The translations under genes and the position numbers were made by a program. 64,000 nucleotides of DNA from Bacteroidota bacterium (lineage in GTDB: Bacteria; Bacteroidota; Bacteroidia; Flavobacteriales_D; Sanyastnellaceae). The stretch lies in assembly GCA_027624855.1 (NCBI GenBank), contig JAQBTQ010000002.1, positions 62,001 through 126,000 on the forward strand, written 5' to 3'. Of the stretch, positions 1 through 64,000 are shown in pieces (positions within the stretch are counted from its first letter, which is position 1; every line of letters begins with the position of its first letter). The notes under the pieces are model-generated. The model saw only the letters and a list, made by a program, of their open reading frames with translations, had not been told where the DNA came from and ran no database searches.

Positions 1-1727
1 GATCAGAGCGAACCTTGTTGGCTTGGGCAGTATTGACCGGCTTGGCGACTGGACTTTTGGCAGTTTTGCTGAAACGGGTTGTGGGAGGATTACATCATGG
101 AATTTCTGGGCTTGTTGATTGGTCTGATTGGAAGGGTTGGTTGGTTATTGGGCCGGTATTGGGGCTCTTGGCTACCGGATGGGTCGTGCGGAAGTTTCTA
201 AATGGAGAGCACCCAGGCCCCGGCGTTCCTAGCATTTTAAAGGCATTGTCAAACCGGCAAGGAAGGATCAAGCGAACTTGGATGTTTGCACCGCTCATCA
301 CCAGTTCATTATCGGTGGGACTTGGGGGATCTGGTGGACTCGAGGGGCCTTCGCTTCAATCTGCCGCCGCCATTGGTTCAGAAATTGGAAGACAGACCAA
401 GCGATCTTTTAACCGAAGAATGCTCCTCATCGGATGTGCAGCTTCGGCTTCTTTGGCAGCCTTGTTCAAGGCTCCGATTGCCGCCATCATTTTTGCTGTT
501 GAGGTCATCATGATTGATTTGACTGCGGCCAGTCTTGTGCCGTTGTTGCTCGCGTCTCTTTCGGCGCTGATTACTGCGACAGTCTTGATGGGCGACGACA
601 ACATATTGTCTACGCCAGAATTGGGGACTTTCAAAATGATTGAGTTGCCCCTGTATGCTTTACTCGGGCTCTTTTGCGGAGGGTTTTCTGTGCTTTTTTC
701 TCGATTGTACAGGGCTTCGAATGGAATCATTTCTTGGTTGCCTTCGCGAAAACTTCGGGTGATCTTCGGTGGAGGAATCATCGGAACCGCATTGCTACTC
801 TACCCTTCTTTATATGGAGAAGGGTATGAAGTCGTCAACGCATTGTTTGACGGAAATTCTGAAATTTTTGAACGCGATTTTTCCTCGCTTCATTCGTCAG
901 CTGAACCGCTCAAAATGCTTGGACTTTTGATGCTCATTTGGCTTTTGAAACCCATTTTAACTGGAGTGACCACGGGGGCCGGCGGCGTTGCCGGTGTCTT
1001 TGCACCGGCGATTTTTTGTGGAGCACTGATGGGCTATCAATTTGCTTTGATTTCGGGTTGGATAAGTCCCCATTGGAGTTTGCCCATTGGTGGAGCTGTT
1101 TTAGCGGGCTTGGCAGGCTTGGTAGCTGGCGTTTTGCACGCGCCGTTGACGGCAATATTGCTTGCTGCTGAGGTCAGTGGAGGGTATGCATTGTTCGTGC
1201 CCGTTATGCTTACTGCGGGCATCGGGTTCCAATTTTCAAAGTGGTGGATGCGCAATAGTGTTTACACCAAGGAGCTCGCAGAACGAGGGGAGTTGTTAAC
1301 CCATGACAAGGACCAAGCCATTTTGACCCTGATGAAACTTGAGGATCTGGTTGAAACGGATTTTGAGCGTCTGGATCCTCACTGGAAATTGGGGCAGTTG
1401 ATTTCAATCATTGAATCGAGTCCTCATACAGTCTTTCCGGTTCTTGACCGTAAGGATAATTTCATGGGAGTGGTTCAATTGCAAGACATTCGAGAGGTCA
1501 TGTTTGATCCTTCCCTATACGAAACAATGAGAATTCATGAATTAATGGTTCGGCCCAATGCCACGATACAAAGTGATGTAAAGATGGATGAGGTCATGGA
1601 TATTTTTGATCACCACGAAGGCGCCGTCATCCCGGTTTTGGACGGGGAGAAATACATTGGATTCGTTTCTCGTTCGAATCTATTGAATGCCTATCGAGAA
1701 TGGCTAAAAAATGCCAGTCCACGCTGA
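1..1727 (+). CDS. CLC-family anion channel/transporter with C-terminal CBS pair (5' end cut off)
   Basis: Membrane protein of the CLC family, which moves chloride or other anions as channels or anion/proton exchangers. The reading frame is open to base 3, so the true start lies upstream; the first possible start inside the window is a TTG at 15. Numbering from that TTG (570 residues), I see the selectivity-filter stretch GPGVP near 68-72, GLEGP near 108-112 with the gating glutamate at 110, GVFAP near 327-331, and the anion-coordinating tyrosine at 391. Two CBS domains follow at about 430-565, as in many Bacteroidetes CLCs. Two residues are unusual: proline replaces the usual serine in the filter, and valine 164 stands where exchangers carry the proton glutamate (see findings). 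It converges on the hydrolase gene with only 15 bases between them. The family call is firm; the transported ion is not. Confidence 0.92.
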   Translation, partial: SERTLLAWAVLTGLATGLLAVLLKRVVGGLHHGISGLVDWSDWKGWLVIGPVLGLLATGWVVRKFLNGEHPGPGVPSILKALSNRQGRIKRTWMFAPLITSSLSVGLGGSGGLEGPSLQSAAAIGSEIGRQTKRSFNRRMLLIGCAASASLAALFKAPIAAIIFAVEVIMIDLTAASLVPLLLASLSALITATVLMGDDNILSTPELGTFKMIELPLYALLGLFCGGFSVLFSRLYRASNGIISWLPSRKLRVIFGGGIIGTALLLYPSLYGEGYEVVNALFDGNSEIFERDFSSLHSSAEPLKMLGLLMLIWLLKPILTGVTTGAGGVAGVFAPAIFCGALMGYQFALISGWISPHWSLPIGGAVLAGLAGLVAGVLHAPLTAILLAAEVSGGYALFVPVMLTAGIGFQFSKWWMRNSVYTKELAERGELLTHDKDQAILTLMKLEDLVETDFERLDPHWKLGQLISIIESSPHTVFPVLDRKDNFMGVVQLQDIREVMFDPSLYETMRIHELMVRPNATIQSDVKMDEVMDIFDHHEGAVIPVLDGEKYIGFVSRSNLLNAYREWLKNASPR

Positions 1728-1742
1728 TTGGCGTCCCCCAGG

Positions 1743-2528
1743 TTATCTATCCAAAAAAGTATTTACGGCCGTATAAAATTCCTCCGGATGGCTTGCGTGC
1801 AGCCAGTGACCAGCCCCTTCTATTCTGTGAATTTCTAGCTGCATACACTGTTCTTCGAATTCGTCGACATCATCTGATGAAACGTAATTGGAATCGCCCC
1901 CGTAGATCACCAAAGTTGGAGTCGTATTGATTTCTAGGGGCACGCGTTCAACAATCGAGTCCAATGCACCTTTCAAAACAAGAATGTTTGGTCGCCATTG
2001 AAATCCTGAAGACCGAGATCGCTTCAAGTTCTTCATCAAGAAAGAAACCATTGAAGCATCATGCAATTTGTTGAGGAGGAATTGTTCGATTTCAATCCGG
2101 CTCTCAGCTATTGTGATGGGCGCTGCAACCAACGCCTCAAAAATTGCTTGGTGGTGCGGTGAATAGGCTCTTGCTGCCATATCGGCAATGACCAATGAAT
2201 GAATGCGATCGGGATGCTGGTCTGCAAAAGTCAGAGCCGTTTTTGCTCCCATGCTATGGCCCAATAAGTCAATTTCCTCCAATCCCGCATTGTTGATGTA
2301 ATAAAGCAAATCATTCGCCATTGCCTCGTAGTTATGCTCGGCGGTGTGTTCGCTGCGGCCGTGATTTCGCTGATCCAATAAGTGGACTTCATGGGATTCA
2401 GCAAAACGTTTCCCCAAGGTTTGCCAATTATCCGAAGTGCCCAGCAAGCCATGAAGTATGATCAGCGGAGGATTCCCTTCTGATCCGAGTACACGTGCAA
2501 ATAAGGAGATGGGAGAATGATGGCTCAT
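1743..2528 (-). CDS. Alpha/beta hydrolase, YbfF-like esterase
   Basis: Cytoplasmic alpha/beta-hydrolase fold protein of 261 residues, the usual length for the YbfF/esterase group. The oxyanion-hole motif [10 protein letters not shown] is at 26-35 and the nucleophile elbow GHSMG puts Ser92 in place. Asp212 (GGDSN) and His241 (GAGHW) complete a plausible catalytic triad. There is no signal peptide. The start codon overlaps the stop codon of pdxJ by four bases (ATGA type), so the two are probably co-transcribed and translationally coupled. The natural substrate cannot be read from the sequence; short acyl esters or thioesters are typical of the family. Confidence 0.88.
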
Positions 2529-3250
2529 TCTGCGGTTTCATTCAAGCAATTCAAATAAGTCTGAATGGTGGTTTCAAGTCCATCATAGAGTGCGTCAGCG
2601 ATAAGCGCATGACCGATGCTGACTTCTTCGAGGTATGGAACATTTTGGGCAAAAAATCGGAGGTTTCTCGCATCCAAGTCATGGCCTGCGTTCACACCCA
2701 ACCCACAGCCATGCGCAAACGTTGCTGCCTTGGAAAATGGGATTACAGCTTCCGCGGCATGCGAATGAAAGGCTTGCGCATAGGGCTCGGTATACAATTC
2801 AATCCGATCCGCTCCGACACGAGCACAACCCTCTATTTCAGCGGCATCAGTAGAGACGAAAAGGCTGGTGCGGATTCCGTTGTTTTTCAATTCGGAAAGT
2901 ATATCTTCAAGCAACGACGCATTGGGCTTTACCTGCCATCCTGCGCATGATGTAAGCACATCTGGGCCGTCTGGCACCAAGGTCACTTGATGGGGCTTTA
3001 CCTCCAAAACAAGCCGTAAAAACTCCCTTGACGGGTATCCTTCAATGTTAAATTCGGTCGAAATGATGGGTTTCAATTCGCGAACATCTTGGTATGTAAT
3101 ATGGCGCGCATCGGGCCGGGGATGAACTGTAATTCCTTGAGCACCAAATGTTTGTATGGATTTGGCCGCCTGGATCAAATTGGGGACATTTCCACCTCGG
3201 GCATTGCGAAGTGTCGCTATTTTATTGACGTTGACGCTGAGTTGAGTCAT
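2525..3250 (-). CDS. pdxJ: Pyridoxine 5'-phosphate synthase
   Basis: Last step of the DXP-dependent vitamin B6 route: condenses 1-deoxyxylulose 5-phosphate with 3-amino-2-oxopropyl phosphate in the cytoplasm. The start at 3250 gives 241 residues, the normal family length, and begins with the family's conserved strand ([15 protein letters not shown]). An in-frame start further upstream would add 18 residues with no family character. Catalytic residues are visible: His43, Arg45 and His50 in the [12 protein letters not shown] segment, Glu70 in TEFNIEG, and the late histidine in NAGHDL. It is divergent from the CBS/nadK envelope cluster and coupled to the downstream hydrolase. Confidence 0.96.
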
Positions 3251-3301
3251 CCGTACCTTTCGATTCCAACACCTCCGGTGCATTCCATCGGTGGATTGAC
3301 G

Positions 3302-3309
3302 CAAAATTA
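3302..3309 (-). promoter_or_regulatory. Possible -7 box for pdxJ
   Basis: On the reverse strand this reads TAATTTTG, a perfect match to the Bacteroidetes -7 element TAnnTTTG. It would give a leader of roughly 45-50 bases before the pdxJ start at 3250. I see no good TTG -33 partner at the normal distance, so the call is weak. Confidence 0.35.
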
Positions 3310-3313
3310 CATC

Positions 3314-3964
3314 ATGTACGCACAGCGAATTATGAATTCAGATCTTCCTTCGGTTCGGCCAGAAGATTCTGTAGGCCGAGTGCTCAACCTCATGGACGAG
3401 TACAAAGTGAGGCATCTCCCTCTGGTGAATGGGTCAGAATTCTCAGGCTTGATTTATGAGGATGATTTGATGGAAGTGGATGAGCAAACGCCTATGGCTG
3501 CGCTTGAAGCACGTCCCGTGTGGATTGGGCCCGATTGCCATCTTTATGATCTTGTTGGAAAATGGGTGGAAGCAGAGGTCGATGCACTTCCCGTTGCAAG
3601 CGAGGGGCAATACCTCGGATCGGTAGATGCTCCCTCCATTCTAAAGTTTTTGGCGGAGCAAACCCATTGGGCGACCAATGGAGCGGTGATTGTTCTTGAA
3701 GTACCGGAGCATGACGTTTCCATTTCGGAGATCGCCCGATTGGTAGAAAGTTCAGACACTAAAGTGATTGCATGCACGACTTCTCAGTCTCCAGAGTCAG
3801 GGCATGTACAAGTCACCATCAAAGTTCAGACAGAGGATGTAGAGCCGGTGGTTGCGACGTTTCAGCGATTTGGATACGTGGTTCATTCATTGATGCGGGC
3901 ACCAAAACTGGAAGAAGAACTTCGCGATCGATATGATGCATTTATGCGATATTTGAAGCAATGA
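3314..3964 (+). CDS. CBS domain-containing protein
   Basis: Protein of 216 residues. The N-terminal half (about 1-120) holds two CBS motifs, with repeats beginning near [21 protein letters not shown] and at [25 protein letters not shown]; such pairs bind adenine nucleotides and act as regulatory sensors. The C-terminal part (about 125-200) looks like a small ACT-like regulatory fold by its strand pattern, which is an inference. The start at 3314 was chosen because the residues before it do not look like this family. The last codons overlap the nadK start by four bases (ATGA), and this gene sits directly before nadK in many Bacteroidetes, so a role tied to nucleotide status is plausible but unproven. 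Confidence 0.85.
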
Positions 3965-4848
3965 GTTCCATGAAAATTGCCATTCACGGGAAGACTTTCG
4001 CTCCGGAATTTGACGATTCCATCAAGCACCTCTTGAAGCGAATCCAAGAACTGGATCATGATCCCATTGTAGAATCGGGATTTAAAAGGGTCTTGGATGA
4101 TCGCATGTCAAAAGCCAGGGACTGGAAATCATTTGATAATCCTGAAGAACTGGTCGGTTATGATTTGCTCGTGGCCATTGGAGGAGACGGCACCGTTCTC
4201 GAAGCGGCAATTTGGGTTCGCGATACGGAAATCCCGGTTTTGGGTGTCAACACGGGGCGATTGGGCTTCCTTTCCAATGTGGGAATTGAAGAGATTGATT
4301 TGGCGATGGATGCCGTTGCGGCTGGTAAGGTTTGGTTTGAAAAGCGGCTAATGTTGCAAGTTGAAGTAGAGGGCATGGAATTGGGAGATTTTCCATTTGC
4401 CCTCAACGAGATTGCAATAATGAAACGCGATACCTCGAGCATGGTGGCAGTGGAAGTCCTGAGGGATGATGTGTTCGTCAATAATTATTGGGCGGATGGA
4501 TTGATTGTGTCCACTCCAACAGGTTCTACGGCCTATTCGCTGAGCGCTGGCGGACCGATTGTCATGCCGGGATCGGAAGTGCTGTGCATCAATCCCGTAG
4601 CCCCGCATAACCTGAACAATCGCCCTCTCATCATTCCCTCCGAAGGGAATCTGCAGTTGATTGCGGAAGGCCGAGAGAATCAATTTTTGCTCAGTTTGGA
4701 CTCCAGGATGTTCATACTAGAAGGGGGCAGAAAGGTTCAATTGACCACTGCTCCGTTTCGTTTGTTCCTCATGAACCTCGAGCATCAAGAATTTTTTAGC
4801 ACTGTTCGTGCGAAAATGCATTGGGGAATCGATCCTCGAGAGCGTTAA
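3961..4848 (+). CDS. nadK: NAD kinase
   Basis: Phosphorylates NAD to NADP in the cytoplasm. The protein is 295 residues, typical for Bacteroidetes. The GGDGT motif is at 74-78 with the catalytic Asp76. The NE/D motif (LNEIAIMKRD) and the DGLIVSTPTGSTAYSLSAGGP block that forms the second nucleotide-binding signature follow. The start overlaps the preceding CBS gene by four bases, so the two are translationally coupled; an alternative start three codons later (MKIAIHG) is possible. A terminator-like hairpin lies just after the stop codon. Confidence 0.96.
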   Translation: MSSMKIAIHGKTFAPEFDDSIKHLLKRIQELDHDPIVESGFKRVLDDRMSKARDWKSFDNPEELVGYDLLVAIGGDGTVLEAAIWVRDTEIPVLGVNTGRLGFLSNVGIEEIDLAMDAVAAGKVWFEKRLMLQVEVEGMELGDFPFALNEIAIMKRDTSSMVAVEVLRDDVFVNNYWADGLIVSTPTGSTAYSLSAGGPIVMPGSEVLCINPVAPHNLNNRPLIIPSEGNLQLIAEGRENQFLLSLDSRMFILEGGRKVQLTTAPFRLFLMNLEHQEFFSTVRAKMHWGIDPRER

Positions 4849-4857
4849 GAATGGTTG

Positions 4858-4885
4858 AAAAACTTCGGCTGTATTGGAAGTTTTT
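4858..4885 (+). terminator. Rho-independent terminator after nadK
   Basis: Nine-base perfect stem (AAAAACTTC at 4858-4866 with GAAGTTTTT at 4877-4885) and a ten-base loop, running into a T tract that ends at 4887. It starts ten bases after the nadK stop codon. The stem is A/T-rich, so termination may be partial. Confidence 0.6.
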
Positions 4886-4890
4886 TTCAA

Positions 4891-4919
4891 TTGAGTTCGG
4901 ACAATCTCTTGTAATTTCG
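4891..4919 (+). promoter_or_regulatory. Bacteroidetes-type promoter for the DUF6089-uppS-bamA cluster
   Basis: TTG at 4891-4893, an 18-base spacer, then TAATTTCG at 4912-4919, which matches TAnnTTTG at seven of eight positions. It lies right after the nadK terminator and about 40 bases ahead of the next gene, so it would restart transcription for the envelope cluster. Confidence 0.6.
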
Positions 4920-4959
4920 TGCGTTACTGTTCGGATGGACCCAAACAGACCCTAGGTCG

Positions 4960-5841
4960 TTGCTAAATAACTACTCCCATAAGATTCATGCTTTCGTTGC
5001 CACTATGCTGGTGTCGGGGATTTTCTTGGCTCCGCTTGCGCAATCACAACGTCAGTTCCAGCAGTCAAAAGAGCTAGGACTCGCGCTTGGCACAGCCTAT
5101 TATCTGGGAGACATCAACCCCGGAAATCATTTGGGAGGTCGTCTTTCGGCAGGTTTTGGCGGTTATTATCGCCATAATCTATCTACCCGCATTGCCATTC
5201 GAGTCAACTATTTCAATTGTCGGATTGAGGCATGGGATGCCGATAGCCGCGACGAGTGGCAACAAAACCGAAACCTCCATTTTCGAAATGACATTGGGGA
5301 GCTGGCAGCGTTGGTTGAAATCAATTACCTAGATCATCAACTCGGCAACGCCGGAGATCGCTTCACGGCTTTTTTGTACGGAGGAATTGGGGTATACAAT
5401 CACATGCCTGAAGCGGAAATCGACGGACAGTGGATTCCGTTGCAGCCTCTGGGTACGGAAGGCCAAGGAACGTCTTGGGCAGAGGCCAATAGTATCGATT
5501 CATATGGAACAACAGGGGTTTCGTTGCCGATTGGATTTGGCTTCAAATCCAACTTGGGTCCGTTTGCGACGTTTTGTTTTGATTGGGGAGTCAGAAAAAC
5601 TTGGACGGATTACCTCGATGATGTCAGTGGGATCTATGCCGATCGGGAGGTGTTGATGCTGGAAAGCGGACCGATGACGGCATTGATGTCGGACCGATCG
5701 GAAGTGCCAGAAGGGGGCAACGCAAATCAAGCAGGACTTCAACGCGGAGACCCCTCAAGATCTGATGTTTATGGTTTCCTCTCGGCCTCACTAAGCTTCC
5801 GAATCAGCAAACGACCATCCACTTGTTGGAGCTACGATTAA
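4960..5841 (+). CDS. DUF6089-type outer membrane beta-barrel protein
   Basis: Exported protein of 293 residues with a signal-peptide-like start (hydrophobic run ending in LAPLAQSQ at about 16-30) and alternating aromatic/glycine strands typical of a small outer membrane barrel (YYLGDINPGNHLGGRLSAGFG, GIGVYNHMP, SLPIGFGFK). In Bacteroidetes a protein of this type regularly stands just before uppS and bamA, which is the main basis for the family name. The start is a TTG at 4960; this keeps the His-Lys charge before the hydrophobic core. An ATG at 5005 would remove it. The stop overlaps the uppS start by one base (TAATG), which indicates coupling. Its function is unknown; a link to barrel assembly is inferred from position only. 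Confidence 0.8.
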   Translation: MLNNYSHKIHAFVATMLVSGIFLAPLAQSQRQFQQSKELGLALGTAYYLGDINPGNHLGGRLSAGFGGYYRHNLSTRIAIRVNYFNCRIEAWDADSRDEWQQNRNLHFRNDIGELAALVEINYLDHQLGNAGDRFTAFLYGGIGVYNHMPEAEIDGQWIPLQPLGTEGQGTSWAEANSIDSYGTTGVSLPIGFGFKSNLGPFATFCFDWGVRKTWTDYLDDVSGIYADREVLMLESGPMTALMSDRSEVPEGGNANQAGLQRGDPSRSDVYGFLSASLSFRISKRPSTCWSYD

Positions 5842-6611
5842 TGGAACAAAGTAAGGCAATGGTAGATCGGTGTGTGTCTCTGGGACTGGATCCAAATCGG
5901 ATTCCGAAGCATGTTGCAATCATCATGGATGGAAATGGACGCTGGGCAAAGGATCGGGGTGAGTCAAGGGTGTTCGGTCATATGCATGGAGTAGACTCAG
6001 TTCGCTCGGCTATTGAGGGCGCTATGGAGTTGGGTGTACGCTATCTCACCCTTTACGCCTTCAGCACTGAAAATTGGAATCGACCAAAAGAAGAGGTGGA
6101 TGCCCTGATGAATTTGTTGGTTGATACCTTGCTCAGAGAAGTCAAAGAACTTTCGGACAAGGGAGTTCGATTGAGAACGATTGGCGATGTAGCCTCCTTG
6201 CCAAGCTCTTGTCAGGAACAATTGGCGCTTGCGGAGAAGTCAACAGAAAATGAAACGAATCTGGATTTAATCCTCGCGCTCAGTTACAGTTCCAAGTGGG
6301 AAATGGTTGAGGCCATTCGCAAGATGATTGCTTCAGGTATTCGCTCCGAGGAGATCAATCCTGAGGTGATTTCTGAAAACCTATCGACTCATGGAATTCC
6401 GGATCCTGAGCTGATGATTCGCACCAGTGGTGAACACCGCATTTCGAATTTTCTTCTGTGGCAAATGGCCTACACGGAGTTCCATTTCACATCGGTTCTT
6501 TGGCCAGATTTTCGAAAAGAAAATTTTTACGAAGCAATGCATGATTTCCAACACCGCGAAAGGCGATTTGGGGGACTAGCGGATACGAATCACAACGTGC
6601 AAATTCAATGA
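5841..6611 (+). CDS. uppS: Undecaprenyl diphosphate synthase (cis-prenyltransferase)
   Basis: Extends farnesyl diphosphate with isopentenyl units to make the C55 lipid carrier for peptidoglycan and surface glycans. The protein has 256 residues. The catalytic block HVAIIMDGNGRWAKDRG is at 24-40, with Asp30 binding Mg-diphosphate, and the C-terminal signature RISNFLLWQMAYTEFHF is intact. The usual GGE before RIS reads SGEHR here. The ATG at 5841 was chosen over an upstream TTG because it forms a TAATG junction with the preceding gene and gives the normal N-terminus. It overlaps bamA by four bases. Confidence 0.96.
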   Translation: MEQSKAMVDRCVSLGLDPNRIPKHVAIIMDGNGRWAKDRGESRVFGHMHGVDSVRSAIEGAMELGVRYLTLYAFSTENWNRPKEEVDALMNLLVDTLLREVKELSDKGVRLRTIGDVASLPSSCQEQLALAEKSTENETNLDLILALSYSSKWEMVEAIRKMIASGIRSEEINPEVISENLSTHGIPDPELMIRTSGEHRISNFLLWQMAYTEFHFTSVLWPDFRKENFYEAMHDFQHRERRFGGLADTNHNVQIQ

Positions 6612-9157
6612 ACGCATTCTGGAAAAATATCGCCATTGGTTTCAGCATGCTGATTTTGGTCTGGGTGTCGTCGATGATGGCTGTTTGCCAAGCGAATGCG
6701 CAATCCTTCGCCGCTCCCGATTTTGATAAGAAATACACCCTTGCTGGATTGACGGTGATGGGTGCCGACTACACCGATGCTCAGGCAGTGAAACTATTCA
6801 GCGCCCTTCAAATAGGCCAAGAGTTGACCATACCTGGAGAAGAAATTACCAATGCCATTCGAAACCTATGGGCTCAAAATTTATTTGAAGACATCAGCAT
6901 AGAATTGGCTGAGGTTCAGGATAATCGGGTGTATTTGGTCATACGGGTGGATGAACTTCCTCGATTGACGCGTTACACTTTTGAAGGGGTGGGACGATCG
7001 GAGCAGGAGACCCTGCGCGGAAAAATTGAGTTGTTGACCGGCCGAGTCGTGAATGAAAATGTCATGGTCACGGCGCGAAAGCGACTCCGAGATTATTACC
7101 ATGATAAGGGATATTGGGACGCTGCAATTTCCATCGTTCAGATTCCGGATACAGCATTTGAAAACGGAGCGAAATTGAACATTGTCATTGACAAAGGAGA
7201 GAAGGTCAAAGTGGGTGAAATCATTGTGGATGGGGTGGTTCAACTAGAACCAAAGAAGGTCATGCGATCCATGAAGGATTTGAAAGAGAAGCGATGGTAC
7301 CGCATCTTCAAGTCGAGCAAATTTGTCGAAGCGAATTTGGACAAGGCGCGCGATGAGGTCATCGCATTGTACAACAAAGAGGGATATCGAAACGCACGAA
7401 TTTTGGGAGATTCTATCTATCGGCTGCCAGAGGGATTGGTGGGCATACATTTTGATGTAATGGAAGGGAATCAATTCCATTTTGGGGAGATCAGTTTTAC
7501 GGGCAATTCAAAATACCGGAGCACCCAATTGGATTCAATCCTTGGAATTCAACGTGGTGAGATTTACAATCTTGAACGGCTGGAAACTCGGGTTTACATG
7601 GATCCAAAAGGCATGGACTTGAGTTCTTTGTACCAGGATGATGGATACCTCACATTCCAAGCCGTTCCCATCGAAACGCGCATTGAAAATGACACCATCG
7701 ACATTGAGGTGCGCATGATGGAGGGCAAGCAATTTCGAATTGGCAAAGTTTTGGTACAGGGGAATACCAAAACCAACGATCACGTGATTTACCGTGAAAT
7801 ACGCACGCGTCCAGGAGATTTGTTCAGTCGCACCGATATCATTCGTACACAGCGGGAATTGGCCCAATTGAATTATTTCAATCAGGAGGCGTTTGGCATC
7901 AACCCAATTCAGCATCCCGAAGACGGCACCGTGGATATTGAGTATACTGTTGAGGAAAAGCCGTCCGATCAAATCGAACTATCCGGTGGATGGGGCGGGG
8001 GCCGAGTGGTTGGTACCCTGGGGGTAAGCTTCACCAATTTTAGCGCTAAGAACATGTTCAAAAAAGGCGCTTGGAAACCCATTCCAACCGGAGATGGACA
8101 ACGCTTATCCATTCGGGCTCAGTCCAACGGATTGTTCTTCCAGAGTTACAATTTGAGTTTCATGGAGCCTTGGCTTGGGGGTAAGAAGCCCAACGCCTTG
8201 AGCTTTTCGGCTTGGCGTTCCATTCAATCAAATGGACAACCAAAACGGGTGGAAGGGGCATTGAATGAATTGCGTCAATCGTTAGAAATTACGGGTGTTC
8301 AAATGGGTTTTGGACAGCGCTGGAAAAAACCAGATGACTGGTTTACCATGAACTTGGCATTGAGCTACCAGCATTTCAATATGGACAATTACGGAGTGTT
8401 TTTCAGCTTTTCGAATGGCGTAGCAAATAATCTGGCCGCCAATTTTGTTGTCGCTAGGAATTCTGTTTCCGACCCGATTTATCCGGTGTGGGGCTCAAAC
8501 ATTTCAATCTCGGTGAGAGCCACGCCGCCCTACAGTATGTTTCGGCCAGAGGACACGGATTACTCCGATTGGACTGACCAAGAGCGTTTTCGTTGGGTAG
8601 AATACCACAAATGGAAAATCAAGGCCGAATGGTACACGCCTTTAACTCAATCTGCAGGGGAGAATCCGAGGACGTTGGTTCTGAAAACACACGCCGGCAT
8701 GGGATTGATTGGTCAATATAACAGAGAGGTTGGCCTTTCGCCGTTCGAGCGTTTTTACCTCGGAGGTGTCTTTTTGAGTGGGTTCGTGCTAGACGGGCGA
8801 GAGATCATCAATTTGAGGGGCTTTGACGACTTGTCCTTGACCATGCCCAACCAAAACACGGGCGCTCCTGTGATTGCTAAATATGGAGCAGAATTGCGTT
8901 ACCCACTCTCGACCAACCCAAGCGCGACCATCTTCATGCTGGGATTTGTCGATGCAGGAAAAACTTGGGCGGATGCCAGGGAGTTTAATCCTTTTGAGGT
9001 ATATCGGTCTGCGGGTCTCGGGATGAGGATCTTCCTTCCTATGTTTGGGCTTCTTGGATTGGATTACGGATGGCGTTTGGACGATGTTCCCACCCAGCCC
9101 AACATGTCGAGGGGACAATTTCATTTCAGTATGGGCATGAATATGGGAGACCTCTAA
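6608..9157 (+). CDS. bamA: Outer membrane protein assembly factor BamA
   Basis: Central subunit of the barrel-assembly machine in the outer membrane, 849 residues. The signal peptide ends near residue 32 (CQANAQ). POTRA repeats follow at about 45-455, recognisable by the repeated pattern of a strand, a helix and GN(T/S)K turns (for example FTGNSKYRS and VQGNTKTNDHVIYREIRTRPGD). The C-terminal half is the 16-stranded barrel, starting near ELSGGWGGGRVVG and containing a FERFYLGG segment close to the conserved loop motif. The final residues (MNMGDL) do not end in the usual aromatic. It is coupled to uppS by an ATGA overlap and followed by two Skp-type chaperone genes, so the biogenesis machinery is encoded together. 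Confidence 0.95.
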   Translation: MNAFWKNIAIGFSMLILVWVSSMMAVCQANAQSFAAPDFDKKYTLAGLTVMGADYTDAQAVKLFSALQIGQELTIPGEEITNAIRNLWAQNLFEDISIELAEVQDNRVYLVIRVDELPRLTRYTFEGVGRSEQETLRGKIELLTGRVVNENVMVTARKRLRDYYHDKGYWDAAISIVQIPDTAFENGAKLNIVIDKGEKVKVGEIIVDGVVQLEPKKVMRSMKDLKEKRWYRIFKSSKFVEANLDKARDEVIALYNKEGYRNARILGDSIYRLPEGLVGIHFDVMEGNQFHFGEISFTGNSKYRSTQLDSILGIQRGEIYNLERLETRVYMDPKGMDLSSLYQDDGYLTFQAVPIETRIENDTIDIEVRMMEGKQFRIGKVLVQGNTKTNDHVIYREIRTRPGDLFSRTDIIRTQRELAQLNYFNQEAFGINPIQHPEDGTVDIEYTVEEKPSDQIELSGGWGGGRVVGTLGVSFTNFSAKNMFKKGAWKPIPTGDGQRLSIRAQSNGLFFQSYNLSFMEPWLGGKKPNALSFSAWRSIQSNGQPKRVEGALNELRQSLEITGVQMGFGQRWKKPDDWFTMNLALSYQHFNMDNYGVFFSFSNGVANNLAANFVVARNSVSDPIYPVWGSNISISVRATPPYSMFRPEDTDYSDWTDQERFRWVEYHKWKIKAEWYTPLTQSAGENPRTLVLKTHAGMGLIGQYNREVGLSPFERFYLGGVFLSGFVLDGREIINLRGFDDLSLTMPNQNTGAPVIAKYGAELRYPLSTNPSATIFMLGFVDAGKTWADAREFNPFEVYRSAGLGMRIFLPMFGLLGLDYGWRLDDVPTQPNMSRGQFHFSMGMNMGDL

Positions 9158-9167
9158 ATCAAATTTG

Positions 9168-9854
9168 ATGATGAACATGAAATACTTTTCAATTGCAATT
9201 ACCGCTGGAATCATTTTGATGACGTCTGCGGTCAATGCGCAAAAATTTGCTTACGTCGATACAGATTATGTTCTCTTGCATCTGCCTGAATATTGGGATG
9301 CACAAACCGAATTAAATCAACTCGCAGTTGATTGGCAAGTAGAAGTCGAGACCAAGCTAGAGGCGGTGGAGCGAATGGAATTGGCCTATCGTGCTGAACG
9401 AGTGCTTTTGACAGGAGAAATGCGATCCAAGCGAGAGCAGGAAATTCAGACGAAGCGCCAAGAGGCGAGGGATTTGCAGAAGACCAAATTTGGGGTGGAA
9501 GGAGAATTGTTTCAGAAAAGGCAAGAGTTGATTCAGCCAATTCAAGAAATGATTTTTGAGGAGCTTAAGGACATTGCGGGCTCAAGTGGTTACATGGTTA
9601 TTTTCGATAAAAGCAACCAAAGCAACATGTTATACACAAACCCCAAGTATGACATATCTGATCGTTTAATCAAAAAACTGGGTTATGTACCAGGAGAAAC
9701 CCTTGAGCCAGAAGAAGAGGACGACAAGTCCATTCAAGACAAAGCAAAAGATGCGATGAACAAAGGGAAGGACGCGGCTACTGATCGAATTCAAGGAGCG
9801 GGTGCTGGAGTGCGAGGAGGAGGAAACACGGTCAATAGCAAGAGCAAGAATTAA
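9168..9854 (+). CDS. OmpH/Skp-family periplasmic chaperone, first copy
   Basis: Periplasmic holdase for unfolded outer membrane proteins, about 228 residues. A signal peptide ends at VNAQ (near residue 24), followed by the family start KFAYVDTDYVLLHLPEY. A long charged coiled coil spans about 45-125 and the closing domain includes SSGYMVIFDKSN. The C-terminal 45 residues are an acidic then Gly/Lys/Ser-rich extension that the second copy lacks. ATG codons at 9168, 9171 and 9177 are all possible starts; I chose the first ATG after an in-frame TTG. The gene follows bamA by ten bases and is likely in the same transcript. Confidence 0.9.
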   Translation: MMNMKYFSIAITAGIILMTSAVNAQKFAYVDTDYVLLHLPEYWDAQTELNQLAVDWQVEVETKLEAVERMELAYRAERVLLTGEMRSKREQEIQTKRQEARDLQKTKFGVEGELFQKRQELIQPIQEMIFEELKDIAGSSGYMVIFDKSNQSNMLYTNPKYDISDRLIKKLGYVPGETLEPEEEDDKSIQDKAKDAMNKGKDAATDRIQGAGAGVRGGGNTVNSKSKN

Positions 9855-9903
9855 GGCACAAGAGTTACTTTTACAAACTGAGATCACAACTTAAGATCAT
9901 ACC

Positions 9904-10398
9904 ATGAAGCAATTATCATTGTCCATCATCTTGATGGGATTGTTCGCGCTTACGGCTTCTGCCCAAAAGTTTGGACACATCAATTCGCAAGAGATTTTAT
10001 CCAATATGCCGGAAAACGCAGAAATGCAGGCATCGATTGAATCCCAAACGGAGGAATTACGAACCGAACTCACGCGCATGCAACAGGAGTTCCAGACGAA
10101 ATTGGCTGAATACCAGAGCAAAAGTGCAACGTGGCCTAAAGCCATTTTGGAGCAAAAGGAACGCGAATTACAATCACTTGAGCAGGGGATGCAGGAGTTC
10201 AGTGTTACTGCCCAGAATGACTTGGTTCAGCTGGAGCAGTCCTTGTTGATGCCAGTGATTGAAAGGATTCAGGCTGCAATTGATGAGGTTGGATCTGAAA
10301 ACGGCTTCACATACATCTTTGATACCACCGCTGGAGCAGTCGTGTATACAGGGGGGGAAGATGTTGGTCCTTTGGTACGTGCGAAACTGGGCATGTAA
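9904..10398 (+). CDS. OmpH/Skp-family periplasmic chaperone, second copy
   Basis: Second Skp-type chaperone, 164 residues, close to the canonical Skp length. The signal peptide ends at TASAQ (about residue 20) and the mature start KFGHINSQEILSNMPE is the family signature. The coiled-coil arms lie at about 40-115 and the C-terminal strand segment reads FTYIFDTTAG. The 49-base gap from the first copy holds no recognisable gene. Tandem skp genes after bamA are common in Bacteroidetes; the two copies differ enough here that they may handle different clients. Confidence 0.92.
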   Translation: MKQLSLSIILMGLFALTASAQKFGHINSQEILSNMPENAEMQASIESQTEELRTELTRMQQEFQTKLAEYQSKSATWPKAILEQKERELQSLEQGMQEFSVTAQNDLVQLEQSLLMPVIERIQAAIDEVGSENGFTYIFDTTAGAVVYTGGEDVGPLVRAKLGM

Positions 10399-10414
10399 AG
10401 CGGATTGACCGCGC

Positions 10415-11215
10415 ATGAAGCCCATAGGGATTTTTGATTCTGGTATTGGGGGATTGACCGTGGCGAGAGCTGTGGCAAAATCCTTTCCTGAGCATTCGAT
10501 TGTATACTTTGGTGATACTGCCCACCTCCCCTATGGAGAAAAAAGTGCAGCGCTGATCCAACGGTATTCCTCGAGAATTACATCCGAACTTCTCGAATTA
10601 GGATGCGGAGCCATTGTAGTGGCGTGCAACAGTGCTTCGAGCAATGCTCTGCACCAAGTCAAGGAGTTGGCTGGAGATGAAGTCCCAGTCATTGATGTGG
10701 TGACGCCTGCTGTAGAGAAAGTAACAAGTCTTGTTCAATCGGGATGTCAAGTTGGCGTGATTGGAACGCGTGCGACCATTTCTTCCAATTGGTATCAACA
10801 GCTTTTGCATGAAAGGGGATTCAATGCTCACGCGAAGGCTACCCCATTACTCGCCTCTGCCATTGAAGAGGGCTTTCATAATGGTCAGGTCTCTTCTGCT
10901 TTGATTGAAGCCTACTTGGGACAGGGGGAATTTGAAGAATGCAATGCCCTGATATTGGGTTGTACCCATTACCCCCTTATTGCAGAACAAATCAGGGCAT
11001 TTTTGCCGGATCATGTGATGCTCATAGACAGCGCCAAGGCCGTAGCCGAATCATTGATGAATGAGCTTGGCAACGAATCATTGAACGGGGACGTTGAAAT
11101 GAAGCCTCCGAATCTTCAGTTTTTGGTCTCCGATTTGACCCAGTCGTTTGCCCTGGGTGCGGAACGGTTTTTTGGTGCTCCGGTTCAGCTTTTGGAGCGA
11201 AAGCTTCAAGACTGA
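10415..11215 (+). CDS. murI: Glutamate racemase
   Basis: Makes D-glutamate for peptidoglycan in the cytoplasm. The protein has 266 residues. The N-terminal signature PIGIFDSGIGGLTV carries Asp8, and the two catalytic cysteines are Cys71 (VVACNSASS) and Cys183 (LGCTHYPL), with His185 beside the second. The gene follows the second skp copy by 16 bases and closes the forward envelope cluster. Its 3' end overlaps the convergent carbonic-anhydrase-like gene by ten bases, so no dedicated terminator is present between them. Confidence 0.96.
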   Translation: MKPIGIFDSGIGGLTVARAVAKSFPEHSIVYFGDTAHLPYGEKSAALIQRYSSRITSELLELGCGAIVVACNSASSNALHQVKELAGDEVPVIDVVTPAVEKVTSLVQSGCQVGVIGTRATISSNWYQQLLHERGFNAHAKATPLLASAIEEGFHNGQVSSALIEAYLGQGEFEECNALILGCTHYPLIAEQIRAFLPDHVMLIDSAKAVAESLMNELGNESLNGDVEMKPPNLQFLVSDLTQSFALGAERFFGAPVQLLERKLQD

Positions 11216-11730
11216 TTCCGAAACCAATTTGAATATTCGATATAGCGCAGCGCTGTTGCTTCCAGCTCAGTCCGCAATTCGTCTTTCACAGGACCCTGTA
11301 ATTTGGCCGGGACTCCGGTCCATAGTGTAGCCGGTGCAACGATGGTGTTGGCTCGAACCACAGCTCCTGCTGCAATTACGGCATGCTCTCCAATCACAGC
11401 ACCATCCATCACGATGGCCCCCATACCGACCAGCGCGCCTTTTTTTATGTGCGCCCCATGTACAATCGCCCCATGACCAATGCTCACGTCATCTTCTATG
11501 ATGGTACAGCTTTTTTCAAACGTGCCATGGATGATTGCGCCATCTTGAATGTTCACGCGGGATCCAATGGATATCGAAGCGACATCCCCGCGAATAACGG
11601 ATTGAAACCAACAAGAGGACTCACTCCCCAAGGTCACTTCACCAGCGATGGTTGCGTTTGGCGCAATCCAACACGAGGGGTCAATTTTTGGCGATTTTCC
11701 TCGACAGGATAAAATAGTTCCTTGGCTCAT
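11206..11730 (-). CDS. Gamma-carbonic-anhydrase-like hexapeptide-repeat protein (YrdA type)
   Basis: Left-handed beta-helix protein of 174 residues made of hexapeptide repeats (for example IAPNATIAGEVTLG, SRVNIQDGAIIHG, VSIGHGAIVHGAHIKKGALVGMGAIVMDGAVIG). The metal-binding histidine pattern of the gamma-class fold (one His in IIHG, then HGAIVHGA) is visible, so a Zn or Fe site is likely. Members range from true carbonic anhydrases to proteins of unknown activity, so the enzyme activity is not assured. The start overlaps the stop of the upstream comM gene by four bases (ATGA). The 3' end overlaps murI on the other strand. Confidence 0.88.
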   Translation of the reverse strand: MSQGTILSCRGKSPKIDPSCWIAPNATIAGEVTLGSESSCWFQSVIRGDVASISIGSRVNIQDGAIIHGTFEKSCTIIEDDVSIGHGAIVHGAHIKKGALVGMGAIVMDGAVIGEHAVIAAGAVVRANTIVAPATLWTGVPAKLQGPVKDELRTELEATALRYIEYSNWFRNQS

Positions 11731-13316
11731 GATCGGTTCATTTTGGTTGCGTCATTCTTGAAGTCATCATATTGAAAGGATCGATCCCACCATCGTGGCC
11801 GGTCGAATAAACGCAGATGTCCAGCAAATATGGCGTCTTCTGGTTCAATTGTGAAAGTCTGATTTGGGTTAGCAGCATGTGAAAGAAGCTCATGGTGTCT
11901 AAAAATAGCATGGAGCCTTGTGATTTTTTCAAGCGCTTGAATTCCTCGATGAGATGATTTGTGACGCGTGCGATGTTGTTGGATGCATTGCTGCGCATGT
12001 GCCGTCCATCGATATTTGGTGCTGGGATGCATCCAATGATGTCGGATTATGCGTACAATTTCCCGAGTTTCAGCTAGGCTTGGTCTCGGATGATGATGTG
12101 AATCTGAGTAGGTGGAAGTTTCGACGTGCATCATGAAACGATCGGCTACCGGACCTGAAATTCTACGCAGGTAATTTTTGATTTGGCCGTTGCTGCAAGA
12201 GCAGTATTCGGCACCGGAATGAAAGTGGCCGCAAGGGCAGGGATTTGAGGTGGCAACGATGAGGGCGTCGGCTGAAAAATGAGCAGATCCTGCTGCCCCA
12301 CTCAATGACACAGTGTCTTGATCCATGGGGCCTCTCAGCGCTTCGATGCTATTCCGTGAAAATTCGGAAAATTCATCGAGGCACAGAATACCGTGTGCGG
12401 CCATGCTGAATTCTCCTGGCATGGCGATCCCGTTTGGTCTGATTGAACCGATAAGGCCATGGGGGCTGGTCTGGGGATGTGGAATTCGAAATGGAGGACG
12501 TTCCGAAAGCGGAAGATCCTCGCCCTTCATGAGGCAAATTGACCGGACTGCTTTGCCTTGGTCCAAGGAGAGTTTTGGAAGCAATTGATGAAGCGCTTTC
12601 GCCATTTCAGATTTGCCAGATCCGGGACACCCAATTATGAGAAGTGAGAATCTTCCGGCTGCAGAGAGGATAAGAGACTTTACTTGAAGTGGTGTCAACT
12701 TCAATTTTTCGAATGAATTATCCTGCTTTTCCGGGTCCCATCTTTTTCGTTTTTGCCATTGATTTGGGGTCTTGATCAATGGAAGCGGTTTGGAGTGTTG
12801 AATGTGTTCAATCACTTCCAAGAGGCTTTTGATTTGAAATGATGGAAGAGATGTGTCGGATTGATCGAATTCAATCAAGGAGCAACCCGAGGGTAACAGG
12901 CCGTATTTGATTTCTTGAAACGAGGGGTCTTTATTGAGGGTAATTTTTGTTGAACGCGCATTGGCCCCCCATTCTATTTTTCCATCCAATTTGATGGATC
13001 CGACTGACAAAAGCTCAGCGATGCGATGGGGAGCAATGATCCCGCAAGAACCCAATAAACTCAGTGCGATGGGGGCATCAAGAAGTTCAGTTGATAAGAT
13101 GTCATGAGTGCTTCCAAGATGCAATGTAAATGCACCTGATGGCCGCTGGATCTGACAGCTTTCAAATGCGGCATAGATGCGTGAAAGGGCATCCTGAGCA
13201 TCACGCCATCGAATGCCGGAAACATGAAATCTTGCGCCACGGGTTCGGTGCAATTGAATGAGCACGGCACGACTGTGGTGATTGGAAATTCCAATCCCAT
13301 GGGTTGACACAACCAT
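11727..13316 (-). CDS. YifB/ComM-type Mg-chelatase-like AAA+ ATPase (divergent)
   Basis: AAA+ protein of 529 residues. Walker A is GCPGSGKS at 229-236, Walker B lies in GILCLDEF, and the family's cysteine segment NPCPCG...CSC follows; a C-terminal helical domain covers roughly 430-510. ComM proteins act as helicases that promote branch migration during integration of taken-up DNA. The N-terminal Lon-protease-like domain (1-165) is strongly diverged: the conserved GLP...VGLPD and NLAPAD motifs are hard to find. It follows gmhA by 12 bases and overlaps the carbonic-anhydrase-like gene by four bases. A DNA-uptake role is family knowledge, not something shown here. Confidence 0.85.
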   Translation of the reverse strand: MVVSTHGIGISNHHSRAVLIQLHRTRGARFHVSGIRWRDAQDALSRIYAAFESCQIQRPSGAFTLHLGSTHDILSTELLDAPIALSLLGSCGIIAPHRIAELLSVGSIKLDGKIEWGANARSTKITLNKDPSFQEIKYGLLPSGCSLIEFDQSDTSLPSFQIKSLLEVIEHIQHSKPLPLIKTPNQWQKRKRWDPEKQDNSFEKLKLTPLQVKSLILSAAGRFSLLIIGCPGSGKSEMAKALHQLLPKLSLDQGKAVRSICLMKGEDLPLSERPPFRIPHPQTSPHGLIGSIRPNGIAMPGEFSMAAHGILCLDEFSEFSRNSIEALRGPMDQDTVSLSGAAGSAHFSADALIVATSNPCPCGHFHSGAEYCSCSNGQIKNYLRRISGPVADRFMMHVETSTYSDSHHHPRPSLAETREIVRIIRHHWMHPSTKYRWTAHAQQCIQQHRTRHKSSHRGIQALEKITRLHAIFRHHELLSHAANPNQTFTIEPEDAIFAGHLRLFDRPRWWDRSFQYDDFKNDATKMNRS

Positions 13317-13328
13317 GTAGCGGCCTTT

Positions 13329-13904
13329 TTAGGCTTGGCTTTCGATGAAGTCAATCCAAGCGTGGATCACTTTGATATGAACCTCTTGGATGCGATCGGC
13401 ATAGCCTTTCCAAGGAACATCGATGACGATGTCGCAATGAGTGACTAGCTCTCCACCGCCTTTCCCAGTCAGCCCAATAACGACCATGCCCAGGTCCTTT
13501 GCCTGTTCAGCTGCTTTGATGACGTTGGCGCTATTTCCGCTCGTTGAAATAGCAAGCAAGCAATCTCCTGATTTTCCGAGAGCTTGAATGTATCGAGCAA
13601 AGATTTGGTCAAACCCGTAATCATTTCCAACGCAAGTAATGTGGCTTGGATCGCTGCATGCTATCGCAGCCAAACCAGGACGATCATCTCGGTAACGACC
13701 ACTCAGCTCCTCTGCAAAATGCATGGCATCACTCATGGAACCGCCGTTGCCGCAAGCGATGATTTTGTTGCCATCCTTGAGCGATTCGCTCATCATGTTG
13801 CCTGCCTTCAGTATTGCCAGCAACAAACCCTCATCGGTCCTCACAGCATCCAATAAAGAAGCGGCTTCATCAAAGTGCGTCTTTATGCGTAATTGTTCAT
13901 TCAT
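13329..13904 (-). CDS. gmhA: Phosphoheptose isomerase (sedoheptulose-7-phosphate isomerase)
   Basis: First step to the heptose of LPS core: converts sedoheptulose 7-phosphate to D-glycero-D-manno-heptose 7-phosphate. The protein has 191 residues, normal for the family. The SIS domain is clear, with CGNGGSMSDAMHFAEELSGRY, the phosphate-binding ISTSGNSANVIKA, and a metal/substrate histidine late in the chain (EVHIKVIHAWID). It follows dsbD by 66 bases that contain no evident gene, and precedes comM by 12 bases. No other heptose genes (hldE, gmhB) are in the window. Confidence 0.94.
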   Translation of the reverse strand: MNEQLRIKTHFDEAASLLDAVRTDEGLLLAILKAGNMMSESLKDGNKIIACGNGGSMSDAMHFAEELSGRYRDDRPGLAAIACSDPSHITCVGNDYGFDQIFARYIQALGKSGDCLLAISTSGNSANVIKAAEQAKDLGMVVIGLTGKGGGELVTHCDIVIDVPWKGYADRIQEVHIKVIHAWIDFIESQA

Positions 13905-13970
13905 GCATGCAAGGTGTTCAACGGATTGGAAGCGTATATGACGAATTTACTGATGGTTGGTCGCAGTTTG

Positions 13971-16385
13971 TCAATTGGCCTCGAAAGTGGCGATGCTCAA
14001 ACGCAAAAATTCGATGAATTTCTCAGGGTCGGGGTCGTATCCTACGCCAGGACGCAGAACGTTTCCTTCATGGTCAAGCATGATGTAAAACGGCTGAGAA
14101 TTCGTGTCAAACTTAGAAGCTTGTAAGTAAGACCATTTGTTTCCAATGGTCTTGATCTTAAATGTCTTACCACCGTATGATTCTTCTCGTTGTTCTTCTT
14201 TGGGTAGATCAATGCGTTCGTCTACATACAACGAGACAAGCACCACATCTTCATTGAGAATTTTGGAAACGGTTGAATCAGGCCATACTTGTTCCTCCAT
14301 TTTTCGGCAGTTGACGCAAGCCCATCCTGTAAAATCCAATAGCAAGGGTACGCCCCTCTCCTTCGCTGCTGCCATGCCTTCGTCATAGTCAAAAAACTCG
14401 GCTTTGACATGGTCAATTTCGATAATGCTGTAGTCCATTCCTGGCGGAAAACCACTGATCAGCGGCACATCCTTCCCCCAAAGTCCAGGAATCATGTAGG
14501 CAGAAAAGAGCACAAATAACGCTCCCAACGCGACACGGACTCCTCCGATTCTTTGCATTGCAGAATCGTGCCAAAACCGAATCCATCCGAATAAATATGC
14601 TGCCGTAATCAATGATGTCAAAATCCATATGCCGATGAATAATTCGCGTTTGAGTAATCCCAATTGCCATACCATATCGGTATTGGACAGGAATTTGAAT
14701 GCGAAGCCGATTTCCAATAAACCCAAGACCACTTTGACGTTATTCAGCCATCCTCCGGATTGTGGAAGGGAATTCAACCACCCTGGAAAGGCAGAAAACA
14801 ACATGAACGGAAGTGCCAACGCCAGAGAAAAACCGAACATGACCGCAATCGGTGCCGCATAGGATCCTGTTGCAGCCCCAGCTAACGCACTGCCTACGAG
14901 TGGACCTGTGCATGAAAAGGATACGATGGCCAATGTTGCAGCCATGAAAAAGATTCCGATCAATCCACCGCGGTCTGCTGCCTGATCCGTTTTATTTGCC
15001 CAACTGCTGGGGAGCTGGATATCAAATGCACCAAGGAAACTCACCCCAAAAACAATCAACAGCGCAAACAAGAACAGATTGAAGTAAGGATCCGTGGAAA
15101 TGACATTGAGGATGTCAACGCCGAAGAAAGCCGTCAGCAGCAACCCGAGTCCGGTGTAAATGAAGATGATGAAAAACCCATAGATGAGGGCATTGATGAT
15201 TCCTTCGCGCTCTGTTTTGGATTGCTTCGTGAAAAAGCTCACGGTCATCGGAATCATTGGAAAAACGCATGGAGTCAGGATTGCAGCAAAGCCCAATAAC
15301 ATTCCCAATAAAAAGACACCGAGCAACCCTTCTTCCTGCGGTGCGCTTGATGAAGCATGTTCTTGTGCAGGACATAGTTCGGGTCGTTCTGAGGCCGGTA
15401 ACGGTGATTCAAGCGAAGCGGTAAATTCCAAATCCGGCGGGAAAATGCATTTGGTGTCATCGCACGTCATAAACGTGATGGCGCCGGTGATGAGCGAATC
15501 GGGAGGCGCGGTTCCGTTAAAACGTTGCACGAAGTACACCTGATCTTCGAACATCTTAACTTTCATATTGAAGTTGGGGTCGAACTTGGTGATGGGCTCG
15601 CATTCCTCAGTTTGACCTTCAGGGTTGAGCCCGTCTGGCCAATTGACGCGGAATTCTGTTGGCATTGGGCCGTCGAATCCTTCGATGTGTTGACTGTATA
15701 AATGCCAGCCGTTATCAACGCTGGCATGATAAATCAATTCGAAAGCGTCAGACTGATTTGCGATTTCATAAACTTGGACATCCCATTTGACTGGTTCTAG
15801 CAGGCCTTCTCCTTCGTGGCCGGTGTTTTCGCCATCTTCAGAATGACCATCACACAGGTGTTGAAGCGGAGGGCAGTATGTTTCAAGTGCGGGTTCTACC
15901 TTCGAAAGGTCAATCGAAAAATCGATGTCTTCGGGGGGCAAACAACGTGACGCGTCGCAAACCATAAAGCTCAGAAAACCTGAAAGGGTTCCGGAGGTTT
16001 TTTCGGCCGTTTTCACGCGCTGAACCCAATAGACCTCTTCTTCAAAGAATTTGAGATCCATCATGAAATTTGGATCGTATTCAATGATTGGATCGCATTC
16101 AACTACGTTTTCAATGAGTTCAACGCCCTCGGAAGCATTCACCTCAAAATAAGTAGGAAGGGGCCCATTCGGATCATCCAGGAATTGGCTGTAAATGTGC
16201 CAACAGGGCTCAACGCTCGCATGAAATACCACGTCAAACTCACCAGGGACGGTCGTTTCATGTACAGAAAATGCCCATTTAACAGGATCGAGAATTTGAG
16301 CAAAGGTGCTTTTTACCCCGCCCAAAATCGATAGCCCAGCAATCAACGAAATGAGGGATACCGTTCGAAAATTCAGTCTATTCAT
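13971..16385 (-). CDS. dsbD: DsbD-type thiol:disulfide interchange protein with two N-terminal domains
   Basis: Inner-membrane protein of 804 residues that passes reducing power from cytoplasmic thioredoxin to the periplasm. The signal peptide ends near FAQ (30). Two homologous periplasmic domains follow, at about 32-160 and 195-330, both starting LxPVKW and both carrying the cysteine pair as FMxCDxxxC. About eight membrane spans lie at roughly 355-620, with the redox cysteines in LTPCVFP and FSCTGP. The C-terminal thioredoxin-like domain has CVNC in GWACVNCRKM. One N-terminal domain is the rule, so the tandem copy is unusual. It is the first gene of a reverse run with gmhA, comM and the carbonic-anhydrase-like gene. 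Confidence 0.93.
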   Translation of the reverse strand: MNRLNFRTVSLISLIAGLSILGGVKSTFAQILDPVKWAFSVHETTVPGEFDVVFHASVEPCWHIYSQFLDDPNGPLPTYFEVNASEGVELIENVVECDPIIEYDPNFMMDLKFFEEEVYWVQRVKTAEKTSGTLSGFLSFMVCDASRCLPPEDIDFSIDLSKVEPALETYCPPLQHLCDGHSEDGENTGHEGEGLLEPVKWDVQVYEIANQSDAFELIYHASVDNGWHLYSQHIEGFDGPMPTEFRVNWPDGLNPEGQTEECEPITKFDPNFNMKVKMFEDQVYFVQRFNGTAPPDSLITGAITFMTCDDTKCIFPPDLEFTASLESPLPASERPELCPAQEHASSSAPQEEGLLGVFLLGMLLGFAAILTPCVFPMIPMTVSFFTKQSKTEREGIINALIYGFFIIFIYTGLGLLLTAFFGVDILNVISTDPYFNLFLFALLIVFGVSFLGAFDIQLPSSWANKTDQAADRGGLIGIFFMAATLAIVSFSCTGPLVGSALAGAATGSYAAPIAVMFGFSLALALPFMLFSAFPGWLNSLPQSGGWLNNVKVVLGLLEIGFAFKFLSNTDMVWQLGLLKRELFIGIWILTSLITAAYLFGWIRFWHDSAMQRIGGVRVALGALFVLFSAYMIPGLWGKDVPLISGFPPGMDYSIIEIDHVKAEFFDYDEGMAAAKERGVPLLLDFTGWACVNCRKMEEQVWPDSTVSKILNEDVVLVSLYVDERIDLPKEEQREESYGGKTFKIKTIGNKWSYLQASKFDTNSQPFYIMLDHEGNVLRPGVGYDPDPEKFIEFLRLSIATFEAN

Positions 16386-16392
16386 AGCACCG

Positions 16393-16400
16393 CGAATATA
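16393..16400 (-). promoter_or_regulatory. -7 box close to the dsbD start
   Basis: Reads TATATTCG on the reverse strand, seven of eight matches to TAnnTTTG, ending seven bases before the dsbD ATG. It directly follows the hairpin at 16401-16419. No clear TTG -33 element is seen. Confidence 0.4.
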
Positions 16401-16419
16401 AAACCGGTAAGTCCGGTTT
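16401..16419 (-). terminator. Hairpin between the queuosine-transporter gene and dsbD
   Basis: Perfect seven-base inverted repeat, AAACCGG and CCGGTTT around a five-base loop. On the reverse strand it is followed by a short T-rich stretch, so it may end transcription from the upstream lpd-pabB-tilS-yhhQ run. An AGGAGG sequence (16420-16425, reverse strand) sits immediately upstream of it, 34 bases before the dsbD start, so a role in dsbD control is an alternative. Confidence 0.45.
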
Positions 16420-16454
16420 CCTCCTATGACTCGCCAATGACTGTTACAGCGCCC

Positions 16455-17150
16455 TTACAATGCAATTTCTTCACCCAATTTCAATCCAAAAGGACGGCGG
16501 ATTAACCAGCTACCGATATAAACCAGTGGCGTATCCAACAGGGCCACCAGCATTTTAAAAACAAATCCATGAAGCAATAGAGTCGCAAACAGAGACCATT
16601 CAATTTGGCCTAACGAGCACATCAACAAAAGGACCGTACTGGTATCGATGAATTGCGATGGGATGGTGCTTAAGTTGTTTCTGAGCCAGAGCTTTTTTCC
16701 TCCCGTAAGGGATTTCCAAAAATGAAAAAGCCGAACATCCAGAAATTGGGCAATGAGGTACGCAGCCATAGAGGAACCAACGGCTACGATGGTAGAACCA
16801 AAAACGTGGTCAAATTGGGCATCGCTGACGGGAGACCAATCTGCCGCTGGAACAGCCTGACTCACGCTGATGATGACCAGGGTAAAAAGACTGGCGAATA
16901 GGCCAGCAATGACGACTTCATTGGCCCGACGCTTTCCAAAACATTCCGAAATTAAATCGGTGACCAAAAATGTTATGGGATAAGGCAGCAATCCAACGCT
17001 CTGTTCAAAGGTCAATCCCTCGATGGGGTTCCAATGAAAGAATTTTCGAAAGATCAAATTGCAAGCGACGAGACTGGCCATAAACAGTGCTGCGAGAATC
17101 AAATAAATTCTCAATGCGCGTTGCCTGTCCTGATCTTTTTGCGGATCCAT
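16455..17150 (-). CDS. Queuosine precursor transporter (VUT/YhhQ family, DUF165)
   Basis: Inner-membrane protein of 231 residues with six or so hydrophobic spans. It carries the family segments PYPITFLVTDLISECFG, YLIAQFLDVRLFHFWK and LWLRNNLSTIPSQFIDTSTV that mark the COG1738 group. Characterised members import the queuosine precursor preQ0/preQ1 for tRNA modification. Gap of seven bases from the tilS stop, so both are probably on one mRNA; both serve tRNA modification, which makes the pairing sensible. The first 30 residues are charged and likely cytoplasmic. Confidence 0.88.
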   Translation of the reverse strand: MDPQKDQDRQRALRIYLILAALFMASLVACNLIFRKFFHWNPIEGLTFEQSVGLLPYPITFLVTDLISECFGKRRANEVVIAGLFASLFTLVIISVSQAVPAADWSPVSDAQFDHVFGSTIVAVGSSMAAYLIAQFLDVRLFHFWKSLTGGKKLWLRNNLSTIPSQFIDTSTVLLLMCSLGQIEWSLFATLLLHGFVFKMLVALLDTPLVYIGSWLIRRPFGLKLGEEIAL

Positions 17151-17157
17151 GATGCCC

Positions 17158-18132
17158 TCAAGTTAGAGCAACCCAGCGAAGTTCTCCTCTGATTCGGACA
17201 ATCTCTGCCTGATTGGTGCTGAATTTAGCGCCAGATTCTACACCTTCAAGGGTCAACGCTTCAATGCTAGATACTGCCTTGGCGCTGATTCCATATTTCA
17301 ATGCCAGTCGATGCAGCAGCTCCATTTTCAATGGTTCTTTTTGCCAAAGAGCAAGATTCAAAATTCCTTCATTTGGCTCCTCCGTCCAACACCGATCCTT
17401 GGCGGTATCCAATTCCAATTGAATGAAAGCTGCGAGCGGTTGAAAACGTTTTGCCCAATGCGCAAGGTGAACTGAGCTGCCTTCCCGAATCGACTCAAGA
17501 AGTGGCAGGCCTTGGAGCCTGATGCGATTGCGCAGGTAATCGGTTTTTTCGTTGGAAGCGTCATTGCGATGTTCCAACTCCCATTCGATGGCGTGATGGG
17601 TCAAGTCCTCTTTAGAGAAACTCAAAAATGGCCGGGCGATGCATCGTTTGGCATCCCACTCAACGATTCCAGCCAATGCCAATGGGTCAGCAGCTCTGAT
17701 CAGCTGGAGCAGGATGGTTTCGGCTTGATCATCAGCATGGTGCGCAGTGGCAATAAGGACCAAGTTTCCAGTCGTCGTCGCTATTTCTGATCGAATACGT
17801 TCGAAAAAGGCGAAACGTTCTCTTCGAGCCGAGGATTGAATCCCATCATCTCCTGCAATGAAGTTGGGACGATGGAGATGGAATGGAACTCCTTTCTTTT
17901 CGCACCAGGCCTTGACAAGCACTTCGTCTAGGTCTGATTCTTCCCCTCGGAGACCGTAATTGACATGAGCGATCTCTACGTTTAATCCGGCACGGTGACA
18001 AGTCTCTGCAAGCACCATTGAATCGACTCCAGCGCTCACGCCAATGATGAAGGTAGCGGATGAAGGAATCCCATGCTTCCGAATCCACAAGCGCATGTGC
18101 TGAACCAAAGCGCTTCGATTTTCAGGCTTCAT
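17158..18132 (-). CDS. tilS: tRNA(Ile)-lysidine synthase, short form
   Basis: Converts the wobble cytidine of the AUA-reading tRNA-Ile to lysidine, using ATP and lysine. The PP-loop reads GVSAGVDSMVL at about 30-40 (the usual SGGxDS appears as SAGVDS) and the HVNYGLRGEESD and TAHHADDQAETILLQLIR motifs are intact. At 324 residues it is clearly shorter than typical TilS of this phylum, which is about 430-445; the C-terminal tRNA-binding domain seems missing. The reading frame ends in a normal stop with no visible continuation. Its start overlaps the end of pabB by 11 bases. Confidence 0.9.
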   Translation of the reverse strand: MKPENRSALVQHMRLWIRKHGIPSSATFIIGVSAGVDSMVLAETCHRAGLNVEIAHVNYGLRGEESDLDEVLVKAWCEKKGVPFHLHRPNFIAGDDGIQSSARRERFAFFERIRSEIATTTGNLVLIATAHHADDQAETILLQLIRAADPLALAGIVEWDAKRCIARPFLSFSKEDLTHHAIEWELEHRNDASNEKTDYLRNRIRLQGLPLLESIREGSSVHLAHWAKRFQPLAAFIQLELDTAKDRCWTEEPNEGILNLALWQKEPLKMELLHRLALKYGISAKAVSSIEALTLEGVESGAKFSTNQAEIVRIRGELRWVALT

Positions 18133-19387
18133 CGTCCAGTGCTTTGAGAATGGCTTGGGCCTTGAGTAAGCATTCTTCGTATTCTTTTTCGGGTTCGCTC
18201 AATGCCGTAATCGCACCGCCAACGTGCATCGAAAGTTGCGGTATTCGATCATTGTAGACCAAACTTCGAATCACCACATTCAAGTCAAAGGAGCCATCGG
18301 GTTTGAAGAATCCGATGCTCCCTGAATAGACGCCTCTCTGGGAAGCTTCCAATTCGTCGATGATTTCCATGGCCCTGATTTTTGGGGCGCCAGTCATCGA
18401 TCCCATTGGGAATGTTGCGCGAAGAATCTCTTCCACCGAACAGTCTTCTCGTTGTTCGCAGCGAACGGTAGAGATCATCTGATGCACCGATTGAAATCGA
18501 TGGATTCCAAACAATTCAGGCACGTGCACGGTTCCGGGTTTTGCGATGCGACTCAGGTCGTTTCGAACCAAATCGCAAATCATGACATTCTCTCCTCGTT
18601 CTTTCGGATCGTCCTGCAACTGTTGTGCTAAAATGTTGTCCTCTTCTTCTGTTTGACCCCGGCGAATCGTTCCTTTGATTGGAGAGGAAGTCAGCACGTT
18701 TCCTCGTCGATTGAGAAATAATTCAGGAGAACCACAAAGCACCTGAAATTCTCCGGCTTTGATGTAAGCGGAGTATGGAGATTGGGTCAAATCGTGCAAG
18801 CGCGCAAAGACATCCCACGGACTCTGTAATTGAACTTTGGCGGTCCATTCTTGACAGAGATTCATTTCATAGATGTCACCTCGCTGGATGTGCTTTTTTA
18901 CCCGATGTGCTTTTTGAAGGTAAGTGCTTTCACTCCAACGAGGAGAAAGCTGAACTCCTGGACCATTTGGTAAGTTGGTGACGCGGGTGTTTAAGGCGTC
19001 CAACAATTCTTGAGCATCCGGTTCATCGCGCCCAAGGACGATTTCTGCAGTTGCAAAATCGCATCCCCATTCGATGACAATCCGCGGTTCCATCCAACAA
19101 ATCGACGGAATTTCGAGGGTGTCTTTTCTCTGAGATTTGAGGGATTCAATCCCATTTTTCAAATCATAACCAATCCATCCATAGGACCATTGGTTCGTCC
19201 CATTTGGATGGAGAAATTGGTCGAAAGCGGTCAAGCTTTTTGAATCATCACCTTCCCAAACAAAGGACCTCCTCGCGCCAACGGCTAGTAAACACTTGCC
19301 TGATGGATGATTGTCAAAATAGAGTCCTACGTGCGTCTCCCGTTCGAAAAGAAATTTCAAATCTGGAAGATCACGGAGCGAACTCAT
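18122..19387 (-). CDS. pabB: Aminodeoxychorismate synthase component I
   Basis: Folate pathway enzyme that aminates chorismate. The protein has 421 residues with the chorismate-binding domain in the last 260: GSPELFLNRRG, the SSPIKGT motif typical of the group, ENVMICDLVRNDLSRI, and GAPKIRAMEIIDELE. The PIKGT lysine favours PabB over anthranilate synthase TrpE, though the two are close relatives. No glutaminase partner (pabA/trpG) or lyase pabC lies in the window. It follows lpd by nine bases and overlaps tilS. Confidence 0.87.
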   Translation of the reverse strand: MSSLRDLPDLKFLFERETHVGLYFDNHPSGKCLLAVGARRSFVWEGDDSKSLTAFDQFLHPNGTNQWSYGWIGYDLKNGIESLKSQRKDTLEIPSICWMEPRIVIEWGCDFATAEIVLGRDEPDAQELLDALNTRVTNLPNGPGVQLSPRWSESTYLQKAHRVKKHIQRGDIYEMNLCQEWTAKVQLQSPWDVFARLHDLTQSPYSAYIKAGEFQVLCGSPELFLNRRGNVLTSSPIKGTIRRGQTEEEDNILAQQLQDDPKERGENVMICDLVRNDLSRIAKPGTVHVPELFGIHRFQSVHQMISTVRCEQREDCSVEEILRATFPMGSMTGAPKIRAMEIIDELEASQRGVYSGSIGFFKPDGSFDLNVVIRSLVYNDRIPQLSMHVGGAITALSEPEKEYEECLLKAQAILKALDDEA

Positions 19388-19396
19388 GGAATGAAA

Positions 19397-20800
19397 TTAA
19401 ACATGAAGGGCGCGATCACCGGTAGCAGCTAGAGCAGCTTCCTTGATGGCCTCAGTAAACGTTGGATGCGCATGTGACATTCGACTGATGTCTTCTGCGG
19501 TAGCTCTGAATTCCATGGCTACGACGGCTTCTGCAATCATATCGGCTGCCCGTGGTCCGCACATATGCACGCCAAGAATTTCATCCGTTTCGGCATGAGC
19601 CAATACTTTGATCGATCCATCGGTATCCATTGAAGCTCGTGCTCGTCCGCTCGCCTTAAAAGGGAACGAACCAGCCCGATAGGGAACGCCCTCGGCCTTC
19701 AATTGTTCCTCGGTTTGGCCAACGCCTGCTACTTCAGGCCATGTGTAAACTACGTTTGGGATCAGGTTGTAATCGATGTGAGGGTGCTCGCCGGCAATGA
19801 TTTCAGCTGCTGCCACGCCTTCCTCCTCAGCTTTGTGGGCTAGCATTGCACCGCGCACTACATCGCCAATGGCAAAAATGTGAGGGACTGCAGTTTGCAT
19901 TCGGTCATTCACTTCAATGCGACCTCGCTGGTCTGCCGTGAGTCCAGCAGCCTCTAAATTCAATCCTTCCGTGTATGGTGTTCTTCCAACAGAAACCAAA
20001 CAATAATCGGCTTTCCATGTGACTTCTTTCCCTTTTTTATCGTCGGCTTTGATCGTAACAGATTTTGCAGACGCTTTAACCTCCTTCACGCCGTGTTGTA
20101 AATGGAACTTGACGCCAAGCTTTTTCATGCTGCGCATCAGTTCTTTGCCCATTCCCCTGTCCATCGTTGGAATGATGGCATCCTGATATTCAACCACATG
20201 CACCTCGGTGCCAAGGCGTGCATAGACGCTTCCCATCTCCAATCCAATGACGCCTCCCCCAATCACCACCATGCTTTTTGGCAGTTCATTTAAACTCAAG
20301 GCTTCAGTGGATGTGATCACTCGCTTTTTATCAATCTGAATGAATGGCAATGAACCGGGCTTGGATCCTGTTGCGATGATGATGTGTTTGCCATGGATGC
20401 TGCTGTGTTTGCCTTTTGCTGGGGCAACTTGGATCGTATTGGCATCAACGAAACTGCCCATGCCATGATGGACAGTGATGTTGTTTTTCTTCATCAAGAA
20501 ATCGATCCCAGCCACGGTTTGCTGCACAACCTCAGCTTTACGCTGAATCATGCGTTGGAAATCCAATTTTAAACCTGAGACTCCAATTCCGTGCTCCTCA
20601 AATTGGTGGGCGGCTTGGTGATAGTGTTCCGAGCTGTCCAACAGTGCCTTTGAGGGAATGCATCCAACATTCAGGCAGGTTCCCCCCAAAGAATTGTATT
20701 TTTCAATCAAGGCAGTTTTCATGCCCAATTGCGCGGATCGGATGGCTGCTACATAGCCTCCAGGTCCGCTACCAATGACGATGACATCGTAAGATTCCAT
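19397..20800 (-). CDS. lpd: Dihydrolipoyl dehydrogenase (E3)
   Basis: FAD enzyme that reoxidises dihydrolipoamide in the 2-oxoglutarate and pyruvate dehydrogenase complexes. With the start at 20800 the protein has 467 residues. It begins with the FAD-binding strand YDVIVIGSGPGGYVAAI; the redox disulfide is Cys42-Cys47 in GGTCLNVGCIPS; the NAD-binding motif VVIGGGVIGLEMGSVYARLG is present; and the C-terminal SHAHPTFTEAIKEA holds the catalytic His-Glu pair. An upstream in-frame extension of 89 residues was rejected because it lacks any family similarity. It is not next to sucA-sucB, which lie 5 kb away on the other strand. A -7 box ends four bases before the ATG. Confidence 0.96.
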   Translation of the reverse strand: MESYDVIVIGSGPGGYVAAIRSAQLGMKTALIEKYNSLGGTCLNVGCIPSKALLDSSEHYHQAAHQFEEHGIGVSGLKLDFQRMIQRKAEVVQQTVAGIDFLMKKNNITVHHGMGSFVDANTIQVAPAKGKHSSIHGKHIIIATGSKPGSLPFIQIDKKRVITSTEALSLNELPKSMVVIGGGVIGLEMGSVYARLGTEVHVVEYQDAIIPTMDRGMGKELMRSMKKLGVKFHLQHGVKEVKASAKSVTIKADDKKGKEVTWKADYCLVSVGRTPYTEGLNLEAAGLTADQRGRIEVNDRMQTAVPHIFAIGDVVRGAMLAHKAEEEGVAAAEIIAGEHPHIDYNLIPNVVYTWPEVAGVGQTEEQLKAEGVPYRAGSFPFKASGRARASMDTDGSIKVLAHAETDEILGVHMCGPRAADMIAEAVVAMEFRATAEDISRMSHAHPTFTEAIKEAALAATGDRALHV

Positions 20801-20804
20801 GGTG

Positions 20805-20812
20805 CAAAGGTA
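20805..20812 (-). promoter_or_regulatory. -7 box directly before lpd
   Basis: TACCTTTG on the reverse strand, a perfect TAnnTTTG, ending four bases before the lpd ATG. A possible TTG -33 element lies 24 bases upstream (20837-20839), one base beyond the normal spacing range. Implies an mRNA with almost no 5' leader. Confidence 0.6.
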
Positions 20813-20842
20813 ACGCTTGCAATCAGGATGCGCATTCAATTT

Positions 20843-20870
20843 TTGGGCCGTACTTTTTCTCTTTACTTTG
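20843..20870 (+). promoter_or_regulatory. Promoter for the RND exporter operon
   Basis: TTG at 20843-20845, 17-base spacer, TTACTTTG at 20863-20870 (seven of eight matches to TAnnTTTG). It gives a leader of about 80 bases. The last seven bases of the -7 box form one arm of an inverted repeat with CAAAGTA at 20885-20891. Confidence 0.5.
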
Positions 20871-20956
20871 CATTTCTTTTTAAACAAAGTAGTCGGGGCC
20901 CATCTCGGCTTACGCTTAATGTTGAAGATGCAGTTAAACTCACCAAGCCCAACCCT

Positions 20957-23488
20957 ATGTGGAATCGCATCGCAGCGGTATTGATCCGGCAACGGTGGTT
21001 GTTGCTGATCATCCTTGGTGGAGGCACATTGTTTATGGGGCTTCAAATTCCCAATGTCAAGCTGCAATACCAGTTTGGCGGATTGCTTCCAAGTTCAGAT
21101 TCAACGGCAATTGCATACGAGCGTTTCAAGGAAGTTTTTGGTACAGAAGGCAATGTGATGCTCCTTGGAGCAGACATGGATCGCTTGGAGACACCGGAAG
21201 GGATCAAGGCATGGGATGAATTGGCGGAAGCCATTCGAACCATGGACTGCCTGAGGGACACCACAGACGATGGAATCGATAATCCGGTTCAACTTCCTTT
21301 GATAGACAGCGTCTTTTGCTTGACACGGGCCTTTGATGTGGTGAAAGACACTGCAGAAAGGCGTTTTGTCACACGGCCATTGATGGTGAGGGATTCGCTC
21401 ATTCATGTGCCGTCCAAAGCGACCGTTGATGGGTTTTATGCAAGGCTTTATGACATGCCGTTTTATGAAGGATTGCTGTACAATTCCGATCATGATGCGA
21501 CGCTCATGACGGTTTTTATGAATCCTGAGCTTTTTGATTCTGAACGACGAGGACGGGTGGTAGAGGACATCACTGCCATTGCAGATGATTGGAGTGAAGC
21601 TCAAGGAATTCCCATTGCATTGAGCGGACTGCCGTTCATAAGGGTGGAAATGACCAACAAGGTCAAGGATGAAATTGGGTATTTCATCGGAGCGGCTTTT
21701 CTGGTAACAGCCTTGTTGCTCTTCCTGTTTTTTAGGAATCCCATCGTCATGGGAGTCAGCATGGTGGTAGTGGCCATTGGGGTTGTTTGGTCGGTTGGAA
21801 GCATGGCGCTTCTGGGATACGAGCTCAACCTCATGACGAGTTTAATCCCACCTCTGATGATTGTCATTGGGGTGCCCAATTGCATCTACCTCATCAACAA
21901 ATACCATGCTGAATTCAAGCGTCATGGAAACAAGGCGATGGCGCTTCAACGAATGGTGGTCAAGGTGGGAAATGCAACGTTGCTGACCAACTTTACTACG
22001 GCATTGGGTTTTGGTACTTTCATTTTTACCCACAGTGAGGTCTTGAAGCAATTTGGCGTTATCACCGGATTGAACATCATTGGAATTTTCGTCATTTCGA
22101 TTGTGGTGATTCCCGGCCTCATGGCGGGCTTGCCGGCGCCAAAAATTAAGCATACTCGTCATCTAGACCGACGTTGGATGTTCTCGTTCGTCAATCAATT
22201 GACGCACGTCGTTCAGGCAAGAAGGACAATGGTGTACGTGGGAGCATTTTTGGTGCTGATCTTCAGTATTTCCGGAATTCTGCGAATGCAAACCACGGGC
22301 AATATCGTAGATGATATTCCCGATCGCGACCGTGTGATTCAAGACCTGCAATGGGTAGAAGGCAGGTTTGGCGGGTCCATGCCATTTGAGGTGATGGTCG
22401 ACACTCAAAAACCGAACGGGGCAACCACCGCTGCATTCATGAAACGGCTGGAAGCCCTTCAGGTTATGCTACTCGATTATCCCGAATTTTCTCGTTCGGT
22501 GAGTGCTGCGGACGCCACGAAATTTGCGTTTCAAGCTTTTAAAAATGGGCATCCCAAAAATTATCGGCTTCCGAAAAGAGCGCAAGAAAAAACCCAGTTT
22601 GCCCCATGGATACGGGGATCTGTAGAAAACGCATCGGGGTCGGCTGTGGCTGAGGGGGTTGCCGCCAACTTTTTTGACTCAACCAAGGCTGTGACCAGGG
22701 TGAGCGTGCAAATGGCGGACATAGGCACATTGGAAATGCGCAAATTAATGGATGAGGTCCGTCCAGAAATTGACAGCATCTTTCCTCCAGACACCTATAA
22801 AGTAGTCACTACTGGAACGAGTGTGGCATTTCTCGAAGGGACAACGTACCTGGTTCAGAATCTTGGGATTTCAATCATTTTAGCCATTATCGTTATCGCA
22901 TTGATGATGGCCATCCTTTTCCGCTCAGGACGAATGGTAGGAATCGCATTGATTCCTAATTTGTTCCCCCTTCTATTTACTGCGGGCTTCATGGGTTGGT
23001 TGGGCATTCCTATAAAACCTTCAACGGTGTTGGTATTTAGCATTGCATTTGGCATATCCGTTGATGACACCATTCACTTTTTGGCGAAGTATCGCCAGGA
23101 ATTGAACCTGAAGAGCTGGAATATCCGTGAAGCGGTCTTGCTTGCCCTGAAAGAAACGGGGGTCAGCATGATGTACACGAGCATTGTACTTTTTTGTGGC
23201 TTTTTGATGTTTGCATTGTCAACCTTTGAAGGCACGCGTTTTCTTGGTGTCCTGGTGGCCATTACTTTGGCTGTAGCCATGTCGACTAACTTACTTTTGC
23301 TGCCCTCACTGCTTCTGCAATTCGAAAAATCGTTGACAACGAAGTCTTTTGCGGAACCGTTTTTTTCCATCTTGGATGAAGAAGAAGACATCGAATTGGA
23401 AGAATTAGAAATTCAAAAAGGCCTTTCTCCAGGCAAGGGGGAGGAACAACACATTGACCTAGTGAATCGACGAAAACCATCATCATGA
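20957..23488 (+). CDS. RND-superfamily (MMPL-type) exporter
   Basis: Inner-membrane transporter of 843 residues with the two-half RND layout. A first span lies near 16-35, a periplasmic loop to about 220, a bundle of spans at about 225-400 and another single span near 425; then a second loop follows, with a further bundle at about 635-805. The charged segment [11 protein letters not shown], in a membrane-adjacent position, is typical of the COG1033/MMPL group, which exports lipids or hydrophobic compounds. The substrate is unknown. The ATG at 20957 was chosen as the first start that precedes a membrane-protein N-terminus; earlier in-frame codons read through the divergent promoter region. The C-terminal tail is acidic. 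It overlaps rfbA by four bases. Confidence 0.86.
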
Positions 23489-24363
23489 AAGGAATCATTC
23501 TTGCAGGAGGCTCGGGCTCGCGACTATGGCCATTGACCAAAGCCATATCAAAGCAGTTGATGCCGGTTTATGACAAACCCATGATTTACTATCCGCTATC
23601 AACATTGATGCTGAGCGGAATTCGAGAGATTCTGATCATCAGCACTCCGACAGACTTGCCAGGATTTAAAAGGCTATTGGGAGACGGGACGGACTTGGGT
23701 TGTTCATTGACCTATGCGGAACAGCCGGAGCCCAATGGGTTGGCCCAAGCGTTTGTCATTGGTGCAGATTTCATTGGTTCGGATAAAGTGGCTTTGGTTC
23801 TTGGGGATAATATTTTTTATGGTAAGAGCTTCGGTCGACAGCTGCGCTCGAATACAGATCCCGACGGAGCCATTGTTTATGCCTATTACGTCAATGATCC
23901 TGAGCGTTACGGCGTGGTCACATTTGATGAAAATGATCGAGCAGTGAGCATCATTGAAAAGCCTCAGAATCCGCCATCCAATTATGCCGTTCCTGGGTTG
24001 TATTTCTATGACAATGAGGTGGTTGAAATTGCCTCGAATTTGAAGCCGAGTGCACGAGGGGAATATGAAATAACGGACGTAAACCAAACCTACCTCGAAG
24101 CGGGAAAACTGTTTGTTTCGAAAATGGATCGAGGGATGGCTTGGTTGGATACGGGAACACATGAATCCTTGATGCAAGCCTCGCAATATGTTCAGGTCAT
24201 AGAAGAACGGCAAGGTTTAAAGATTGGCTGCGTTGAAGAGATCGCCTGGCGAATGGGTTACATAGATGATGCGCAATTAGAAAAGGTGGCAGAGCCATTG
24301 CGAAAGTCGGGGTATGGGGATTACTTGCTCGAGCAGTTGAAGCGCGGGTTGGGGACTTTTTGA
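23485..24363 (+). CDS. rfbA: Glucose-1-phosphate thymidylyltransferase
   Basis: Makes dTDP-glucose, the first step to dTDP-L-rhamnose and related surface sugars. The protein has 292 residues, the family norm. The nucleotide-binding signature [22 protein letters not shown] begins at residue 3, followed by GDNIFYG, the [19 protein letters not shown] block and [14 protein letters not shown]. It starts inside the end of the RND exporter gene (ATGA overlap) and is followed at once by a polyprenyl synthase. The partner genes rfbB and rfbC are not in the window; rfbD is 15 kb away. Confidence 0.95.
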
Positions 24364-24375
24364 TTGTATGAATCC

Positions 24376-25359
24376 ATGTCACATCCCAATCTTATCCGTT
24401 TAAAAAAGCACGTTGAACAGGCGGTTGGTCAATTTTTGAATCAATGGCCCGAAGGAGTGGGTGATGGCTTATACGATCCCATCCATTACCTCATGCAACT
24501 CAGGGGAAAGCAGCTAAGGGCCGTCATGGCGCTATCTGCAGCTGAAGCTGAAGGACAACATTTTAGCGAGGCGATGCCGGTTGCCCTCGGTGTCGAGCTA
24601 TTTCACAACTTTACGTTGATGCACGATGACATCATGGACGCGGCTCCCATACGACGTGGCAAAGAAACCGTGCACGTCAAATGGAACGAAAATGCAGCGA
24701 TCCTATCAGGTGACGCCATGTACACCCTTTCTCATATCGCGTTATCGGAGTTGAATCCAAGCTATGTACCTGCTGCACTGAAGCTGTTTAACAGGACTGC
24801 GTTGGAAGTTTGTTTGGGTCAACAATCGGACATGGCGTTTGAAAGTCGTCAAAATGTAAGGGTGGACGAATACCTAGAAATGATCCGATTGAAGACTTCA
24901 GTTCTTGTGGCCGCTTCATTGGCTTTGGGAGCGATAGCTGCGGGAAGCTCAGAAGAACGCGTAAAAATTTGGTATGAATTAGGTGAACAATTGGGATTGG
25001 CCTTCCAGATGCAAGATGATTTGCTGGACACTTTTGGAGGTGATGCTGTCGGAAAGCAAATTGGCGGAGACATCCTCTCAGACAAGAAAACCTTTCTCAG
25101 AATTCACGCCTGGGAAAATGGAGATGACGCTGTGCGACAAACGTTGCGCAATTGGGATGGTAATAGAACCGATCCAGTTTCCAAGATCGAAGCCGTTCGA
25201 TCGTCTATGATTCAGGCGGGTTCGGATACCGCGGCAAAGGCAGTCATGACGACTCAGATTGATCGTGCCAAGGCCTGCATCGACCAACTTCAACTCACCG
25301 AAGACCATGCCGAATGGTTCAGATATCTGGCGAGCTTGGTTACCCAACGGGACTCATAA
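24376..25359 (+). CDS. Polyprenyl diphosphate synthase (trans-prenyltransferase)
   Basis: Builds linear trans-isoprenoid diphosphates (farnesyl, geranylgeranyl or longer) from isopentenyl units. The protein has 327 residues. The first aspartate-rich motif is LMHDDIMDAAPIRRG and the second is FQMQDDLLDTFGG; GKQLR near the N-terminus binds substrate. Chain length cannot be decided by eye; the two bulky residues ahead of the first motif (F and L) suggest a short to medium product. The ATG at 24376 was preferred over a TTG at 24364. The stop overlaps the start of the next small gene by one base (TAATG). Confidence 0.9.
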   Translation: MSHPNLIRLKKHVEQAVGQFLNQWPEGVGDGLYDPIHYLMQLRGKQLRAVMALSAAEAEGQHFSEAMPVALGVELFHNFTLMHDDIMDAAPIRRGKETVHVKWNENAAILSGDAMYTLSHIALSELNPSYVPAALKLFNRTALEVCLGQQSDMAFESRQNVRVDEYLEMIRLKTSVLVAASLALGAIAAGSSEERVKIWYELGEQLGLAFQMQDDLLDTFGGDAVGKQIGGDILSDKKTFLRIHAWENGDDAVRQTLRNWDGNRTDPVSKIEAVRSSMIQAGSDTAAKAVMTTQIDRAKACIDQLQLTEDHAEWFRYLASLVTQRDS

Positions 25360-25709
25360 TGGATGAAGCCTTGTCGCTTTGGATTGAAGGTCGCACCATT
25401 CCAAAATCAAGGGATTTCGCGGCTTTTCGTGTTGAAGTGACCAATCAACTCATCAAAGATTTTCATTGGGACGCATCGAAGGTGAATGCGTCGAAGTTGG
25501 AGCTTCTTCAATTGCTGGAGGGAGAAATCGAATGGGCGATGGACCGCGATCCGAACGGATTGTTTGCAGGATTTTATCGGTTGGATTTGGGAGAGGAAGT
25601 GATCCGAGAAATCCTCGAAAGCCATGATCGTCCACGAGCTGTTCAAATGTTAGCAAAGCGTTCGCTCGAACGCGCGGCATTCAAAGTTTGGACTCGTTGG
25701 ACGTTTTGA
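25359..25709 (+). CDS. Hypothetical protein coupled to the polyprenyl synthase
   Basis: I do not recognise this 116-residue protein. It is soluble, acidic-to-neutral, without signal peptide, cysteine or membrane segment, and looks mostly helical (SRDFAAFRVEVTNQLIKDF, LELLQLLEGEIEWAMD, VIREILESHDRPRAVQMLAKRSLERAAFKVW). Its ATG overlaps the stop of the polyprenyl synthase (TAATG), so translation is likely coupled and the protein real. Codon use resembles the neighbours. In the position of a small accessory protein of isoprenoid or envelope synthesis, but nothing in the sequence proves this. Confidence 0.7.
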   Translation: MDEALSLWIEGRTIPKSRDFAAFRVEVTNQLIKDFHWDASKVNASKLELLQLLEGEIEWAMDRDPNGLFAGFYRLDLGEEVIREILESHDRPRAVQMLAKRSLERAAFKVWTRWTF

Positions 25710-25777
25710 AGGTCGAAGGGACCTGACAGTTCATGAAGCTGGAATCAGGAATCCTTCTCCATCTGAGGTGGTAGGTG

Positions 25778-25785
25778 TATCTTTG
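25778..25785 (+). promoter_or_regulatory. -7 box upstream of sucA
   Basis: TATCTTTG, a perfect TAnnTTTG, 25 bases before the sucA ATG. No clear TTG -33 partner is visible. It fits in the 101-base gap before sucA, which is otherwise empty. Confidence 0.45.
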
Positions 25786-25810
25786 TTCATCGAACAACCG
25801 TATAGTCCGC

Positions 25811-28543
25811 ATGGACCCGTTAGATTTTATCAGCCAAGCTGAGCCCCAAGCCGTAGAGTCACTGTATCAGCAGTACCGAGCTAATCCTGAATCCGTTGAC
25901 GCGAGTTGGCGGCTTTTTTTTAAGGGTTTTGACCTGGCCACCGCTAGCTATGGCGAAGATCAAGGATCTCCTCAAACATTGAAGGAATTCCAAGTAATTG
26001 GACTGATTCATGCTTACCGAGAGCGTGGGCACCTGTTTACCCAAACCAATCCGGTCCGTACGCGTCGGTCGTATCATCCGAATTTGGAATTGGAGCATTT
26101 TGGCCTCACTCAATCGGATCTTGATACGGTGTTTCAAGCGGGGACAGAGGTAGGGATAGGCCCCTCGACTTTGCGCAACATCATTGATCATTTGGATCAG
26201 ACGTATTGCCATAGCATTGGCATCGAATACATGATGATTCAGGATGTTGATCGCCAAGCTTGGGTGCGAGAGCACATTGAATTGGCCAATCGGCCTCGCA
26301 TCGAAGTCGCAGACCGAGTCCAAATTTTGAAAAAGCTTGCACAAGCAACCCTTTTTGAAGAGTTTCTGCAAAAGAAATTTGTTGGCCAAAAGCGGTTTTC
26401 ATTGGAAGGTGGCGAAACATTGATTGCCGCATTGGATGCCGTCATTGAAGAAGGCACCCGACATGGGGTAAAAGAAGTGTTCATTGGCATGGCGCACAGG
26501 GGGAGGTTATCCACCTTGGCCCATATTCTGGGAAAGCCATACGAGGAAATATTCTGTGAATTTGAGGGAAAGGCTTACGATGAGGAGGGAGAATTCGACG
26601 GGGACGTGAAATACCATTTGGGGTACTCTCGCACCCTTCAAGCAGACTCTGGCGAACCAGTGAGCATTTCACTGGCACCGAATCCTTCACACCTGGAATC
26701 TGTGGGACCGGTTGTCGAAGGGTTGTCTCGCGCGCGCATTGAGGCCTTGGATCAAGGTGAACAGGCCGTTCTCCCCATTTTGATTCATGGCGATGCAGCG
26801 ATTTCTGGTCAAGGGGTGGTTTATGAGGTTGCTCAAATGGCTCAACTTGATGGTTACCGAACGGGAGGAACGGTTCACATCGTCGTCAATAATCAAGTTG
26901 GGTTTACTACGAATTACCTAGATGGCAGAAGTTCAATCTATTGCACCGATGTCGGAAAGGTGACCCAGTCGCTCGTGTTTCATGTCAATGCAGATGATGC
27001 CGAAGCGGTCGTTCAAGTCATGCGCATTGCCTTGGCCTATCGTCAGCGATGGAACCGAGACGTCTACATTGACTTGCTGGGCTATCGAAAGTATGGCCAC
27101 AATGAAGGCGATGAGCCTATGTTCACCCAGCCGCAACTTTACAAGGCCATTTCAAAGCATGACAATCCATTGAAAATTTACATGGATAAGCTGATTGAGG
27201 ATGGATCGATGCAGGCAGAAGAGGTGGAAAAGGTCAGGGATGAGCAGTTGTCCCGAATGGAAAAGGCGTTTGAAAAAGCACAAAAGCAAAGCACGGCTCG
27301 GGTCGAAGATTTTTTAAGTGACATTTGGAAAGCTTACACGGCACCCAATGATGCTGCCCTGCATGCAACAGTGAAAACGAACGTTCCGGAGAAGCGTATC
27401 CGAGAATTGGCTACGGCCATGTCGACGCTTCCCGAAAACAAGGACTTTTATCGCAAGGTCAAAAAATTGATGAAAGATCGGATCAAGATGATTGAAGAAG
27501 ATCGTCTTGATTGGGCTTTGGGTGAGTTATTGGCTTATGCGACGTTGCTGACGGAAGGACATCCAGTGAGAATTTCTGGACAAGATGTGGAACGCGGAAC
27601 ATTCTCTCATCGCCATGCTGTCTTGAAGACTGAGGAGAGTGAGGAGGAATTTATTCCGCTGAATCAACTTTCAAAAGACCAAGCAAAACTCACCATTTTC
27701 AATTCTTTATTGAGCGAATATGCTGTGGCAGGATTTGACTATGGGTATGCTTTTGCCACGCCGAACGGCTTGACCATTTGGGAGGCGCAGTTCGGAGATT
27801 TCAATAATGGCGCTCAGATTTTGTTTGATCAGTTTCTGAGTGCAGCAGAGGACAAATGGAGGACCATGAATGGCCTCACCCTGCTATTACCGCATGGTTA
27901 TGAAGGCATGGGTTCGGAGCATAGTTCGGGTCGAATGGAGCGCTTTTTGCAGCTCGGAAGCGACGATAACATGTTCATCTGCAATGTGACGGAGCCGGCG
28001 AATTTCTTTCATTTGTTGCGTCGGCAGGTCAAGTTGAACTTTCGCAAGCCGCTTGTGGTATTTACGCCGAAGAAACTACTCCGGTATCCTCAAGCTGTTT
28101 CTAAAGTCTCTGACTTTGCAAAAGGCAACTTCCAAAAGGTGTTGGATGATCCGCGCATGACATCGACCAAAAAGCGAAGTGCGGTGAACACGGTGGTGCT
28201 TTGTACCGGCAAGATTTATTACGAACTAATAGAAAGACTGGAGGAACAGCCGGCCGAGAATTTAGCATTTGTACGCTTGGAACAATTGCATCCGCTGCCT
28301 GAAGCAGAGTTGAAAGGCATCATCAAACAATATGGTTCTGATGCGAATTACGTGTGGGTCCAGGAAGAGCCAGTGAATATGGGAGCGTGGTCATACCTGT
28401 TGCAAAATTTCATTGATGTGCCATTGAGTGTTATTGCCAGGAGCAAAAGCGCCAGCCCGGCATCAGGAAGCTCTGAAGTGCATGCTCGCCGTCAAAAGGC
28501 CATCCTTGATGAAGTTTTTTCACTTGCAGGTGGTGAACACTAG
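25811..28543 (+). CDS. sucA: 2-oxoglutarate dehydrogenase E1 component
   Basis: Thiamine-diphosphate enzyme of the TCA cycle that decarboxylates 2-oxoglutarate and passes the succinyl group to SucB. The protein has 910 residues. Its N-terminus (QAEPQAVESLYQQYRANP) is the E1o-specific subunit-binding segment. Later motifs include GMAHRGRLSTLAHILGKP, the ThDP-binding GDAAISGQGVVYEV and HIVVNNQVGFTTN, and the active-site GHNEGDEPMFTQPQLY; the C-terminal half has HGYEGMGSEHSSGRMERFLQL. The ATG at 25811 gives the expected start; a longer in-frame version adds 12 unrelated residues. sucB follows after 93 bases. Confidence 0.97.
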   Translation: MDPLDFISQAEPQAVESLYQQYRANPESVDASWRLFFKGFDLATASYGEDQGSPQTLKEFQVIGLIHAYRERGHLFTQTNPVRTRRSYHPNLELEHFGLTQSDLDTVFQAGTEVGIGPSTLRNIIDHLDQTYCHSIGIEYMMIQDVDRQAWVREHIELANRPRIEVADRVQILKKLAQATLFEEFLQKKFVGQKRFSLEGGETLIAALDAVIEEGTRHGVKEVFIGMAHRGRLSTLAHILGKPYEEIFCEFEGKAYDEEGEFDGDVKYHLGYSRTLQADSGEPVSISLAPNPSHLESVGPVVEGLSRARIEALDQGEQAVLPILIHGDAAISGQGVVYEVAQMAQLDGYRTGGTVHIVVNNQVGFTTNYLDGRSSIYCTDVGKVTQSLVFHVNADDAEAVVQVMRIALAYRQRWNRDVYIDLLGYRKYGHNEGDEPMFTQPQLYKAISKHDNPLKIYMDKLIEDGSMQAEEVEKVRDEQLSRMEKAFEKAQKQSTARVEDFLSDIWKAYTAPNDAALHATVKTNVPEKRIRELATAMSTLPENKDFYRKVKKLMKDRIKMIEEDRLDWALGELLAYATLLTEGHPVRISGQDVERGTFSHRHAVLKTEESEEEFIPLNQLSKDQAKLTIFNSLLSEYAVAGFDYGYAFATPNGLTIWEAQFGDFNNGAQILFDQFLSAAEDKWRTMNGLTLLLPHGYEGMGSEHSSGRMERFLQLGSDDNMFICNVTEPANFFHLLRRQVKLNFRKPLVVFTPKKLLRYPQAVSKVSDFAKGNFQKVLDDPRMTSTKKRSAVNTVVLCTGKIYYELIERLEEQPAENLAFVRLEQLHPLPEAELKGIIKQYGSDANYVWVQEEPVNMGAWSYLLQNFIDVPLSVIARSKSASPASGSSEVHARRQKAILDEVFSLAGGEH

Positions 28544-28636
28544 CATGGTGAACAATTCCCCTTGGAGAGGTTCGCACTTGTGAATCTTCCTTCGTTACTT
28601 GCAACATTCAGGAATTTGTCCAATTAGATTAGTATC

Positions 28637-29893
28637 ATGTCCCAACTCGAAATGAAAGTACCCAGTCCCGGGGAATCAATCAGTGAAGTTGAAATTGCCG
28701 CATGGCTGGTATCTGACGGTGATTATGTAGAAAAAGACCAAGCCATTGCTGAAGTTGATTCGGATAAGGCAACGCTTGAATTGCCGGCAGAGGCAGCAGG
28801 TGTGATTACGCTGAAAGCAGAGGAAGGAGACACCATCGAAGTTGGAGCTGTATGCTGTCTGATAGATACAAGTGCTGCTCCGCCTAAGGGAAAGAAGGCT
28901 GAGACAAAGAAAAAGACGGATACAGCAACACAGGAGCAGGCATTGCCGACTCCCGCACCTGCTCCCGTGGCAGTAGTTGCTGAATCCAGCAGTCATGCAA
29001 CAGGACATCCGTCTCCTGCGGCCAAAAAGATGCTTTCAGATCTGGGCATTTCAACGACCCAAGTATCGGGTACGGGCCGGGACGGTAGAATCCTTAAGCA
29101 AGATGTACTAGCGGCAATGGCTGACGGTTTTGACCAAAGTAGCGCTCAATCATGGGGGGGAAGTCGTGACTCGAGACGGGAAAAAATGTCCATGCTTCGT
29201 CGTAAAGTGGCGGAACGATTGGTCGGAGTGAAAAATGAAACGGCCATGCTGACCACATTCAATGAGGTCGATATGAAGCCGGTAATGGACCTACGGGCGA
29301 AGTATAAGGATGCATTTCGGGAAAAGTATGGGGTCGGACTGGGATTCATGAGCTTTTTTACAAAAGCCGTGACCCATGCAATTGCTCAATTTCCAGCAGT
29401 CAACGGAATGATTGACGGAAAGGAAATTGTGTTGCCTGAATACGCGGACATTGGAATCGCGGTGAGTTCACCTAAAGGACTCATGGTTCCTGTCCTTAGG
29501 AATGCCGAGACCATGAGCTTGGCACAAATTGAAGCCGAGATAAAGCGTTTGGCCATTCGAGCCCGAGACGGCGAGCTTTCGATCGAAGAGATGCAGGGAG
29601 GGACCTTCACCATAACGAATGGAGGGGTCTTTGGCTCCATGCTATCCACTCCGATTATCAATCCACCGCAAAGTGCAATCCTGGGTATGCACAATATTGT
29701 GGAAAGGCCAGTAGCAGTAAATGGAGAGGTGGAAATACGGCCGGTCATGTATGTCGCCTTGAGCTATGATCATCGAATCATTGACGGAAAAGAAAGTGTC
29801 GGATTCTTGTATGCTATCAAGGAGATGATTGAACAGCCGGAGCGGCTATTGTTCACCGGTAAAAGTCCAGAGGAGGTGCTCCTAGGACTGTAA
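28637..29893 (+). CDS. sucB: Dihydrolipoyllysine-residue succinyltransferase (E2o)
   Basis: Core of the 2-oxoglutarate dehydrogenase complex, 418 residues. The lipoyl domain covers 1-77 with the lipoylated Lys44 in DSDKA. A proline/alanine linker leads to the subunit-binding domain at about 123-160 ([23 protein letters not shown]). The catalytic domain carries His379 and Asp383 in [11 protein letters not shown]. The 93 bases after sucA hold no evident gene or strong promoter, so the two are probably one operon. A bidirectional terminator follows the stop codon. Confidence 0.96.
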
Positions 29894-29913
29894 AGTCTCA
29901 ATGGTGTCGTAAA

Positions 29914-29948
29914 CAAAAAAACCCTTCGCCTTTAGACGAAGGGTTTTC
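29914..29948 (+). terminator. Terminator after sucB (probably bidirectional)
   Basis: Stem ACCCTTCG at 29921-29928 with CGAAGGGT at 29937-29944, an eight-base loop, an A run before it and a T run after it. It lies 27 bases after the sucB stop codon. The flanking A and T runs allow it to work for both strands. Confidence 0.85.
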
Positions 29949-29985
29949 AGGTTTGAATGTTTTGCGGGCTCCGTTTATGACGCAT

Positions 29986-30026
29986 TAAAAAACCCATTGC
30001 GTCAGCAGGACTGTACACAATGGGTT
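29986..30026 (-). terminator. Terminator on the reverse strand, downstream of rodA
   Basis: Perfect nine-base stem (AACCCATTG at 29991-29999, CAATGGGTT at 30018-30026) around an 18-base loop, followed on the reverse strand by a run of T. It fits as the end of the mreB-rodA operon, or of the short transcript proposed at 29986-30051. Confidence 0.8.
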
Positions 30027-30051
30027 TGAAGGGTCATTCTAAACAAAGCAC
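29986..30051 (-). ncRNA. Candidate small RNA of about 65 bases
   Basis: A full reverse-strand promoter (30055-30086) is followed about 30 bases later by the perfect terminator at 29991-30026. A transcript starting near 30051 would be about 65 bases and consist of a short A/T-rich head and a long terminator hairpin. No reading frame of note is inside. It could equally be that the hairpin only ends the rodA message and the promoter match is chance. Confidence 0.3.
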
Positions 30052-30054
30052 GTG

Positions 30055-30086
30055 CAAATATACGAAATTTAGCCGCTATAATCCAA
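30055..30086 (-). promoter_or_regulatory. Complete reverse-strand promoter downstream of rodA
   Basis: On the reverse strand: TTG (complement at 30084-30086), 21-base spacer, TATATTTG (complement at 30055-30062). Both boxes match the Bacteroidetes consensus exactly. It points away from rodA into the space before sucB. The palindrome GCACGTGC at 30048-30055 lies at the expected transcription start. Confidence 0.5.
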
Positions 30087-30129
30087 ACGTAATCAATAAA
30101 AATTTCGATGAATTAAGTATATATATCGA

Positions 30130-31452
30130 TTAACGCAAAACTGTAAATCGCTCCGCATCCAGGCGTAACAAAATGAAAATGAGTAAGGTAAATCCAATCA
30201 ACGAGGAACCTCCGGCACTCACAAACGGAAGTGGAATTCCAATGACTGGTGCGAGTCCAATGACCATTCCAACATTGATCAGATAATGCATGAAAAGAAT
30301 GCTCGCAACTCCGTAAGCGTATATCCTGGTAAAGGCACTTCGTTGGCGTTCGGCGAGCATCAAAATGCGCACTAGTAACCCCGTGAACAAAATGAGCACG
30401 AAAGAGGAGCCAAAGAAACCCCATTCTTCTCCGATGGTGCAGAAGATGAAATCTGTTTCTTGTTCTGGGACAAACCCGTAGGCCGTCATGGGACCTTGCA
30501 AAAAACCTTTGCCTGTCCAACTGCCAGAACCAATCGCGGCCTTTGAATGTCGGATGTTGTAATCCGCATCTGGATTTCCCACGTCGATCCCGAACAAGAC
30601 ATGAATTCTATCTCTTTGATGAGGTTTCAAAACCTTTTCCATTCCGCCGTGCAGCATGCCACTGAACCCGATACTCGCAATGCCGGAAATTAAAATGACA
30701 CGTCGAACAAATTTTCTTCTACGCGGAACAATCCAGTAAGGAGTTGTTATCCAAAGGATTAATCCAATTCCCAAAAGGACTCCCCACAACATAAATACAG
30801 CGGAATGGCTCCCGATTACAGGGTAATTGAGTTGGTTCGCTCCTGTTAGGATGGTGGCAACGGTAATCAGAAGTGCAGAGAATACACCCATTAACACGTT
30901 GCCCGAGAGGCCTTCGCGATAAAAGACAAAAATCAAACCGCCAAAAACCAGAACTGTACCGGCATCAGGCTGAAGCAAGATGAGTCCCGCGGGAATTCCT
31001 ATCACGATGATGGCCTTGATTAGGTTGTCGCGAGTTGCAATTTTTTCTGAAGTTCGACTCAATAGCCAGGCCAGCATCAGGGCAGTCCCTGTTTTGGCAA
31101 ATTCCGAGGGTTGGATACCGACGTTGCCGAAAGAAAACCAAGATTTCGCACCTCCAATGGTTTTACCAATAGCCAGGACCGCTAGCAGTGTCAGCAAATT
31201 GAATCCATAGTGGATTACAGCAGTTTTGATAAAGAATTCTCCTTCAATGAGTAGGATAGTGGCAGCGAATAGGATGCCAATGGCGACCCATATGATTTGT
31301 TTTCCCTGTTTATTGCCCCAATCAAACCAATCGACTGCATCAGCGCCAGAAGTCGCACTTGCCACATTGAAAAGGCCAATGATCATCAAGGCCATTACAG
31401 CGGCAGCGGTAAACCAGTCGATTCGTTGAAAGATTGGGGCAGTCCTCCTCAT
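30130..31452 (-). CDS. rodA: Rod-shape SEDS glycosyltransferase RodA
   Basis: Polytopic inner-membrane protein of 440 residues in the SEDS family, which polymerises peptidoglycan strands together with its partner PBP2. About ten hydrophobic spans are visible. Family segments include PSEFAKTGTALMLAWLLS, LLQPDAGTVLVFG (with the conserved Asp), KAAIGSGSWTGKGFLQG, and near the end GIPLPFVSAGGSSL. Its start overlaps the end of mrdA by four bases. Downstream lie a reverse-strand terminator and no further genes of this operon. Confidence 0.95.
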   Translation of the reverse strand: MRRTAPIFQRIDWFTAAAVMALMIIGLFNVASATSGADAVDWFDWGNKQGKQIIWVAIGILFAATILLIEGEFFIKTAVIHYGFNLLTLLAVLAIGKTIGGAKSWFSFGNVGIQPSEFAKTGTALMLAWLLSRTSEKIATRDNLIKAIIVIGIPAGLILLQPDAGTVLVFGGLIFVFYREGLSGNVLMGVFSALLITVATILTGANQLNYPVIGSHSAVFMLWGVLLGIGLILWITTPYWIVPRRRKFVRRVILISGIASIGFSGMLHGGMEKVLKPHQRDRIHVLFGIDVGNPDADYNIRHSKAAIGSGSWTGKGFLQGPMTAYGFVPEQETDFIFCTIGEEWGFFGSSFVLILFTGLLVRILMLAERQRSAFTRIYAYGVASILFMHYLINVGMVIGLAPVIGIPLPFVSAGGSSLIGFTLLIFILLRLDAERFTVLR

Positions 31453-33272
31453 GGGAAATACTTTGGAAATGGATACGTCGTCCTGATCATTCGCCGCTCT
31501 TTTTCCTTTTGAGTGACTTCACCGTTCAATTGCTTTTCGATGATCAAACTGGCAATGGGTGCAGCCCAATCTCCTCCGGATCCTGCGTTTTCAACATAAA
31601 CACTCAATGCGATTTGAGGGTTTTCCATGGGCGCAAAGGCGATGAATACGGAGTGGTCAACTCTCTTGGTTTGGACGGTTCCTGTTTTGCCGCAAACGGT
31701 AATACCAGGCACCTGCGCTTTTTTACCTGTGCCGTCGATTGACGTGACTACGGATTGCATGGCCCGGATGATCGAATTAAAGTTGCTCGGTTTGATGTCC
31801 GTTTCAAATCGCTCTGGCTTAAAAGAATCATCGATTGAGTCCCCAACAGATTTCACAACATGAGGCGCGAAATAATGCCCGTGATTTGCAATGATGGCTG
31901 CGAGATTCGCCATGTGGAGGGGCGTCGCAAGCAATTCTCCTTCGCCAATGGAAATCGAGTAGATGGTCGAATAGGCCCAGCGTTTTCTTCCGTACATCTT
32001 GTCATAGTCCGCTGTGTCAGGGACCATTCCCGTTCTGAGTGATGGAAAATGACCGCCTAAATCAGTTCCGAATCCGAAATTGCGCACGGACTCTGCCCAA
32101 TCACCAAGGTTGGAATGCGCGTCACTGAATACACTTCCTGTTGAACCATCTTGAATCATGCGTTTCATCACTTCATGGAAGTATGGATTGCATGAATGAG
32201 CGATGGCTTCTTCCAAATTGTCGAACGAATGATCTCCATGGCAACCGATAACCATGCGGTCGCAGAAGATGCGGGTCGAAGGCGAAATGGCGCGGCTTTC
32301 AAGTGCAATCAACCCCTGAACCATCTTGAAAATACTGCCTGGTCGATAGGTCGCGCGCATGGAGCGATTGAACAATGGTTTGTTTTTGTGATTGAGCAGG
32401 CTGTCGTAGTTATTGCCGCGATCCCGCCCAGTCAACAAGTCCGTTTCATAGGTCGGGGCACTGACCATGGCCAGGATTTCTCCTGTGTTGGGATCGAGTG
32501 CTACAATTGCTCCGCGCTTATTCGCCATGATTTTTTCAGCGTACGCTTGAAGCTCCATGTCGATGGTCAGGTGCAAATCGCTCCCCGGAATGGGTAAGGT
32601 ATCCAGTTCACCTTGTTGGGCAGATTCCCTATAATCATTGCGCAAGTCGACAATGTGTCGTTTTATTCCGGGTTTTCCCCGCAACACTTCTTCCCATTGG
32701 AATTCCAATCCAGACTTTCCTTTGTAGTCCCCCAGGCGATAACCTTCATTGGCATCAATATCGTTTTGATTGACCTCTCCATACTCACCAAGCAGGTGAC
32801 TCGCCAAGCCCGAGGGATTGGTGCGGATGGATCGTCGACGTGCTTCAATTCCTGGATACCGCCAGAGATCTCCAGATATCTTTGCATAATCTTCAGCGGG
32901 CAATTGCTTGCGAATGTTTGACGGTCGGTATGAAGCATAGGCATTCGCGCGTTTGAATTCTCGTTCTAATTCTTCCCTTGAAATACCCAGTAGCAATGCG
33001 AGTTGATTGGTATCCAATCCTCCTGCCGCCGTGCAGACTCTTGGCGTAAACCAGATATCATAACCGGCTTTGTTATTCAGGAGAATGTTCCCATTCCGAT
33101 CCAAAATGAGTCCACGAGCTGGAGTCAGGGTTTCCGTTTCTTCCGTGAGTCGCGCAGCGTAATCTTTCCATTCATCGGAAAAAATCTGCATTTGCATCAA
33201 ACGACCCAAAAAAATCAGGGTGATCAACAAGAAAATTCCGCTGATGATCCATTGCCTTTCTCTGAGGTTCAT
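31449..33272 (-). CDS. mrdA: Penicillin-binding protein 2 (peptidoglycan transpeptidase)
   Basis: Elongasome transpeptidase anchored in the inner membrane, 607 residues. The single span is at about 9-28, followed by the dimerisation domain and the transpeptidase domain. The three active-site motifs are visible: SIFK with the catalytic serine (YRPGSIFKM), SCN (AHSCNPYF) and KTG (CGKTGTVQT). It overlaps mreD at its start and rodA at its end, by four bases each, which fits equal production of the PBP2-RodA pair. Confidence 0.96.
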   Translation of the reverse strand: MNLRERQWIISGIFLLITLIFLGRLMQMQIFSDEWKDYAARLTEETETLTPARGLILDRNGNILLNNKAGYDIWFTPRVCTAAGGLDTNQLALLLGISREELEREFKRANAYASYRPSNIRKQLPAEDYAKISGDLWRYPGIEARRRSIRTNPSGLASHLLGEYGEVNQNDIDANEGYRLGDYKGKSGLEFQWEEVLRGKPGIKRHIVDLRNDYRESAQQGELDTLPIPGSDLHLTIDMELQAYAEKIMANKRGAIVALDPNTGEILAMVSAPTYETDLLTGRDRGNNYDSLLNHKNKPLFNRSMRATYRPGSIFKMVQGLIALESRAISPSTRIFCDRMVIGCHGDHSFDNLEEAIAHSCNPYFHEVMKRMIQDGSTGSVFSDAHSNLGDWAESVRNFGFGTDLGGHFPSLRTGMVPDTADYDKMYGRKRWAYSTIYSISIGEGELLATPLHMANLAAIIANHGHYFAPHVVKSVGDSIDDSFKPERFETDIKPSNFNSIIRAMQSVVTSIDGTGKKAQVPGITVCGKTGTVQTKRVDHSVFIAFAPMENPQIALSVYVENAGSGGDWAAPIASLIIEKQLNGEVTQKEKERRMIRTTYPFPKYFP

Positions 33273-33787
33273 CGTCCTTTCGTTTGGCGTTGGGTCAGGA
33301 GAACGATCAAGGCAAATGCCAGGGTTGAGAACAGGCTCGAAGTGAAGGCTTTACCCCAAGCAGAAAAAACCAGGCCCCATCTGGATGCTTCCCAAGTGAA
33401 TAGCCACAGGTGATGAATCAGCAATAAAGTGGCAGTGCGGATGATAAACCATGCCAAACCCATTGATGCGATGGTGGGTTCATCGGAATTTTCGTACCCT
33501 TCACGTGGCGCCATCAATCGATTGATCACAGGGATGGCTAATCCCATAATCAAACCCGAAGACATGAACAATCCTCCTTCATATGCAGCGAGATCGACCA
33601 GCGCTCCAACCATGCCGCACAACAACAAAATGAACAGGGGAGAGCGTTGCAAAGGGATCAGCAACATTCCGAGCAAATGGAACCCCAGAAACCACCATCC
33701 ATTCGCTAGTATCACGTATTGAAAGAATGCCAAGTGCAAAAGCACCGGGATAATGATCCGTCCGTATTCGATGAGCCGATTGTTCAT
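33269..33787 (-). CDS. mreD: Rod shape-determining protein MreD
   Basis: Small inner-membrane protein of 172 residues with about five hydrophobic spans (for example LLHLAFFQYVIL, FLGFHLLGMLLIPL, LFILLLCGMVGALVDLAAY). Sequence conservation in MreD is low, so the identification leans on length, topology and position between mreC and mrdA, with four-base overlaps on both sides. It links MreC to the elongasome. Confidence 0.88.
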   Translation of the reverse strand: MNNRLIEYGRIIIPVLLHLAFFQYVILANGWWFLGFHLLGMLLIPLQRSPLFILLLCGMVGALVDLAAYEGGLFMSSGLIMGLAIPVINRLMAPREGYENSDEPTIASMGLAWFIIRTATLLLIHHLWLFTWEASRWGLVFSAWGKAFTSSLFSTLAFALIVLLTQRQTKGR

Positions 33788-34578
33788 TTTCGAGAAGAAT
33801 CCGAGTTTGGAATCAGGGATTGGTATTGCTCTAACTCATTTCCGATTAGCACTTTCACATAATTCATGGAGCGAAAGTCTCCTGCAAGAAGGATAGGGAT
33901 TTGCAAGAACTGCCCGTCGAAGTAGGGTTCAGAATCATCCACTCGACCTATCAGCATCCCTTTTGGGAAAAACCCTTGAAAACCCGAGGTGAATATGGAG
34001 TCTCCAGGGGAGAAGGCAGTGCTTTTCGGGATGTCGTGAAGTGAGGCAATGGTGATGTCTGTTCCATCCCATGAAAGCCGACCCACTGGCCCATCCTTGC
34101 CAATGCGGACACTCCATTCTACCTCTCCGTTGATAATGGGTACCCCCAATGCATAGTGATCTGACACTTCTGCGATTCGGCCCAATGCGATTCCTTCGTG
34201 GCTAACGCCTTGACCAATGGCAATACCCTCCTCAATTCCTTGATTGATGATGAAGTAATTCGCATTGTTCGACCAGGTGAAACGAACGACTTCTGCCGAT
34301 TGGATTGTCGAAGGGGAACGTTGATTTGCAGCGAACAACTCGGCGCGCAAAGAGGCATTTTCCGCTAACAGTTCTTGGTTCAGTTCGGCCAATTCATTTA
34401 ACCTTGTCCACTTGGTGATTTGCTCATTCCAACTGCCCTGCCATTCCAATGTGCGCTTTACCCATTTGCCTCTCGGGTAACCGTTCCGAGTGACGTACCA
34501 TGAAAGCGCAAAAAATTGCAACACGCAAAACAGGAGGATTACATGGTATTGAATGATGAAGTTCCAGAGGTTGCGCAT
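33784..34578 (-). CDS. mreC: Rod shape-determining protein MreC
   Basis: Bitopic protein of 264 residues: one membrane span near residues 11-27, a coiled coil at about 55-85 (TRLNELAELNQELLAENASLRAELF), then a periplasmic double beta-barrel (YFIINQGIEEGIAIGQGVSHEGIALGRI, TSGFQGFFPKGMLIGRV). It follows mreB by 17 bases and overlaps mreD by four. It organises PBP2 and MreB along the cell wall growth zone. Confidence 0.94.
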   Translation of the reverse strand: MRNLWNFIIQYHVILLFCVLQFFALSWYVTRNGYPRGKWVKRTLEWQGSWNEQITKWTRLNELAELNQELLAENASLRAELFAANQRSPSTIQSAEVVRFTWSNNANYFIINQGIEEGIAIGQGVSHEGIALGRIAEVSDHYALGVPIINGEVEWSVRIGKDGPVGRLSWDGTDITIASLHDIPKSTAFSPGDSIFTSGFQGFFPKGMLIGRVDDSEPYFDGQFLQIPILLAGDFRSMNYVKVLIGNELEQYQSLIPNSDSSRK

Positions 34579-34595
34579 TCGAACCAGATCGGGGT

Positions 34596-35621
34596 TTAGT
34601 TGCGCATTAAGAAGGTAAAGCGATCAATGTTTTTTAATGCAATCGCTGTGCCCTTTGCAACAGCATGCAATGGATCGTCGGATACATGCACAGGCAATTT
34701 CGTTTTGGAAGAAATCCGCTTGTCCAATCCTCGAAGCAACGCACCTCCTCCAGCGAGGTAGATGCCAGTTTTGTAAATATCGGCGGACAATTCAGGGGGG
34801 GTCTGCTCCAAAGCGCTATGAATGGCTTCTTCAATTTTGGAAATGCTTTTGTCCAGTGCTTGAGCAATTTCAACGTGAGAGACCAAAATTTCTTTTGGGA
34901 TTCCGGTCATGAGATCTCGTCCACGAACAGGATAATCCTCTGGTGGATTTTCGAGTTCGGGGGTTGCTGCTCCTACTTCTATTTTGATCTGCTCCGCGGT
35001 GCGCTCACCAATCAAAATATTGTGTTGCCGGCGCATGTACTCCTCGATATCTGCTGTGAATTCGTCACCAGCCACGCGGATGTTTTTGTCTGTAACAATT
35101 CCACCCAAAGCGATGACGGCAATTTCTGATGTTCCCCCTCCAATATCAATGATCATATTCCCCATCGGCTCTTCTACATCGATGCCGATTCCTATGGCTG
35201 CAGCCATGGGTTCATGAATGAGGTATACATCCTTACCCCCGGCGTGCTCGGCGCTGTCGCCAACCGCTCGCTTTTCGACTTCGGTGATTCCTGAAGGAAT
35301 GCAAATGACCATTCGAAGGGATGGGGTAAACCACGATTTCCGGTTGTTGATCATTTTGATCATGCCCTTGATCATTTCCTCCGCTGCCTGAAAATCGGCG
35401 ATGACACCGTCCTTCAGCGGACGAATCGTTTCGATGTTTTTGTGGGTCTTACCATGCATTTGTTGGGCCAATCGTCCGATGGCTACCACGCGATTCGTGG
35501 TACGATCTTTGGCCACAATGCTCGGTTCATCTACGACAACTTTGTCTTCGTAATAAATGATGGTATTTGCGGTGCCTAGATCGATTGCGATCTCTTGCAT
35601 GAAAAAATTAAACAATCCCAT
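34596..35621 (-). CDS. mreB: Actin-like rod shape protein MreB
   Basis: Cytoplasmic actin homologue that guides lateral wall synthesis, 341 residues. Nucleotide-binding motifs are clear: IAIDLGTANTIIYY near the N-terminus, MIIDIGGGTSEIAVIALGG in the middle, and GIYLAGGGALLRGLDKRI near the end. MGLFNFFMQ supplies a short hydrophobic membrane-anchoring start, which supports the ATG at 35621 over an upstream in-frame start. First gene of the mreBCD-mrdA-rodA operon; a -7 box and an inverted repeat lie 40-70 bases upstream. Confidence 0.96.
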   Translation of the reverse strand: MGLFNFFMQEIAIDLGTANTIIYYEDKVVVDEPSIVAKDRTTNRVVAIGRLAQQMHGKTHKNIETIRPLKDGVIADFQAAEEMIKGMIKMINNRKSWFTPSLRMVICIPSGITEVEKRAVGDSAEHAGGKDVYLIHEPMAAAIGIGIDVEEPMGNMIIDIGGGTSEIAVIALGGIVTDKNIRVAGDEFTADIEEYMRRQHNILIGERTAEQIKIEVGAATPELENPPEDYPVRGRDLMTGIPKEILVSHVEIAQALDKSISKIEEAIHSALEQTPPELSADIYKTGIYLAGGGALLRGLDKRISSKTKLPVHVSDDPLHAVAKGTAIALKNIDRFTFLMRN

Positions 35622-35658
35622 GGGTGGACGATGGATTTTTGAAGACGTAGTGACCACT

Positions 35659-35666
35659 CAAATATA
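35659..35666 (-). promoter_or_regulatory. -7 box of the mreB operon
   Basis: TATATTTG on the reverse strand, perfect TAnnTTTG, about 37 bases before the mreB start. A TTG lies 15 bases upstream (35682-35684), slightly short of the normal spacing. The imperfect inverted repeat at 35672-35691 (GTGGAATT, GGC, AATTCCCAC) overlaps that -33 position and could bind a regulator. Confidence 0.5.
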
Positions 35667-35748
35667 CGTAAGTGGAATTGGCAATTCCCACCGAAAGTTT
35701 CACAAATTCTGGGCGTTCCGACGACGCTCGCCAGGCAACTCGACTTGA

Positions 35749-37281
35749 TCAGTGACGGAAATGACGCACACCCGTCATGTACATGGCGATGCCGTTTTCA
35801 TTGCAGCAATCAATGCTCAACTGGTCTTTTACCGAGCCACCTGGCTGAATGACCGCAATAATTCCTGCCTCGTGTGCCAATTCAACACAATCCGGAAAGG
35901 GGAAAAATGCATCAGAGGCCATTACCGCATTGTTCAAATCCATACCAAATGCTTTCGCCTTGATCACCGCCTGCTTTAGCGCATCCACACGGCTGGTTTG
36001 ACCTGTTCCACTTGCCATCAGTTGCTTATTCTTCGCGAAAACGATGGTGTTTGATCGGGTATGCTTGGCAAGCTTCATCGCAAAAATTAAATCTTCTATT
36101 GCTGGAGCGCTAGCTGAAGTTTTCGTGACCAATTTCAAGTCACCTTCTTGTTCTGTCTTCGAATCAGATTCTTGAACCAGATAACCATTCAATGCAGATC
36201 GGGTTGTCACCGATGGCCATTCGCAAGGTTTTTGAACCAAGAGAATTCGATTTTTCTTTGATTGCAAAACTTCAAGCGCTTTAGGATCAAATCCTGGCGC
36301 AATGGCTACTTCAAAGAATAATTCGTTCATCGATTTGGCGGTCGATTCATCGATTGGCCGATTGCAAATGAGTACACCTCCGAACGCTGAAACGGGGTCT
36401 CCCGCCAATGCGTCATTCCATGCATCTGACAGGTTGCTGCGGGTGGATAAACCGCAGGCATTGTTGTGCTTCAATACGGCAAAAGTGGGTTCGTCATTTT
36501 CAAATTCGCGCATCAATTGAACGGCAGCATCGATGTCCAATAGGTTGTTGTAGGACAACGGTTTTCCATGCAGTTGATCAAAAAGACGATCCAAATCACC
36601 AAAGAATCGCCCTGCTTGATGAGGATTTTCTCCGTACCTGAGCGTCTTGGAATTGGTTTCGGATCGATTTAAGACATCCACGCTCAATCCTCCATTCATC
36701 CATTCGTGGATTTTGCTGTCGTAATGGGCGCTGACTCGAAATGCTTGGGTCGCGAGCGTTTTGCGTTCCTCGAGGGTCGTAATTCCCTCGCCATTTTCAA
36801 GCAGGTCGAACAATGTTTGGTATTGGTCTTGGCTCGAAACAATGACGACGTCTTTGAAATTTTTCGCTGCGGCGCGAATCAAGGAGATGCCGCCAATATC
36901 AATTTTCTCGATGATTTCATCATGGCTTGCACCTGCAGCAACGGTAGCTTCAAATGGATACAGGTCGACGATGACCAAGTCAATGGCCGGCAATTCGAAT
37001 TCTTCCATTTGTGCAACATCATCTGCATAGTCACGCCGGTTCAGGATTCCACCAAAAACTTTTGGGTGCAATGTTTTGACCCGACCACCGAGGATACTCG
37101 GATAGTTCGTGACATCTTCTACCGGAATGACCTCGGCACCCAATGATTCAATTGCGGTTTGTGTTCCTCCCGTGGAGTACAAGGTTACACCGAGTCGTTG
37201 AAGCTGTTGGACGATGGGTTCCAATCCATCTTTGTGAAATACGGAAATGAGGGCGGACTGAATGCGTCGTGGAGCGGTCAT
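35749..37281 (-). CDS. purH: Bifunctional AICAR transformylase / IMP cyclohydrolase
   Basis: Last two steps of purine synthesis, 510 residues. The N-terminal cyclohydrolase domain begins RIQSALISVFHKDGLEPIVQQL and contains LYSTGGTQ and GRVKTLHPKVFGGIL; the transformylase domain includes LRYGENPHQAG, VLKHNNACGLS and SDAFFPFPDCVELA. The start at 37281 matches the family N-terminus; an in-frame extension of 44 residues upstream was rejected. It sits directly upstream of mreB with a 127-base gap, a neighbourhood typical of Bacteroidetes. Confidence 0.96.
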   Translation of the reverse strand: MTAPRRIQSALISVFHKDGLEPIVQQLQRLGVTLYSTGGTQTAIESLGAEVIPVEDVTNYPSILGGRVKTLHPKVFGGILNRRDYADDVAQMEEFELPAIDLVIVDLYPFEATVAAGASHDEIIEKIDIGGISLIRAAAKNFKDVVIVSSQDQYQTLFDLLENGEGITTLEERKTLATQAFRVSAHYDSKIHEWMNGGLSVDVLNRSETNSKTLRYGENPHQAGRFFGDLDRLFDQLHGKPLSYNNLLDIDAAVQLMREFENDEPTFAVLKHNNACGLSTRSNLSDAWNDALAGDPVSAFGGVLICNRPIDESTAKSMNELFFEVAIAPGFDPKALEVLQSKKNRILLVQKPCEWPSVTTRSALNGYLVQESDSKTEQEGDLKLVTKTSASAPAIEDLIFAMKLAKHTRSNTIVFAKNKQLMASGTGQTSRVDALKQAVIKAKAFGMDLNNAVMASDAFFPFPDCVELAHEAGIIAVIQPGGSVKDQLSIDCCNENGIAMYMTGVRHFRH

Positions 37282-37314
37282 GAAAGATTGGTTAAGGCGG
37301 CGAAAATGAAAGGA

Positions 37315-37322
37315 CAAAATTA
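37315..37322 (-). promoter_or_regulatory. -7 box upstream of purH
   Basis: TAATTTTG on the reverse strand, perfect TAnnTTTG, 33 bases before the purH start. No TTG partner at the usual distance. The gap to the divergent permease gene is 95 bases, so both promoters share it. Confidence 0.4.
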
Positions 37323-37364
37323 CAATTAAAGTTTGACTAACAGGGAAGGATGGACGGAAGGAAT

Positions 37365-37372
37365 TAGCTTTG
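37365..37372 (+). promoter_or_regulatory. -7 box directly before the ABC permease gene
   Basis: TAGCTTTG, perfect TAnnTTTG, ending four bases before the ATG at 37377. No suitable -33 element: the nearest TTTG is 29 bases upstream. One of the start-abutting boxes listed in the findings. Confidence 0.5.
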
Positions 37373-37376
37373 TTCC

Positions 37377-38618
37377 ATGTTGTGGTTTCGATTGATTCTG
37401 GAAAGTTTTGCATTCGCTTGGACGGCGATTGTGACGAATCGATTGCGCACCTTTTTATCCCTCCTTGGAGTCATGGTAGGGATTTTTATGATTACGGCAG
37501 TTTTTGCAGTTGTCGATTCCCTGGAAGACGGATTGAAGGGAACGTTCAATATGTTGGACGATGAAGTTCTATTTATCCAGAAATGGCCTTGGGCCTTTGA
37601 CGAAGATTATCCCTGGTGGAAATATGTGCAACGTCGTGAGGTCAGCTTGGGCGATGCTGAACTGCTAGAGGAGCGGTTGACTCAAGCGAAAAAAGTCGTT
37701 TTTCAAGCAAAAACACAACTCGCTTTGGAATCACAAAACAGCCGCATGGATGGGGTAGGCATCGTCGCTGCTTCTGAAGGATACGAGGATGTTATTTCAT
37801 TGGACATCGCTGAAGGCCGCTATTTTTCCCCCATGGAGGAGGCTGGTGGACGAGCGGTCGCCATTGTCGGTCATGACGTAGCGGTTGAATTGACAGGAGA
37901 CCCAAAAGCCATCGGGAAATTCATCGAGGCCAAAGGCCAAAGGCTTGAAATCGTTGGGGTCTTCGCCCAGCAGGGGACCTCTGTCATCAATGAGGGATTC
38001 GACCGAGCGGCAATCATCCCTGCCAAATTTGGTCATCGGGTGATGGATTTTGACTTTGGAACGAGCATCATGGTGAAGCCCAAGGACGGGGTTTCAACGG
38101 CAGAGCTTTCAGATGAAATTGTTCAGCATTTCAGGTCGGTTCGTAGGCTTCGTCCGCGTGAAGAGGATGATTTCTCAATCAATCAAATCGATATGCTCAC
38201 CTCAATATTGGATAACATCTTTGCCCAAGTTGAATACGGTGGTTGGTTTATTGGAATTTTTGCAATTCTTGTCGGCTGTTTTAGCATTGCCAATATCATG
38301 TTTGTCAGTGTGAGAGAGCGGACAAAAATCATCGGAGTTCAAAAAGCGATTGGCGCCAAATCCAGTTTTATCATGTTGCAATTCCTGTTTGAAGCCATTG
38401 CACTTTGCGTCATTGGAGCGCTGGTTGCCTTGTTAACCATTCAGTTGATTGTCTTGATTTTGAACCAAGTGGACATCGGATTCGTGCTGAACGTACATTT
38501 CTCAAGAATTGCGATTGCCCTCGCTGTAGCGGTGACTTCTGGTCTGGTGGCGGGACTTGCTCCCGCCAAGCGCGCGGCCCAAATGGAACCTGTAGATGCA
38601 ATGAGATCCAATGGCTGA
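37377..38618 (+). CDS. ABC transporter permease, MacB/FtsX type
   Basis: Inner-membrane permease of 413 residues with the MacB layout: one span near residues 25-47, a long periplasmic domain at about 50-275 (including IAEGRYFSPMEEAGGRAVAIVGHDVAVEL), and three C-terminal spans at about 280-400. The hallmark tail GLAPAKRAAQMEPVDAMRSNG is present. No ATPase gene is adjacent, so its partner must be elsewhere. Members export macrolides, peptides or lipoproteins, or act in mechanotransmission; the substrate here is unknown. The 3' end overlaps rfbD by eight bases. Confidence 0.88.
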   Translation: MLWFRLILESFAFAWTAIVTNRLRTFLSLLGVMVGIFMITAVFAVVDSLEDGLKGTFNMLDDEVLFIQKWPWAFDEDYPWWKYVQRREVSLGDAELLEERLTQAKKVVFQAKTQLALESQNSRMDGVGIVAASEGYEDVISLDIAEGRYFSPMEEAGGRAVAIVGHDVAVELTGDPKAIGKFIEAKGQRLEIVGVFAQQGTSVINEGFDRAAIIPAKFGHRVMDFDFGTSIMVKPKDGVSTAELSDEIVQHFRSVRRLRPREEDDFSINQIDMLTSILDNIFAQVEYGGWFIGIFAILVGCFSIANIMFVSVRERTKIIGVQKAIGAKSSFIMLQFLFEAIALCVIGALVALLTIQLIVLILNQVDIGFVLNVHFSRIAIALAVAVTSGLVAGLAPAKRAAQMEPVDAMRSNG

Positions 38619-39507
38619 GCAAACCCCTGCAAATTCAAGTTATCGTAAAGTACTGGTCACGGGCGCCAATGGTCAGCTGGGTTCAAGGTTGACTGAATTG
38701 GGCCAAAAACCGGGGTTGCATTGGGTTGGCTATGGCCGTCCAGAATTGGATATCACGGATGAAGAACGGGTCGGAAAAGTACTCGACCGGGAACGCCCTG
38801 ATGTGCTGGTGAATGCCGCTGCTTACACGGCCGTCGATCGGGCAGAGGAAGAACCCAAATTGGCCCATCAAATCAATGCGATTGGTCCAGCTGTTTTGGC
38901 AAAAGCTTGCGCAGAACGAGGGATATCATTCATTCACATCAGTACAGATTATGTTTTTGACGGAGCACAACATCGCGCATACTTGGTTGCTGATGAACCC
39001 AATCCTCAAGGGGTCTATGCCCGGTCCAAAAGAGCAGGTGAGTTGAACGTGGAAAAGGCATTTGAAAGATGCCGTGAAGCGAGTTGGTGGATTATTCGAG
39101 TGGCCTGGCTCTATGATGTTCGAGGCAAAAACTTTTTCCGAACCATGGTCCAATTGGGCGAATCGGGAAAGTCCCTGCGCGTGGTCGACGATCAATTTGG
39201 AGCACCAAATGCGGCACGTCCTTTTGCTTCAACAATCGAGCGGTTAATCCAAAATTTGGAAACGGTACCCAGTGGCTATTGGCATTACAGCACGGAAGGA
39301 CCAACCTCATGGTTCGAATTTGCCAAAGCCATCTTTGCGTTGAAGGGATTGGAAGTTGATTTGAGACCTTGCACGTCAGCTGACTACCCCACTGCCGCTC
39401 CTCGGCCTAAATTTTCGTACTTAGATGGTCAATACTTTGCGGAAGTGTTAAGGGTTGAAAGGGTGCATTGGGAGCAAGAACTAGAGCAAGAATTAAAAGA
39501 GAATTGA
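38611..39507 (+). CDS. rfbD: dTDP-4-dehydrorhamnose reductase
   Basis: Final step of dTDP-L-rhamnose synthesis, NADPH-dependent, 298 residues. An extended SDR fold: the nucleotide-binding GANGQLGSRL near residue 18, NAAAYTAVDRAEEEP, ISTDYVFDG, and the catalytic YARSK. The start lies inside the end of the permease gene. Followed after six bases by a phosphohexomutase, so sugar-nucleotide supply genes are paired here, while rfbA is 14 kb upstream and rfbB/rfbC are absent from the window. Confidence 0.93.
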   Translation: MAEQTPANSSYRKVLVTGANGQLGSRLTELGQKPGLHWVGYGRPELDITDEERVGKVLDRERPDVLVNAAAYTAVDRAEEEPKLAHQINAIGPAVLAKACAERGISFIHISTDYVFDGAQHRAYLVADEPNPQGVYARSKRAGELNVEKAFERCREASWWIIRVAWLYDVRGKNFFRTMVQLGESGKSLRVVDDQFGAPNAARPFASTIERLIQNLETVPSGYWHYSTEGPTSWFEFAKAIFALKGLEVDLRPCTSADYPTAAPRPKFSYLDGQYFAEVLRVERVHWEQELEQELKEN

Positions 39508-39513
39508 GTTATA

Positions 39514-41271
39514 ATGAGTTCGACTGATTCAAAAGAAGCGGCATTAAATCGTGCGAAGCGATGGGCCCAAGAGCCTTATGATTTTGAAACAAGGGCACAA
39601 GTGCAAGCGCTGATTGATGAGCTTGGAGAAGAATTGATTGAGTCTTTTTACACCGATTTGGAATTTGGAACAGGGGGATTACGCGGACTCATGGGACCGG
39701 GAACCAATCGGATGAATAAATACACGGTTGCCCAGGCTACCCAAGGTCTTGCGGATTATATCAAAAAGGCTGACCCAACATCCGGTTCGATAGCCATTGC
39801 ACATGATTCCAGAAATAACAGTGCTCATTTTGCTCAAGTGGCTGCGGAAGTCATGGCGGGTAACGGAATCAACGTTTACATTTTTGATGCCCTCAGACCC
39901 ACTCCACAATTATCCTTCACCGTCCGGCATTTGCGATGTACTGCAGGAATTGTAATCACAGCGAGTCACAATCCAAAGGAATACAACGGTTATAAGGTGT
40001 ATTGGAATGATGGTGGGCAAATTGTTCCGCCTCATGACGCCAACATCATCCAATGCGTCAGAAGTGTTTCGAATCCTGCTCAAGTGCAATGGGGAGATGA
40101 ACTGACCGCAAAAGAACGGATCCACTGGCTAAGTGGATCTGATGATCAACCATACCACAACGCAGTTTTAAATCTGCGATTGAGCGAAGACTTACGTCAG
40201 AGCGGATCGGATTTGAGTATCGTCTACACGCCTTTGCACGGTACCGGGTCGGTATCAGTCATTCCTGTTTTGCAGGCTGCAGGATTTCGAGCCGTTCACG
40301 TCGTTGAGAACCAGCGCGAACCGGACGGTGACTTTCCAACGGTGCACAGCCCAAACCCAGAGGAGGGGGCGGCCCTTTCAGCGGCGATAGAACTGGCGAA
40401 AACCGTCGGGGCGCAGTTGGTCCTTGGCACGGATCCTGATTCCGATCGAGTTGGAATTGCCGTTCCTGACACGTTCGGAACTTGGCGATTGCTGAATGGG
40501 AATGAGACCGGAGCGCTCCTGACGGACTATGTTGTCACTGAGAAGGCTCGATTGGGTCAGTTGATGCCAGGAGATTTTGTCGCAAAAACAATCGTTACAT
40601 CAGACTTGATGGCTATGATTGGAAGTGCAGCAGAATTAGACGTCTATGAGACACTGACCGGCTTCAAATGGATTGCCGACGTGATCAGACAAAAGGAAGG
40701 CAAAGGCAAGTTCATTGTAGGGGGCGAGGAGAGTTATGGTTATATGATTGGTGATGAGGTTCGTGATAAGGATGCCGTAGCCGCAGCTTGCATGCTCTGC
40801 GAATTGACGCATGAATCCAATCGCCAAGGCACGGATTTGTTGGGGAAGCTTCGTGAAATTCACTCCAAACATGGAGCTTTTAAGGAAGCCCTCGTTTCAT
40901 TGACAAAACATGGGCGAACTGGAAAGGAAGAAATTGCAGCGATGATGGAGCGGTTTCGCTCTGAGCCGCCAACGGATTTCATTGGAGAATCCGTAACGGA
41001 AGTGCGGGATTATCGAACTGGAGAAATTCGGCACTTGCCGAGCGGAAAAATCACAACCATCGATTTGCCATCATCCAATGTGGTCCAATTCAAAACGGCA
41101 AATCAAACCATCGTCACCGCTCGACCAAGTGGCACAGAGCCCAAAATTAAATTTTATTTTTCTGTACGAATGGCCCCAGAGTCATGGGAGCAATTTGGCG
41201 GATACGATGGAGCGATGGATGAGTTGGAGCAAAGATTAATTCGACTCAAACAACAGCTGGCCGTCTCCTAA
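39514..41271 (+). CDS. Phospho-sugar mutase (phosphoglucomutase/phosphomannomutase)
   Basis: Interconverts hexose 1- and 6-phosphates, 585 residues, the length of the large Bacteroidetes/Bacillus-type enzymes. The phosphoserine loop is TASHNPKEYNGYKVYW; the metal-binding loop is GTDPDSDRVGIAV; the sugar-binding loop is GGEESYGYMIGDEVRDKDAV; and the phosphate-binding loop near the end is ARPSGTEPKIKFYF. Glucose versus mannose preference cannot be decided by eye. It follows rfbD by six bases and overlaps the convergent cvpA gene by four bases. Confidence 0.92.
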   Translation: MSSTDSKEAALNRAKRWAQEPYDFETRAQVQALIDELGEELIESFYTDLEFGTGGLRGLMGPGTNRMNKYTVAQATQGLADYIKKADPTSGSIAIAHDSRNNSAHFAQVAAEVMAGNGINVYIFDALRPTPQLSFTVRHLRCTAGIVITASHNPKEYNGYKVYWNDGGQIVPPHDANIIQCVRSVSNPAQVQWGDELTAKERIHWLSGSDDQPYHNAVLNLRLSEDLRQSGSDLSIVYTPLHGTGSVSVIPVLQAAGFRAVHVVENQREPDGDFPTVHSPNPEEGAALSAAIELAKTVGAQLVLGTDPDSDRVGIAVPDTFGTWRLLNGNETGALLTDYVVTEKARLGQLMPGDFVAKTIVTSDLMAMIGSAAELDVYETLTGFKWIADVIRQKEGKGKFIVGGEESYGYMIGDEVRDKDAVAAACMLCELTHESNRQGTDLLGKLREIHSKHGAFKEALVSLTKHGRTGKEEIAAMMERFRSEPPTDFIGESVTEVRDYRTGEIRHLPSGKITTIDLPSSNVVQFKTANQTIVTARPSGTEPKIKFYFSVRMAPESWEQFGGYDGAMDELEQRLIRLKQQLAVS

Positions 41272-41831
41272 TCTTTGCTTTCGCGAACAGAATCAATGGC
41301 ATCCTCAATTCGCTCTTCTATCGCATCCAACGGGCTTCTTTTGGTCAATTCTGGAAGCAGAAAATCGGTTGTTTGTTCCATTGAGGGATAGAACAATGAG
41401 TCCTTGAATTGTTCCTTGGGCAGCCACTGTTGGTAGCCCAAAGCGATGTTCATGGCACAGGCAATTGCACTCACAAGTAACCAGCTTTGTCCCAAGCCCA
41501 TGACCATGCCTCCCAATTTATTTACGAGGCTCAAGGACGCCAGATCTACCACTTTTTCGAGCGCTTTGGCAATCATATGAACACCGATTACCACAGCTAA
41601 AAACGTCGTGACAATTGCCATGGTGTTGGTTGTCTGTTCGGACCAATCAAAGGTTTCATGCAACCAAGCGGCTGAAAATGCTGAGAAATGAAATCCCGCG
41701 TATACTCCTAGCCCGAGGGCCACAATGGATGCGACCTTAATGATGAGTCCTTTGCGAAACCCATTGAACATGGACCATGCAAAAACGATTGCTAAACCGA
41801 TATCCAAAGCCACCATTGATTCCAGGTTCAT
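41268..41831 (-). CDS. CvpA family membrane protein
   Basis: Inner-membrane protein of 187 residues with about four spans; the N-terminal ALDIGLAIVFAWSMFNGFRKGLIIKVASIVALGLGVYAGF is the family hallmark. In proteobacteria CvpA is needed for colicin V production and envelope stress resistance; the biochemical role is unknown. The C-terminal 40 residues are charged and cytoplasmic or periplasmic. The start at 41831 was chosen as the first ATG that gives the family N-terminus; another in-frame ATG lies ten codons upstream. Confidence 0.87.
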   Translation of the reverse strand: MNLESMVALDIGLAIVFAWSMFNGFRKGLIIKVASIVALGLGVYAGFHFSAFSAAWLHETFDWSEQTTNTMAIVTTFLAVVIGVHMIAKALEKVVDLASLSLVNKLGGMVMGLGQSWLLVSAIACAMNIALGYQQWLPKEQFKDSLFYPSMEQTTDFLLPELTKRSPLDAIEERIEDAIDSVRESKD

Positions 41832-41885
41832 GAGCGAAAAATAGAAAGAAACCCGGCTCATAGATCAGTTTGGGGTTATGACGGA

Positions 41886-41893
41886 TAACTTTG
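41886..41893 (+). promoter_or_regulatory. -7 box directly before the GNAT gene
   Basis: TAACTTTG, perfect TAnnTTTG, ending four bases before the ATG at 41898. The nearest TTTG upstream (41869-41872) is only 13 bases away, too close for a normal -33 element. Confidence 0.5.
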
Positions 41894-41897
41894 CGTC

Positions 41898-42389
41898 ATG
41901 AGCGAAACAAATCCTGCATTTACCATTCGAAAGGGCACCGCTGAAGATGTCGAAGCGGTACATGGCCTGATTGTCGAATTGGCCATTTATGAGCGCGCGG
42001 GAAATGAGGTCACTAATGATGTCACTCAGCTTCGAGCAGATGGATTCGGGCCGAACGCCATCTATGAATTATGGGTGGCGGAGGTTGGGAACGAAGTCGT
42101 AGGAATGGCCTTGTGGTATGTCAAGTACAGCACCTGGAAAGGGAAATGTGGGTTCCTCGAAGACTTGGTCGTCCGGGAGTCCCATCGAGGATTGGGGATT
42201 GGTAAGTCCTTGTTTTTGGCCGTTGCGCAGGAGTGTGCCCAGCGCAATTTTGGACGGATGGAATGGCAGGTGTTGGACTGGAACGAGCCTGCAATTGCTT
42301 TTTATAAGGGGCTTGGAGCTGAGCTGGACCCAGAATGGCTCAATGGAAAGTTGACCCACGCGGCGCTTCAATCACTCAAGGATGTTTGA
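41898..42389 (+). CDS. GNAT N-acetyltransferase, diamine/spermidine acetyltransferase-like
   Basis: Cytoplasmic acetyl-CoA-dependent acetyltransferase of 163 residues. The acetyl-CoA loop is RGLGIGKSL (about 95-103). The pattern IRKGTAEDVEAVHGLIVELAIYE at the start, then LEDLVVRESHRG and DWNEPAIAFYKGLGAE, resembles the SSAT group that acetylates polyamines or related amines, including the conserved W-N-E-P-x-I-x-F-Y-K segment. The true amine substrate is unknown. It stands alone between divergent cvpA and convergent DUF2795. Confidence 0.85.
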   Translation: MSETNPAFTIRKGTAEDVEAVHGLIVELAIYERAGNEVTNDVTQLRADGFGPNAIYELWVAEVGNEVVGMALWYVKYSTWKGKCGFLEDLVVRESHRGLGIGKSLFLAVAQECAQRNFGRMEWQVLDWNEPAIAFYKGLGAELDPEWLNGKLTHAALQSLKDV

Positions 42390-42392
42390 CTG

Positions 42393-42614
42393 CTAGTATT
42401 CGTCTTCGTTAAAGAAGAAATCTTCTTTACTGGGATAGTCGGGCCAGATGTCTTCGATGGTTTCAAACGCATCGCCTTCGTCTTCCAGTTGTTGTAAGTT
42501 TTCGACTACTTCCAACGGAGCTCCTGTTCGCATGGCGAAATCGATGAGCTCGTCTTTGCTGGCAGGCCAAGGAGCATCTTCAAGGTATGAGGCTAGTTCA
42601 AGTGTCCAATACAT
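42393..42614 (-). CDS. DUF2795 domain protein
   Basis: Small cytoplasmic protein of 73 residues, strongly acidic. I recognise it as the highly conserved Bacteroidetes DUF2795 protein: MYWTLELASYLEDAPWP at the start and DYPSKEDFFFNEDEY at the end. Function is unknown. The gene has its own well-formed promoter. A 20-base palindrome sits inside the last codons (42410-42429). Confidence 0.9.
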   Translation of the reverse strand: MYWTLELASYLEDAPWPASKDELIDFAMRTGAPLEVVENLQQLEDEGDAFETIEDIWPDYPSKEDFFFNEDEY

Positions 42615-42633
42615 GGTAAGCGTCTTCAGCGCG

Positions 42634-42663
42634 CAAAAATAGAAGATTCGCTTTTACATCCAA
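42634..42663 (-). promoter_or_regulatory. Promoter of the DUF2795 gene
   Basis: On the reverse strand TTG (complement at 42661-42663), 19-base spacer, TATTTTTG (complement at 42634-42641): a full match to the Bacteroidetes consensus with ideal spacing. The leader would be about 16 bases. The rest of the 101-base gap before pduO holds nothing I recognise. Confidence 0.75.
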
Positions 42664-42715
42664 GAAAAACTTCAAAAACCATTAAGAATCATACACAAAT
42701 ACGACAAAAATCAGG

Positions 42716-43270
42716 TTAATCTCCTGAATTCCAGGGAATTTCAGGAATGTTAAGGTCTTTGTGCAATGCTCGGCTCCACACAAAAAAGAGGTCGCTTAAT
42801 CGATTCAAATAAGCGATCAATCCTTCGGGTATTTTTTCGCTTCGTGAAAGGGCGATGACCCGACGCTCTGCGCGACGGCAAACCACTCGACATTGATGCG
42901 CATCTGAAATGGCAACATGACCGCCTGGAATCAAGAATTGTTTCAATTCATCGAGTTGATCATTCTTTGCATCCATCCATTCTTCCATGGCCGCAATTCT
43001 CTTTTCAGGGACCCTGGGCAAATGGGTCATCATTTCCGGATCGACGGTGGCGAGGTGGCTCCCCCAAGAAAAAATATCGGATTGTAGGGTGCGCAAAAAA
43101 GGCAAGTCGTTGGATTCAAGAATGATGGGATGCGAACCAAATTTTCCCATGCAGGAGTTCAGTTCATCGAGTGTACCGTAAGCTTCGATTCGGACGGCAT
43201 CTTTATCCAATCGAGATCCTCCGAATAGAGAAGTTGTTCCGTCGTCACCGGTTCGCGTGTAAATGCGCAT
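42716..43270 (-). CDS. pduO: Cob(I)alamin adenosyltransferase, PduO type
   Basis: Adds the adenosyl group to corrinoids to make coenzyme B12, 184 residues. The N-terminal ATP site IYTRTGDDGTTSLFGGSRLDKD is intact, as are YGTLDELNS and the C-terminal signature CRRAERRVIALS...YLNRLSDLFFVWSR. Adenosylcobalamin is the cofactor of methylmalonyl-CoA mutase, and a methylmalonyl-CoA epimerase gene is in this window at 54644, so propionate-type metabolism is a likely use. No cobalamin riboswitch fits in the 74-base gap upstream. Confidence 0.94.
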   Translation of the reverse strand: MRIYTRTGDDGTTSLFGGSRLDKDAVRIEAYGTLDELNSCMGKFGSHPIILESNDLPFLRTLQSDIFSWGSHLATVDPEMMTHLPRVPEKRIAAMEEWMDAKNDQLDELKQFLIPGGHVAISDAHQCRVVCRRAERRVIALSRSEKIPEGLIAYLNRLSDLFFVWSRALHKDLNIPEIPWNSGD

Positions 43271-43286
43271 ATCTGATTCTTTCTGA

Positions 43287-43298
43287 GTAGCAAGCTAC
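43287..43298. promoter_or_regulatory. Short palindrome between divergent pduO and dCMP deaminase genes
   Basis: GTAGC-AA-GCTAC, two five-base arms around a two-base centre, within the 74-base divergent gap. May be an operator or chance. Confidence 0.25.
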
Positions 43299-43317
43299 AA
43301 CGCAACGCCTAGAGACC

Positions 43318-43325
43318 TAACTTTG
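43318..43325 (+). promoter_or_regulatory. -7 box upstream of the dCMP deaminase gene
   Basis: TAACTTTG, perfect TAnnTTTG, 19 bases before the GTG start at 43345. No TTG at the usual -33 position. Confidence 0.45.
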
Positions 43326-43344
43326 TTCAGCAAATTATCGCCTT

Positions 43345-43809
43345 GTGGAGAACACCGCTCTATCATCCAGTGAAATTCAAAAACAACTTCGTTACGATCA
43401 AGCGTACATGCGGATGGCTGTCGAGTGGGCGCAACTCTCACATTGCGTCCGAAAAAAGGTCGGGGCATTGATTGTGAAAGATCGAATGATCATTGCGGAT
43501 GGTTTCAACGGGACTCCCTCAGGTTTCGATAATTCATGCGAAAATGATTTGGGGGAGACGAATTGGTATGTTTTGCATGCAGAAGCCAACGCAATCACCA
43601 AGTTGGCTCGGTCCAATAACAGTGCCGAAGGGGCGACTTTATACATCACGATGTCGCCATGCCGCGAATGTTCAAAGTTGATCCATCAGGTGGGAATCAA
43701 GCGATTGGTGTACCGCGACGAGTACAAAGATCCCCAAGGCCTCGAATTTCTTCGCCAGGCCGGGGTGGAATTGGTTCATTTAGAACAACCCGTGAAATTG
43801 AGAAGTTAA
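43345..43809 (+). CDS. Deoxycytidylate/cytidine deaminase-family protein (ComEB-like)
   Basis: Zinc-dependent deaminase of 154 residues. The zinc ligands and catalytic glutamate are in HAEANAITK and the paired cysteines in PCRECSKLI; the GFNGTPSGFDNSCE segment is typical of dCMP deaminase, which supplies dUMP for dTTP. The start is GTG at 43345, the first start codon in the frame after the promoter; the first internal ATG would cut off conserved sequence. Seven bases separate it from the ctpA gene, so the two likely share a transcript. Confidence 0.9.
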   Translation: MENTALSSSEIQKQLRYDQAYMRMAVEWAQLSHCVRKKVGALIVKDRMIIADGFNGTPSGFDNSCENDLGETNWYVLHAEANAITKLARSNNSAEGATLYITMSPCRECSKLIHQVGIKRLVYRDEYKDPQGLEFLRQAGVELVHLEQPVKLRS

Positions 43810-43816
43810 TCTGTCC

Positions 43817-45466
43817 ATGGAAGAACTCCAACGTCCAAATCGAACTGCACCTTCTTGGCAACCTTTGGCTTTTTCAGTGGTATTGATTTTGGGCATCATG
43901 ATCGGAAGGCAATTTGCTGGAGTGCCAGAAGTAGGATTGGGATTTGGAATTGGCTCCAAAAGCGCCTTATCAGGAGTGCTGGACCGAGTGGAGCGTATGT
44001 ATGTCGATCCAGTGATTCGCGCTGAACTAGAGCAAATAGCACTAAAAGCAGTGCTCGAGGAATTGGACCCACATAGCGTGTTCATTTCTTCGGAGGAATT
44101 GGCTGAACTAGCAGAACCCATGGAAGGCAATTTTGAGGGAATTGGGGTGGAGTTTATCATTCAAGATGACACCTTGATGGTGGTGGCCGCTATTCCTGGA
44201 GGGCCTGCAGAAAGGGCTGGCATACGAGCTGGAGATCGCATTGTAACGGTCGACAGCTTAGAAATCTCCGGTCCGGAATTGACCAACCGCCGGGTCATGG
44301 AATTGCTCAAAGGTCCCAGAGGCACTCAGGTAATGGTGGGATTGGATCGAAAGGCAGGCCCCAAAAAGGTCGTTTTGGAACGAGATCGAATTCCGATTCA
44401 CAGTGTTGTCTGCAGCGCAAACTTGGATGGTGAACGTGGATACATTAAAGTAGTCCGCTTTGCCCAGAATACAGCCATTGAATTTGACCAGGCGATGCAA
44501 GCTTTAAGTCAACAAGGGCTGCAGGAGGTCATCATCGATTTGAGGGGGAATGGAGGAGGCTACCTCAATGCGGTGGTTCCCATGGTTGAATCTTTTTTGG
44601 AAAAGGATCAGCTGGTGGTGTATACCGAGGGAGAGCACGCCGCCCGCCGTGTTTATGCTTCCAAGCGAAATGGGGATTGGAAGGACTGGGATTTGGTGGT
44701 GCTTGTTGATGAGTCTTCGGCATCGGCATCAGAAATTTTCGCCGGAGCCATTCAAGACCATGATCGGGGCCCGGTAATCGGAAGAAGAACGTTTGGAAAA
44801 GGATTGGTACAAGAAGAATTTTCCATTGACGACTTGGGCGCATTGCGCTTAACCGTGGCTCGTTTTTATACGCCAACCGGTCGAGCGATTCAACGTCCAT
44901 ATGGTGAAGGGATTGATTACAGCGGTGATTATTTTGATCGATATGAAAGTGGCGAACTGTTTCATCAGGATAGCATTGCGTTGGCAGATTCTCTGCTCTT
45001 TCGAACACCCAAAGGAAAATTGGTGCACGGCGGCGGCGGAATTACGCCGGATGTATTCTTGCCGCTGGATACCGCGCGGCTGTCGGAATACCTGTCGGAA
45101 TTGAGTTGGTCTGGAATATTGCGCGATGCGGCATTTTCATATGTGGACGAGAATCGCGACAAATTGCTCAGCCAAGACCAATTGACATCATTGTCAGAAC
45201 CATGGAAAAAGGAATCCCTGGAATTCCTGTTTCAATACGCAGAACAAGCGGGACTTCCACAAGAGGCGGAGATGAGCCAATTGGAAGAAGATGAATTGGC
45301 CAATCGCATGTTCGCTCAAATCATTCGCAACATCGCTGGTGAGTCCAGCTATTATGAATACCTCGCTTCTGAAGATCCAGCAGTCCAAGAAGCCCAACGA
45401 TGGTTAAAAAACAAAAGAAACATCTCAGTCGTCGATGGACGATTAACTTTGTTGCAATCAGAATAA
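43817..45466 (+). CDS. ctpA: C-terminal processing peptidase (S41 family)
   Basis: Envelope serine protease of 549 residues. One N-terminal span is at about 15-35 (PLAFSVVLILGIMIG). A PDZ domain lies at about 100-185 (GIGVEFIIQDDTLMVVAAIPGGPAERAGIRAGDRI). The peptidase domain has the catalytic serine in SSASASEIFAGAIQDH and the lysine in RTFGKGLVQ. A 200-residue C-terminal extension follows, as in Bacteroidetes members. It cleaves periplasmic proteins at their C-termini. Confidence 0.94.
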   Translation: MEELQRPNRTAPSWQPLAFSVVLILGIMIGRQFAGVPEVGLGFGIGSKSALSGVLDRVERMYVDPVIRAELEQIALKAVLEELDPHSVFISSEELAELAEPMEGNFEGIGVEFIIQDDTLMVVAAIPGGPAERAGIRAGDRIVTVDSLEISGPELTNRRVMELLKGPRGTQVMVGLDRKAGPKKVVLERDRIPIHSVVCSANLDGERGYIKVVRFAQNTAIEFDQAMQALSQQGLQEVIIDLRGNGGGYLNAVVPMVESFLEKDQLVVYTEGEHAARRVYASKRNGDWKDWDLVVLVDESSASASEIFAGAIQDHDRGPVIGRRTFGKGLVQEEFSIDDLGALRLTVARFYTPTGRAIQRPYGEGIDYSGDYFDRYESGELFHQDSIALADSLLFRTPKGKLVHGGGGITPDVFLPLDTARLSEYLSELSWSGILRDAAFSYVDENRDKLLSQDQLTSLSEPWKKESLEFLFQYAEQAGLPQEAEMSQLEEDELANRMFAQIIRNIAGESSYYEYLASEDPAVQEAQRWLKNKRNISVVDGRLTLLQSE

Positions 45467-45499
45467 ATACCGAATACCACAACCAAACACGATAAAATA

Positions 45500-46105
45500 A
45501 TGGCTTTTGAACTACCTGCCCTACCCTATGCATATGATGCACTTGCGCCACACATTGATGCCCGTACAATGGAAATCCATCATGGAAAGCATCACGCAGG
45601 TTATACCAATAACTTGAATGCTGCCATTGCAGGAACTGAGATGGAAGGAAAATCAATCGAGGCTTTACTGGCTGAACATTCCGATAATGGCGCCGTTCGA
45701 AATAACGGAGGGGGATATTACAACCACGGATTGTTTTGGAGCATCATGTCGCCAACCGGTGGGGGGGCTCCCTCGGGTGATTTAGCTGCAGCCATTGACC
45801 GAGATTTGGGCGGTTGGGAAGCGTTCAAGGAATCATTTGCCAAAGCCGCTGCCACGCGTTTTGGTTCAGGCTGGGCTTGGCTTTGTGTCAAAGAAGGAAA
45901 GCTCGAAGTTTGCTCGTCTGCAAATCAAGATAATCCTCTGATGCCAGGTGTTGGATGTGGGGGTACGCCAATCATGGGGCTGGATGTATGGGAGCACGCA
46001 TATTACCTGAACTATCAGAATCGACGCCCTGATTACATCGCGGCATTTTTTAACGTCATTGACTGGGCTGCAGTGGGAGAACGATTTGCAGCGGCAAAAG
46101 GGTGA
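45500..46105 (+). CDS. sod: Superoxide dismutase, Fe/Mn family
   Basis: Removes superoxide, 201 residues. Metal ligands are His27 (MEIHHGKHH), His76 (YYNHGLFW) and the Asp/His pair in [20 protein letters not shown]. The GGG and NQDNPLM context resembles manganese-preferring enzymes, but metal choice is not certain. It has no signal peptide, so it is cytoplasmic. A -7 box (TAACTTTG at 45444-45451) inside the end of ctpA could give it a separate promoter. A run of seven G at 45757 is in frame. Confidence 0.95.
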
Positions 46106-46773
46106 AACGCTATGTGATCATCGTTGCTGGTGGGACCGGTACCCGGATGGGGCGGTCTGTTGCAAAGCAATTTTTGATGTTGAAGGGTCTGCCATTGATG
46201 TGGTGGACCCTTCGACGTTTTCGAGAAGCAGACGAACGATTTTATATCGTTTTGGTACTTCATGAGTCATTGCTGGATTCGTTCAATGCCCTCGAAGTGG
46301 AATTTGGTCCTGCTGGAGCAGATGAAGTGGTCATAGGAGGACAAGAGCGCTGGCATTCAGTTTTGAGTGGATTGAGGGCCTTGCCGGATGAAGGAATCGT
46401 TGGCATTCATGACGCCGTTCGACCATTCGTCGCAGAAGCAACCATTCATCGCTGTTTTGAGCAGGCCGAGCAATCGGGATCCGCAGTTCCGGTAGTCCCA
46501 GTCAAAGACAGCATACGTGAAGTACACGGTGCCGGCTCGCATGCTTTGATACGCGACCGATTGCGGGCGGTGCAGACCCCGCAGTGTTTTGATTTGAAGG
46601 AACTCAAAGAGGCCTATGGGACTGGATTTCGAGAAGAATTCACTGACGATGCGAGCGTCTTTGAATTCGCAGGTCATTCCATCCGTTTGGTTGAGGGCAA
46701 TCTTGAAAACATCAAAGTAACAACTCCTGAGGATTTACTTTTCGCAGACGCGTTGTTCACTGACTCACAGTAA
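46102..46773 (+). CDS. ispD: 2-C-methyl-D-erythritol 4-phosphate cytidylyltransferase
   Basis: Third step of the MEP isoprenoid pathway, 223 residues. The CTP-binding motif [25 protein letters not shown] starts at residue 5; IHDAVRPFV and the late [11 protein letters not shown] are present. The start codon is GTG, overlapping the sod stop (GTGA), which supports coupling. It feeds the polyprenyl synthase and uppS products elsewhere in this window. Its 3' end overlaps the convergent CPBP protease gene by 17 bases. Confidence 0.95.
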
Positions 46774-47701
46774 CATCGGTAACCGGATGGTCATCTGTCC
46801 ATTTCCCTAATTTACGTACCCATAGGATTGCAAGCACGCCAATCATCAAGGCAACAATCGCGACCAAAAAGTCTTGATAATCCCAAGCAGAAACGGCATT
46901 CATCTCTGTTTCAATCCATTCTGGGCCCATATAGTAGGCCATGAAAATCGCTGCGAAGTTGTTGAAGAAATGCGCTGCAATTGAAGGCCAGAGACTTTGG
47001 CTGTATACAACCAAGTAGCCCAAGCCAGCTCCTAAGATCATTCGCGGAAGGAACCCTTGAAATTGCAGGTGAATGGCACTAAAAAGCAAGGCGGAAACCC
47101 AGATTCCTAGGTGCGCATTTCCGGTCCATTTTGAAATGAGGGGTTGTAAAACACCACGAAAAATCAGCTCTTCACAAACGGCAGGTAACACGGCAACGGT
47201 CAAGGCCGTTGCGAGAAATTGCCACGTTGTATCAAAAGTGAGCATGGACCTCGTTATATCTGTTGCAGTAGCCTCAAGGTTGTATATGGTCTCTGCCCAA
47301 GCATCAGGTAGAAAGGTGATGAGTCCGTCATTGAGTCGAAAGGTCAAGTCAATGAGTGGTTGAGCGGCCCAAGCAAGCATGATTCCGATGATCAACCATT
47401 GCCATGATAAAGAACGAAAGGTGACAAAGGTTCGTTGTGAGAACAACCAGCCGACAAAGCCTGCCACGAGACCAAATGCAAACAATTGATTGAGTCCATT
47501 CACAAACAGATTGTAGTATTTCCCTTCTTCAGAATTTGCAGAGGAAGCAATCGCCATGGCTTCTTCGAGTGAGTGACCCAATGCCGCTGAAACAAGAAAA
47601 AATCCAGAGAATGAAGCCACGGCCATGCCAGAGAAGATCAAGCAAATAATAAAAATGAATTGGAGGAATGGGTGCATTCGTTGAAATGAGGTTCGAATCA
47701 T
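46757..47701 (-). CDS. CPBP-family intramembrane metalloprotease
   Basis: Polytopic membrane protein of 314 residues with about eight spans. The three active-site motifs of the CAAX/CPBP family are in order: CEELIFRG (EExxxR), FSAIHLQFQ (FxxxH) and AHFFNNFAAI (HxxxN). Members cleave within the membrane or act in prenyl-protein processing or bacteriocin self-immunity; the substrate is unknown. Divergent from the dus gene. Confidence 0.9.
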   Translation of the reverse strand: MIRTSFQRMHPFLQFIFIICLIFSGMAVASFSGFFLVSAALGHSLEEAMAIASSANSEEGKYYNLFVNGLNQLFAFGLVAGFVGWLFSQRTFVTFRSLSWQWLIIGIMLAWAAQPLIDLTFRLNDGLITFLPDAWAETIYNLEATATDITRSMLTFDTTWQFLATALTVAVLPAVCEELIFRGVLQPLISKWTGNAHLGIWVSALLFSAIHLQFQGFLPRMILGAGLGYLVVYSQSLWPSIAAHFFNNFAAIFMAYYMGPEWIETEMNAVSAWDYQDFLVAIVALMIGVLAILWVRKLGKWTDDHPVTDVTVSQ

Positions 47702-47713
47702 GGCGTAATTTTG
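47681..47713 (+). promoter_or_regulatory. Promoter for the dihydrouridine synthase gene
   Basis: TTG at 47681-47683, 22-base spacer, TAATTTTG at 47706-47713: consensus on both boxes. The -33 element lies inside the start of the divergent CPBP gene. The leader would be about 50 bases. Confidence 0.55.
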
Positions 47714-47768
47714 CGGAATCGTTTCAATTGCAAGTTCGACGAAATCAAGCGAAAAGTAGCATCAATAA

Positions 47769-48755
47769 ATGGTGAGAATCGGAGACATAGAAATAGGCGA
47801 GTTCCCTTTTTTGCTGGCGCCGATGGAAGATGTCAGCGACCCGCCTTTTCGGGCGCTGTGCAAAAAGTACGGGGCAGATTTGATGTATACGGAATTTATC
47901 AGTTCAGAAGGACTCATACGAGATGCTGCCAAGAGCCGGGCCAAGTTGGATATTTTCGAATACGAACGGCCAATCGGGATACAAATTTTTGGCAGCGAGA
48001 TTGAATCAATGCGGCAAGCCGCAGAAATAACTGAGGCGGCAAATCCGGATTTGATCGACATCAACTATGGATGCCCCGTCAAGAAAGTAGCATGCCGAGG
48101 GGCGGGAGCGGGAATCTTACAGGACATCCCAAAAATGGTCGAAATGACCAAGGAAATCGTCGATACGTGTTCATTGCCTGTTACTGTAAAGACCCGCCTG
48201 GGATGGGATGAAAACTCCAAGTACATTGTTGAGGTGGCTGAACGACTCCAAGATGTCGGGATAAAAGCAATCAGCATTCATGGTCGAACGCGAGCTCAGA
48301 TGTACAAAGGGGAAGCAGATTGGTCCTTGATAGCTGCCGTGAAGGAAAATCCTCGGATGCACATCCCAGTCTTTGGCAATGGTGATATTGATTCACCGCA
48401 AAAAGCCATGGAATATCGCCGGCGCTATGGTGTTGATGGCATCATGATTGGGAGAGCGAGTATTGGGTCACCATGGGTGTTCAGGGAAATGAAGCACTTT
48501 ATGGAAACCGGAGCGTTACTGCCTCCGCCTGATATGGAAGAGCGGATTGCTGCAGCAAAGGAGCATTTCGAAAAAAGCATAGAATGGAAAGGCGAGCGCC
48601 TCGGGGTGGTGGAAATGCGTCGTCATTACGCGAATTACTTCAAGGGGTTACGAGACTTTAAGCAACATCGATTGGCGCTGGTTACGTTGGATGAAGCGCA
48701 AGACATCCGTGATAAGCTGGATGAATTGGCGACCATCTCATTTGAGGCGGCGTGA
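47769..48755 (+). CDS. dus: tRNA-dihydrouridine synthase, DusB-like
   Basis: FMN enzyme reducing uridine to dihydrouridine in tRNA, 328 residues. It begins GEFPFLLAPMEDVSDPPFRALC; the active-site cysteine is in DINYGCPVKKVACRGAGAGIL, followed by VKTRLGWDE, SIHGRTRAQMYKGEADW and the FMN-phosphate site NGDI and GRASIGSPWVF. The 3' end is one base short of touching the convergent permease gene. Confidence 0.94.
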   Translation: MVRIGDIEIGEFPFLLAPMEDVSDPPFRALCKKYGADLMYTEFISSEGLIRDAAKSRAKLDIFEYERPIGIQIFGSEIESMRQAAEITEAANPDLIDINYGCPVKKVACRGAGAGILQDIPKMVEMTKEIVDTCSLPVTVKTRLGWDENSKYIVEVAERLQDVGIKAISIHGRTRAQMYKGEADWSLIAAVKENPRMHIPVFGNGDIDSPQKAMEYRRRYGVDGIMIGRASIGSPWVFREMKHFMETGALLPPPDMEERIAAAKEHFEKSIEWKGERLGVVEMRRHYANYFKGLRDFKQHRLALVTLDEAQDIRDKLDELATISFEAA

Positions 48756-48756
48756 T

Positions 48757-50004
48757 TCAATGAACGAATCGACGCACGAGATTGCGGACCATCCAACCCG
48801 ATCCAATTCCTCCGATCAGGATGACGACTCCCAGCGTGCTGACAACGTCAAGAAATGCCAATTCCACAGGATAAGCTGGAATCACAGATCCCTCGAGCTT
48901 GACCCAGCCGAAAGTCTTCTGACCCAACACCAACCCAATTCCAAAGAGCATCCCAATCACCCCTCCAATGGCATTGATGATGACGCCTTGCCAAGCGAAA
49001 ACTTGCTCCAAACGCCACCCCGATAATCCCATTGCATTGAGCACTTCGATGTCCTGTCGTTTTTCGAGCAGGAGCATCGTCAAGGATGCCATGACATTGA
49101 ACGCAGCGACAATCAATATGAAGCTCAATATGATGAAGGTTGCCCATTTCTCTGCTCGATTGGTTTGGGTGATAAGGGCGTTTTTCTCGGCCCGGGTTCG
49201 AATTCGAATTGGAACGCCCTCCAATTCAGCAAGCGCTTCAATTTCATTTTTGAGTTCTTGTTCCGAGTACTGAGGGAGTCCTAAGATTTCAATTCGATTG
49301 ATCGATTCGGGCCGTTGAAATAACTCTTTCGACAAGGATAGAGGAGCCAAGATGAATTTCCGATCGATTTCGGCATTCACAGATAAGACATCACAGGCAA
49401 AAGCGACTTCTCGATTGAATGCACGCTCCTTATGTCGCATGAGTTTCTTCCCTCGAATGGGTGCTTGAAGAATGAGCGGCTGTGCACTTTCCTGGTCATT
49501 AACCAACCCCATGCCCAAGGAGTTCCTCACTCCCATACCCAGTGCTACGCACGGATCACCATTTGGCATCTCAGGAAACCATTGCCCGCTGCGAAGAGAA
49601 GGCTCGATGTCGGCCATTTCCAATAAGGCGGCGTCAAAACCCAAAACGGTTATCACTTGTGGGTTATTTCCATTCCAAGAAATGACAGCTTCATCTTCAA
49701 TGATGGGAGCAGCTGAAACAATACGAGGGTTCGGAGATTCGGGTCCCAATTGATTCATCAGCCATCCGCATGTGCTGTCTGGAAGTGCATTGCCTTCAAT
49801 CGGCAGCGCCGCGATTGGCGCATCGAGCGTTCCGAACAAATCCGTTACAACGGATTCTATTCCATTAAACGCACTTAAAATGGCAATCATCGCAGCGGTC
49901 ACGGCGGCGATGACAAACATGGAAATTCCAGATATGAGATGGGTGAGGCTTTTTTGCCTTCTCGTCCAGGCGTATCGCCATGCAAGCCTTATCGGAACAT
50001 TCAC
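48757..50004 (-). CDS. ABC transporter permease, LolC/LolE-like
   Basis: Inner-membrane permease of 415 residues. One span is at about 29-50 (MFVIAAVTAAMIAILSAFNG), then a large periplasmic domain to about 280, then three C-terminal spans including FIILSFILIVAAFNVMASLTMLLLEKRQDIEVLNAMGLSGW, which is the LolCE/FtsX signature. Members extract lipoproteins from the inner membrane. No ATPase (lolD) is adjacent. It is the last gene of a reverse run with rbfA and hflX upstream. Confidence 0.9.
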   Translation of the reverse strand: MNVPIRLAWRYAWTRRQKSLTHLISGISMFVIAAVTAAMIAILSAFNGIESVVTDLFGTLDAPIAALPIEGNALPDSTCGWLMNQLGPESPNPRIVSAAPIIEDEAVISWNGNNPQVITVLGFDAALLEMADIEPSLRSGQWFPEMPNGDPCVALGMGVRNSLGMGLVNDQESAQPLILQAPIRGKKLMRHKERAFNREVAFACDVLSVNAEIDRKFILAPLSLSKELFQRPESINRIEILGLPQYSEQELKNEIEALAELEGVPIRIRTRAEKNALITQTNRAEKWATFIILSFILIVAAFNVMASLTMLLLEKRQDIEVLNAMGLSGWRLEQVFAWQGVIINAIGGVIGMLFGIGLVLGQKTFGWVKLEGSVIPAYPVELAFLDVVSTLGVVILIGGIGSGWMVRNLVRRFVH

Positions 50005-50012
50005 CTGGCGGG

Positions 50013-50351
50013 CTATTTTTTGAGCGCTTGGTCTATGGCCTCGTAATAGTCGAGACTATCGTCGAGGTAGAAATTCAATTCAGGAATGATCCTCACTTGT
50101 TTTCCGATTTTTTCTCCCAATGCTTTGCGCACGCGCCACCCTTCATCGCGCACCGCTTGAAGTGCAATTTTCTTATCGGGAACCGCCATGAAACTGAGGT
50201 AAACCTTGGCTAATCCTAAGTCAGGGGCCATGCGCACTTGAGTCACTGTAATGAACATTCCGGCAAACCAAGAACTCGCTTGACGTTGGAAGATGACGCT
50301 GAGATCCCTTTTGATTAGCTCAGCCATTTTTTCTTGTCGAATTCCTGCCAT
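50013..50351 (-). CDS. rbfA: Ribosome-binding factor A
   Basis: Small 30S maturation factor of 112 residues with a KH-like fold: KMAELIKRDLSVIFQRQ at the start, ITVTQVRMAPDLGLAKVYLSFM in the core, and VRIIPELNFYLDDSLDY near the end. Eight bases separate it from the downstream LolE-like permease gene. rbfA next to a LolE-type permease is a common Bacteroidetes pairing. Confidence 0.94.
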   Translation of the reverse strand: MAGIRQEKMAELIKRDLSVIFQRQASSWFAGMFITVTQVRMAPDLGLAKVYLSFMAVPDKKIALQAVRDEGWRVRKALGEKIGKQVRIIPELNFYLDDSLDYYEAIDQALKK

Positions 50352-50374
50352 GGGTTAAAGGTCGGAAAGTCCGG

Positions 50375-51553
50375 TCAATACAAGAAATTATGGTACGGGT
50401 ATCGCTTCACATGGATGGACTTCACGGTTTCAAAAAGTTCATTGCGCAGTTCAGTGAGTCCAGTTTTTTCTTTGGCAGAGATGAACAATACTTGGCAATC
50501 GTTTCGTTCAAACCGCTCACGAATGCCGTTCATCTGATCTTCTCGGGTGGGTCCAAAGGGCTCGACAATCAATTGGTCAATTTTATTGAAAATGATCATC
50601 GTGGGTTTGTCGGCACTCCCAATTTCGGCGAGCGTAGCCTCTACCACTTCGATGTGATCCTCAAACTGGGGGTGACTGACATCGACGACGTGCAAGAGCA
50701 AGTCGCTTTCTCGTGTTTCATCCAAAGTGGATTTGAAACTTTCAATCAATTGATGAGGAAGCTTTCGAATGAATCCAACTGTATCGCTCAACAGAAAAGG
50801 GAGGTTTTCGAGCACGACTTTCCTAACCGTCGTATCCAGCGTCGCGAAAAGTTTATCCTCGGCAAAGACATCGCTTTTGGACAACAAGGTCATCAATGTA
50901 CTTTTCCCAGCATTGGTATATCCGACAAGTGCAACCCGTATCAATGCTCCTCGATTGCCACGTTGGGTGGACATCTGCTTATCGATCGCTTGAAGCTGCT
51001 TCTTTAAGTGAGCGATGCGATCTCGAATGATTCGCCGGTCCGTTTCGATCTCTTTCTCGCCTGGCCCTTTCATCCCGATGCCCCCTTTTTGTTTTTGGAG
51101 GTGCGTCCACATATTGGTCAATCGCGGCAAGAGGTATTGATACTGAGCCAATTCCACTTGCGTTTTTGCATGTGCTGTTCGCGCTCGTTGAGCAAAAATG
51201 TCCAATATGAGGTTGGGCCGGTCGAGCACCTTTTTTTCAGGAATTTCTTTTTCGATGTTTCTTAACTGGGTCGGCGTTAACTCGTCGTCAAAAATCAATA
51301 GGTCCACCTCGTGCTCTTCGACATACATTTTGATTTCTTCGAGTTTGCCTTTACCAACAAAGGTCCGGGTATCCGGCCGGTCGAGGCTCTGAACGAAAGT
51401 TCGTAGGTGATGAGCCGAGGCCGTAGTGGCCAAAAAGGCCAATTCATCCATATGCTCTTGCACCATTTCCCGGGATTGCCCGCTTTGAATCAATCCGATG
51501 AGAACACACGTTTCGGGCTCGAGCGATGTGGAAATGAGCTTTTTTTCAAGCAT
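50375..51553 (-). CDS. hflX: GTPase HflX
   Basis: Ribosome-splitting GTPase of 392 residues. The N-terminal nucleotide-binding domain (1-170) ends at the glycine-rich KQKGGIGMKGPGEKEIETDRR. The G domain shows VGYTNAGKSTLM (G1), DTVGFIRKLPHQLIESFKSTLDE (G3) and NKID (G4). It follows the cytochrome c gene by eight bases and precedes rbfA by 23; both hflX and rbfA act on ribosomes. Confidence 0.94.
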   Translation of the reverse strand: MLEKKLISTSLEPETCVLIGLIQSGQSREMVQEHMDELAFLATTASAHHLRTFVQSLDRPDTRTFVGKGKLEEIKMYVEEHEVDLLIFDDELTPTQLRNIEKEIPEKKVLDRPNLILDIFAQRARTAHAKTQVELAQYQYLLPRLTNMWTHLQKQKGGIGMKGPGEKEIETDRRIIRDRIAHLKKQLQAIDKQMSTQRGNRGALIRVALVGYTNAGKSTLMTLLSKSDVFAEDKLFATLDTTVRKVVLENLPFLLSDTVGFIRKLPHQLIESFKSTLDETRESDLLLHVVDVSHPQFEDHIEVVEATLAEIGSADKPTMIIFNKIDQLIVEPFGPTREDQMNGIRERFERNDCQVLFISAKEKTGLTELRNELFETVKSIHVKRYPYHNFLY

Positions 51554-51561
51554 TTGGGACG

Positions 51562-51900
51562 TTACTTGAACGTTTCGATGTACTCTGCGATGCCGCGTAT
51601 TGTTTGGATGTCCAGGACTCCGTTGTGTGGAGGCATGGTTCCTTTGCCGTAACGAATGATCGCGATTCGTTCGTCCAAATTCATTTCTGACTTGCTTAAA
51701 TCAGGGGCTCTTGAAGCCATCAATTTTCCGTCAGCTCCGTGGCACAAAGAGCATTTCATGGTATACGCTCGTTGTATGGTGGCCAAGGTTGGCTTGGGTC
51801 CTTCTTCAAGAGGCGGTTCACTCGTTCCACATTGGATACACCAAGCAGATAGCAGCACGCCCATGGCCAAAGTTGCGGTTTTTGATTTCAAATCCTTCAT
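51562..51900 (-). CDS. Small exported mono-heme cytochrome c
   Basis: Protein of 112 residues with an N-terminal export signal (TLAMGVLLSAWCIQCG). Cys21 and Cys24 could serve as lipid-anchor sites, although neither context is a canonical lipobox. The heme motif is CSLCH at 50-54 and the likely axial methionine is in KGTMPPHNG. The fold fits a small class I cytochrome used for periplasmic electron transfer. It is three bases from the cytochrome-b-like gene upstream, which supports a joint role. Confidence 0.85.
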   Translation of the reverse strand: MKDLKSKTATLAMGVLLSAWCIQCGTSEPPLEEGPKPTLATIQRAYTMKCSLCHGADGKLMASRAPDLSKSEMNLDERIAIIRYGKGTMPPHNGVLDIQTIRGIAEYIETFK

Positions 51901-51903
51901 GGA

Positions 51904-52350
51904 TTAGAACCAACCGCTGGTCTCAAATCCAGGGCGTATGGGCCATGGAATGCTCGCGAGAATCAGAATCAGGGCAATGCCAAAGTATATCAGTTGTCTT
52001 CGGTATTTGACGGCATCATCCGATGCCCTTTTGACCAAGCTATGTCCCAATGTTCCAAAAACAATGGCAATGAGCATTCCCGCTAGATGTTCAACCGTAA
52101 AGAACCGATCGCGGGTGACTCCCATAATGCTCGAATCACCCAACTTCGCCATCCATCCTTTTTGTACATACAACACCAACCCCAACAACAATTGTACATG
52201 GATGGAAATCATCGTGAACAGGCCCAGCTTGGCTTGTTGCACATTGAAAGAGCCGCTCCGGTTCGTCCACGCTCGAATGAGGGTCAAAACGAGCAGTATC
52301 AAGACGACCCAACGCAGCGTGCTATGTAGGTGTTGGATTCCAGTAATCAT
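51904..52350 (-). CDS. Small membrane protein, cytochrome-b-like
   Basis: Inner-membrane protein of 148 residues with four predicted spans and four or more histidines in or near them (IQHLHSTLRW, ISIHVQLLLGLVL, VEHLAGMLIAIVFGTLGHSL). Proteins like this in Bacteroidetes are often labelled cytochrome b; heme binding is plausible from the paired histidines but not proven. The ATG at 52350 was chosen over a GTG two codons earlier. It starts a reverse run: this gene, cytochrome c, hflX, rbfA, permease. Confidence 0.7.
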   Translation of the reverse strand: MITGIQHLHSTLRWVVLILLVLTLIRAWTNRSGSFNVQQAKLGLFTMISIHVQLLLGLVLYVQKGWMAKLGDSSIMGVTRDRFFTVEHLAGMLIAIVFGTLGHSLVKRASDDAVKYRRQLIYFGIALILILASIPWPIRPGFETSGWF

Positions 52351-52355
52351 GAACA

Positions 52356-52363
52356 CAAAGATA
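52356..52363 (-). promoter_or_regulatory. -7 box directly before the cytochrome-b-like gene
   Basis: TATCTTTG on the reverse strand, perfect TAnnTTTG, ending five bases before the ATG at 52350. No TTG at the usual distance. Confidence 0.5.
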
Positions 52364-52389
52364 GCTCTTGCGGGTCTTGACCTGACAGG

Positions 52390-53745
52390 TTAAACGACGC
52401 CCTGATCAATCATGGCATCCGCCACTTTCACAAATCCGGCGATGTTGGCACCTTTTACGTAATCAACGTAGCCGTTCTCGTCTGTTCCGTATTTGACGCA
52501 TTGGCCATGGATGTCCTTCATGATGTTGAGTAGTCGCTCGTCGACTTCCTCGCGGGACCAATTCATGCGCAAACTGTTTTGCGACATTTCCAGACCACTC
52601 GTAGCTACCCCGCCTGCATTGGATGCTTTTCCTGGAGCAAACAAGATTTTTGCTTTTTGGAACGCTTCGATGGCTTCAGGCGTGCTGGGCATGTTGGCAC
52701 CTTCAGCGACCACTCGGCAACCATTGGCAATCAATTGTTGCGCTTCTGCTTCGTTCAACTCATTTTGGGTAGCACAAGGGAAAGCGGCTTCGCATTGAAC
52801 ACCCCACGGGCGTTCACCGGCATGGAAAGTGGCATTGGAATGAGATTCGGCAAATTCTGCAATGCGTCCACGACGAACGTTTTTCAAGTCCATGATCCAC
52901 TCCAATTGAGCTTCAGACATGCCGTCCGCTACGTGAACATAGCCTGATGAATCAGACATCGTGACGACTTTTCCACCCATCTGCATCACCTTTTGTGCTG
53001 CGTATTGCGCGACGTTTCCGGAACCCGAAATCGCAACCCGCTTGCCTTCGAAATTCTCTCCTTTGGTTTCCAGCATCTCTGCAGCAAAGTAAACTGCCCC
53101 ATATCCTGTAGCCTCGGGTCGAATTAACGATCCTCCCCAATTGAGTCCTTTTCCTGTGAGAACGCCTGTGAATTCATTGCGAAGGCGTTTGTATTGACCG
53201 AACATGTAGCCAATTTCTCGACCGCCGACACCGATGTCACCTGCCGGCACATCCGTATTGGGGCCAATGTGTCTGGCGAGTTCCGTCATGAAGCTCTGGC
53301 AGAACCGCATGACTTCTTGATCGGATTTTCCTTTGGGATCAAAATTGGAACCTCCTTTACCGCCGCCCATTGGAAGCGTTGTCAAACTGTTCTTGAAGAC
53401 CTGCTCAAACCCCAAGAATTTGAGGACGCTCAAGTTGACCGTGGGATGGAATCGCAAACCGCCTTTGTATGGACCAATGGCAGAATTGAATTCAATTCGG
53501 TATCCTTTGTTGACATGAACATTTCCATTGTCGTCAGTCCACGGAACGCGGAACATGATGATCCTCTCGGGTTCGACCATGCGTTCCAATATTCGGTGAT
53601 CCGAATATTTTGGATGATTGGCGATAAATGGGATTACGGTTTCGGCGACTTCTTGCACCGCCTGAATGAACTCGGGTTCATTCGGATTTTGAGCTGCAAC
53701 CTCTGAAATAAAGGCGCTAATGTGCTCGTGGTTAGGGTTAGACAT
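52390..53745 (-). CDS. gdhA: Glutamate dehydrogenase (NADP-type, hexameric)
   Basis: Interconverts 2-oxoglutarate plus ammonia with glutamate, 451 residues. The glutamate-binding region has YKGGLRFHPTVN, the catalytic lysine segment PMGGGKGGSNFDPKGKSD, and DVPAGDIGVGGREIGYMFGQYK; the nucleotide fold shows VAISGSGNVAQYAAQKV. The length and S50-I class motifs suggest NADPH-dependent ammonia assimilation. The start at 53745 matches the family; a 20-residue in-frame extension was rejected. Confidence 0.96.
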   Translation of the reverse strand: MSNPNHEHISAFISEVAAQNPNEPEFIQAVQEVAETVIPFIANHPKYSDHRILERMVEPERIIMFRVPWTDDNGNVHVNKGYRIEFNSAIGPYKGGLRFHPTVNLSVLKFLGFEQVFKNSLTTLPMGGGKGGSNFDPKGKSDQEVMRFCQSFMTELARHIGPNTDVPAGDIGVGGREIGYMFGQYKRLRNEFTGVLTGKGLNWGGSLIRPEATGYGAVYFAAEMLETKGENFEGKRVAISGSGNVAQYAAQKVMQMGGKVVTMSDSSGYVHVADGMSEAQLEWIMDLKNVRRGRIAEFAESHSNATFHAGERPWGVQCEAAFPCATQNELNEAEAQQLIANGCRVVAEGANMPSTPEAIEAFQKAKILFAPGKASNAGGVATSGLEMSQNSLRMNWSREEVDERLLNIMKDIHGQCVKYGTDENGYVDYVKGANIAGFVKVADAMIDQGVV

Positions 53746-53772
53746 TAACGTATCTATTAACGTTTTGCGGCA

Positions 53773-53780
53773 CAAATCTA
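53773..53780 (-). promoter_or_regulatory. -7 box upstream of gdhA
   Basis: TAGATTTG on the reverse strand, perfect TAnnTTTG, about 27 bases before the start. The leader carries ACGTTAA twice, nine bases apart on the reverse strand; the significance is unknown. Confidence 0.45.
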
Positions 53781-53782
53781 AT

Positions 53783-54586
53783 TCACAAGGAAGAAGTTCG
53801 GCCACCGTCTACAGGTAAATTGATTCCTGAAATGTAACTTGCTGAAGGAGAGGCTAAAAAGGCGATGGCTCGACCAACTTCTTCGGGTAACCCTGTCCGT
53901 TTTAACGGCACTGCAGAGGCCATTTCTGCGCGAATTTCGTCCTCTGGCTTGCCAGTTTTTGCTGCTTTGGCCTGCACGATTTGATCAAGGCGTGTCGTTT
54001 CCGTGGCGCCGGGCAACACATTGTTCACCGTGATTCCGAATGCGCCGACTTCGTTGGCCCAAGTTTTTGCCCAATTGGCCACGGCTCCCCGAATGGTATT
54101 GCTCACGCCCAAATTGGCAAGAGGTTGCTTCACGCTGGTGCTGATAACATTGATGATCCGACCGTAGCCACTGGCCTTCATGCTGGGAAGAACCGCTTGA
54201 GCTAGAATGTGATTGCAAATGAGATGCTGTTCGAAAGCGTTTTGAAAGGCCTGTACCTCCGCTGCGGCAATGGGTCCACTAGGAGGCCCACCGGTGTTGT
54301 TGATCAGAATGTGAACCGGTTCGTTTTGAACGATTTTTTCGATGGCCTCCTTGACTTGGTTGGGCTGGCTAAAGTCCGCTTCAACTGTAGCATGACGTCC
54401 AGGCTCCGTGAGTTGTTCTAAGGCTTGATTCAATCGCTCCGCATTGCGCGCAACCAAAATGACACGGGCTCCGAGTCCCGCTAGATGCTGTCCCGCAGAA
54501 AAGCCAATTCCTTGAGTCGATCCGCAAACAACTGCGGTTTTGCCTTTCAAATCAACAGGGAGCCAATCGTGGTGTGAAGAGGTCAT
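53783..54586 (-). CDS. SDR-family oxidoreductase lacking the usual Tyr-Lys pair
   Basis: Short-chain dehydrogenase fold of 267 residues. The nucleotide-binding GSTQGIG is at 22-28, NNTGG at 96-100, and the C-terminal PSASYISGINLPVDGG is typical. Lined up with FabG by the ITVNNVLPG segment, the catalytic tyrosine falls on Ser162 and the lysine on Arg166 (LGVSNTIRGAVANW). Related Bacteroidetes proteins seem to share this pattern, so it may be a subgroup with a different activity rather than a dead enzyme. It has its own start-abutting -7 box and is divergent from the epimerase gene. Confidence 0.85.
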   Translation of the reverse strand: MTSSHHDWLPVDLKGKTAVVCGSTQGIGFSAGQHLAGLGARVILVARNAERLNQALEQLTEPGRHATVEADFSQPNQVKEAIEKIVQNEPVHILINNTGGPPSGPIAAAEVQAFQNAFEQHLICNHILAQAVLPSMKASGYGRIINVISTSVKQPLANLGVSNTIRGAVANWAKTWANEVGAFGITVNNVLPGATETTRLDQIVQAKAAKTGKPEDEIRAEMASAVPLKRTGLPEEVGRAIAFLASPSASYISGINLPVDGGRTSSL

Positions 54587-54590
54587 GCAA

Positions 54591-54598
54591 CGAAGGTA
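54591..54598 (-). promoter_or_regulatory. -7 box directly before the SDR gene
   Basis: TACCTTCG on the reverse strand, seven of eight matches to TAnnTTTG, ending four bases before the ATG. A TTG lies only 13 bases upstream. Confidence 0.4.
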
Positions 54599-54627
54599 GC
54601 AATCGAGGAGTCAATCGATGTATTTTT

Positions 54628-54632
54628 GGAGG
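54628..54632 (+). promoter_or_regulatory. Shine-Dalgarno site of the epimerase gene
   Basis: GGAGG, 11 bases before the ATG at 54644. Strong Shine-Dalgarno sites are rare in this window, which makes it stand out. A -7-like TATTTTTG (54621-54628) overlaps it. Confidence 0.5.
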
Positions 54633-54643
54633 AAAGGTCGACC

Positions 54644-55045
54644 ATGAATAGAATCGAACACATTGGAATCGCAGTGCGAAATTTGCGTGAGGCAGAGCGT
54701 GTGTTCGAGGATTTATTGGGCACTGCGGCGTATAAACATGAACGCGTCGACTCAGAATCAGTGGAGGTCGGATTTTTTAAGATTGGAGAAAGTAAGATCG
54801 AATTGCTTTCTTCTACCACTGAAGATGGTCCCATTGGAAAGTTTGTCCAAGAACACGGCCCAGGATTGCACCACCTGGCTTTTCATGTGGATGACTTGAA
54901 AGGTGAACTCGAAAGGTTAGAGGAATTGGGTTATCGGGTGATAAGCGGACCAAAACCGGGAGCTGACCAGAAAATCATTGCGTTTTTGCATCCAAAGGAT
55001 ACATGCAAGGTACTCATCGAGCTCTGCGCAGATGAAGGGCGTTGA
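54644..55045 (+). CDS. mce: Methylmalonyl-CoA epimerase
   Basis: Glyoxalase-fold enzyme of 133 residues that racemises methylmalonyl-CoA. The metal ligands are visible in order: His6 (IEHIGIAV), a middle glutamate (KIELLSS), His in HHLAFHVDDL, and Glu in VLIELCAD. The start at 54644 follows a good Shine-Dalgarno site; an upstream TTG was rejected. The B12-dependent mutase it serves is not in the window, but pduO for the cofactor is. Confidence 0.93.
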   Translation: MNRIEHIGIAVRNLREAERVFEDLLGTAAYKHERVDSESVEVGFFKIGESKIELLSSTTEDGPIGKFVQEHGPGLHHLAFHVDDLKGELERLEELGYRVISGPKPGADQKIIAFLHPKDTCKVLIELCADEGR

Positions 55046-55056
55046 GCTCAGCGATC

Positions 55057-55989
55057 TTACCAGCGCCGTCGTTTCTTCTTGCTTTTCTTCTTTTTGTCCT
55101 TCTTCTTTTTCGATTTTGTCATTTCGTCACCAAAAAGTGATTCTCGAAATCCATCGCCTTCCCCTGGTGGTTTTCGTGGGTTCTGCTCACAGAGTTGGGG
55201 CGGAAGCTTTGAAAGCAAATCCCAATGAATCGTGACATTCCAGGGAACATATTGTCCTTCGAACCATTGGACACGGCCGTCGCCTTCTTCCGCAAACGGC
55301 CGAAGTTGAAGCGCATCAACCGTTCCGACTATCCGCAAAAATCGACCTCCCCATGTATGTACACCAACGCCAACGCCCAGTTCGAGTGCGATGCGATCTG
55401 AGCTGGGGTTTGACCGTGTAACAAACATGGAATCTGGGCCGATTCTTTCATGGTATGCACCCCATTCATGATCCCATCCCAGTCCAATGTGTCCTTCCGC
55501 GAAGAAATCGGGGATGATTTCAAAAGCCCGGTGTACCCGAAAGGTCAATTCAGTGGTCAAAAAAGATCGGCTCGAATCAACAAGCACACCTCCAGGATTT
55601 AAGAATCCGCTGGAGTCGGCAATCGAGCCGGTAAATTCCGAAATGGCTCGATTTCGGGTGCCATCCAATTGGAGACTCCACCTGTCCCATATGACGGACT
55701 GAGGTGATTGCCCCCAGATTCCGATTCCAAGTTTCAATGCCCTATTGCCTTCATGATTCCAACCCCCAGAATGCAGGGTGTCAAGGCCGACATTGGGTTG
55801 AATAATCTGATAAAGGGATGGCACCGTGTCCGGTGCTGCGCTGAAACCGTGCAATCCAATATTTGCGGTCCAACCAGAAGTTTTATAATTGCGAAAGGTC
55901 CGATAAAATGGACTGTTTGATTGGGCGAATGCGGGAATGAGGGAGGAGGACCAGCACGTCACAATCATCAATGATGCAAGCGAGCGCAT
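55057..55989 (-). CDS. Exported protein of unknown function with a lysine/arginine tail
   Basis: Not a family I can name. It has 310 residues: a signal peptide ending near IPAFAQ (23), then a body rich in alternating strands with aromatic ends (WTANIGLHGFSA, LKLGIGIWGQSP, ALELGVGVGVHTWGGRF, WNVTIHWDLLSKLPP), suggesting a beta-rich, possibly outer-membrane-associated protein. The last 21 residues or so are almost all Lys and Arg, ending RRRW. The ATG at 55989 overlaps the kmo stop (TAATG), which supports coupling to kmo; an upstream ATG at 56007 is possible. Confidence 0.75.
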   Translation of the reverse strand: MRSLASLMIVTCWSSSLIPAFAQSNSPFYRTFRNYKTSGWTANIGLHGFSAAPDTVPSLYQIIQPNVGLDTLHSGGWNHEGNRALKLGIGIWGQSPQSVIWDRWSLQLDGTRNRAISEFTGSIADSSGFLNPGGVLVDSSRSFLTTELTFRVHRAFEIIPDFFAEGHIGLGWDHEWGAYHERIGPDSMFVTRSNPSSDRIALELGVGVGVHTWGGRFLRIVGTVDALQLRPFAEEGDGRVQWFEGQYVPWNVTIHWDLLSKLPPQLCEQNPRKPPGEGDGFRESLFGDEMTKSKKKKDKKKKSKKKRRRW

Positions 55990-57392
55990 TATCCGTGTGC
56001 TTCCCATTGGCTGATTATGGATTCGAAAACTTCAGGTCGATCCCAGGTGCTCTCAATATTGGGCTGAGCCAGAATACTCTCCATGATCCGATCTTGGCGC
56101 TGCCCTGCCGACAGGGCTTCTTCATAAGGAATGTGACTGAAAGTAACTTGCGAATAAAGCGGAAGCCACCTTCCAGGATAGGCTGTAGCTAATTTGGCTT
56201 CAATCTTTTTCCTCAGCAGGAATTTAGCATCGCCTGTTTTATCCCTCATTTCAATGTAGTTCCTTAATGCCAATTCCAAGATGGCATCCCCTGAGGGTCT
56301 CCGCACAGCACTGTATTTGTCCAGGACTTGGCTCCATTCGCTATCGTGGTTCATCTCGTCCATCATGTCAATGAGCACTGAACAATCTTCCATTCCACTG
56401 TTCATTCCTTGTCCATAGAAGGGTACGATGGCATGGGCTGCATCTCCCATTAGGCAGACCTTATCGCCGAAGTGCCATGGATTGCACTGCGTCATAACAA
56501 GCGAGCTTGTGGGGTTTGCAAGCCATTGGTCGGCAAAATCCGGTATCAAGGGAATGACATCAGGGAAATGACGCTGGAAATAGTCTTCGACACGTTCTTT
56601 GCTAGTCAAGTGGTCTAAGCCGTTTTCTCCTTGGTAGGGGGCGAAAACGGTGCATGTGAATGTTCCATCGGGATTTGGGAGGCCCATGAGCATGAACTCT
56701 CCTCTAGGCCAGATGTGCAAAGCATCAGACTCCATTTTAAAAGAACCATCATCTTTTGGACGCATTTCAATCTCTTTATATCCATGCTCCAAATAGCGTT
56801 GACTGAAATCGAAGCGATCGGTTTTCATCAACCGCTCTCTCACTGCGCTGAACGCCCCATCGGTTCCGAACACTCGATCAAATTTTGAGGTGATGTGCGT
56901 CTTTCCATCATGCTCTAAGGTGAGTGTGGCGGTTTCGAGGTTGACATCCTCACATCGATGGTCAAAGTGATAGGAAACATGGGGGTGTGCCTCGGATTCT
57001 TCCACGAGTAACCGATTGAGCAGGGCACGAGAGACAGAGTAAATACACTGTGGGTCCTCAAATTTTCCTCTTGCGTCAGGCAAGCCATAAGGTTGTCGGG
57101 TTAATGCCCCGTCAGTGGCATGCATGGTTCGATGGGTGATGGGCAAGGCGATGGCCCGAACCGATTCGGCGATTCCGGCCTTTTCAAGGGCTCTCCACCC
57201 CCGATCACTCAGCGCGAGATTGATGCTTCGGCCCCCTTTGTAAGAACCAATTCTCGGGTCCGGTCGTCGTTCGAAAACATCGACCCGATGCCCTCGTTTG
57301 GCAAGGAGCAACGCCCACAGGCTTCCCACGAGACCAGCACCGATGATGGCCATGGATTCTGGGGGTAATGCGTGAGAGCGATTTTGTTCCAT
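55989..57392 (-). CDS. kmo: Kynurenine 3-monooxygenase
   Basis: FAD enzyme that hydroxylates kynurenine, on the route from tryptophan to quinolinate and NAD. The protein has 467 residues. The FAD-binding IIGAGLVGSLWALLLAKRGHRVDVFERR is near 16-43, followed by GRSINLALSDRGWRALE, RYLEHGYKEIEM, and the second FAD motif LMGDAAHAIVPFYGQGMNSGMEDC. A hydrophobic C-terminal membrane anchor, as in mitochondrial KMO, is not evident. Other kynurenine genes (tdo, kynU, haao) are not in the window. It follows metB by nine bases. Confidence 0.93.
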   Translation of the reverse strand: MEQNRSHALPPESMAIIGAGLVGSLWALLLAKRGHRVDVFERRPDPRIGSYKGGRSINLALSDRGWRALEKAGIAESVRAIALPITHRTMHATDGALTRQPYGLPDARGKFEDPQCIYSVSRALLNRLLVEESEAHPHVSYHFDHRCEDVNLETATLTLEHDGKTHITSKFDRVFGTDGAFSAVRERLMKTDRFDFSQRYLEHGYKEIEMRPKDDGSFKMESDALHIWPRGEFMLMGLPNPDGTFTCTVFAPYQGENGLDHLTSKERVEDYFQRHFPDVIPLIPDFADQWLANPTSSLVMTQCNPWHFGDKVCLMGDAAHAIVPFYGQGMNSGMEDCSVLIDMMDEMNHDSEWSQVLDKYSAVRRPSGDAILELALRNYIEMRDKTGDAKFLLRKKIEAKLATAYPGRWLPLYSQVTFSHIPYEEALSAGQRQDRIMESILAQPNIESTWDRPEVFESIISQWEAHG

Positions 57393-57401
57393 TGGGAGAA
57401 T

Positions 57402-58571
57402 TTATTGGACGGCGATGGAAATGGCTTGTTCCAAATCGGCGATTAAGTCGTCAGCATCTTCAACGCCAACGCTGATGCGAATGAACCCATCGGATATCCC
57501 CAATTGGGCTCGGATTTCAGCGGGGACACTTGCATGGGTCATTGCTGCAGGATGCTCAATCAATGATTCCACTCCACCCAAAGATTCTGCCAAAGCAAAA
57601 AGCTGCGTCGATGCAACCAATTTCTTGGCTTGTTCTAGATTGTTTCCGTGAATTTCGAAGGCAATCATACCACCGAAGTCGTCCATTTGCTTTTTTGCCA
57701 CTTCGTGTCCAGGATGCGTCTCAAATCCTGGCCAGTAAACCTTTCCAATTTTTGGATGAGATTGCAGCCAGTGGGCGATTTTACGTCCATTTTGACAATG
57801 TCGTTCGATACGCAGGTGCAGGGTTTTCAGACCTCGGAGCACCAAAAATGAATCAAATGGTTGTGCTATGGCGCCGCAATTGTTCTGTATCGTTCGCAAT
57901 TGAGCATCAATCTGCTCATCTTCAGTAATCAACGCACCCATGACGACATCGCTATGACCGCCTAAGTATTTTGTTACGGAATGCATGACGATGTCCGCGC
58001 CGTGCTCCAAAGGACGCTGAAGCATAGGCGAGGCAAAGGTGTTGTCTACAGCCAACCAAATTCCTCTTGGCTTCGTAATCTTTGCGACTGCAGCGATGTC
58101 AGTAATCTGCATGAGCGGATTGGTTGGGCTTTCTAGCCAAACCAATTTGGTTTTATCCGTAATGGCAGATTCGACCAATTCGGGTTTTTGGGTATCCACA
58201 AAATGAAAAACGATGCCCATGGGGGCGTGGTTGGTTCGGAACAGACGTGCCGTGCCACCGTATAAATCTTGACCCGCTATGACTTCGTCTCCAGGCTTCA
58301 ATGTCTTGAGCACGGCGTCAATGGCGGCCAAACCAGAGGCAAAGGCCAAACCATATTTTCCATTTTCCAATTCTGCAAAAGCGGATTCCAGCGCTGCCCG
58401 GGTGGGGTTGTGACTTCGAGAATATTCCCATCCTTTGTGCACACCAACAGCCTCTTGCACATAGGTCGAAGTTTGAAATATGGGCGTCATAATCGCCCCC
58501 GTTGAGGGATCGGGTTCTACACCAGCATGCACTGCTCGCGTCCCTTTTCCAAGGTGTTTCAATTCATTCAT
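57402..58571 (-). CDS. metB: Cystathionine gamma-synthase/lyase (PLP-dependent)
   Basis: Trans-sulfuration enzyme of 389 residues. PLP binds the lysine in MHSVTKYLGGHSDVVMG; YSRSHNPTRAALE, LVWLESPTNPLM and the C-terminal SLGGVESLIEHPAAMTHASVP are family signatures. Synthase (metB) versus lyase cannot be settled by eye; the symbol is provisional. It is upstream of kmo in the same direction; both are PLP- or amino-acid-related but not obviously one pathway. Confidence 0.88.
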   Translation of the reverse strand: MNELKHLGKGTRAVHAGVEPDPSTGAIMTPIFQTSTYVQEAVGVHKGWEYSRSHNPTRAALESAFAELENGKYGLAFASGLAAIDAVLKTLKPGDEVIAGQDLYGGTARLFRTNHAPMGIVFHFVDTQKPELVESAITDKTKLVWLESPTNPLMQITDIAAVAKITKPRGIWLAVDNTFASPMLQRPLEHGADIVMHSVTKYLGGHSDVVMGALITEDEQIDAQLRTIQNNCGAIAQPFDSFLVLRGLKTLHLRIERHCQNGRKIAHWLQSHPKIGKVYWPGFETHPGHEVAKKQMDDFGGMIAFEIHGNNLEQAKKLVASTQLFALAESLGGVESLIEHPAAMTHASVPAEIRAQLGISDGFIRISVGVEDADDLIADLEQAISIAVQ

Positions 58572-58578
58572 TCTGATC

Positions 58579-58586
58579 CAAAGTTA
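58579..58586 (-). promoter_or_regulatory. -7 box just before metB
   Basis: TAACTTTG on the reverse strand, perfect TAnnTTTG, ending seven bases before the ATG. It lies in the 31-base gap after the flippase-like gene, so the metB-kmo run likely has its own promoter. Confidence 0.5.
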
Positions 58587-58602
58587 AGTCGGTACGCATG
58601 GG

Positions 58603-59694
58603 TTAGGATGGATTTTTTTTTCTAGAATTTGTTCTGACCAACCATTGGGGTAGGACCAATGCGCCAAGCACCAAATAAAGAAAGTAGGTGGCCATCCTCC
58701 AAAGGATGACAACCCCAGTGATGTATGCCAGACCTGTTATATCGGAGAGGAATAAGGGCAAACCGAATTCTGCCGCGCCAGAAGAACCTGGGGAAGGGCT
58801 GATGGTCAGCACCACCCATAAAACCAATTGCCTGGCAAAAACTGCTGCATGCGAAAGGGACGGATAGAAAATGAGGAGCACCATATTGAGCGTCAAGAAT
58901 CTAGCGGTCCAACTAACACAGGTGGCACCAAAACCTTTAATCCAATAATTTCTTGGTGCTTTTCGAATGTTGACTGATGCTTCCAACAGATCTGAGGCCC
59001 AATTCTTCATCCGGTCTTTCCAACGCCTCAACGCCCACGTTTCACTAGCGCGAAGGATGAACTTATTGGTGGTTTTTGGCCGGATAATCAATCCAAAAAG
59101 CATTAACGTCGTGAACCCTGCAATGACACTATATGCAATCCAAAAAATCGTCGAAACACCCATTGAAATACCAGCAAAATCCGGTGGCCATTCTGGAAAA
59201 ACGGGATGACCGCTGACCGCCGAAATTCCAAAAACTATGGGCACCAAGATGAGGTAAAACGCCTCATCCAAAAGCGCAGTTGCAAACACCGTGGCCAGGC
59301 TTTTTCCCCAACGCAATCCGTCGCGCTTCAGAATTACGACGGCGATTGCCGACCCTCCAACGACACTCGGTGTCAATGCAGAAGCCAGTTCCCATAAAAA
59401 AATGTTTTGAGTGGCTTGTCGCCAGGTAAACGATTGAAAGGAGAGTGTTTTTAAACGATGTATGTATCCCAAATCCCGAAGCACGACGCAAGCAATCAAT
59501 CCCATCATGGCCCATGTTGAGCGCCGCGTCCATTCGAAAGAAAATAGCAAATCCAAGGAATTCATTTCGGCTCCAGTGTCTGGGTCGATCACAGTGCGCT
59601 GGGCCATGAACCAAATGACTGCAGTGGCCGCGCCTATTCCGATGAATATTGGCAAAATCCACTGTTGCCATTTGAAAATAGACGCTTGCTTCAT
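58603..59694 (-). CDS. Flippase-like membrane protein (UPF0104 / LPG-synthase TM domain)
   Basis: Polytopic protein of 363 residues with about eight spans, of the group related to the flippase half of lysylphosphatidylglycerol synthase (for example LWELASALTPSVVGGSAIAVVILKRDGLRWGKSLATVFATALLDEAFYLIL and SPSPGSSGAAEFGLPLFL). The catalytic aminoacyl-transfer domain of MprF is absent, so lysine transfer is not expected; lipid or glycolipid translocation is the usual proposal. It follows the radical SAM gene by 21 bases. A second, different member lies at 63273. Confidence 0.85.
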   Translation of the reverse strand: MKQASIFKWQQWILPIFIGIGAATAVIWFMAQRTVIDPDTGAEMNSLDLLFSFEWTRRSTWAMMGLIACVVLRDLGYIHRLKTLSFQSFTWRQATQNIFLWELASALTPSVVGGSAIAVVILKRDGLRWGKSLATVFATALLDEAFYLILVPIVFGISAVSGHPVFPEWPPDFAGISMGVSTIFWIAYSVIAGFTTLMLFGLIIRPKTTNKFILRASETWALRRWKDRMKNWASDLLEASVNIRKAPRNYWIKGFGATCVSWTARFLTLNMVLLIFYPSLSHAAVFARQLVLWVVLTISPSPGSSGAAEFGLPLFLSDITGLAYITGVVILWRMATYFLYLVLGALVLPQWLVRTNSRKKNPS

Positions 59695-59715
59695 GAATCC
59701 ATGACTATGGAAGGT

Positions 59716-60759
59716 TTATGCATAGGCGTGGCTGCCTTCTGAACAATTTTGGCACATCTCCAATTGTGATCGGTGAGTGAAAATTTGCTGACGAAAGCGC
59801 TGGTACGCCTCGCCGAACCAAATAGATGAAAAGGGCGTCTCTCCAATGATGCCCATGGAATGGTGGGCATCTTTGTCAAAGCAGCACGGTACGATTTTGC
59901 CGTCCCAGGTCATCACGCATCCTTGCCACATCCTCCAACATTCGTTTTTAAATGGATTGCGGAGCCTCCAAGTACCATCCCCTTGGCGATCGTAGCGTCT
60001 GTAATTCGGGTCGTTCGTGAGCAAAGGATGGCCGTCTTCAGGGTTTTCAATTTGCGCTGTTTTGATGACGAGTTCATCCACTCCAATCGTTTGTGCTTGT
60101 TTGCGCACGGTGTCAATTTCATGTTCGTTGGGGCCCACCACCAAAAACTGCCAAACAAGGTGTGGTCCGATACCTTCATTTTCACGACGTGCCTCAATCA
60201 TGTTTTGCGTTCCTTCAATGACTTTTTCCAACTGACCACCAATTCGATAGGCAGCATAGGTTTCTTGAGTCATTCCGTCAATGCTGATGATCAGTCGATT
60301 GAGGCCGGACCGCACGATTTCCTTGCAGCGATCGGTTCTTAAGAAGTGGGCATTTGTTGAAGTGGAAGTGTACAAACCTCGACTGCTTGCTTCCGCGACC
60401 AATTCGTCAATTTGGGGGTGCAAAAAGGGCTCTCCTTGAAAATACAAATTCAAATAGATGAGGTAATCGCTCATTTCATCCATGGCTTTTTTCATCAACT
60501 CCAAGTCCAACATTCCAGTCGGCCTTTTGAATGAGCGAAGCCCGGAAGGACATTCAGGACAACGAAGATTGCATGAAGTGGTCGGTTCTACGCTCAAGCT
60601 CATCGGCCAGGCGGTTTGTTCAGCACGGATGCCTCGTTGATTTTTTGCATACAGGCGATACGAAGCCCAAGCATTTTGAAGCCTTTTTCGATTGAGCGGT
60701 GACAATCGGCTCATGCGGTCTTTGAATACCGCTCTCTTTTGTTTCCAACTCGACTTCAT
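59716..60759 (-). CDS. Radical SAM protein with SPASM domain
   Basis: Iron-sulfur enzyme of 347 residues. The radical SAM cluster motif is C63xxxC67xxC70 in SCNLRCPECPSG. The C-terminal SPASM region carries ECWRMWQGCVMTWDGKIVPCC and a final CQNC for auxiliary clusters. SPASM enzymes modify peptides, proteins or small molecules; nothing here identifies the target, and no small precursor-peptide gene is adjacent. It is probably co-transcribed with the flippase-like gene. The start at 60759 follows a -7 box by three bases. Confidence 0.88.
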   Translation of the reverse strand: MKSSWKQKRAVFKDRMSRLSPLNRKRLQNAWASYRLYAKNQRGIRAEQTAWPMSLSVEPTTSCNLRCPECPSGLRSFKRPTGMLDLELMKKAMDEMSDYLIYLNLYFQGEPFLHPQIDELVAEASSRGLYTSTSTNAHFLRTDRCKEIVRSGLNRLIISIDGMTQETYAAYRIGGQLEKVIEGTQNMIEARRENEGIGPHLVWQFLVVGPNEHEIDTVRKQAQTIGVDELVIKTAQIENPEDGHPLLTNDPNYRRYDRQGDGTWRLRNPFKNECWRMWQGCVMTWDGKIVPCCFDKDAHHSMGIIGETPFSSIWFGEAYQRFRQQIFTHRSQLEMCQNCSEGSHAYA

Positions 60760-60762
60760 ACT

Positions 60763-60770
60763 CAAATTTA
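60763..60770 (-). promoter_or_regulatory. -7 box directly before the radical SAM gene
   Basis: TAAATTTG on the reverse strand, perfect TAnnTTTG, ending three bases before the ATG, the shortest gap in the window. No TTG at normal distance. Confidence 0.5.
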
Positions 60771-60794
60771 ATGCGCAACTGAACGGTAGTGAAG

Positions 60795-60807
60795 GTTCGG
60801 CCCGAAC
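60795..60807. promoter_or_regulatory. Palindrome in the radical SAM / DUF3109 divergent promoter
   Basis: GTTCGG-C-CCGAAC, perfect six-base arms. It lies four bases upstream of the DUF3109 -7 box and about 25 bases from the radical SAM -7 box, where a regulator could control both directions. Confidence 0.4.
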
Positions 60808-60811
60808 GATT

Positions 60812-60819
60812 TAATTTCG
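60812..60819 (+). promoter_or_regulatory. -7 box directly before the DUF3109 gene
   Basis: TAATTTCG, seven of eight matches to TAnnTTTG, ending four bases before the ATG at 60824. Confidence 0.45.
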
Positions 60820-60823
60820 CCGT

Positions 60824-61414
60824 ATGATCGCGATTGGTGAAACCTTGATTTCCGAGGACGTTTTTGACACGATGTTTGCTTGTGATATTCAACAATGCAA
60901 GGGTGCATGCTGTGTTGAAGGAGAAAGTGGTGCACCACTTACAGCGGAAGAAGTGGATCGATTGGAGGAGGCATTTGAAATTGTGAAACCGCTCTTGCGA
61001 CCGGAAGCGCTCGAAGTCATCGAAAAGGTTGGTTTGTTTGAAGTTGATCAAGACGGGGATTTTGTGACACCAATCATTGATGGCCGCGAATGTGTCTATG
61101 CAACGTTCGATGAACGAGGAATTGCGAAATGCTCTTTCGAAACGGCATGGAGAGAAGGAAAATCATCTTGGCCGAAGCCGATATCGTGTCACCTCTATCC
61201 CATTCGTTTGAAGGAGCTCCAAGATTTCACCGCGTTGAATGTGCATCGCTGGCCAATTTGCGACGGAGCGCGAACATGCGGTGCGGCCAATCAAATTACC
61301 GTCCTTGAATTTTGTCGTTCGGCTTTGATTCGACAATTTGGGGACGATTGGTATGATGAAGCGTATCATATTTGGACCGAATGGAAAAAACAACAGAGGA
61401 ATGAAACACATTAA
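60824..61414 (+). CDS. DUF3109 family protein
   Basis: Cytoplasmic protein of 196 residues that I recognise as the Bacteroidetes DUF3109 family. It is cysteine-rich: CDIQQCKGACCVEGESG near the start, then ECVYATFDERGIAKCSFE, ISCHLYPIR, and CDGARTCG. The spacing suggests an Fe-S cluster or zinc site like that of the YkgJ-type proteins. Function unknown. The end overlaps the OmpA-like gene by 14 bases. Confidence 0.87.
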   Translation: MIAIGETLISEDVFDTMFACDIQQCKGACCVEGESGAPLTAEEVDRLEEAFEIVKPLLRPEALEVIEKVGLFEVDQDGDFVTPIIDGRECVYATFDERGIAKCSFETAWREGKSSWPKPISCHLYPIRLKELQDFTALNVHRWPICDGARTCGAANQITVLEFCRSALIRQFGDDWYDEAYHIWTEWKKQQRNETH

Positions 61415-62879
61415 ACCCTTCATTTCTGGCATTTCCTTGGTCATCCTTTTTGCGGCTTGTCCTGAACGAATTGCAGCATCCTCAGGAGATTCTACCGCAT
61501 TCATTCCGATCAAGTCATTGAATACAACGGGCGATGAATTGTTGGTGGGTTGGGATGGAACTCAACTCTTTTTTCAACGTTCTGAAAAACAGACCGGTGC
61601 TGAGCGATCAGAGCTATGGTTTATGAACACTGGATCGGTTTACTCTTCGAGACGAGAAGGCAATGAAATTGAATTTCTGGAGCCCGAGGCAACAACACTG
61701 AGGGTTTGGTCCGACGCTGCTTGGTCTGAGATCGGAGAAATTCAACATGTCTCGATTGATTTAAAGCGCGAGGTCCTCATCTTCAGTGCACTCATGCCTG
61801 ATGGTCAATGTGATTTATTCATGGCACAACGCAAAAATTCGCGTTGGCTAAATCCCATTCCATTGGATGGCTTGAATACAGCAGGGAACGAGATCTTTCC
61901 CAATTTCGAAGATTCAGGAGACCTGTTGTTTGCTTCCAATGGACAAAGCGGACAAGGGGGATATGATATCTGGAAGGCGAAGCGGGAGCATTTTTATGAG
62001 CGTGTGGAATCAATTGAAGGGGTGAACACATCCGGTGATGAGGTCAGCGCTGTGCCGGTTGGTCAGCATGCGGATGCGGGGTACTATTTGTCCACCGCAC
62101 GGATGCCAGGTGGTGGTCTGGACTTGTGGTGGTTTGGTCAAAAAGCCGATGGAGTATCAACAACAACCCTCGGGATGGAACTCAAACATCGGAGGCAAGC
62201 ATTGCAGGGAGCAGTGGTTACCATTCGTGAACGCGGGGGTCGGGTGGTTGCTAGTTCCAAGACGGACGCTCAAGGACGCCTCACTTTTGAGGACATTCGA
62301 TTGGACGCTGCGGTGGAGGTTACGGTAGCATATTCAAACGGACAGCAATTGCCTGACGGTGTGATTTGTCATGTTTATGAAGCATGTGATGACGGATTCT
62401 GTTTGAATGAGTCTTGGTCTGGTTGGAAGCGCATTCGGAGTTATCGAATGGAAGGAGGGGGCATCTTTGTTTTTGACTTGCTTCCACTTGATGCATTGAC
62501 GCGTTGGCCCCGACCACCTGATTATGACGGGGCTTCGTGGCTGGATAGCGAAGGGAGTTTGAAATTGCTTTTCTCCTCAAATTCTGCGGAATTGGGTTCA
62601 AATGGTCGACGTGCTTTGACCCAATGGTTGAATCAATGCGGTTGGAAACTTGAATCTTCTGGGCAATTTCACATCAGCGGATTCACCGACATGACTGGCG
62701 AGGTGGTTCAAAATCATGTGCTAAGCAACAAACGCGCAATGGCGGTGGTGGAAGCGCTGAAAAGCGCAGGGGTTCAAGCGGACCAAATGAACTGGAATGG
62801 TTACGGAATGGATGAAGCCGCATCGAATGAAAACGAAGCCAGAAGGGTCGAAGTAGTTTGGATCCCAAGTTTGCATTAA
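61401..62879 (+). CDS. OmpA-family protein with WD40-like and carboxypeptidase-regulatory regions
   Basis: Exported protein of 492 residues. The start at 61401 (after AGAGGA) gives a signal peptide; a cysteine at LFAAC could be a lipid-anchor site, but the -3 residue (Phe) is not canonical. The middle part has PD40-type beta-propeller repeats (SIDLKREVLIFSALMPDGQCDLF, PNFEDSGDLLFASNGQSGQGGYDIW), then a short regulatory-like fold near 270-330. The C-terminal OmpA domain (about 385-490) contains GFTDMTG, NHVLSNKRAMAVVEAL and NEARRVEV, and should bind peptidoglycan. Similar PD40-OmpA proteins are widespread in gliding Bacteroidetes. Confidence 0.87.
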   Translation: MKHIKPFISGISLVILFAACPERIAASSGDSTAFIPIKSLNTTGDELLVGWDGTQLFFQRSEKQTGAERSELWFMNTGSVYSSRREGNEIEFLEPEATTLRVWSDAAWSEIGEIQHVSIDLKREVLIFSALMPDGQCDLFMAQRKNSRWLNPIPLDGLNTAGNEIFPNFEDSGDLLFASNGQSGQGGYDIWKAKREHFYERVESIEGVNTSGDEVSAVPVGQHADAGYYLSTARMPGGGLDLWWFGQKADGVSTTTLGMELKHRRQALQGAVVTIRERGGRVVASSKTDAQGRLTFEDIRLDAAVEVTVAYSNGQQLPDGVICHVYEACDDGFCLNESWSGWKRIRSYRMEGGGIFVFDLLPLDALTRWPRPPDYDGASWLDSEGSLKLLFSSNSAELGSNGRRALTQWLNQCGWKLESSGQFHISGFTDMTGEVVQNHVLSNKRAMAVVEALKSAGVQADQMNWNGYGMDEAASNENEARRVEVVWIPSLH

Positions 62880-62904
62880 AGCCATTCCTGAATTCTTATT
62901 TTTG
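62871..62904 (+). promoter_or_regulatory. Promoter of panD, abutting the start codon
   Basis: TTG at 62871-62873, 23-base spacer, TATTTTTG at 62897-62904, five bases before the panD ATG. Both boxes match. The -33 element is within the last codons of the OmpA-like gene. The mRNA would have almost no leader. Confidence 0.65.
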
Positions 62905-62909
62905 CGGCC

Positions 62910-63263
62910 ATGTTGATTACGTTATTGCGTTCGAAACTCCATCGCCTCAGGGTAACAGAAGCCGATTTGAATTACATCGGCTCAATTTCATTGGATCCAG
63001 ATTTGTTGGAGGCGGCAGGGCTTTTTGAGGGAGAAAAAGTTCAAATCGTCAACATCAACAATGGGGAGCGGTTTGAGACGTACACCATTCGGGGAGAGCG
63101 AGGCACGGGGCAAGTGGGACTCAACGGCCCAGCGGCTCGTAAGGTTCAAGTTGGGGACATCATCATTGTCATTGCTTACGCGCTAATGACTCCTGAAGAA
63201 GCGAAATCTCATCAACCGGTATTGGTTTTCCCTGATTCCGAAACGAATCGATTGAAGGCCTAA
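62910..63263 (+). CDS. panD: Aspartate 1-decarboxylase
   Basis: Makes beta-alanine for pantothenate/CoA, 117 residues. The pro-enzyme self-cleaves between Gly24 and Ser25 (NYIGSISLD) to give the pyruvoyl cofactor; Lys9 and the [32 protein letters not shown] block are conserved. In many Bacteroidetes panD is followed by a flippase-like membrane gene, as here. Confidence 0.96.
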
Positions 63264-63272
63264 CTTTCCGGA

Positions 63273-64000
63273 ATGAAGATGCGGAAAATCCTCACCTACG
63301 TTTTATCGATTGGTCTGAGTGTGGCCCTCTTTTATCTAGCGTATGCGCGAATTGACAATAAAGAGGATCTCTGGAGTTTGATGAGAACAGTGCGTTGGGA
63401 GGGAGTGGCTTTGTCTTTTCTAATGGGATACTTGGCCATCGTTAGCCGAGGATTGCGATGGGAACTGTTACTGAAGCCCTTGGGCAGAGTTGCGCCCCCG
63501 GGAAGAAGGGTGAATGCGGTCATGTTTGGATATTTTGCCAATACGTTCATTCCGAGGGGAGGTGAGCTGGCGCGGTGTGCCGCACTGAATCAGACCGATG
63601 ATATTCCTGTCGATGAACTATTCGGTACTGTCATCAGCGAGCGGGTGGTCGATTTTGTTTTCCTAGGTTTATTTACACTGATCGCCCTGCTGGGCAATTC
63701 AAATGCATTTATGGCTTTCATTTCGAATGCAACGATGCCAGACCAAAAGGTCATTGTGGCAGGGTTGATTGTATTTACGTTCATCATTGGCTTGCTTGTG
63801 GCCTTTCGCAAAGCGTTGATGCGACTTTCAATTTTTGAGAAAGTATCTGGGTTTCTCAAGGGGGTTTGGAGCGGATTGAATAGCATTCGGAAGATGGAGC
63901 GCAGGTGGCTGTTCTTGACCCATACGTTGTTTATATGGAGCATGTATTTCTTGATGGCATGGGTCATCATTCGGTCCTTTGAAGATGCAGGAGGAATGCA
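63273..64000 (+). CDS. Flippase-like membrane protein, second copy (3' end cut off by the window)
   Basis: Open frame from an ATG at 63273 to the end of the window, at least 242 residues, without a stop. It begins MKMRKILTYVLSIGLSVALFYLAYARID and shows spans and the family patterns VSRGLRWELLLKPLG, FGYFANTFIPRGGELARCAAL and TVISERVVDFVFLGLFTLIALLG of the flippase-like / LPG-synthase transmembrane group. It starts nine bases after panD and is probably co-transcribed. It differs clearly from the copy at 58603. An alternative start is the ATG two codons later. Confidence 0.85.
   Translation, partial: MKMRKILTYVLSIGLSVALFYLAYARIDNKEDLWSLMRTVRWEGVALSFLMGYLAIVSRGLRWELLLKPLGRVAPPGRRVNAVMFGYFANTFIPRGGELARCAALNQTDDIPVDELFGTVISERVVDFVFLGLFTLIALLGNSNAFMAFISNATMPDQKVIVAGLIVFTFIIGLLVAFRKALMRLSIFEKVSGFLKGVWSGLNSIRKMERRWLFLTHTLFIWSMYFLMAWVIIRSFEDAGGM

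Follow-up and report, generated by a model that had tools for sequence, protein, structure and literature searches.

Organization of the sucB–rodA intergenic region

What occupies the 236 bases between the convergent genes sucB and rodA, and does the promoter-like sequence within this gap express an RNA of its own? The window (the whole 64,000-nucleotide stretch of DNA that was analysed) belongs to the genome of a marine bacterium, 2.29 Mb in 40 contigs, and the original prediction placed a minus-strand small RNA gene of about 65 bases in the gap. Comparison within the genus supports a gene with its own promoter, present in 19 of 20 syntenic gaps, although not the extent first predicted for it. 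We favour, at a probability of about 0.6, a stand-alone minus-strand small RNA gene of ~135–140 nt that would start near 30050 and stop at 29948–29917. The comparison supports the gene, its −7 box, its length and its last hairpin, and from these we infer that the element is transcribed.

The genus sample contained 22 genomes, two of which (G003, with a partial rodA match, and G021, with none) were dropped as a sucB match was absent; sucB and rodA are convergent in all 20 genomes that hold both genes at cut-off. rodA ends a minus-strand gene group that also contains mreC, one further frame and a gene with penicillin-binding protein 2 domains (TIGR03423, slightly below cut-off). The element has one match per genome, and its 19 sequences were sorted by eye into four groups: A (nine), B (four), C (five) and D (one). 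Two covariance models were built, R1 from the nine group A sequences alone and R2 from all 19. The features of the region are as follows (window coordinates).

28637–29893, plus strand: sucB, the convergent neighbour (TIGR01347 and NF004309 above cut-off)
29912–29948, minus strand: second terminator hairpin and T run, where the RNA is predicted to end; the tail is T-rich in all 19 orthologues
29949–29962, minus strand: linker AAACAUUCAAACCU, predicted unpaired, candidate functional site
29963–29989, minus strand: 3′ arm of the rod, in which UAAACGGAGC (29977–29968) is predicted to pair with GCUUUGUUUA (30049–30040)
29990–30027, minus strand: core hairpin AAACCCAUUG...CAAUGGGUUU, the terminator of the original prediction, with a T run after it in the window genome
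30028–30051, minus strand: 5′ arm of the rod, GUGCUUUGUUUAGAAUGACCCUUC
30049–30051, minus strand: predicted transcription start, about 30050, placed from the published position of TAnnTTTG
30055–30062, minus strand: −7 box TATATTTG, of the Bacteroidota sigma-A type TAnnTTTG
30084–30087, minus strand: −33 box TTTG; an exact TTTG 19–21 bases from the −7 box occurs in four of 19 orthologues, all in group A
30130–31452, minus strand: rodA, the same-strand upstream neighbour (NF037961 above cut-off, PF01098; TIGR02210 slightly below cut-off)

At four loci from other genera of the family (L069, L070, L071 and L075) the 350 bases past rodA contain a short frame that includes consecutive cysteine codons, and then a terminator-like hairpin. 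The gene start beyond the hairpin presumably resembles that of a cysteine synthase, and the frame and hairpin are possibly a cysteine leader-peptide attenuator.

Putative promoter and predicted transcription start

The exact −33 and −7 boxes with 21-base spacing that drew attention to this gap are present as described, TTTG at 30087–30084 and TATATTTG at 30062–30055 on the minus strand. By themselves the boxes are weak evidence. In the 64 kb TTTG-N21-TAnnTTTG occurs once, against 0.13±0.34 in 30 first-order Markov resamplings, the pair at a spacing of 19–21 also once (0.53±0.81 expected), and TAnnTTTG alone 27 times (29.6 expected). A simple scan, which contains no Bacteroidota promoter model, listed no sigma-70-type promoter in the gap.

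Conservation is more informative about the −7 box. It was located by script with the pattern TAnnTTT[G/A], at places where model R1, which does not include the box, had also matched, and it is present in all 19 orthologues (TAnnTTTG in 16, A-ended in three), 28–30 bases ahead of the motif CCCATTG in every case. Its mean pairwise identity across the 19 is 0.86, the highest of any segment, with 0.50–0.63 for the transcribed parts (linker 0.58), 0.41–0.47 upstream and 0.16 past the terminator. Within group A the values are 0.81 for the −7 box, 0.83 for the linker, 0.69–0.73 for the arms, hairpin and terminator and 0.57–0.59 upstream, a modest contrast between the element and its upstream sequence. 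The concern that both boxes might be lost in relatives that keep the terminator is thus justified for the −33 box (exact in four of 19) but not for the −7 box (19 of 19).

PMC9723704 places TAnnTTTG at −12 to −5, and the start is therefore predicted near 30050. The palindrome said to coincide with the start, GCACGTGC, is indeed present at 30055–30048, its first base being the last base of the −7 box; it is peculiar to the window (one of 19), being absent from the gaps of all 18 other orthologues. A short leader peptide beginning at a GUG or AUG near the start was considered and rejected, as inspection by eye gave no frame common to the 19 sequences.

Anatomy and length of the predicted RNA

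A hairpin with a T run is found where the original prediction had placed its terminator: the inverted repeat AAACCCATTG/CAATGGGTTT pairs 10 bp (30027–30018 with 29999–29990) and is followed by T residues. Its stem is 96.7% paired across the orthologues and CCCATTG is present in all 19. The T run after it is variable, with at least five T in 10 of 19 (window included) and only two to four in the other nine, which comprise six of the seven A1 sequences and three of the four in group B. The terminator scan did not list this core hairpin because its loop limit is 8.

The hairpin sits inside a larger predicted rod, and a second hairpin lies ~40 bases further on. This second hairpin (29948–29917), the only terminator-like site that the scan listed in the gap, has in every one of the 19 a stem with 6–8 T among the 8 bases that follow it; in L064 the script had mis-set the stem, which was read by eye. 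The transcript is probably 130–140 nt rather than 65 nt in length, and the main product in the window would be ~135–140 nt, because the second tail is T-rich in all 19 and the first T run is present in 10; a 65 nt form is possible in some species. Despite turnover of the sequence, the rod is 86–89 nt long (89 nt in the window) and the whole predicted RNA 128–135 nt across all 19. The region of the linker contains GCA[A/G]A[A/C]C and AACC in every orthologue, and in a fold of a longer stretch of the window the linker is unpaired except for its last two or three bases.

T runs flank the second hairpin (29917–29948) on both strands of the window, and sucB transcripts may end here as well. The plus-strand run of four T is found in the window and three of the four group B members and is absent from 15 of the 19 sequences.

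Folding and covariation

The sequence 29980–30051 folds with z = −2.86 and 29912–30051 with z = −8.26, and in each case none of 200 shuffles folds as well. For the rod the mean z is −3.90 on the minus strand and −3.17 on its complement, both below shuffles, although rod folding is not outstanding in L064, L066 and L067. Since folding energy is low on both strands, the strand was assigned from the −7 box and the T-rich tails.

Covariation had been proposed as a check of the hairpin, and here the core stem is too nearly invariant to be informative either way; it is the outer rod pairs of group A that show double changes. Standard pairs make up 94.4% of 358 cells in the group A rod, as against 38.6–52.7% when the partners are slid. 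Four pairs show double changes, a number reached in 15 of 500 shuffles, and the covariation score is matched in none of 500. The signal is small, because sliding the partners by +3 gives comparable counts (three pairs and six double-change cells, against four and five observed) and because the alignment used for the count had also supplied the structure. We regard the group A covariation as real, if modest.

Pairing of the arms was compared with that of shuffled and exchanged arms. Own arms pair better than their shuffled counterparts (p < 0.01) in eight of nine group A sequences (L058, p = 0.052) and in two of the ten from groups B, C and D (L063, p = 0.004; L068, p = 0.006); in L066 and L067 they are no better than shuffled arms at all. 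Arms swapped between groups average −12.2 kcal/mol, as against −17.2 kcal/mol for own arms, and for L064–L067 between 16 and 22 of 28–36 swaps are as good as the sequence's own arms. The outer helix of the rod is accordingly supported for the nine group A sequences and only suggested elsewhere. In the second terminator the stem sequence is replaced between groups with the pairing retained (L064 read by eye).

Distribution within the genus and family

A DNA search of 100 genomes found the stretch in nine, among them that of the window, and every one of the nine belongs to the same genus. With filters off, R1 was run against 11 other loci and gave its best match at the expected place in all ten loci of groups B, C and D (E = 0.0026–0.4 in 47.5 kb); in a faster whole-genome search it recovered the nine genomes of group A only, of 114. 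R2 found one copy in each of 19 of the 114 genomes, all of them genus members used to build it, and none in the remaining 95 (three genus members and 92 genomes from the family's other genera), in a search that scored 33 candidates per genome under strict filters, through which weak relatives could slip.

In a search for homologues in other genera, R1 produced six matches with E of 1 or less on a set of 46 loci; five of them lie in the genus records L080, L081 and L082, and two of these five are on the opposite strand. The sixth, L085, was taken as noise (E = 0.55). Across 48 sources R2 matched the window and L080 and nothing else.

The twentieth syntenic gap (L059, genome G007) is intact (about 2824–3016) and contains no recognisable element, so that it was excluded from the 19-sequence alignment. 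Its best R1 match, 49 bases within the gap (9.9 bits, E = 2.9), is possibly a decayed remnant. The absence from this locus and the lack of matches in other genera indicate that the element is dispensable.

A DNA-level repeat or palindrome was also considered. The pattern CCCATTG...CA[A/G]TGG has, among the matches listed, 5 to 17 occurrences per genome on both strands in all 22 genus genomes, with 0–2 per genome for the pattern read backwards; the spacers seem unrelated among the matches listed, and the counts carry little weight for or against such a repeat.

Relationship to known RNA families

The window has no match over the gathering threshold of any Rfam family. Lax searches of the window stretch and 13 orthologous loci gave sub-threshold matches only, with no 6S family among them; PyrR was the top match in the window (29.6 of 54 bits, E = 0.02 for 261 bases). 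The 6S-Flavo model (RF01685, cut-off 85 bits) matched none of 40 relatives including the window genome, where the built-in control also matched nowhere. As a positive control it was above cut-off in eight of 14 other genomes (Winogradskyella, Maribacter, Cellulophaga, Aquimarina, Kordia, Xanthomarina, Psychroflexus and Tenacibaculum), the six without a match being two Brumimicrobium, two Fluviicola and two MAG records. The 6S-Flavo RNA is, like the element, a structured Flavobacteriales RNA with a rod and loops; at its eight loci, however, the closing stem appears by eye to lie outside the 106–130 nt match and to double as terminator, whereas the rod of the element is 86–89 nt.

No paper on the element RNA was found among titles and abstract openings in the open PMC literature, small RNAs of the Crocinitomicaceae included. 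By description alone it can be likened to the Rfp small RNAs of a different bacterium, Flavobacterium psychrophilum (e.g. Rfp18), which PMC9723704 presents as independent short non-coding transcripts with a median of 176 bp, some strongly structured. FopS and GibS of Bacteroides, small RNAs bound by the protein RbpB, have an intrinsic terminator as predicted here, and by analogy may share with the element an RRM partner (PMC11697453). FopS has a single-stranded 5′ stretch before its terminator (PMC11697453), whereas the 5′ end of the element would lie in the rod and its free stretch is internal; no FopS/GibS-type 5′ single-stranded stretch straight before the terminator was found, the 5′ end of group A being in the rod helix. 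The same source gives FopS 14 members in Bacteroides thetaiotaomicron, in contrast to one match per genome for the element.

Alternative interpretations

The gap could be a mere end region of rodA and sucB, in which the hairpins stop both transcripts without a separate RNA, as the convergence in 20 of 20 genomes, the lack of another listed terminator-like site after rodA and the T residues on both sides of the window's second hairpin would suggest. A terminator has no need of a promoter, however, and the −7 box has the highest identity of all segments across the 19 sequences (with the caveat that in group A the linker is level with it) and keeps a constant distance to CCCATTG. The linker and the length of the rod are also preserved, and the plus-strand run of four T is confined to the window and three of four group B members; we consider this reading unlikely. 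The original proposal, a 60–70 nt RNA that stops at the first hairpin, agrees with the strength of that hairpin and the T run behind it in the window and with the T runs of at least five in 10 of 19. It sits poorly with the two to four T in the other nine, with the pairing of the arms outside the hairpin in group A, and with the retention of the linker and the second T-rich hairpin in all 19, and seems distinctly improbable as the general product.

A 6S-like RNA specific to this lineage, binding RNA polymerase, would account for the internal loops of the rod and for its closing helix. It would also fill a vacancy: the 6S-Flavo model is silent in the 40 relatives and in the six Brumimicrobium, Fluviicola and MAG genomes and matches all eight others, which leaves the 6S RNA of the family unaccounted for. 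Yet 6S families are missing from the matches even at lax thresholds, the rod differs from the 6S-Flavo layout in length and closing stem, and other genera of the family have no match, where a 6S RNA would be expected to be more widespread. We give this reading little credence, and marginally less to a bolder form of it, in which a fast-evolving, genus-specific regulator of RNA polymerase at the end of the rod-shape cluster replaces the undetected 6S RNA of the family. Equally slight is the chance that the RNA is a cis-antisense regulator, influencing the stability of sucB mRNA by pairing at its 3′ end. The convergent layout in 20 of 20 genomes and the lack of a plus-strand four-T run past the second hairpin in 15 of 19, such that sucB mRNA may enter the element, would permit it, but antisense pairing requires neither a conserved structure nor a conserved linker, and the modelled RNA stops ~18 bases short of the sucB stop codon.

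Proposed expression and function

In the favoured reading of a stand-alone small RNA gene, RNA polymerase would start near 30050 from the Bacteroidota sigma-A promoter and stop at the hairpin 29948–29917, giving an RNA of ~135–140 nt. Three parts would make up this RNA: an 89 nt rod in which the 5′ end is closed in a helix, then a linker rich in A and C, and finally the terminator hairpin. The scan listed no terminator separating rodA from the element, and rodA mRNA would therefore carry the same sequence at its 3′ end, so that the RNA could arise both from its own promoter and by processing.

The most likely function is that of a genus-specific small RNA which acts in trans and perhaps has an RRM protein as partner; the accessible linker would be where it contacts mRNAs or an RNA-binding protein of the RRM type. 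The window genome has two RRM_1 matches and no match to Hfq. In B. thetaiotaomicron the RRM protein RbpB binds small RNAs with a preference for single-stranded regions (PMC11697453), which by analogy makes the conserved linker, predicted to be unpaired, the most probable site of contact. No common target emerged from the exact complement (14 bases) of the A1 linker: it has 10 matches, in 10 of the 22 genus genomes, six of which are the element itself and four lone scattered sites.

The element is credible as a new small RNA family, ordinary in kind and found, as far as searched, in one genus. With it, an uncultivated Flavobacteriales genus would gain a defined small RNA family, in a window with no Rfam-recognised RNA, and the element's fixed place and length and probable contact site make it searchable in existing metatranscriptomes. 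If the RRM partnership is true, a form of regulation known from gut Bacteroides would extend beyond them.
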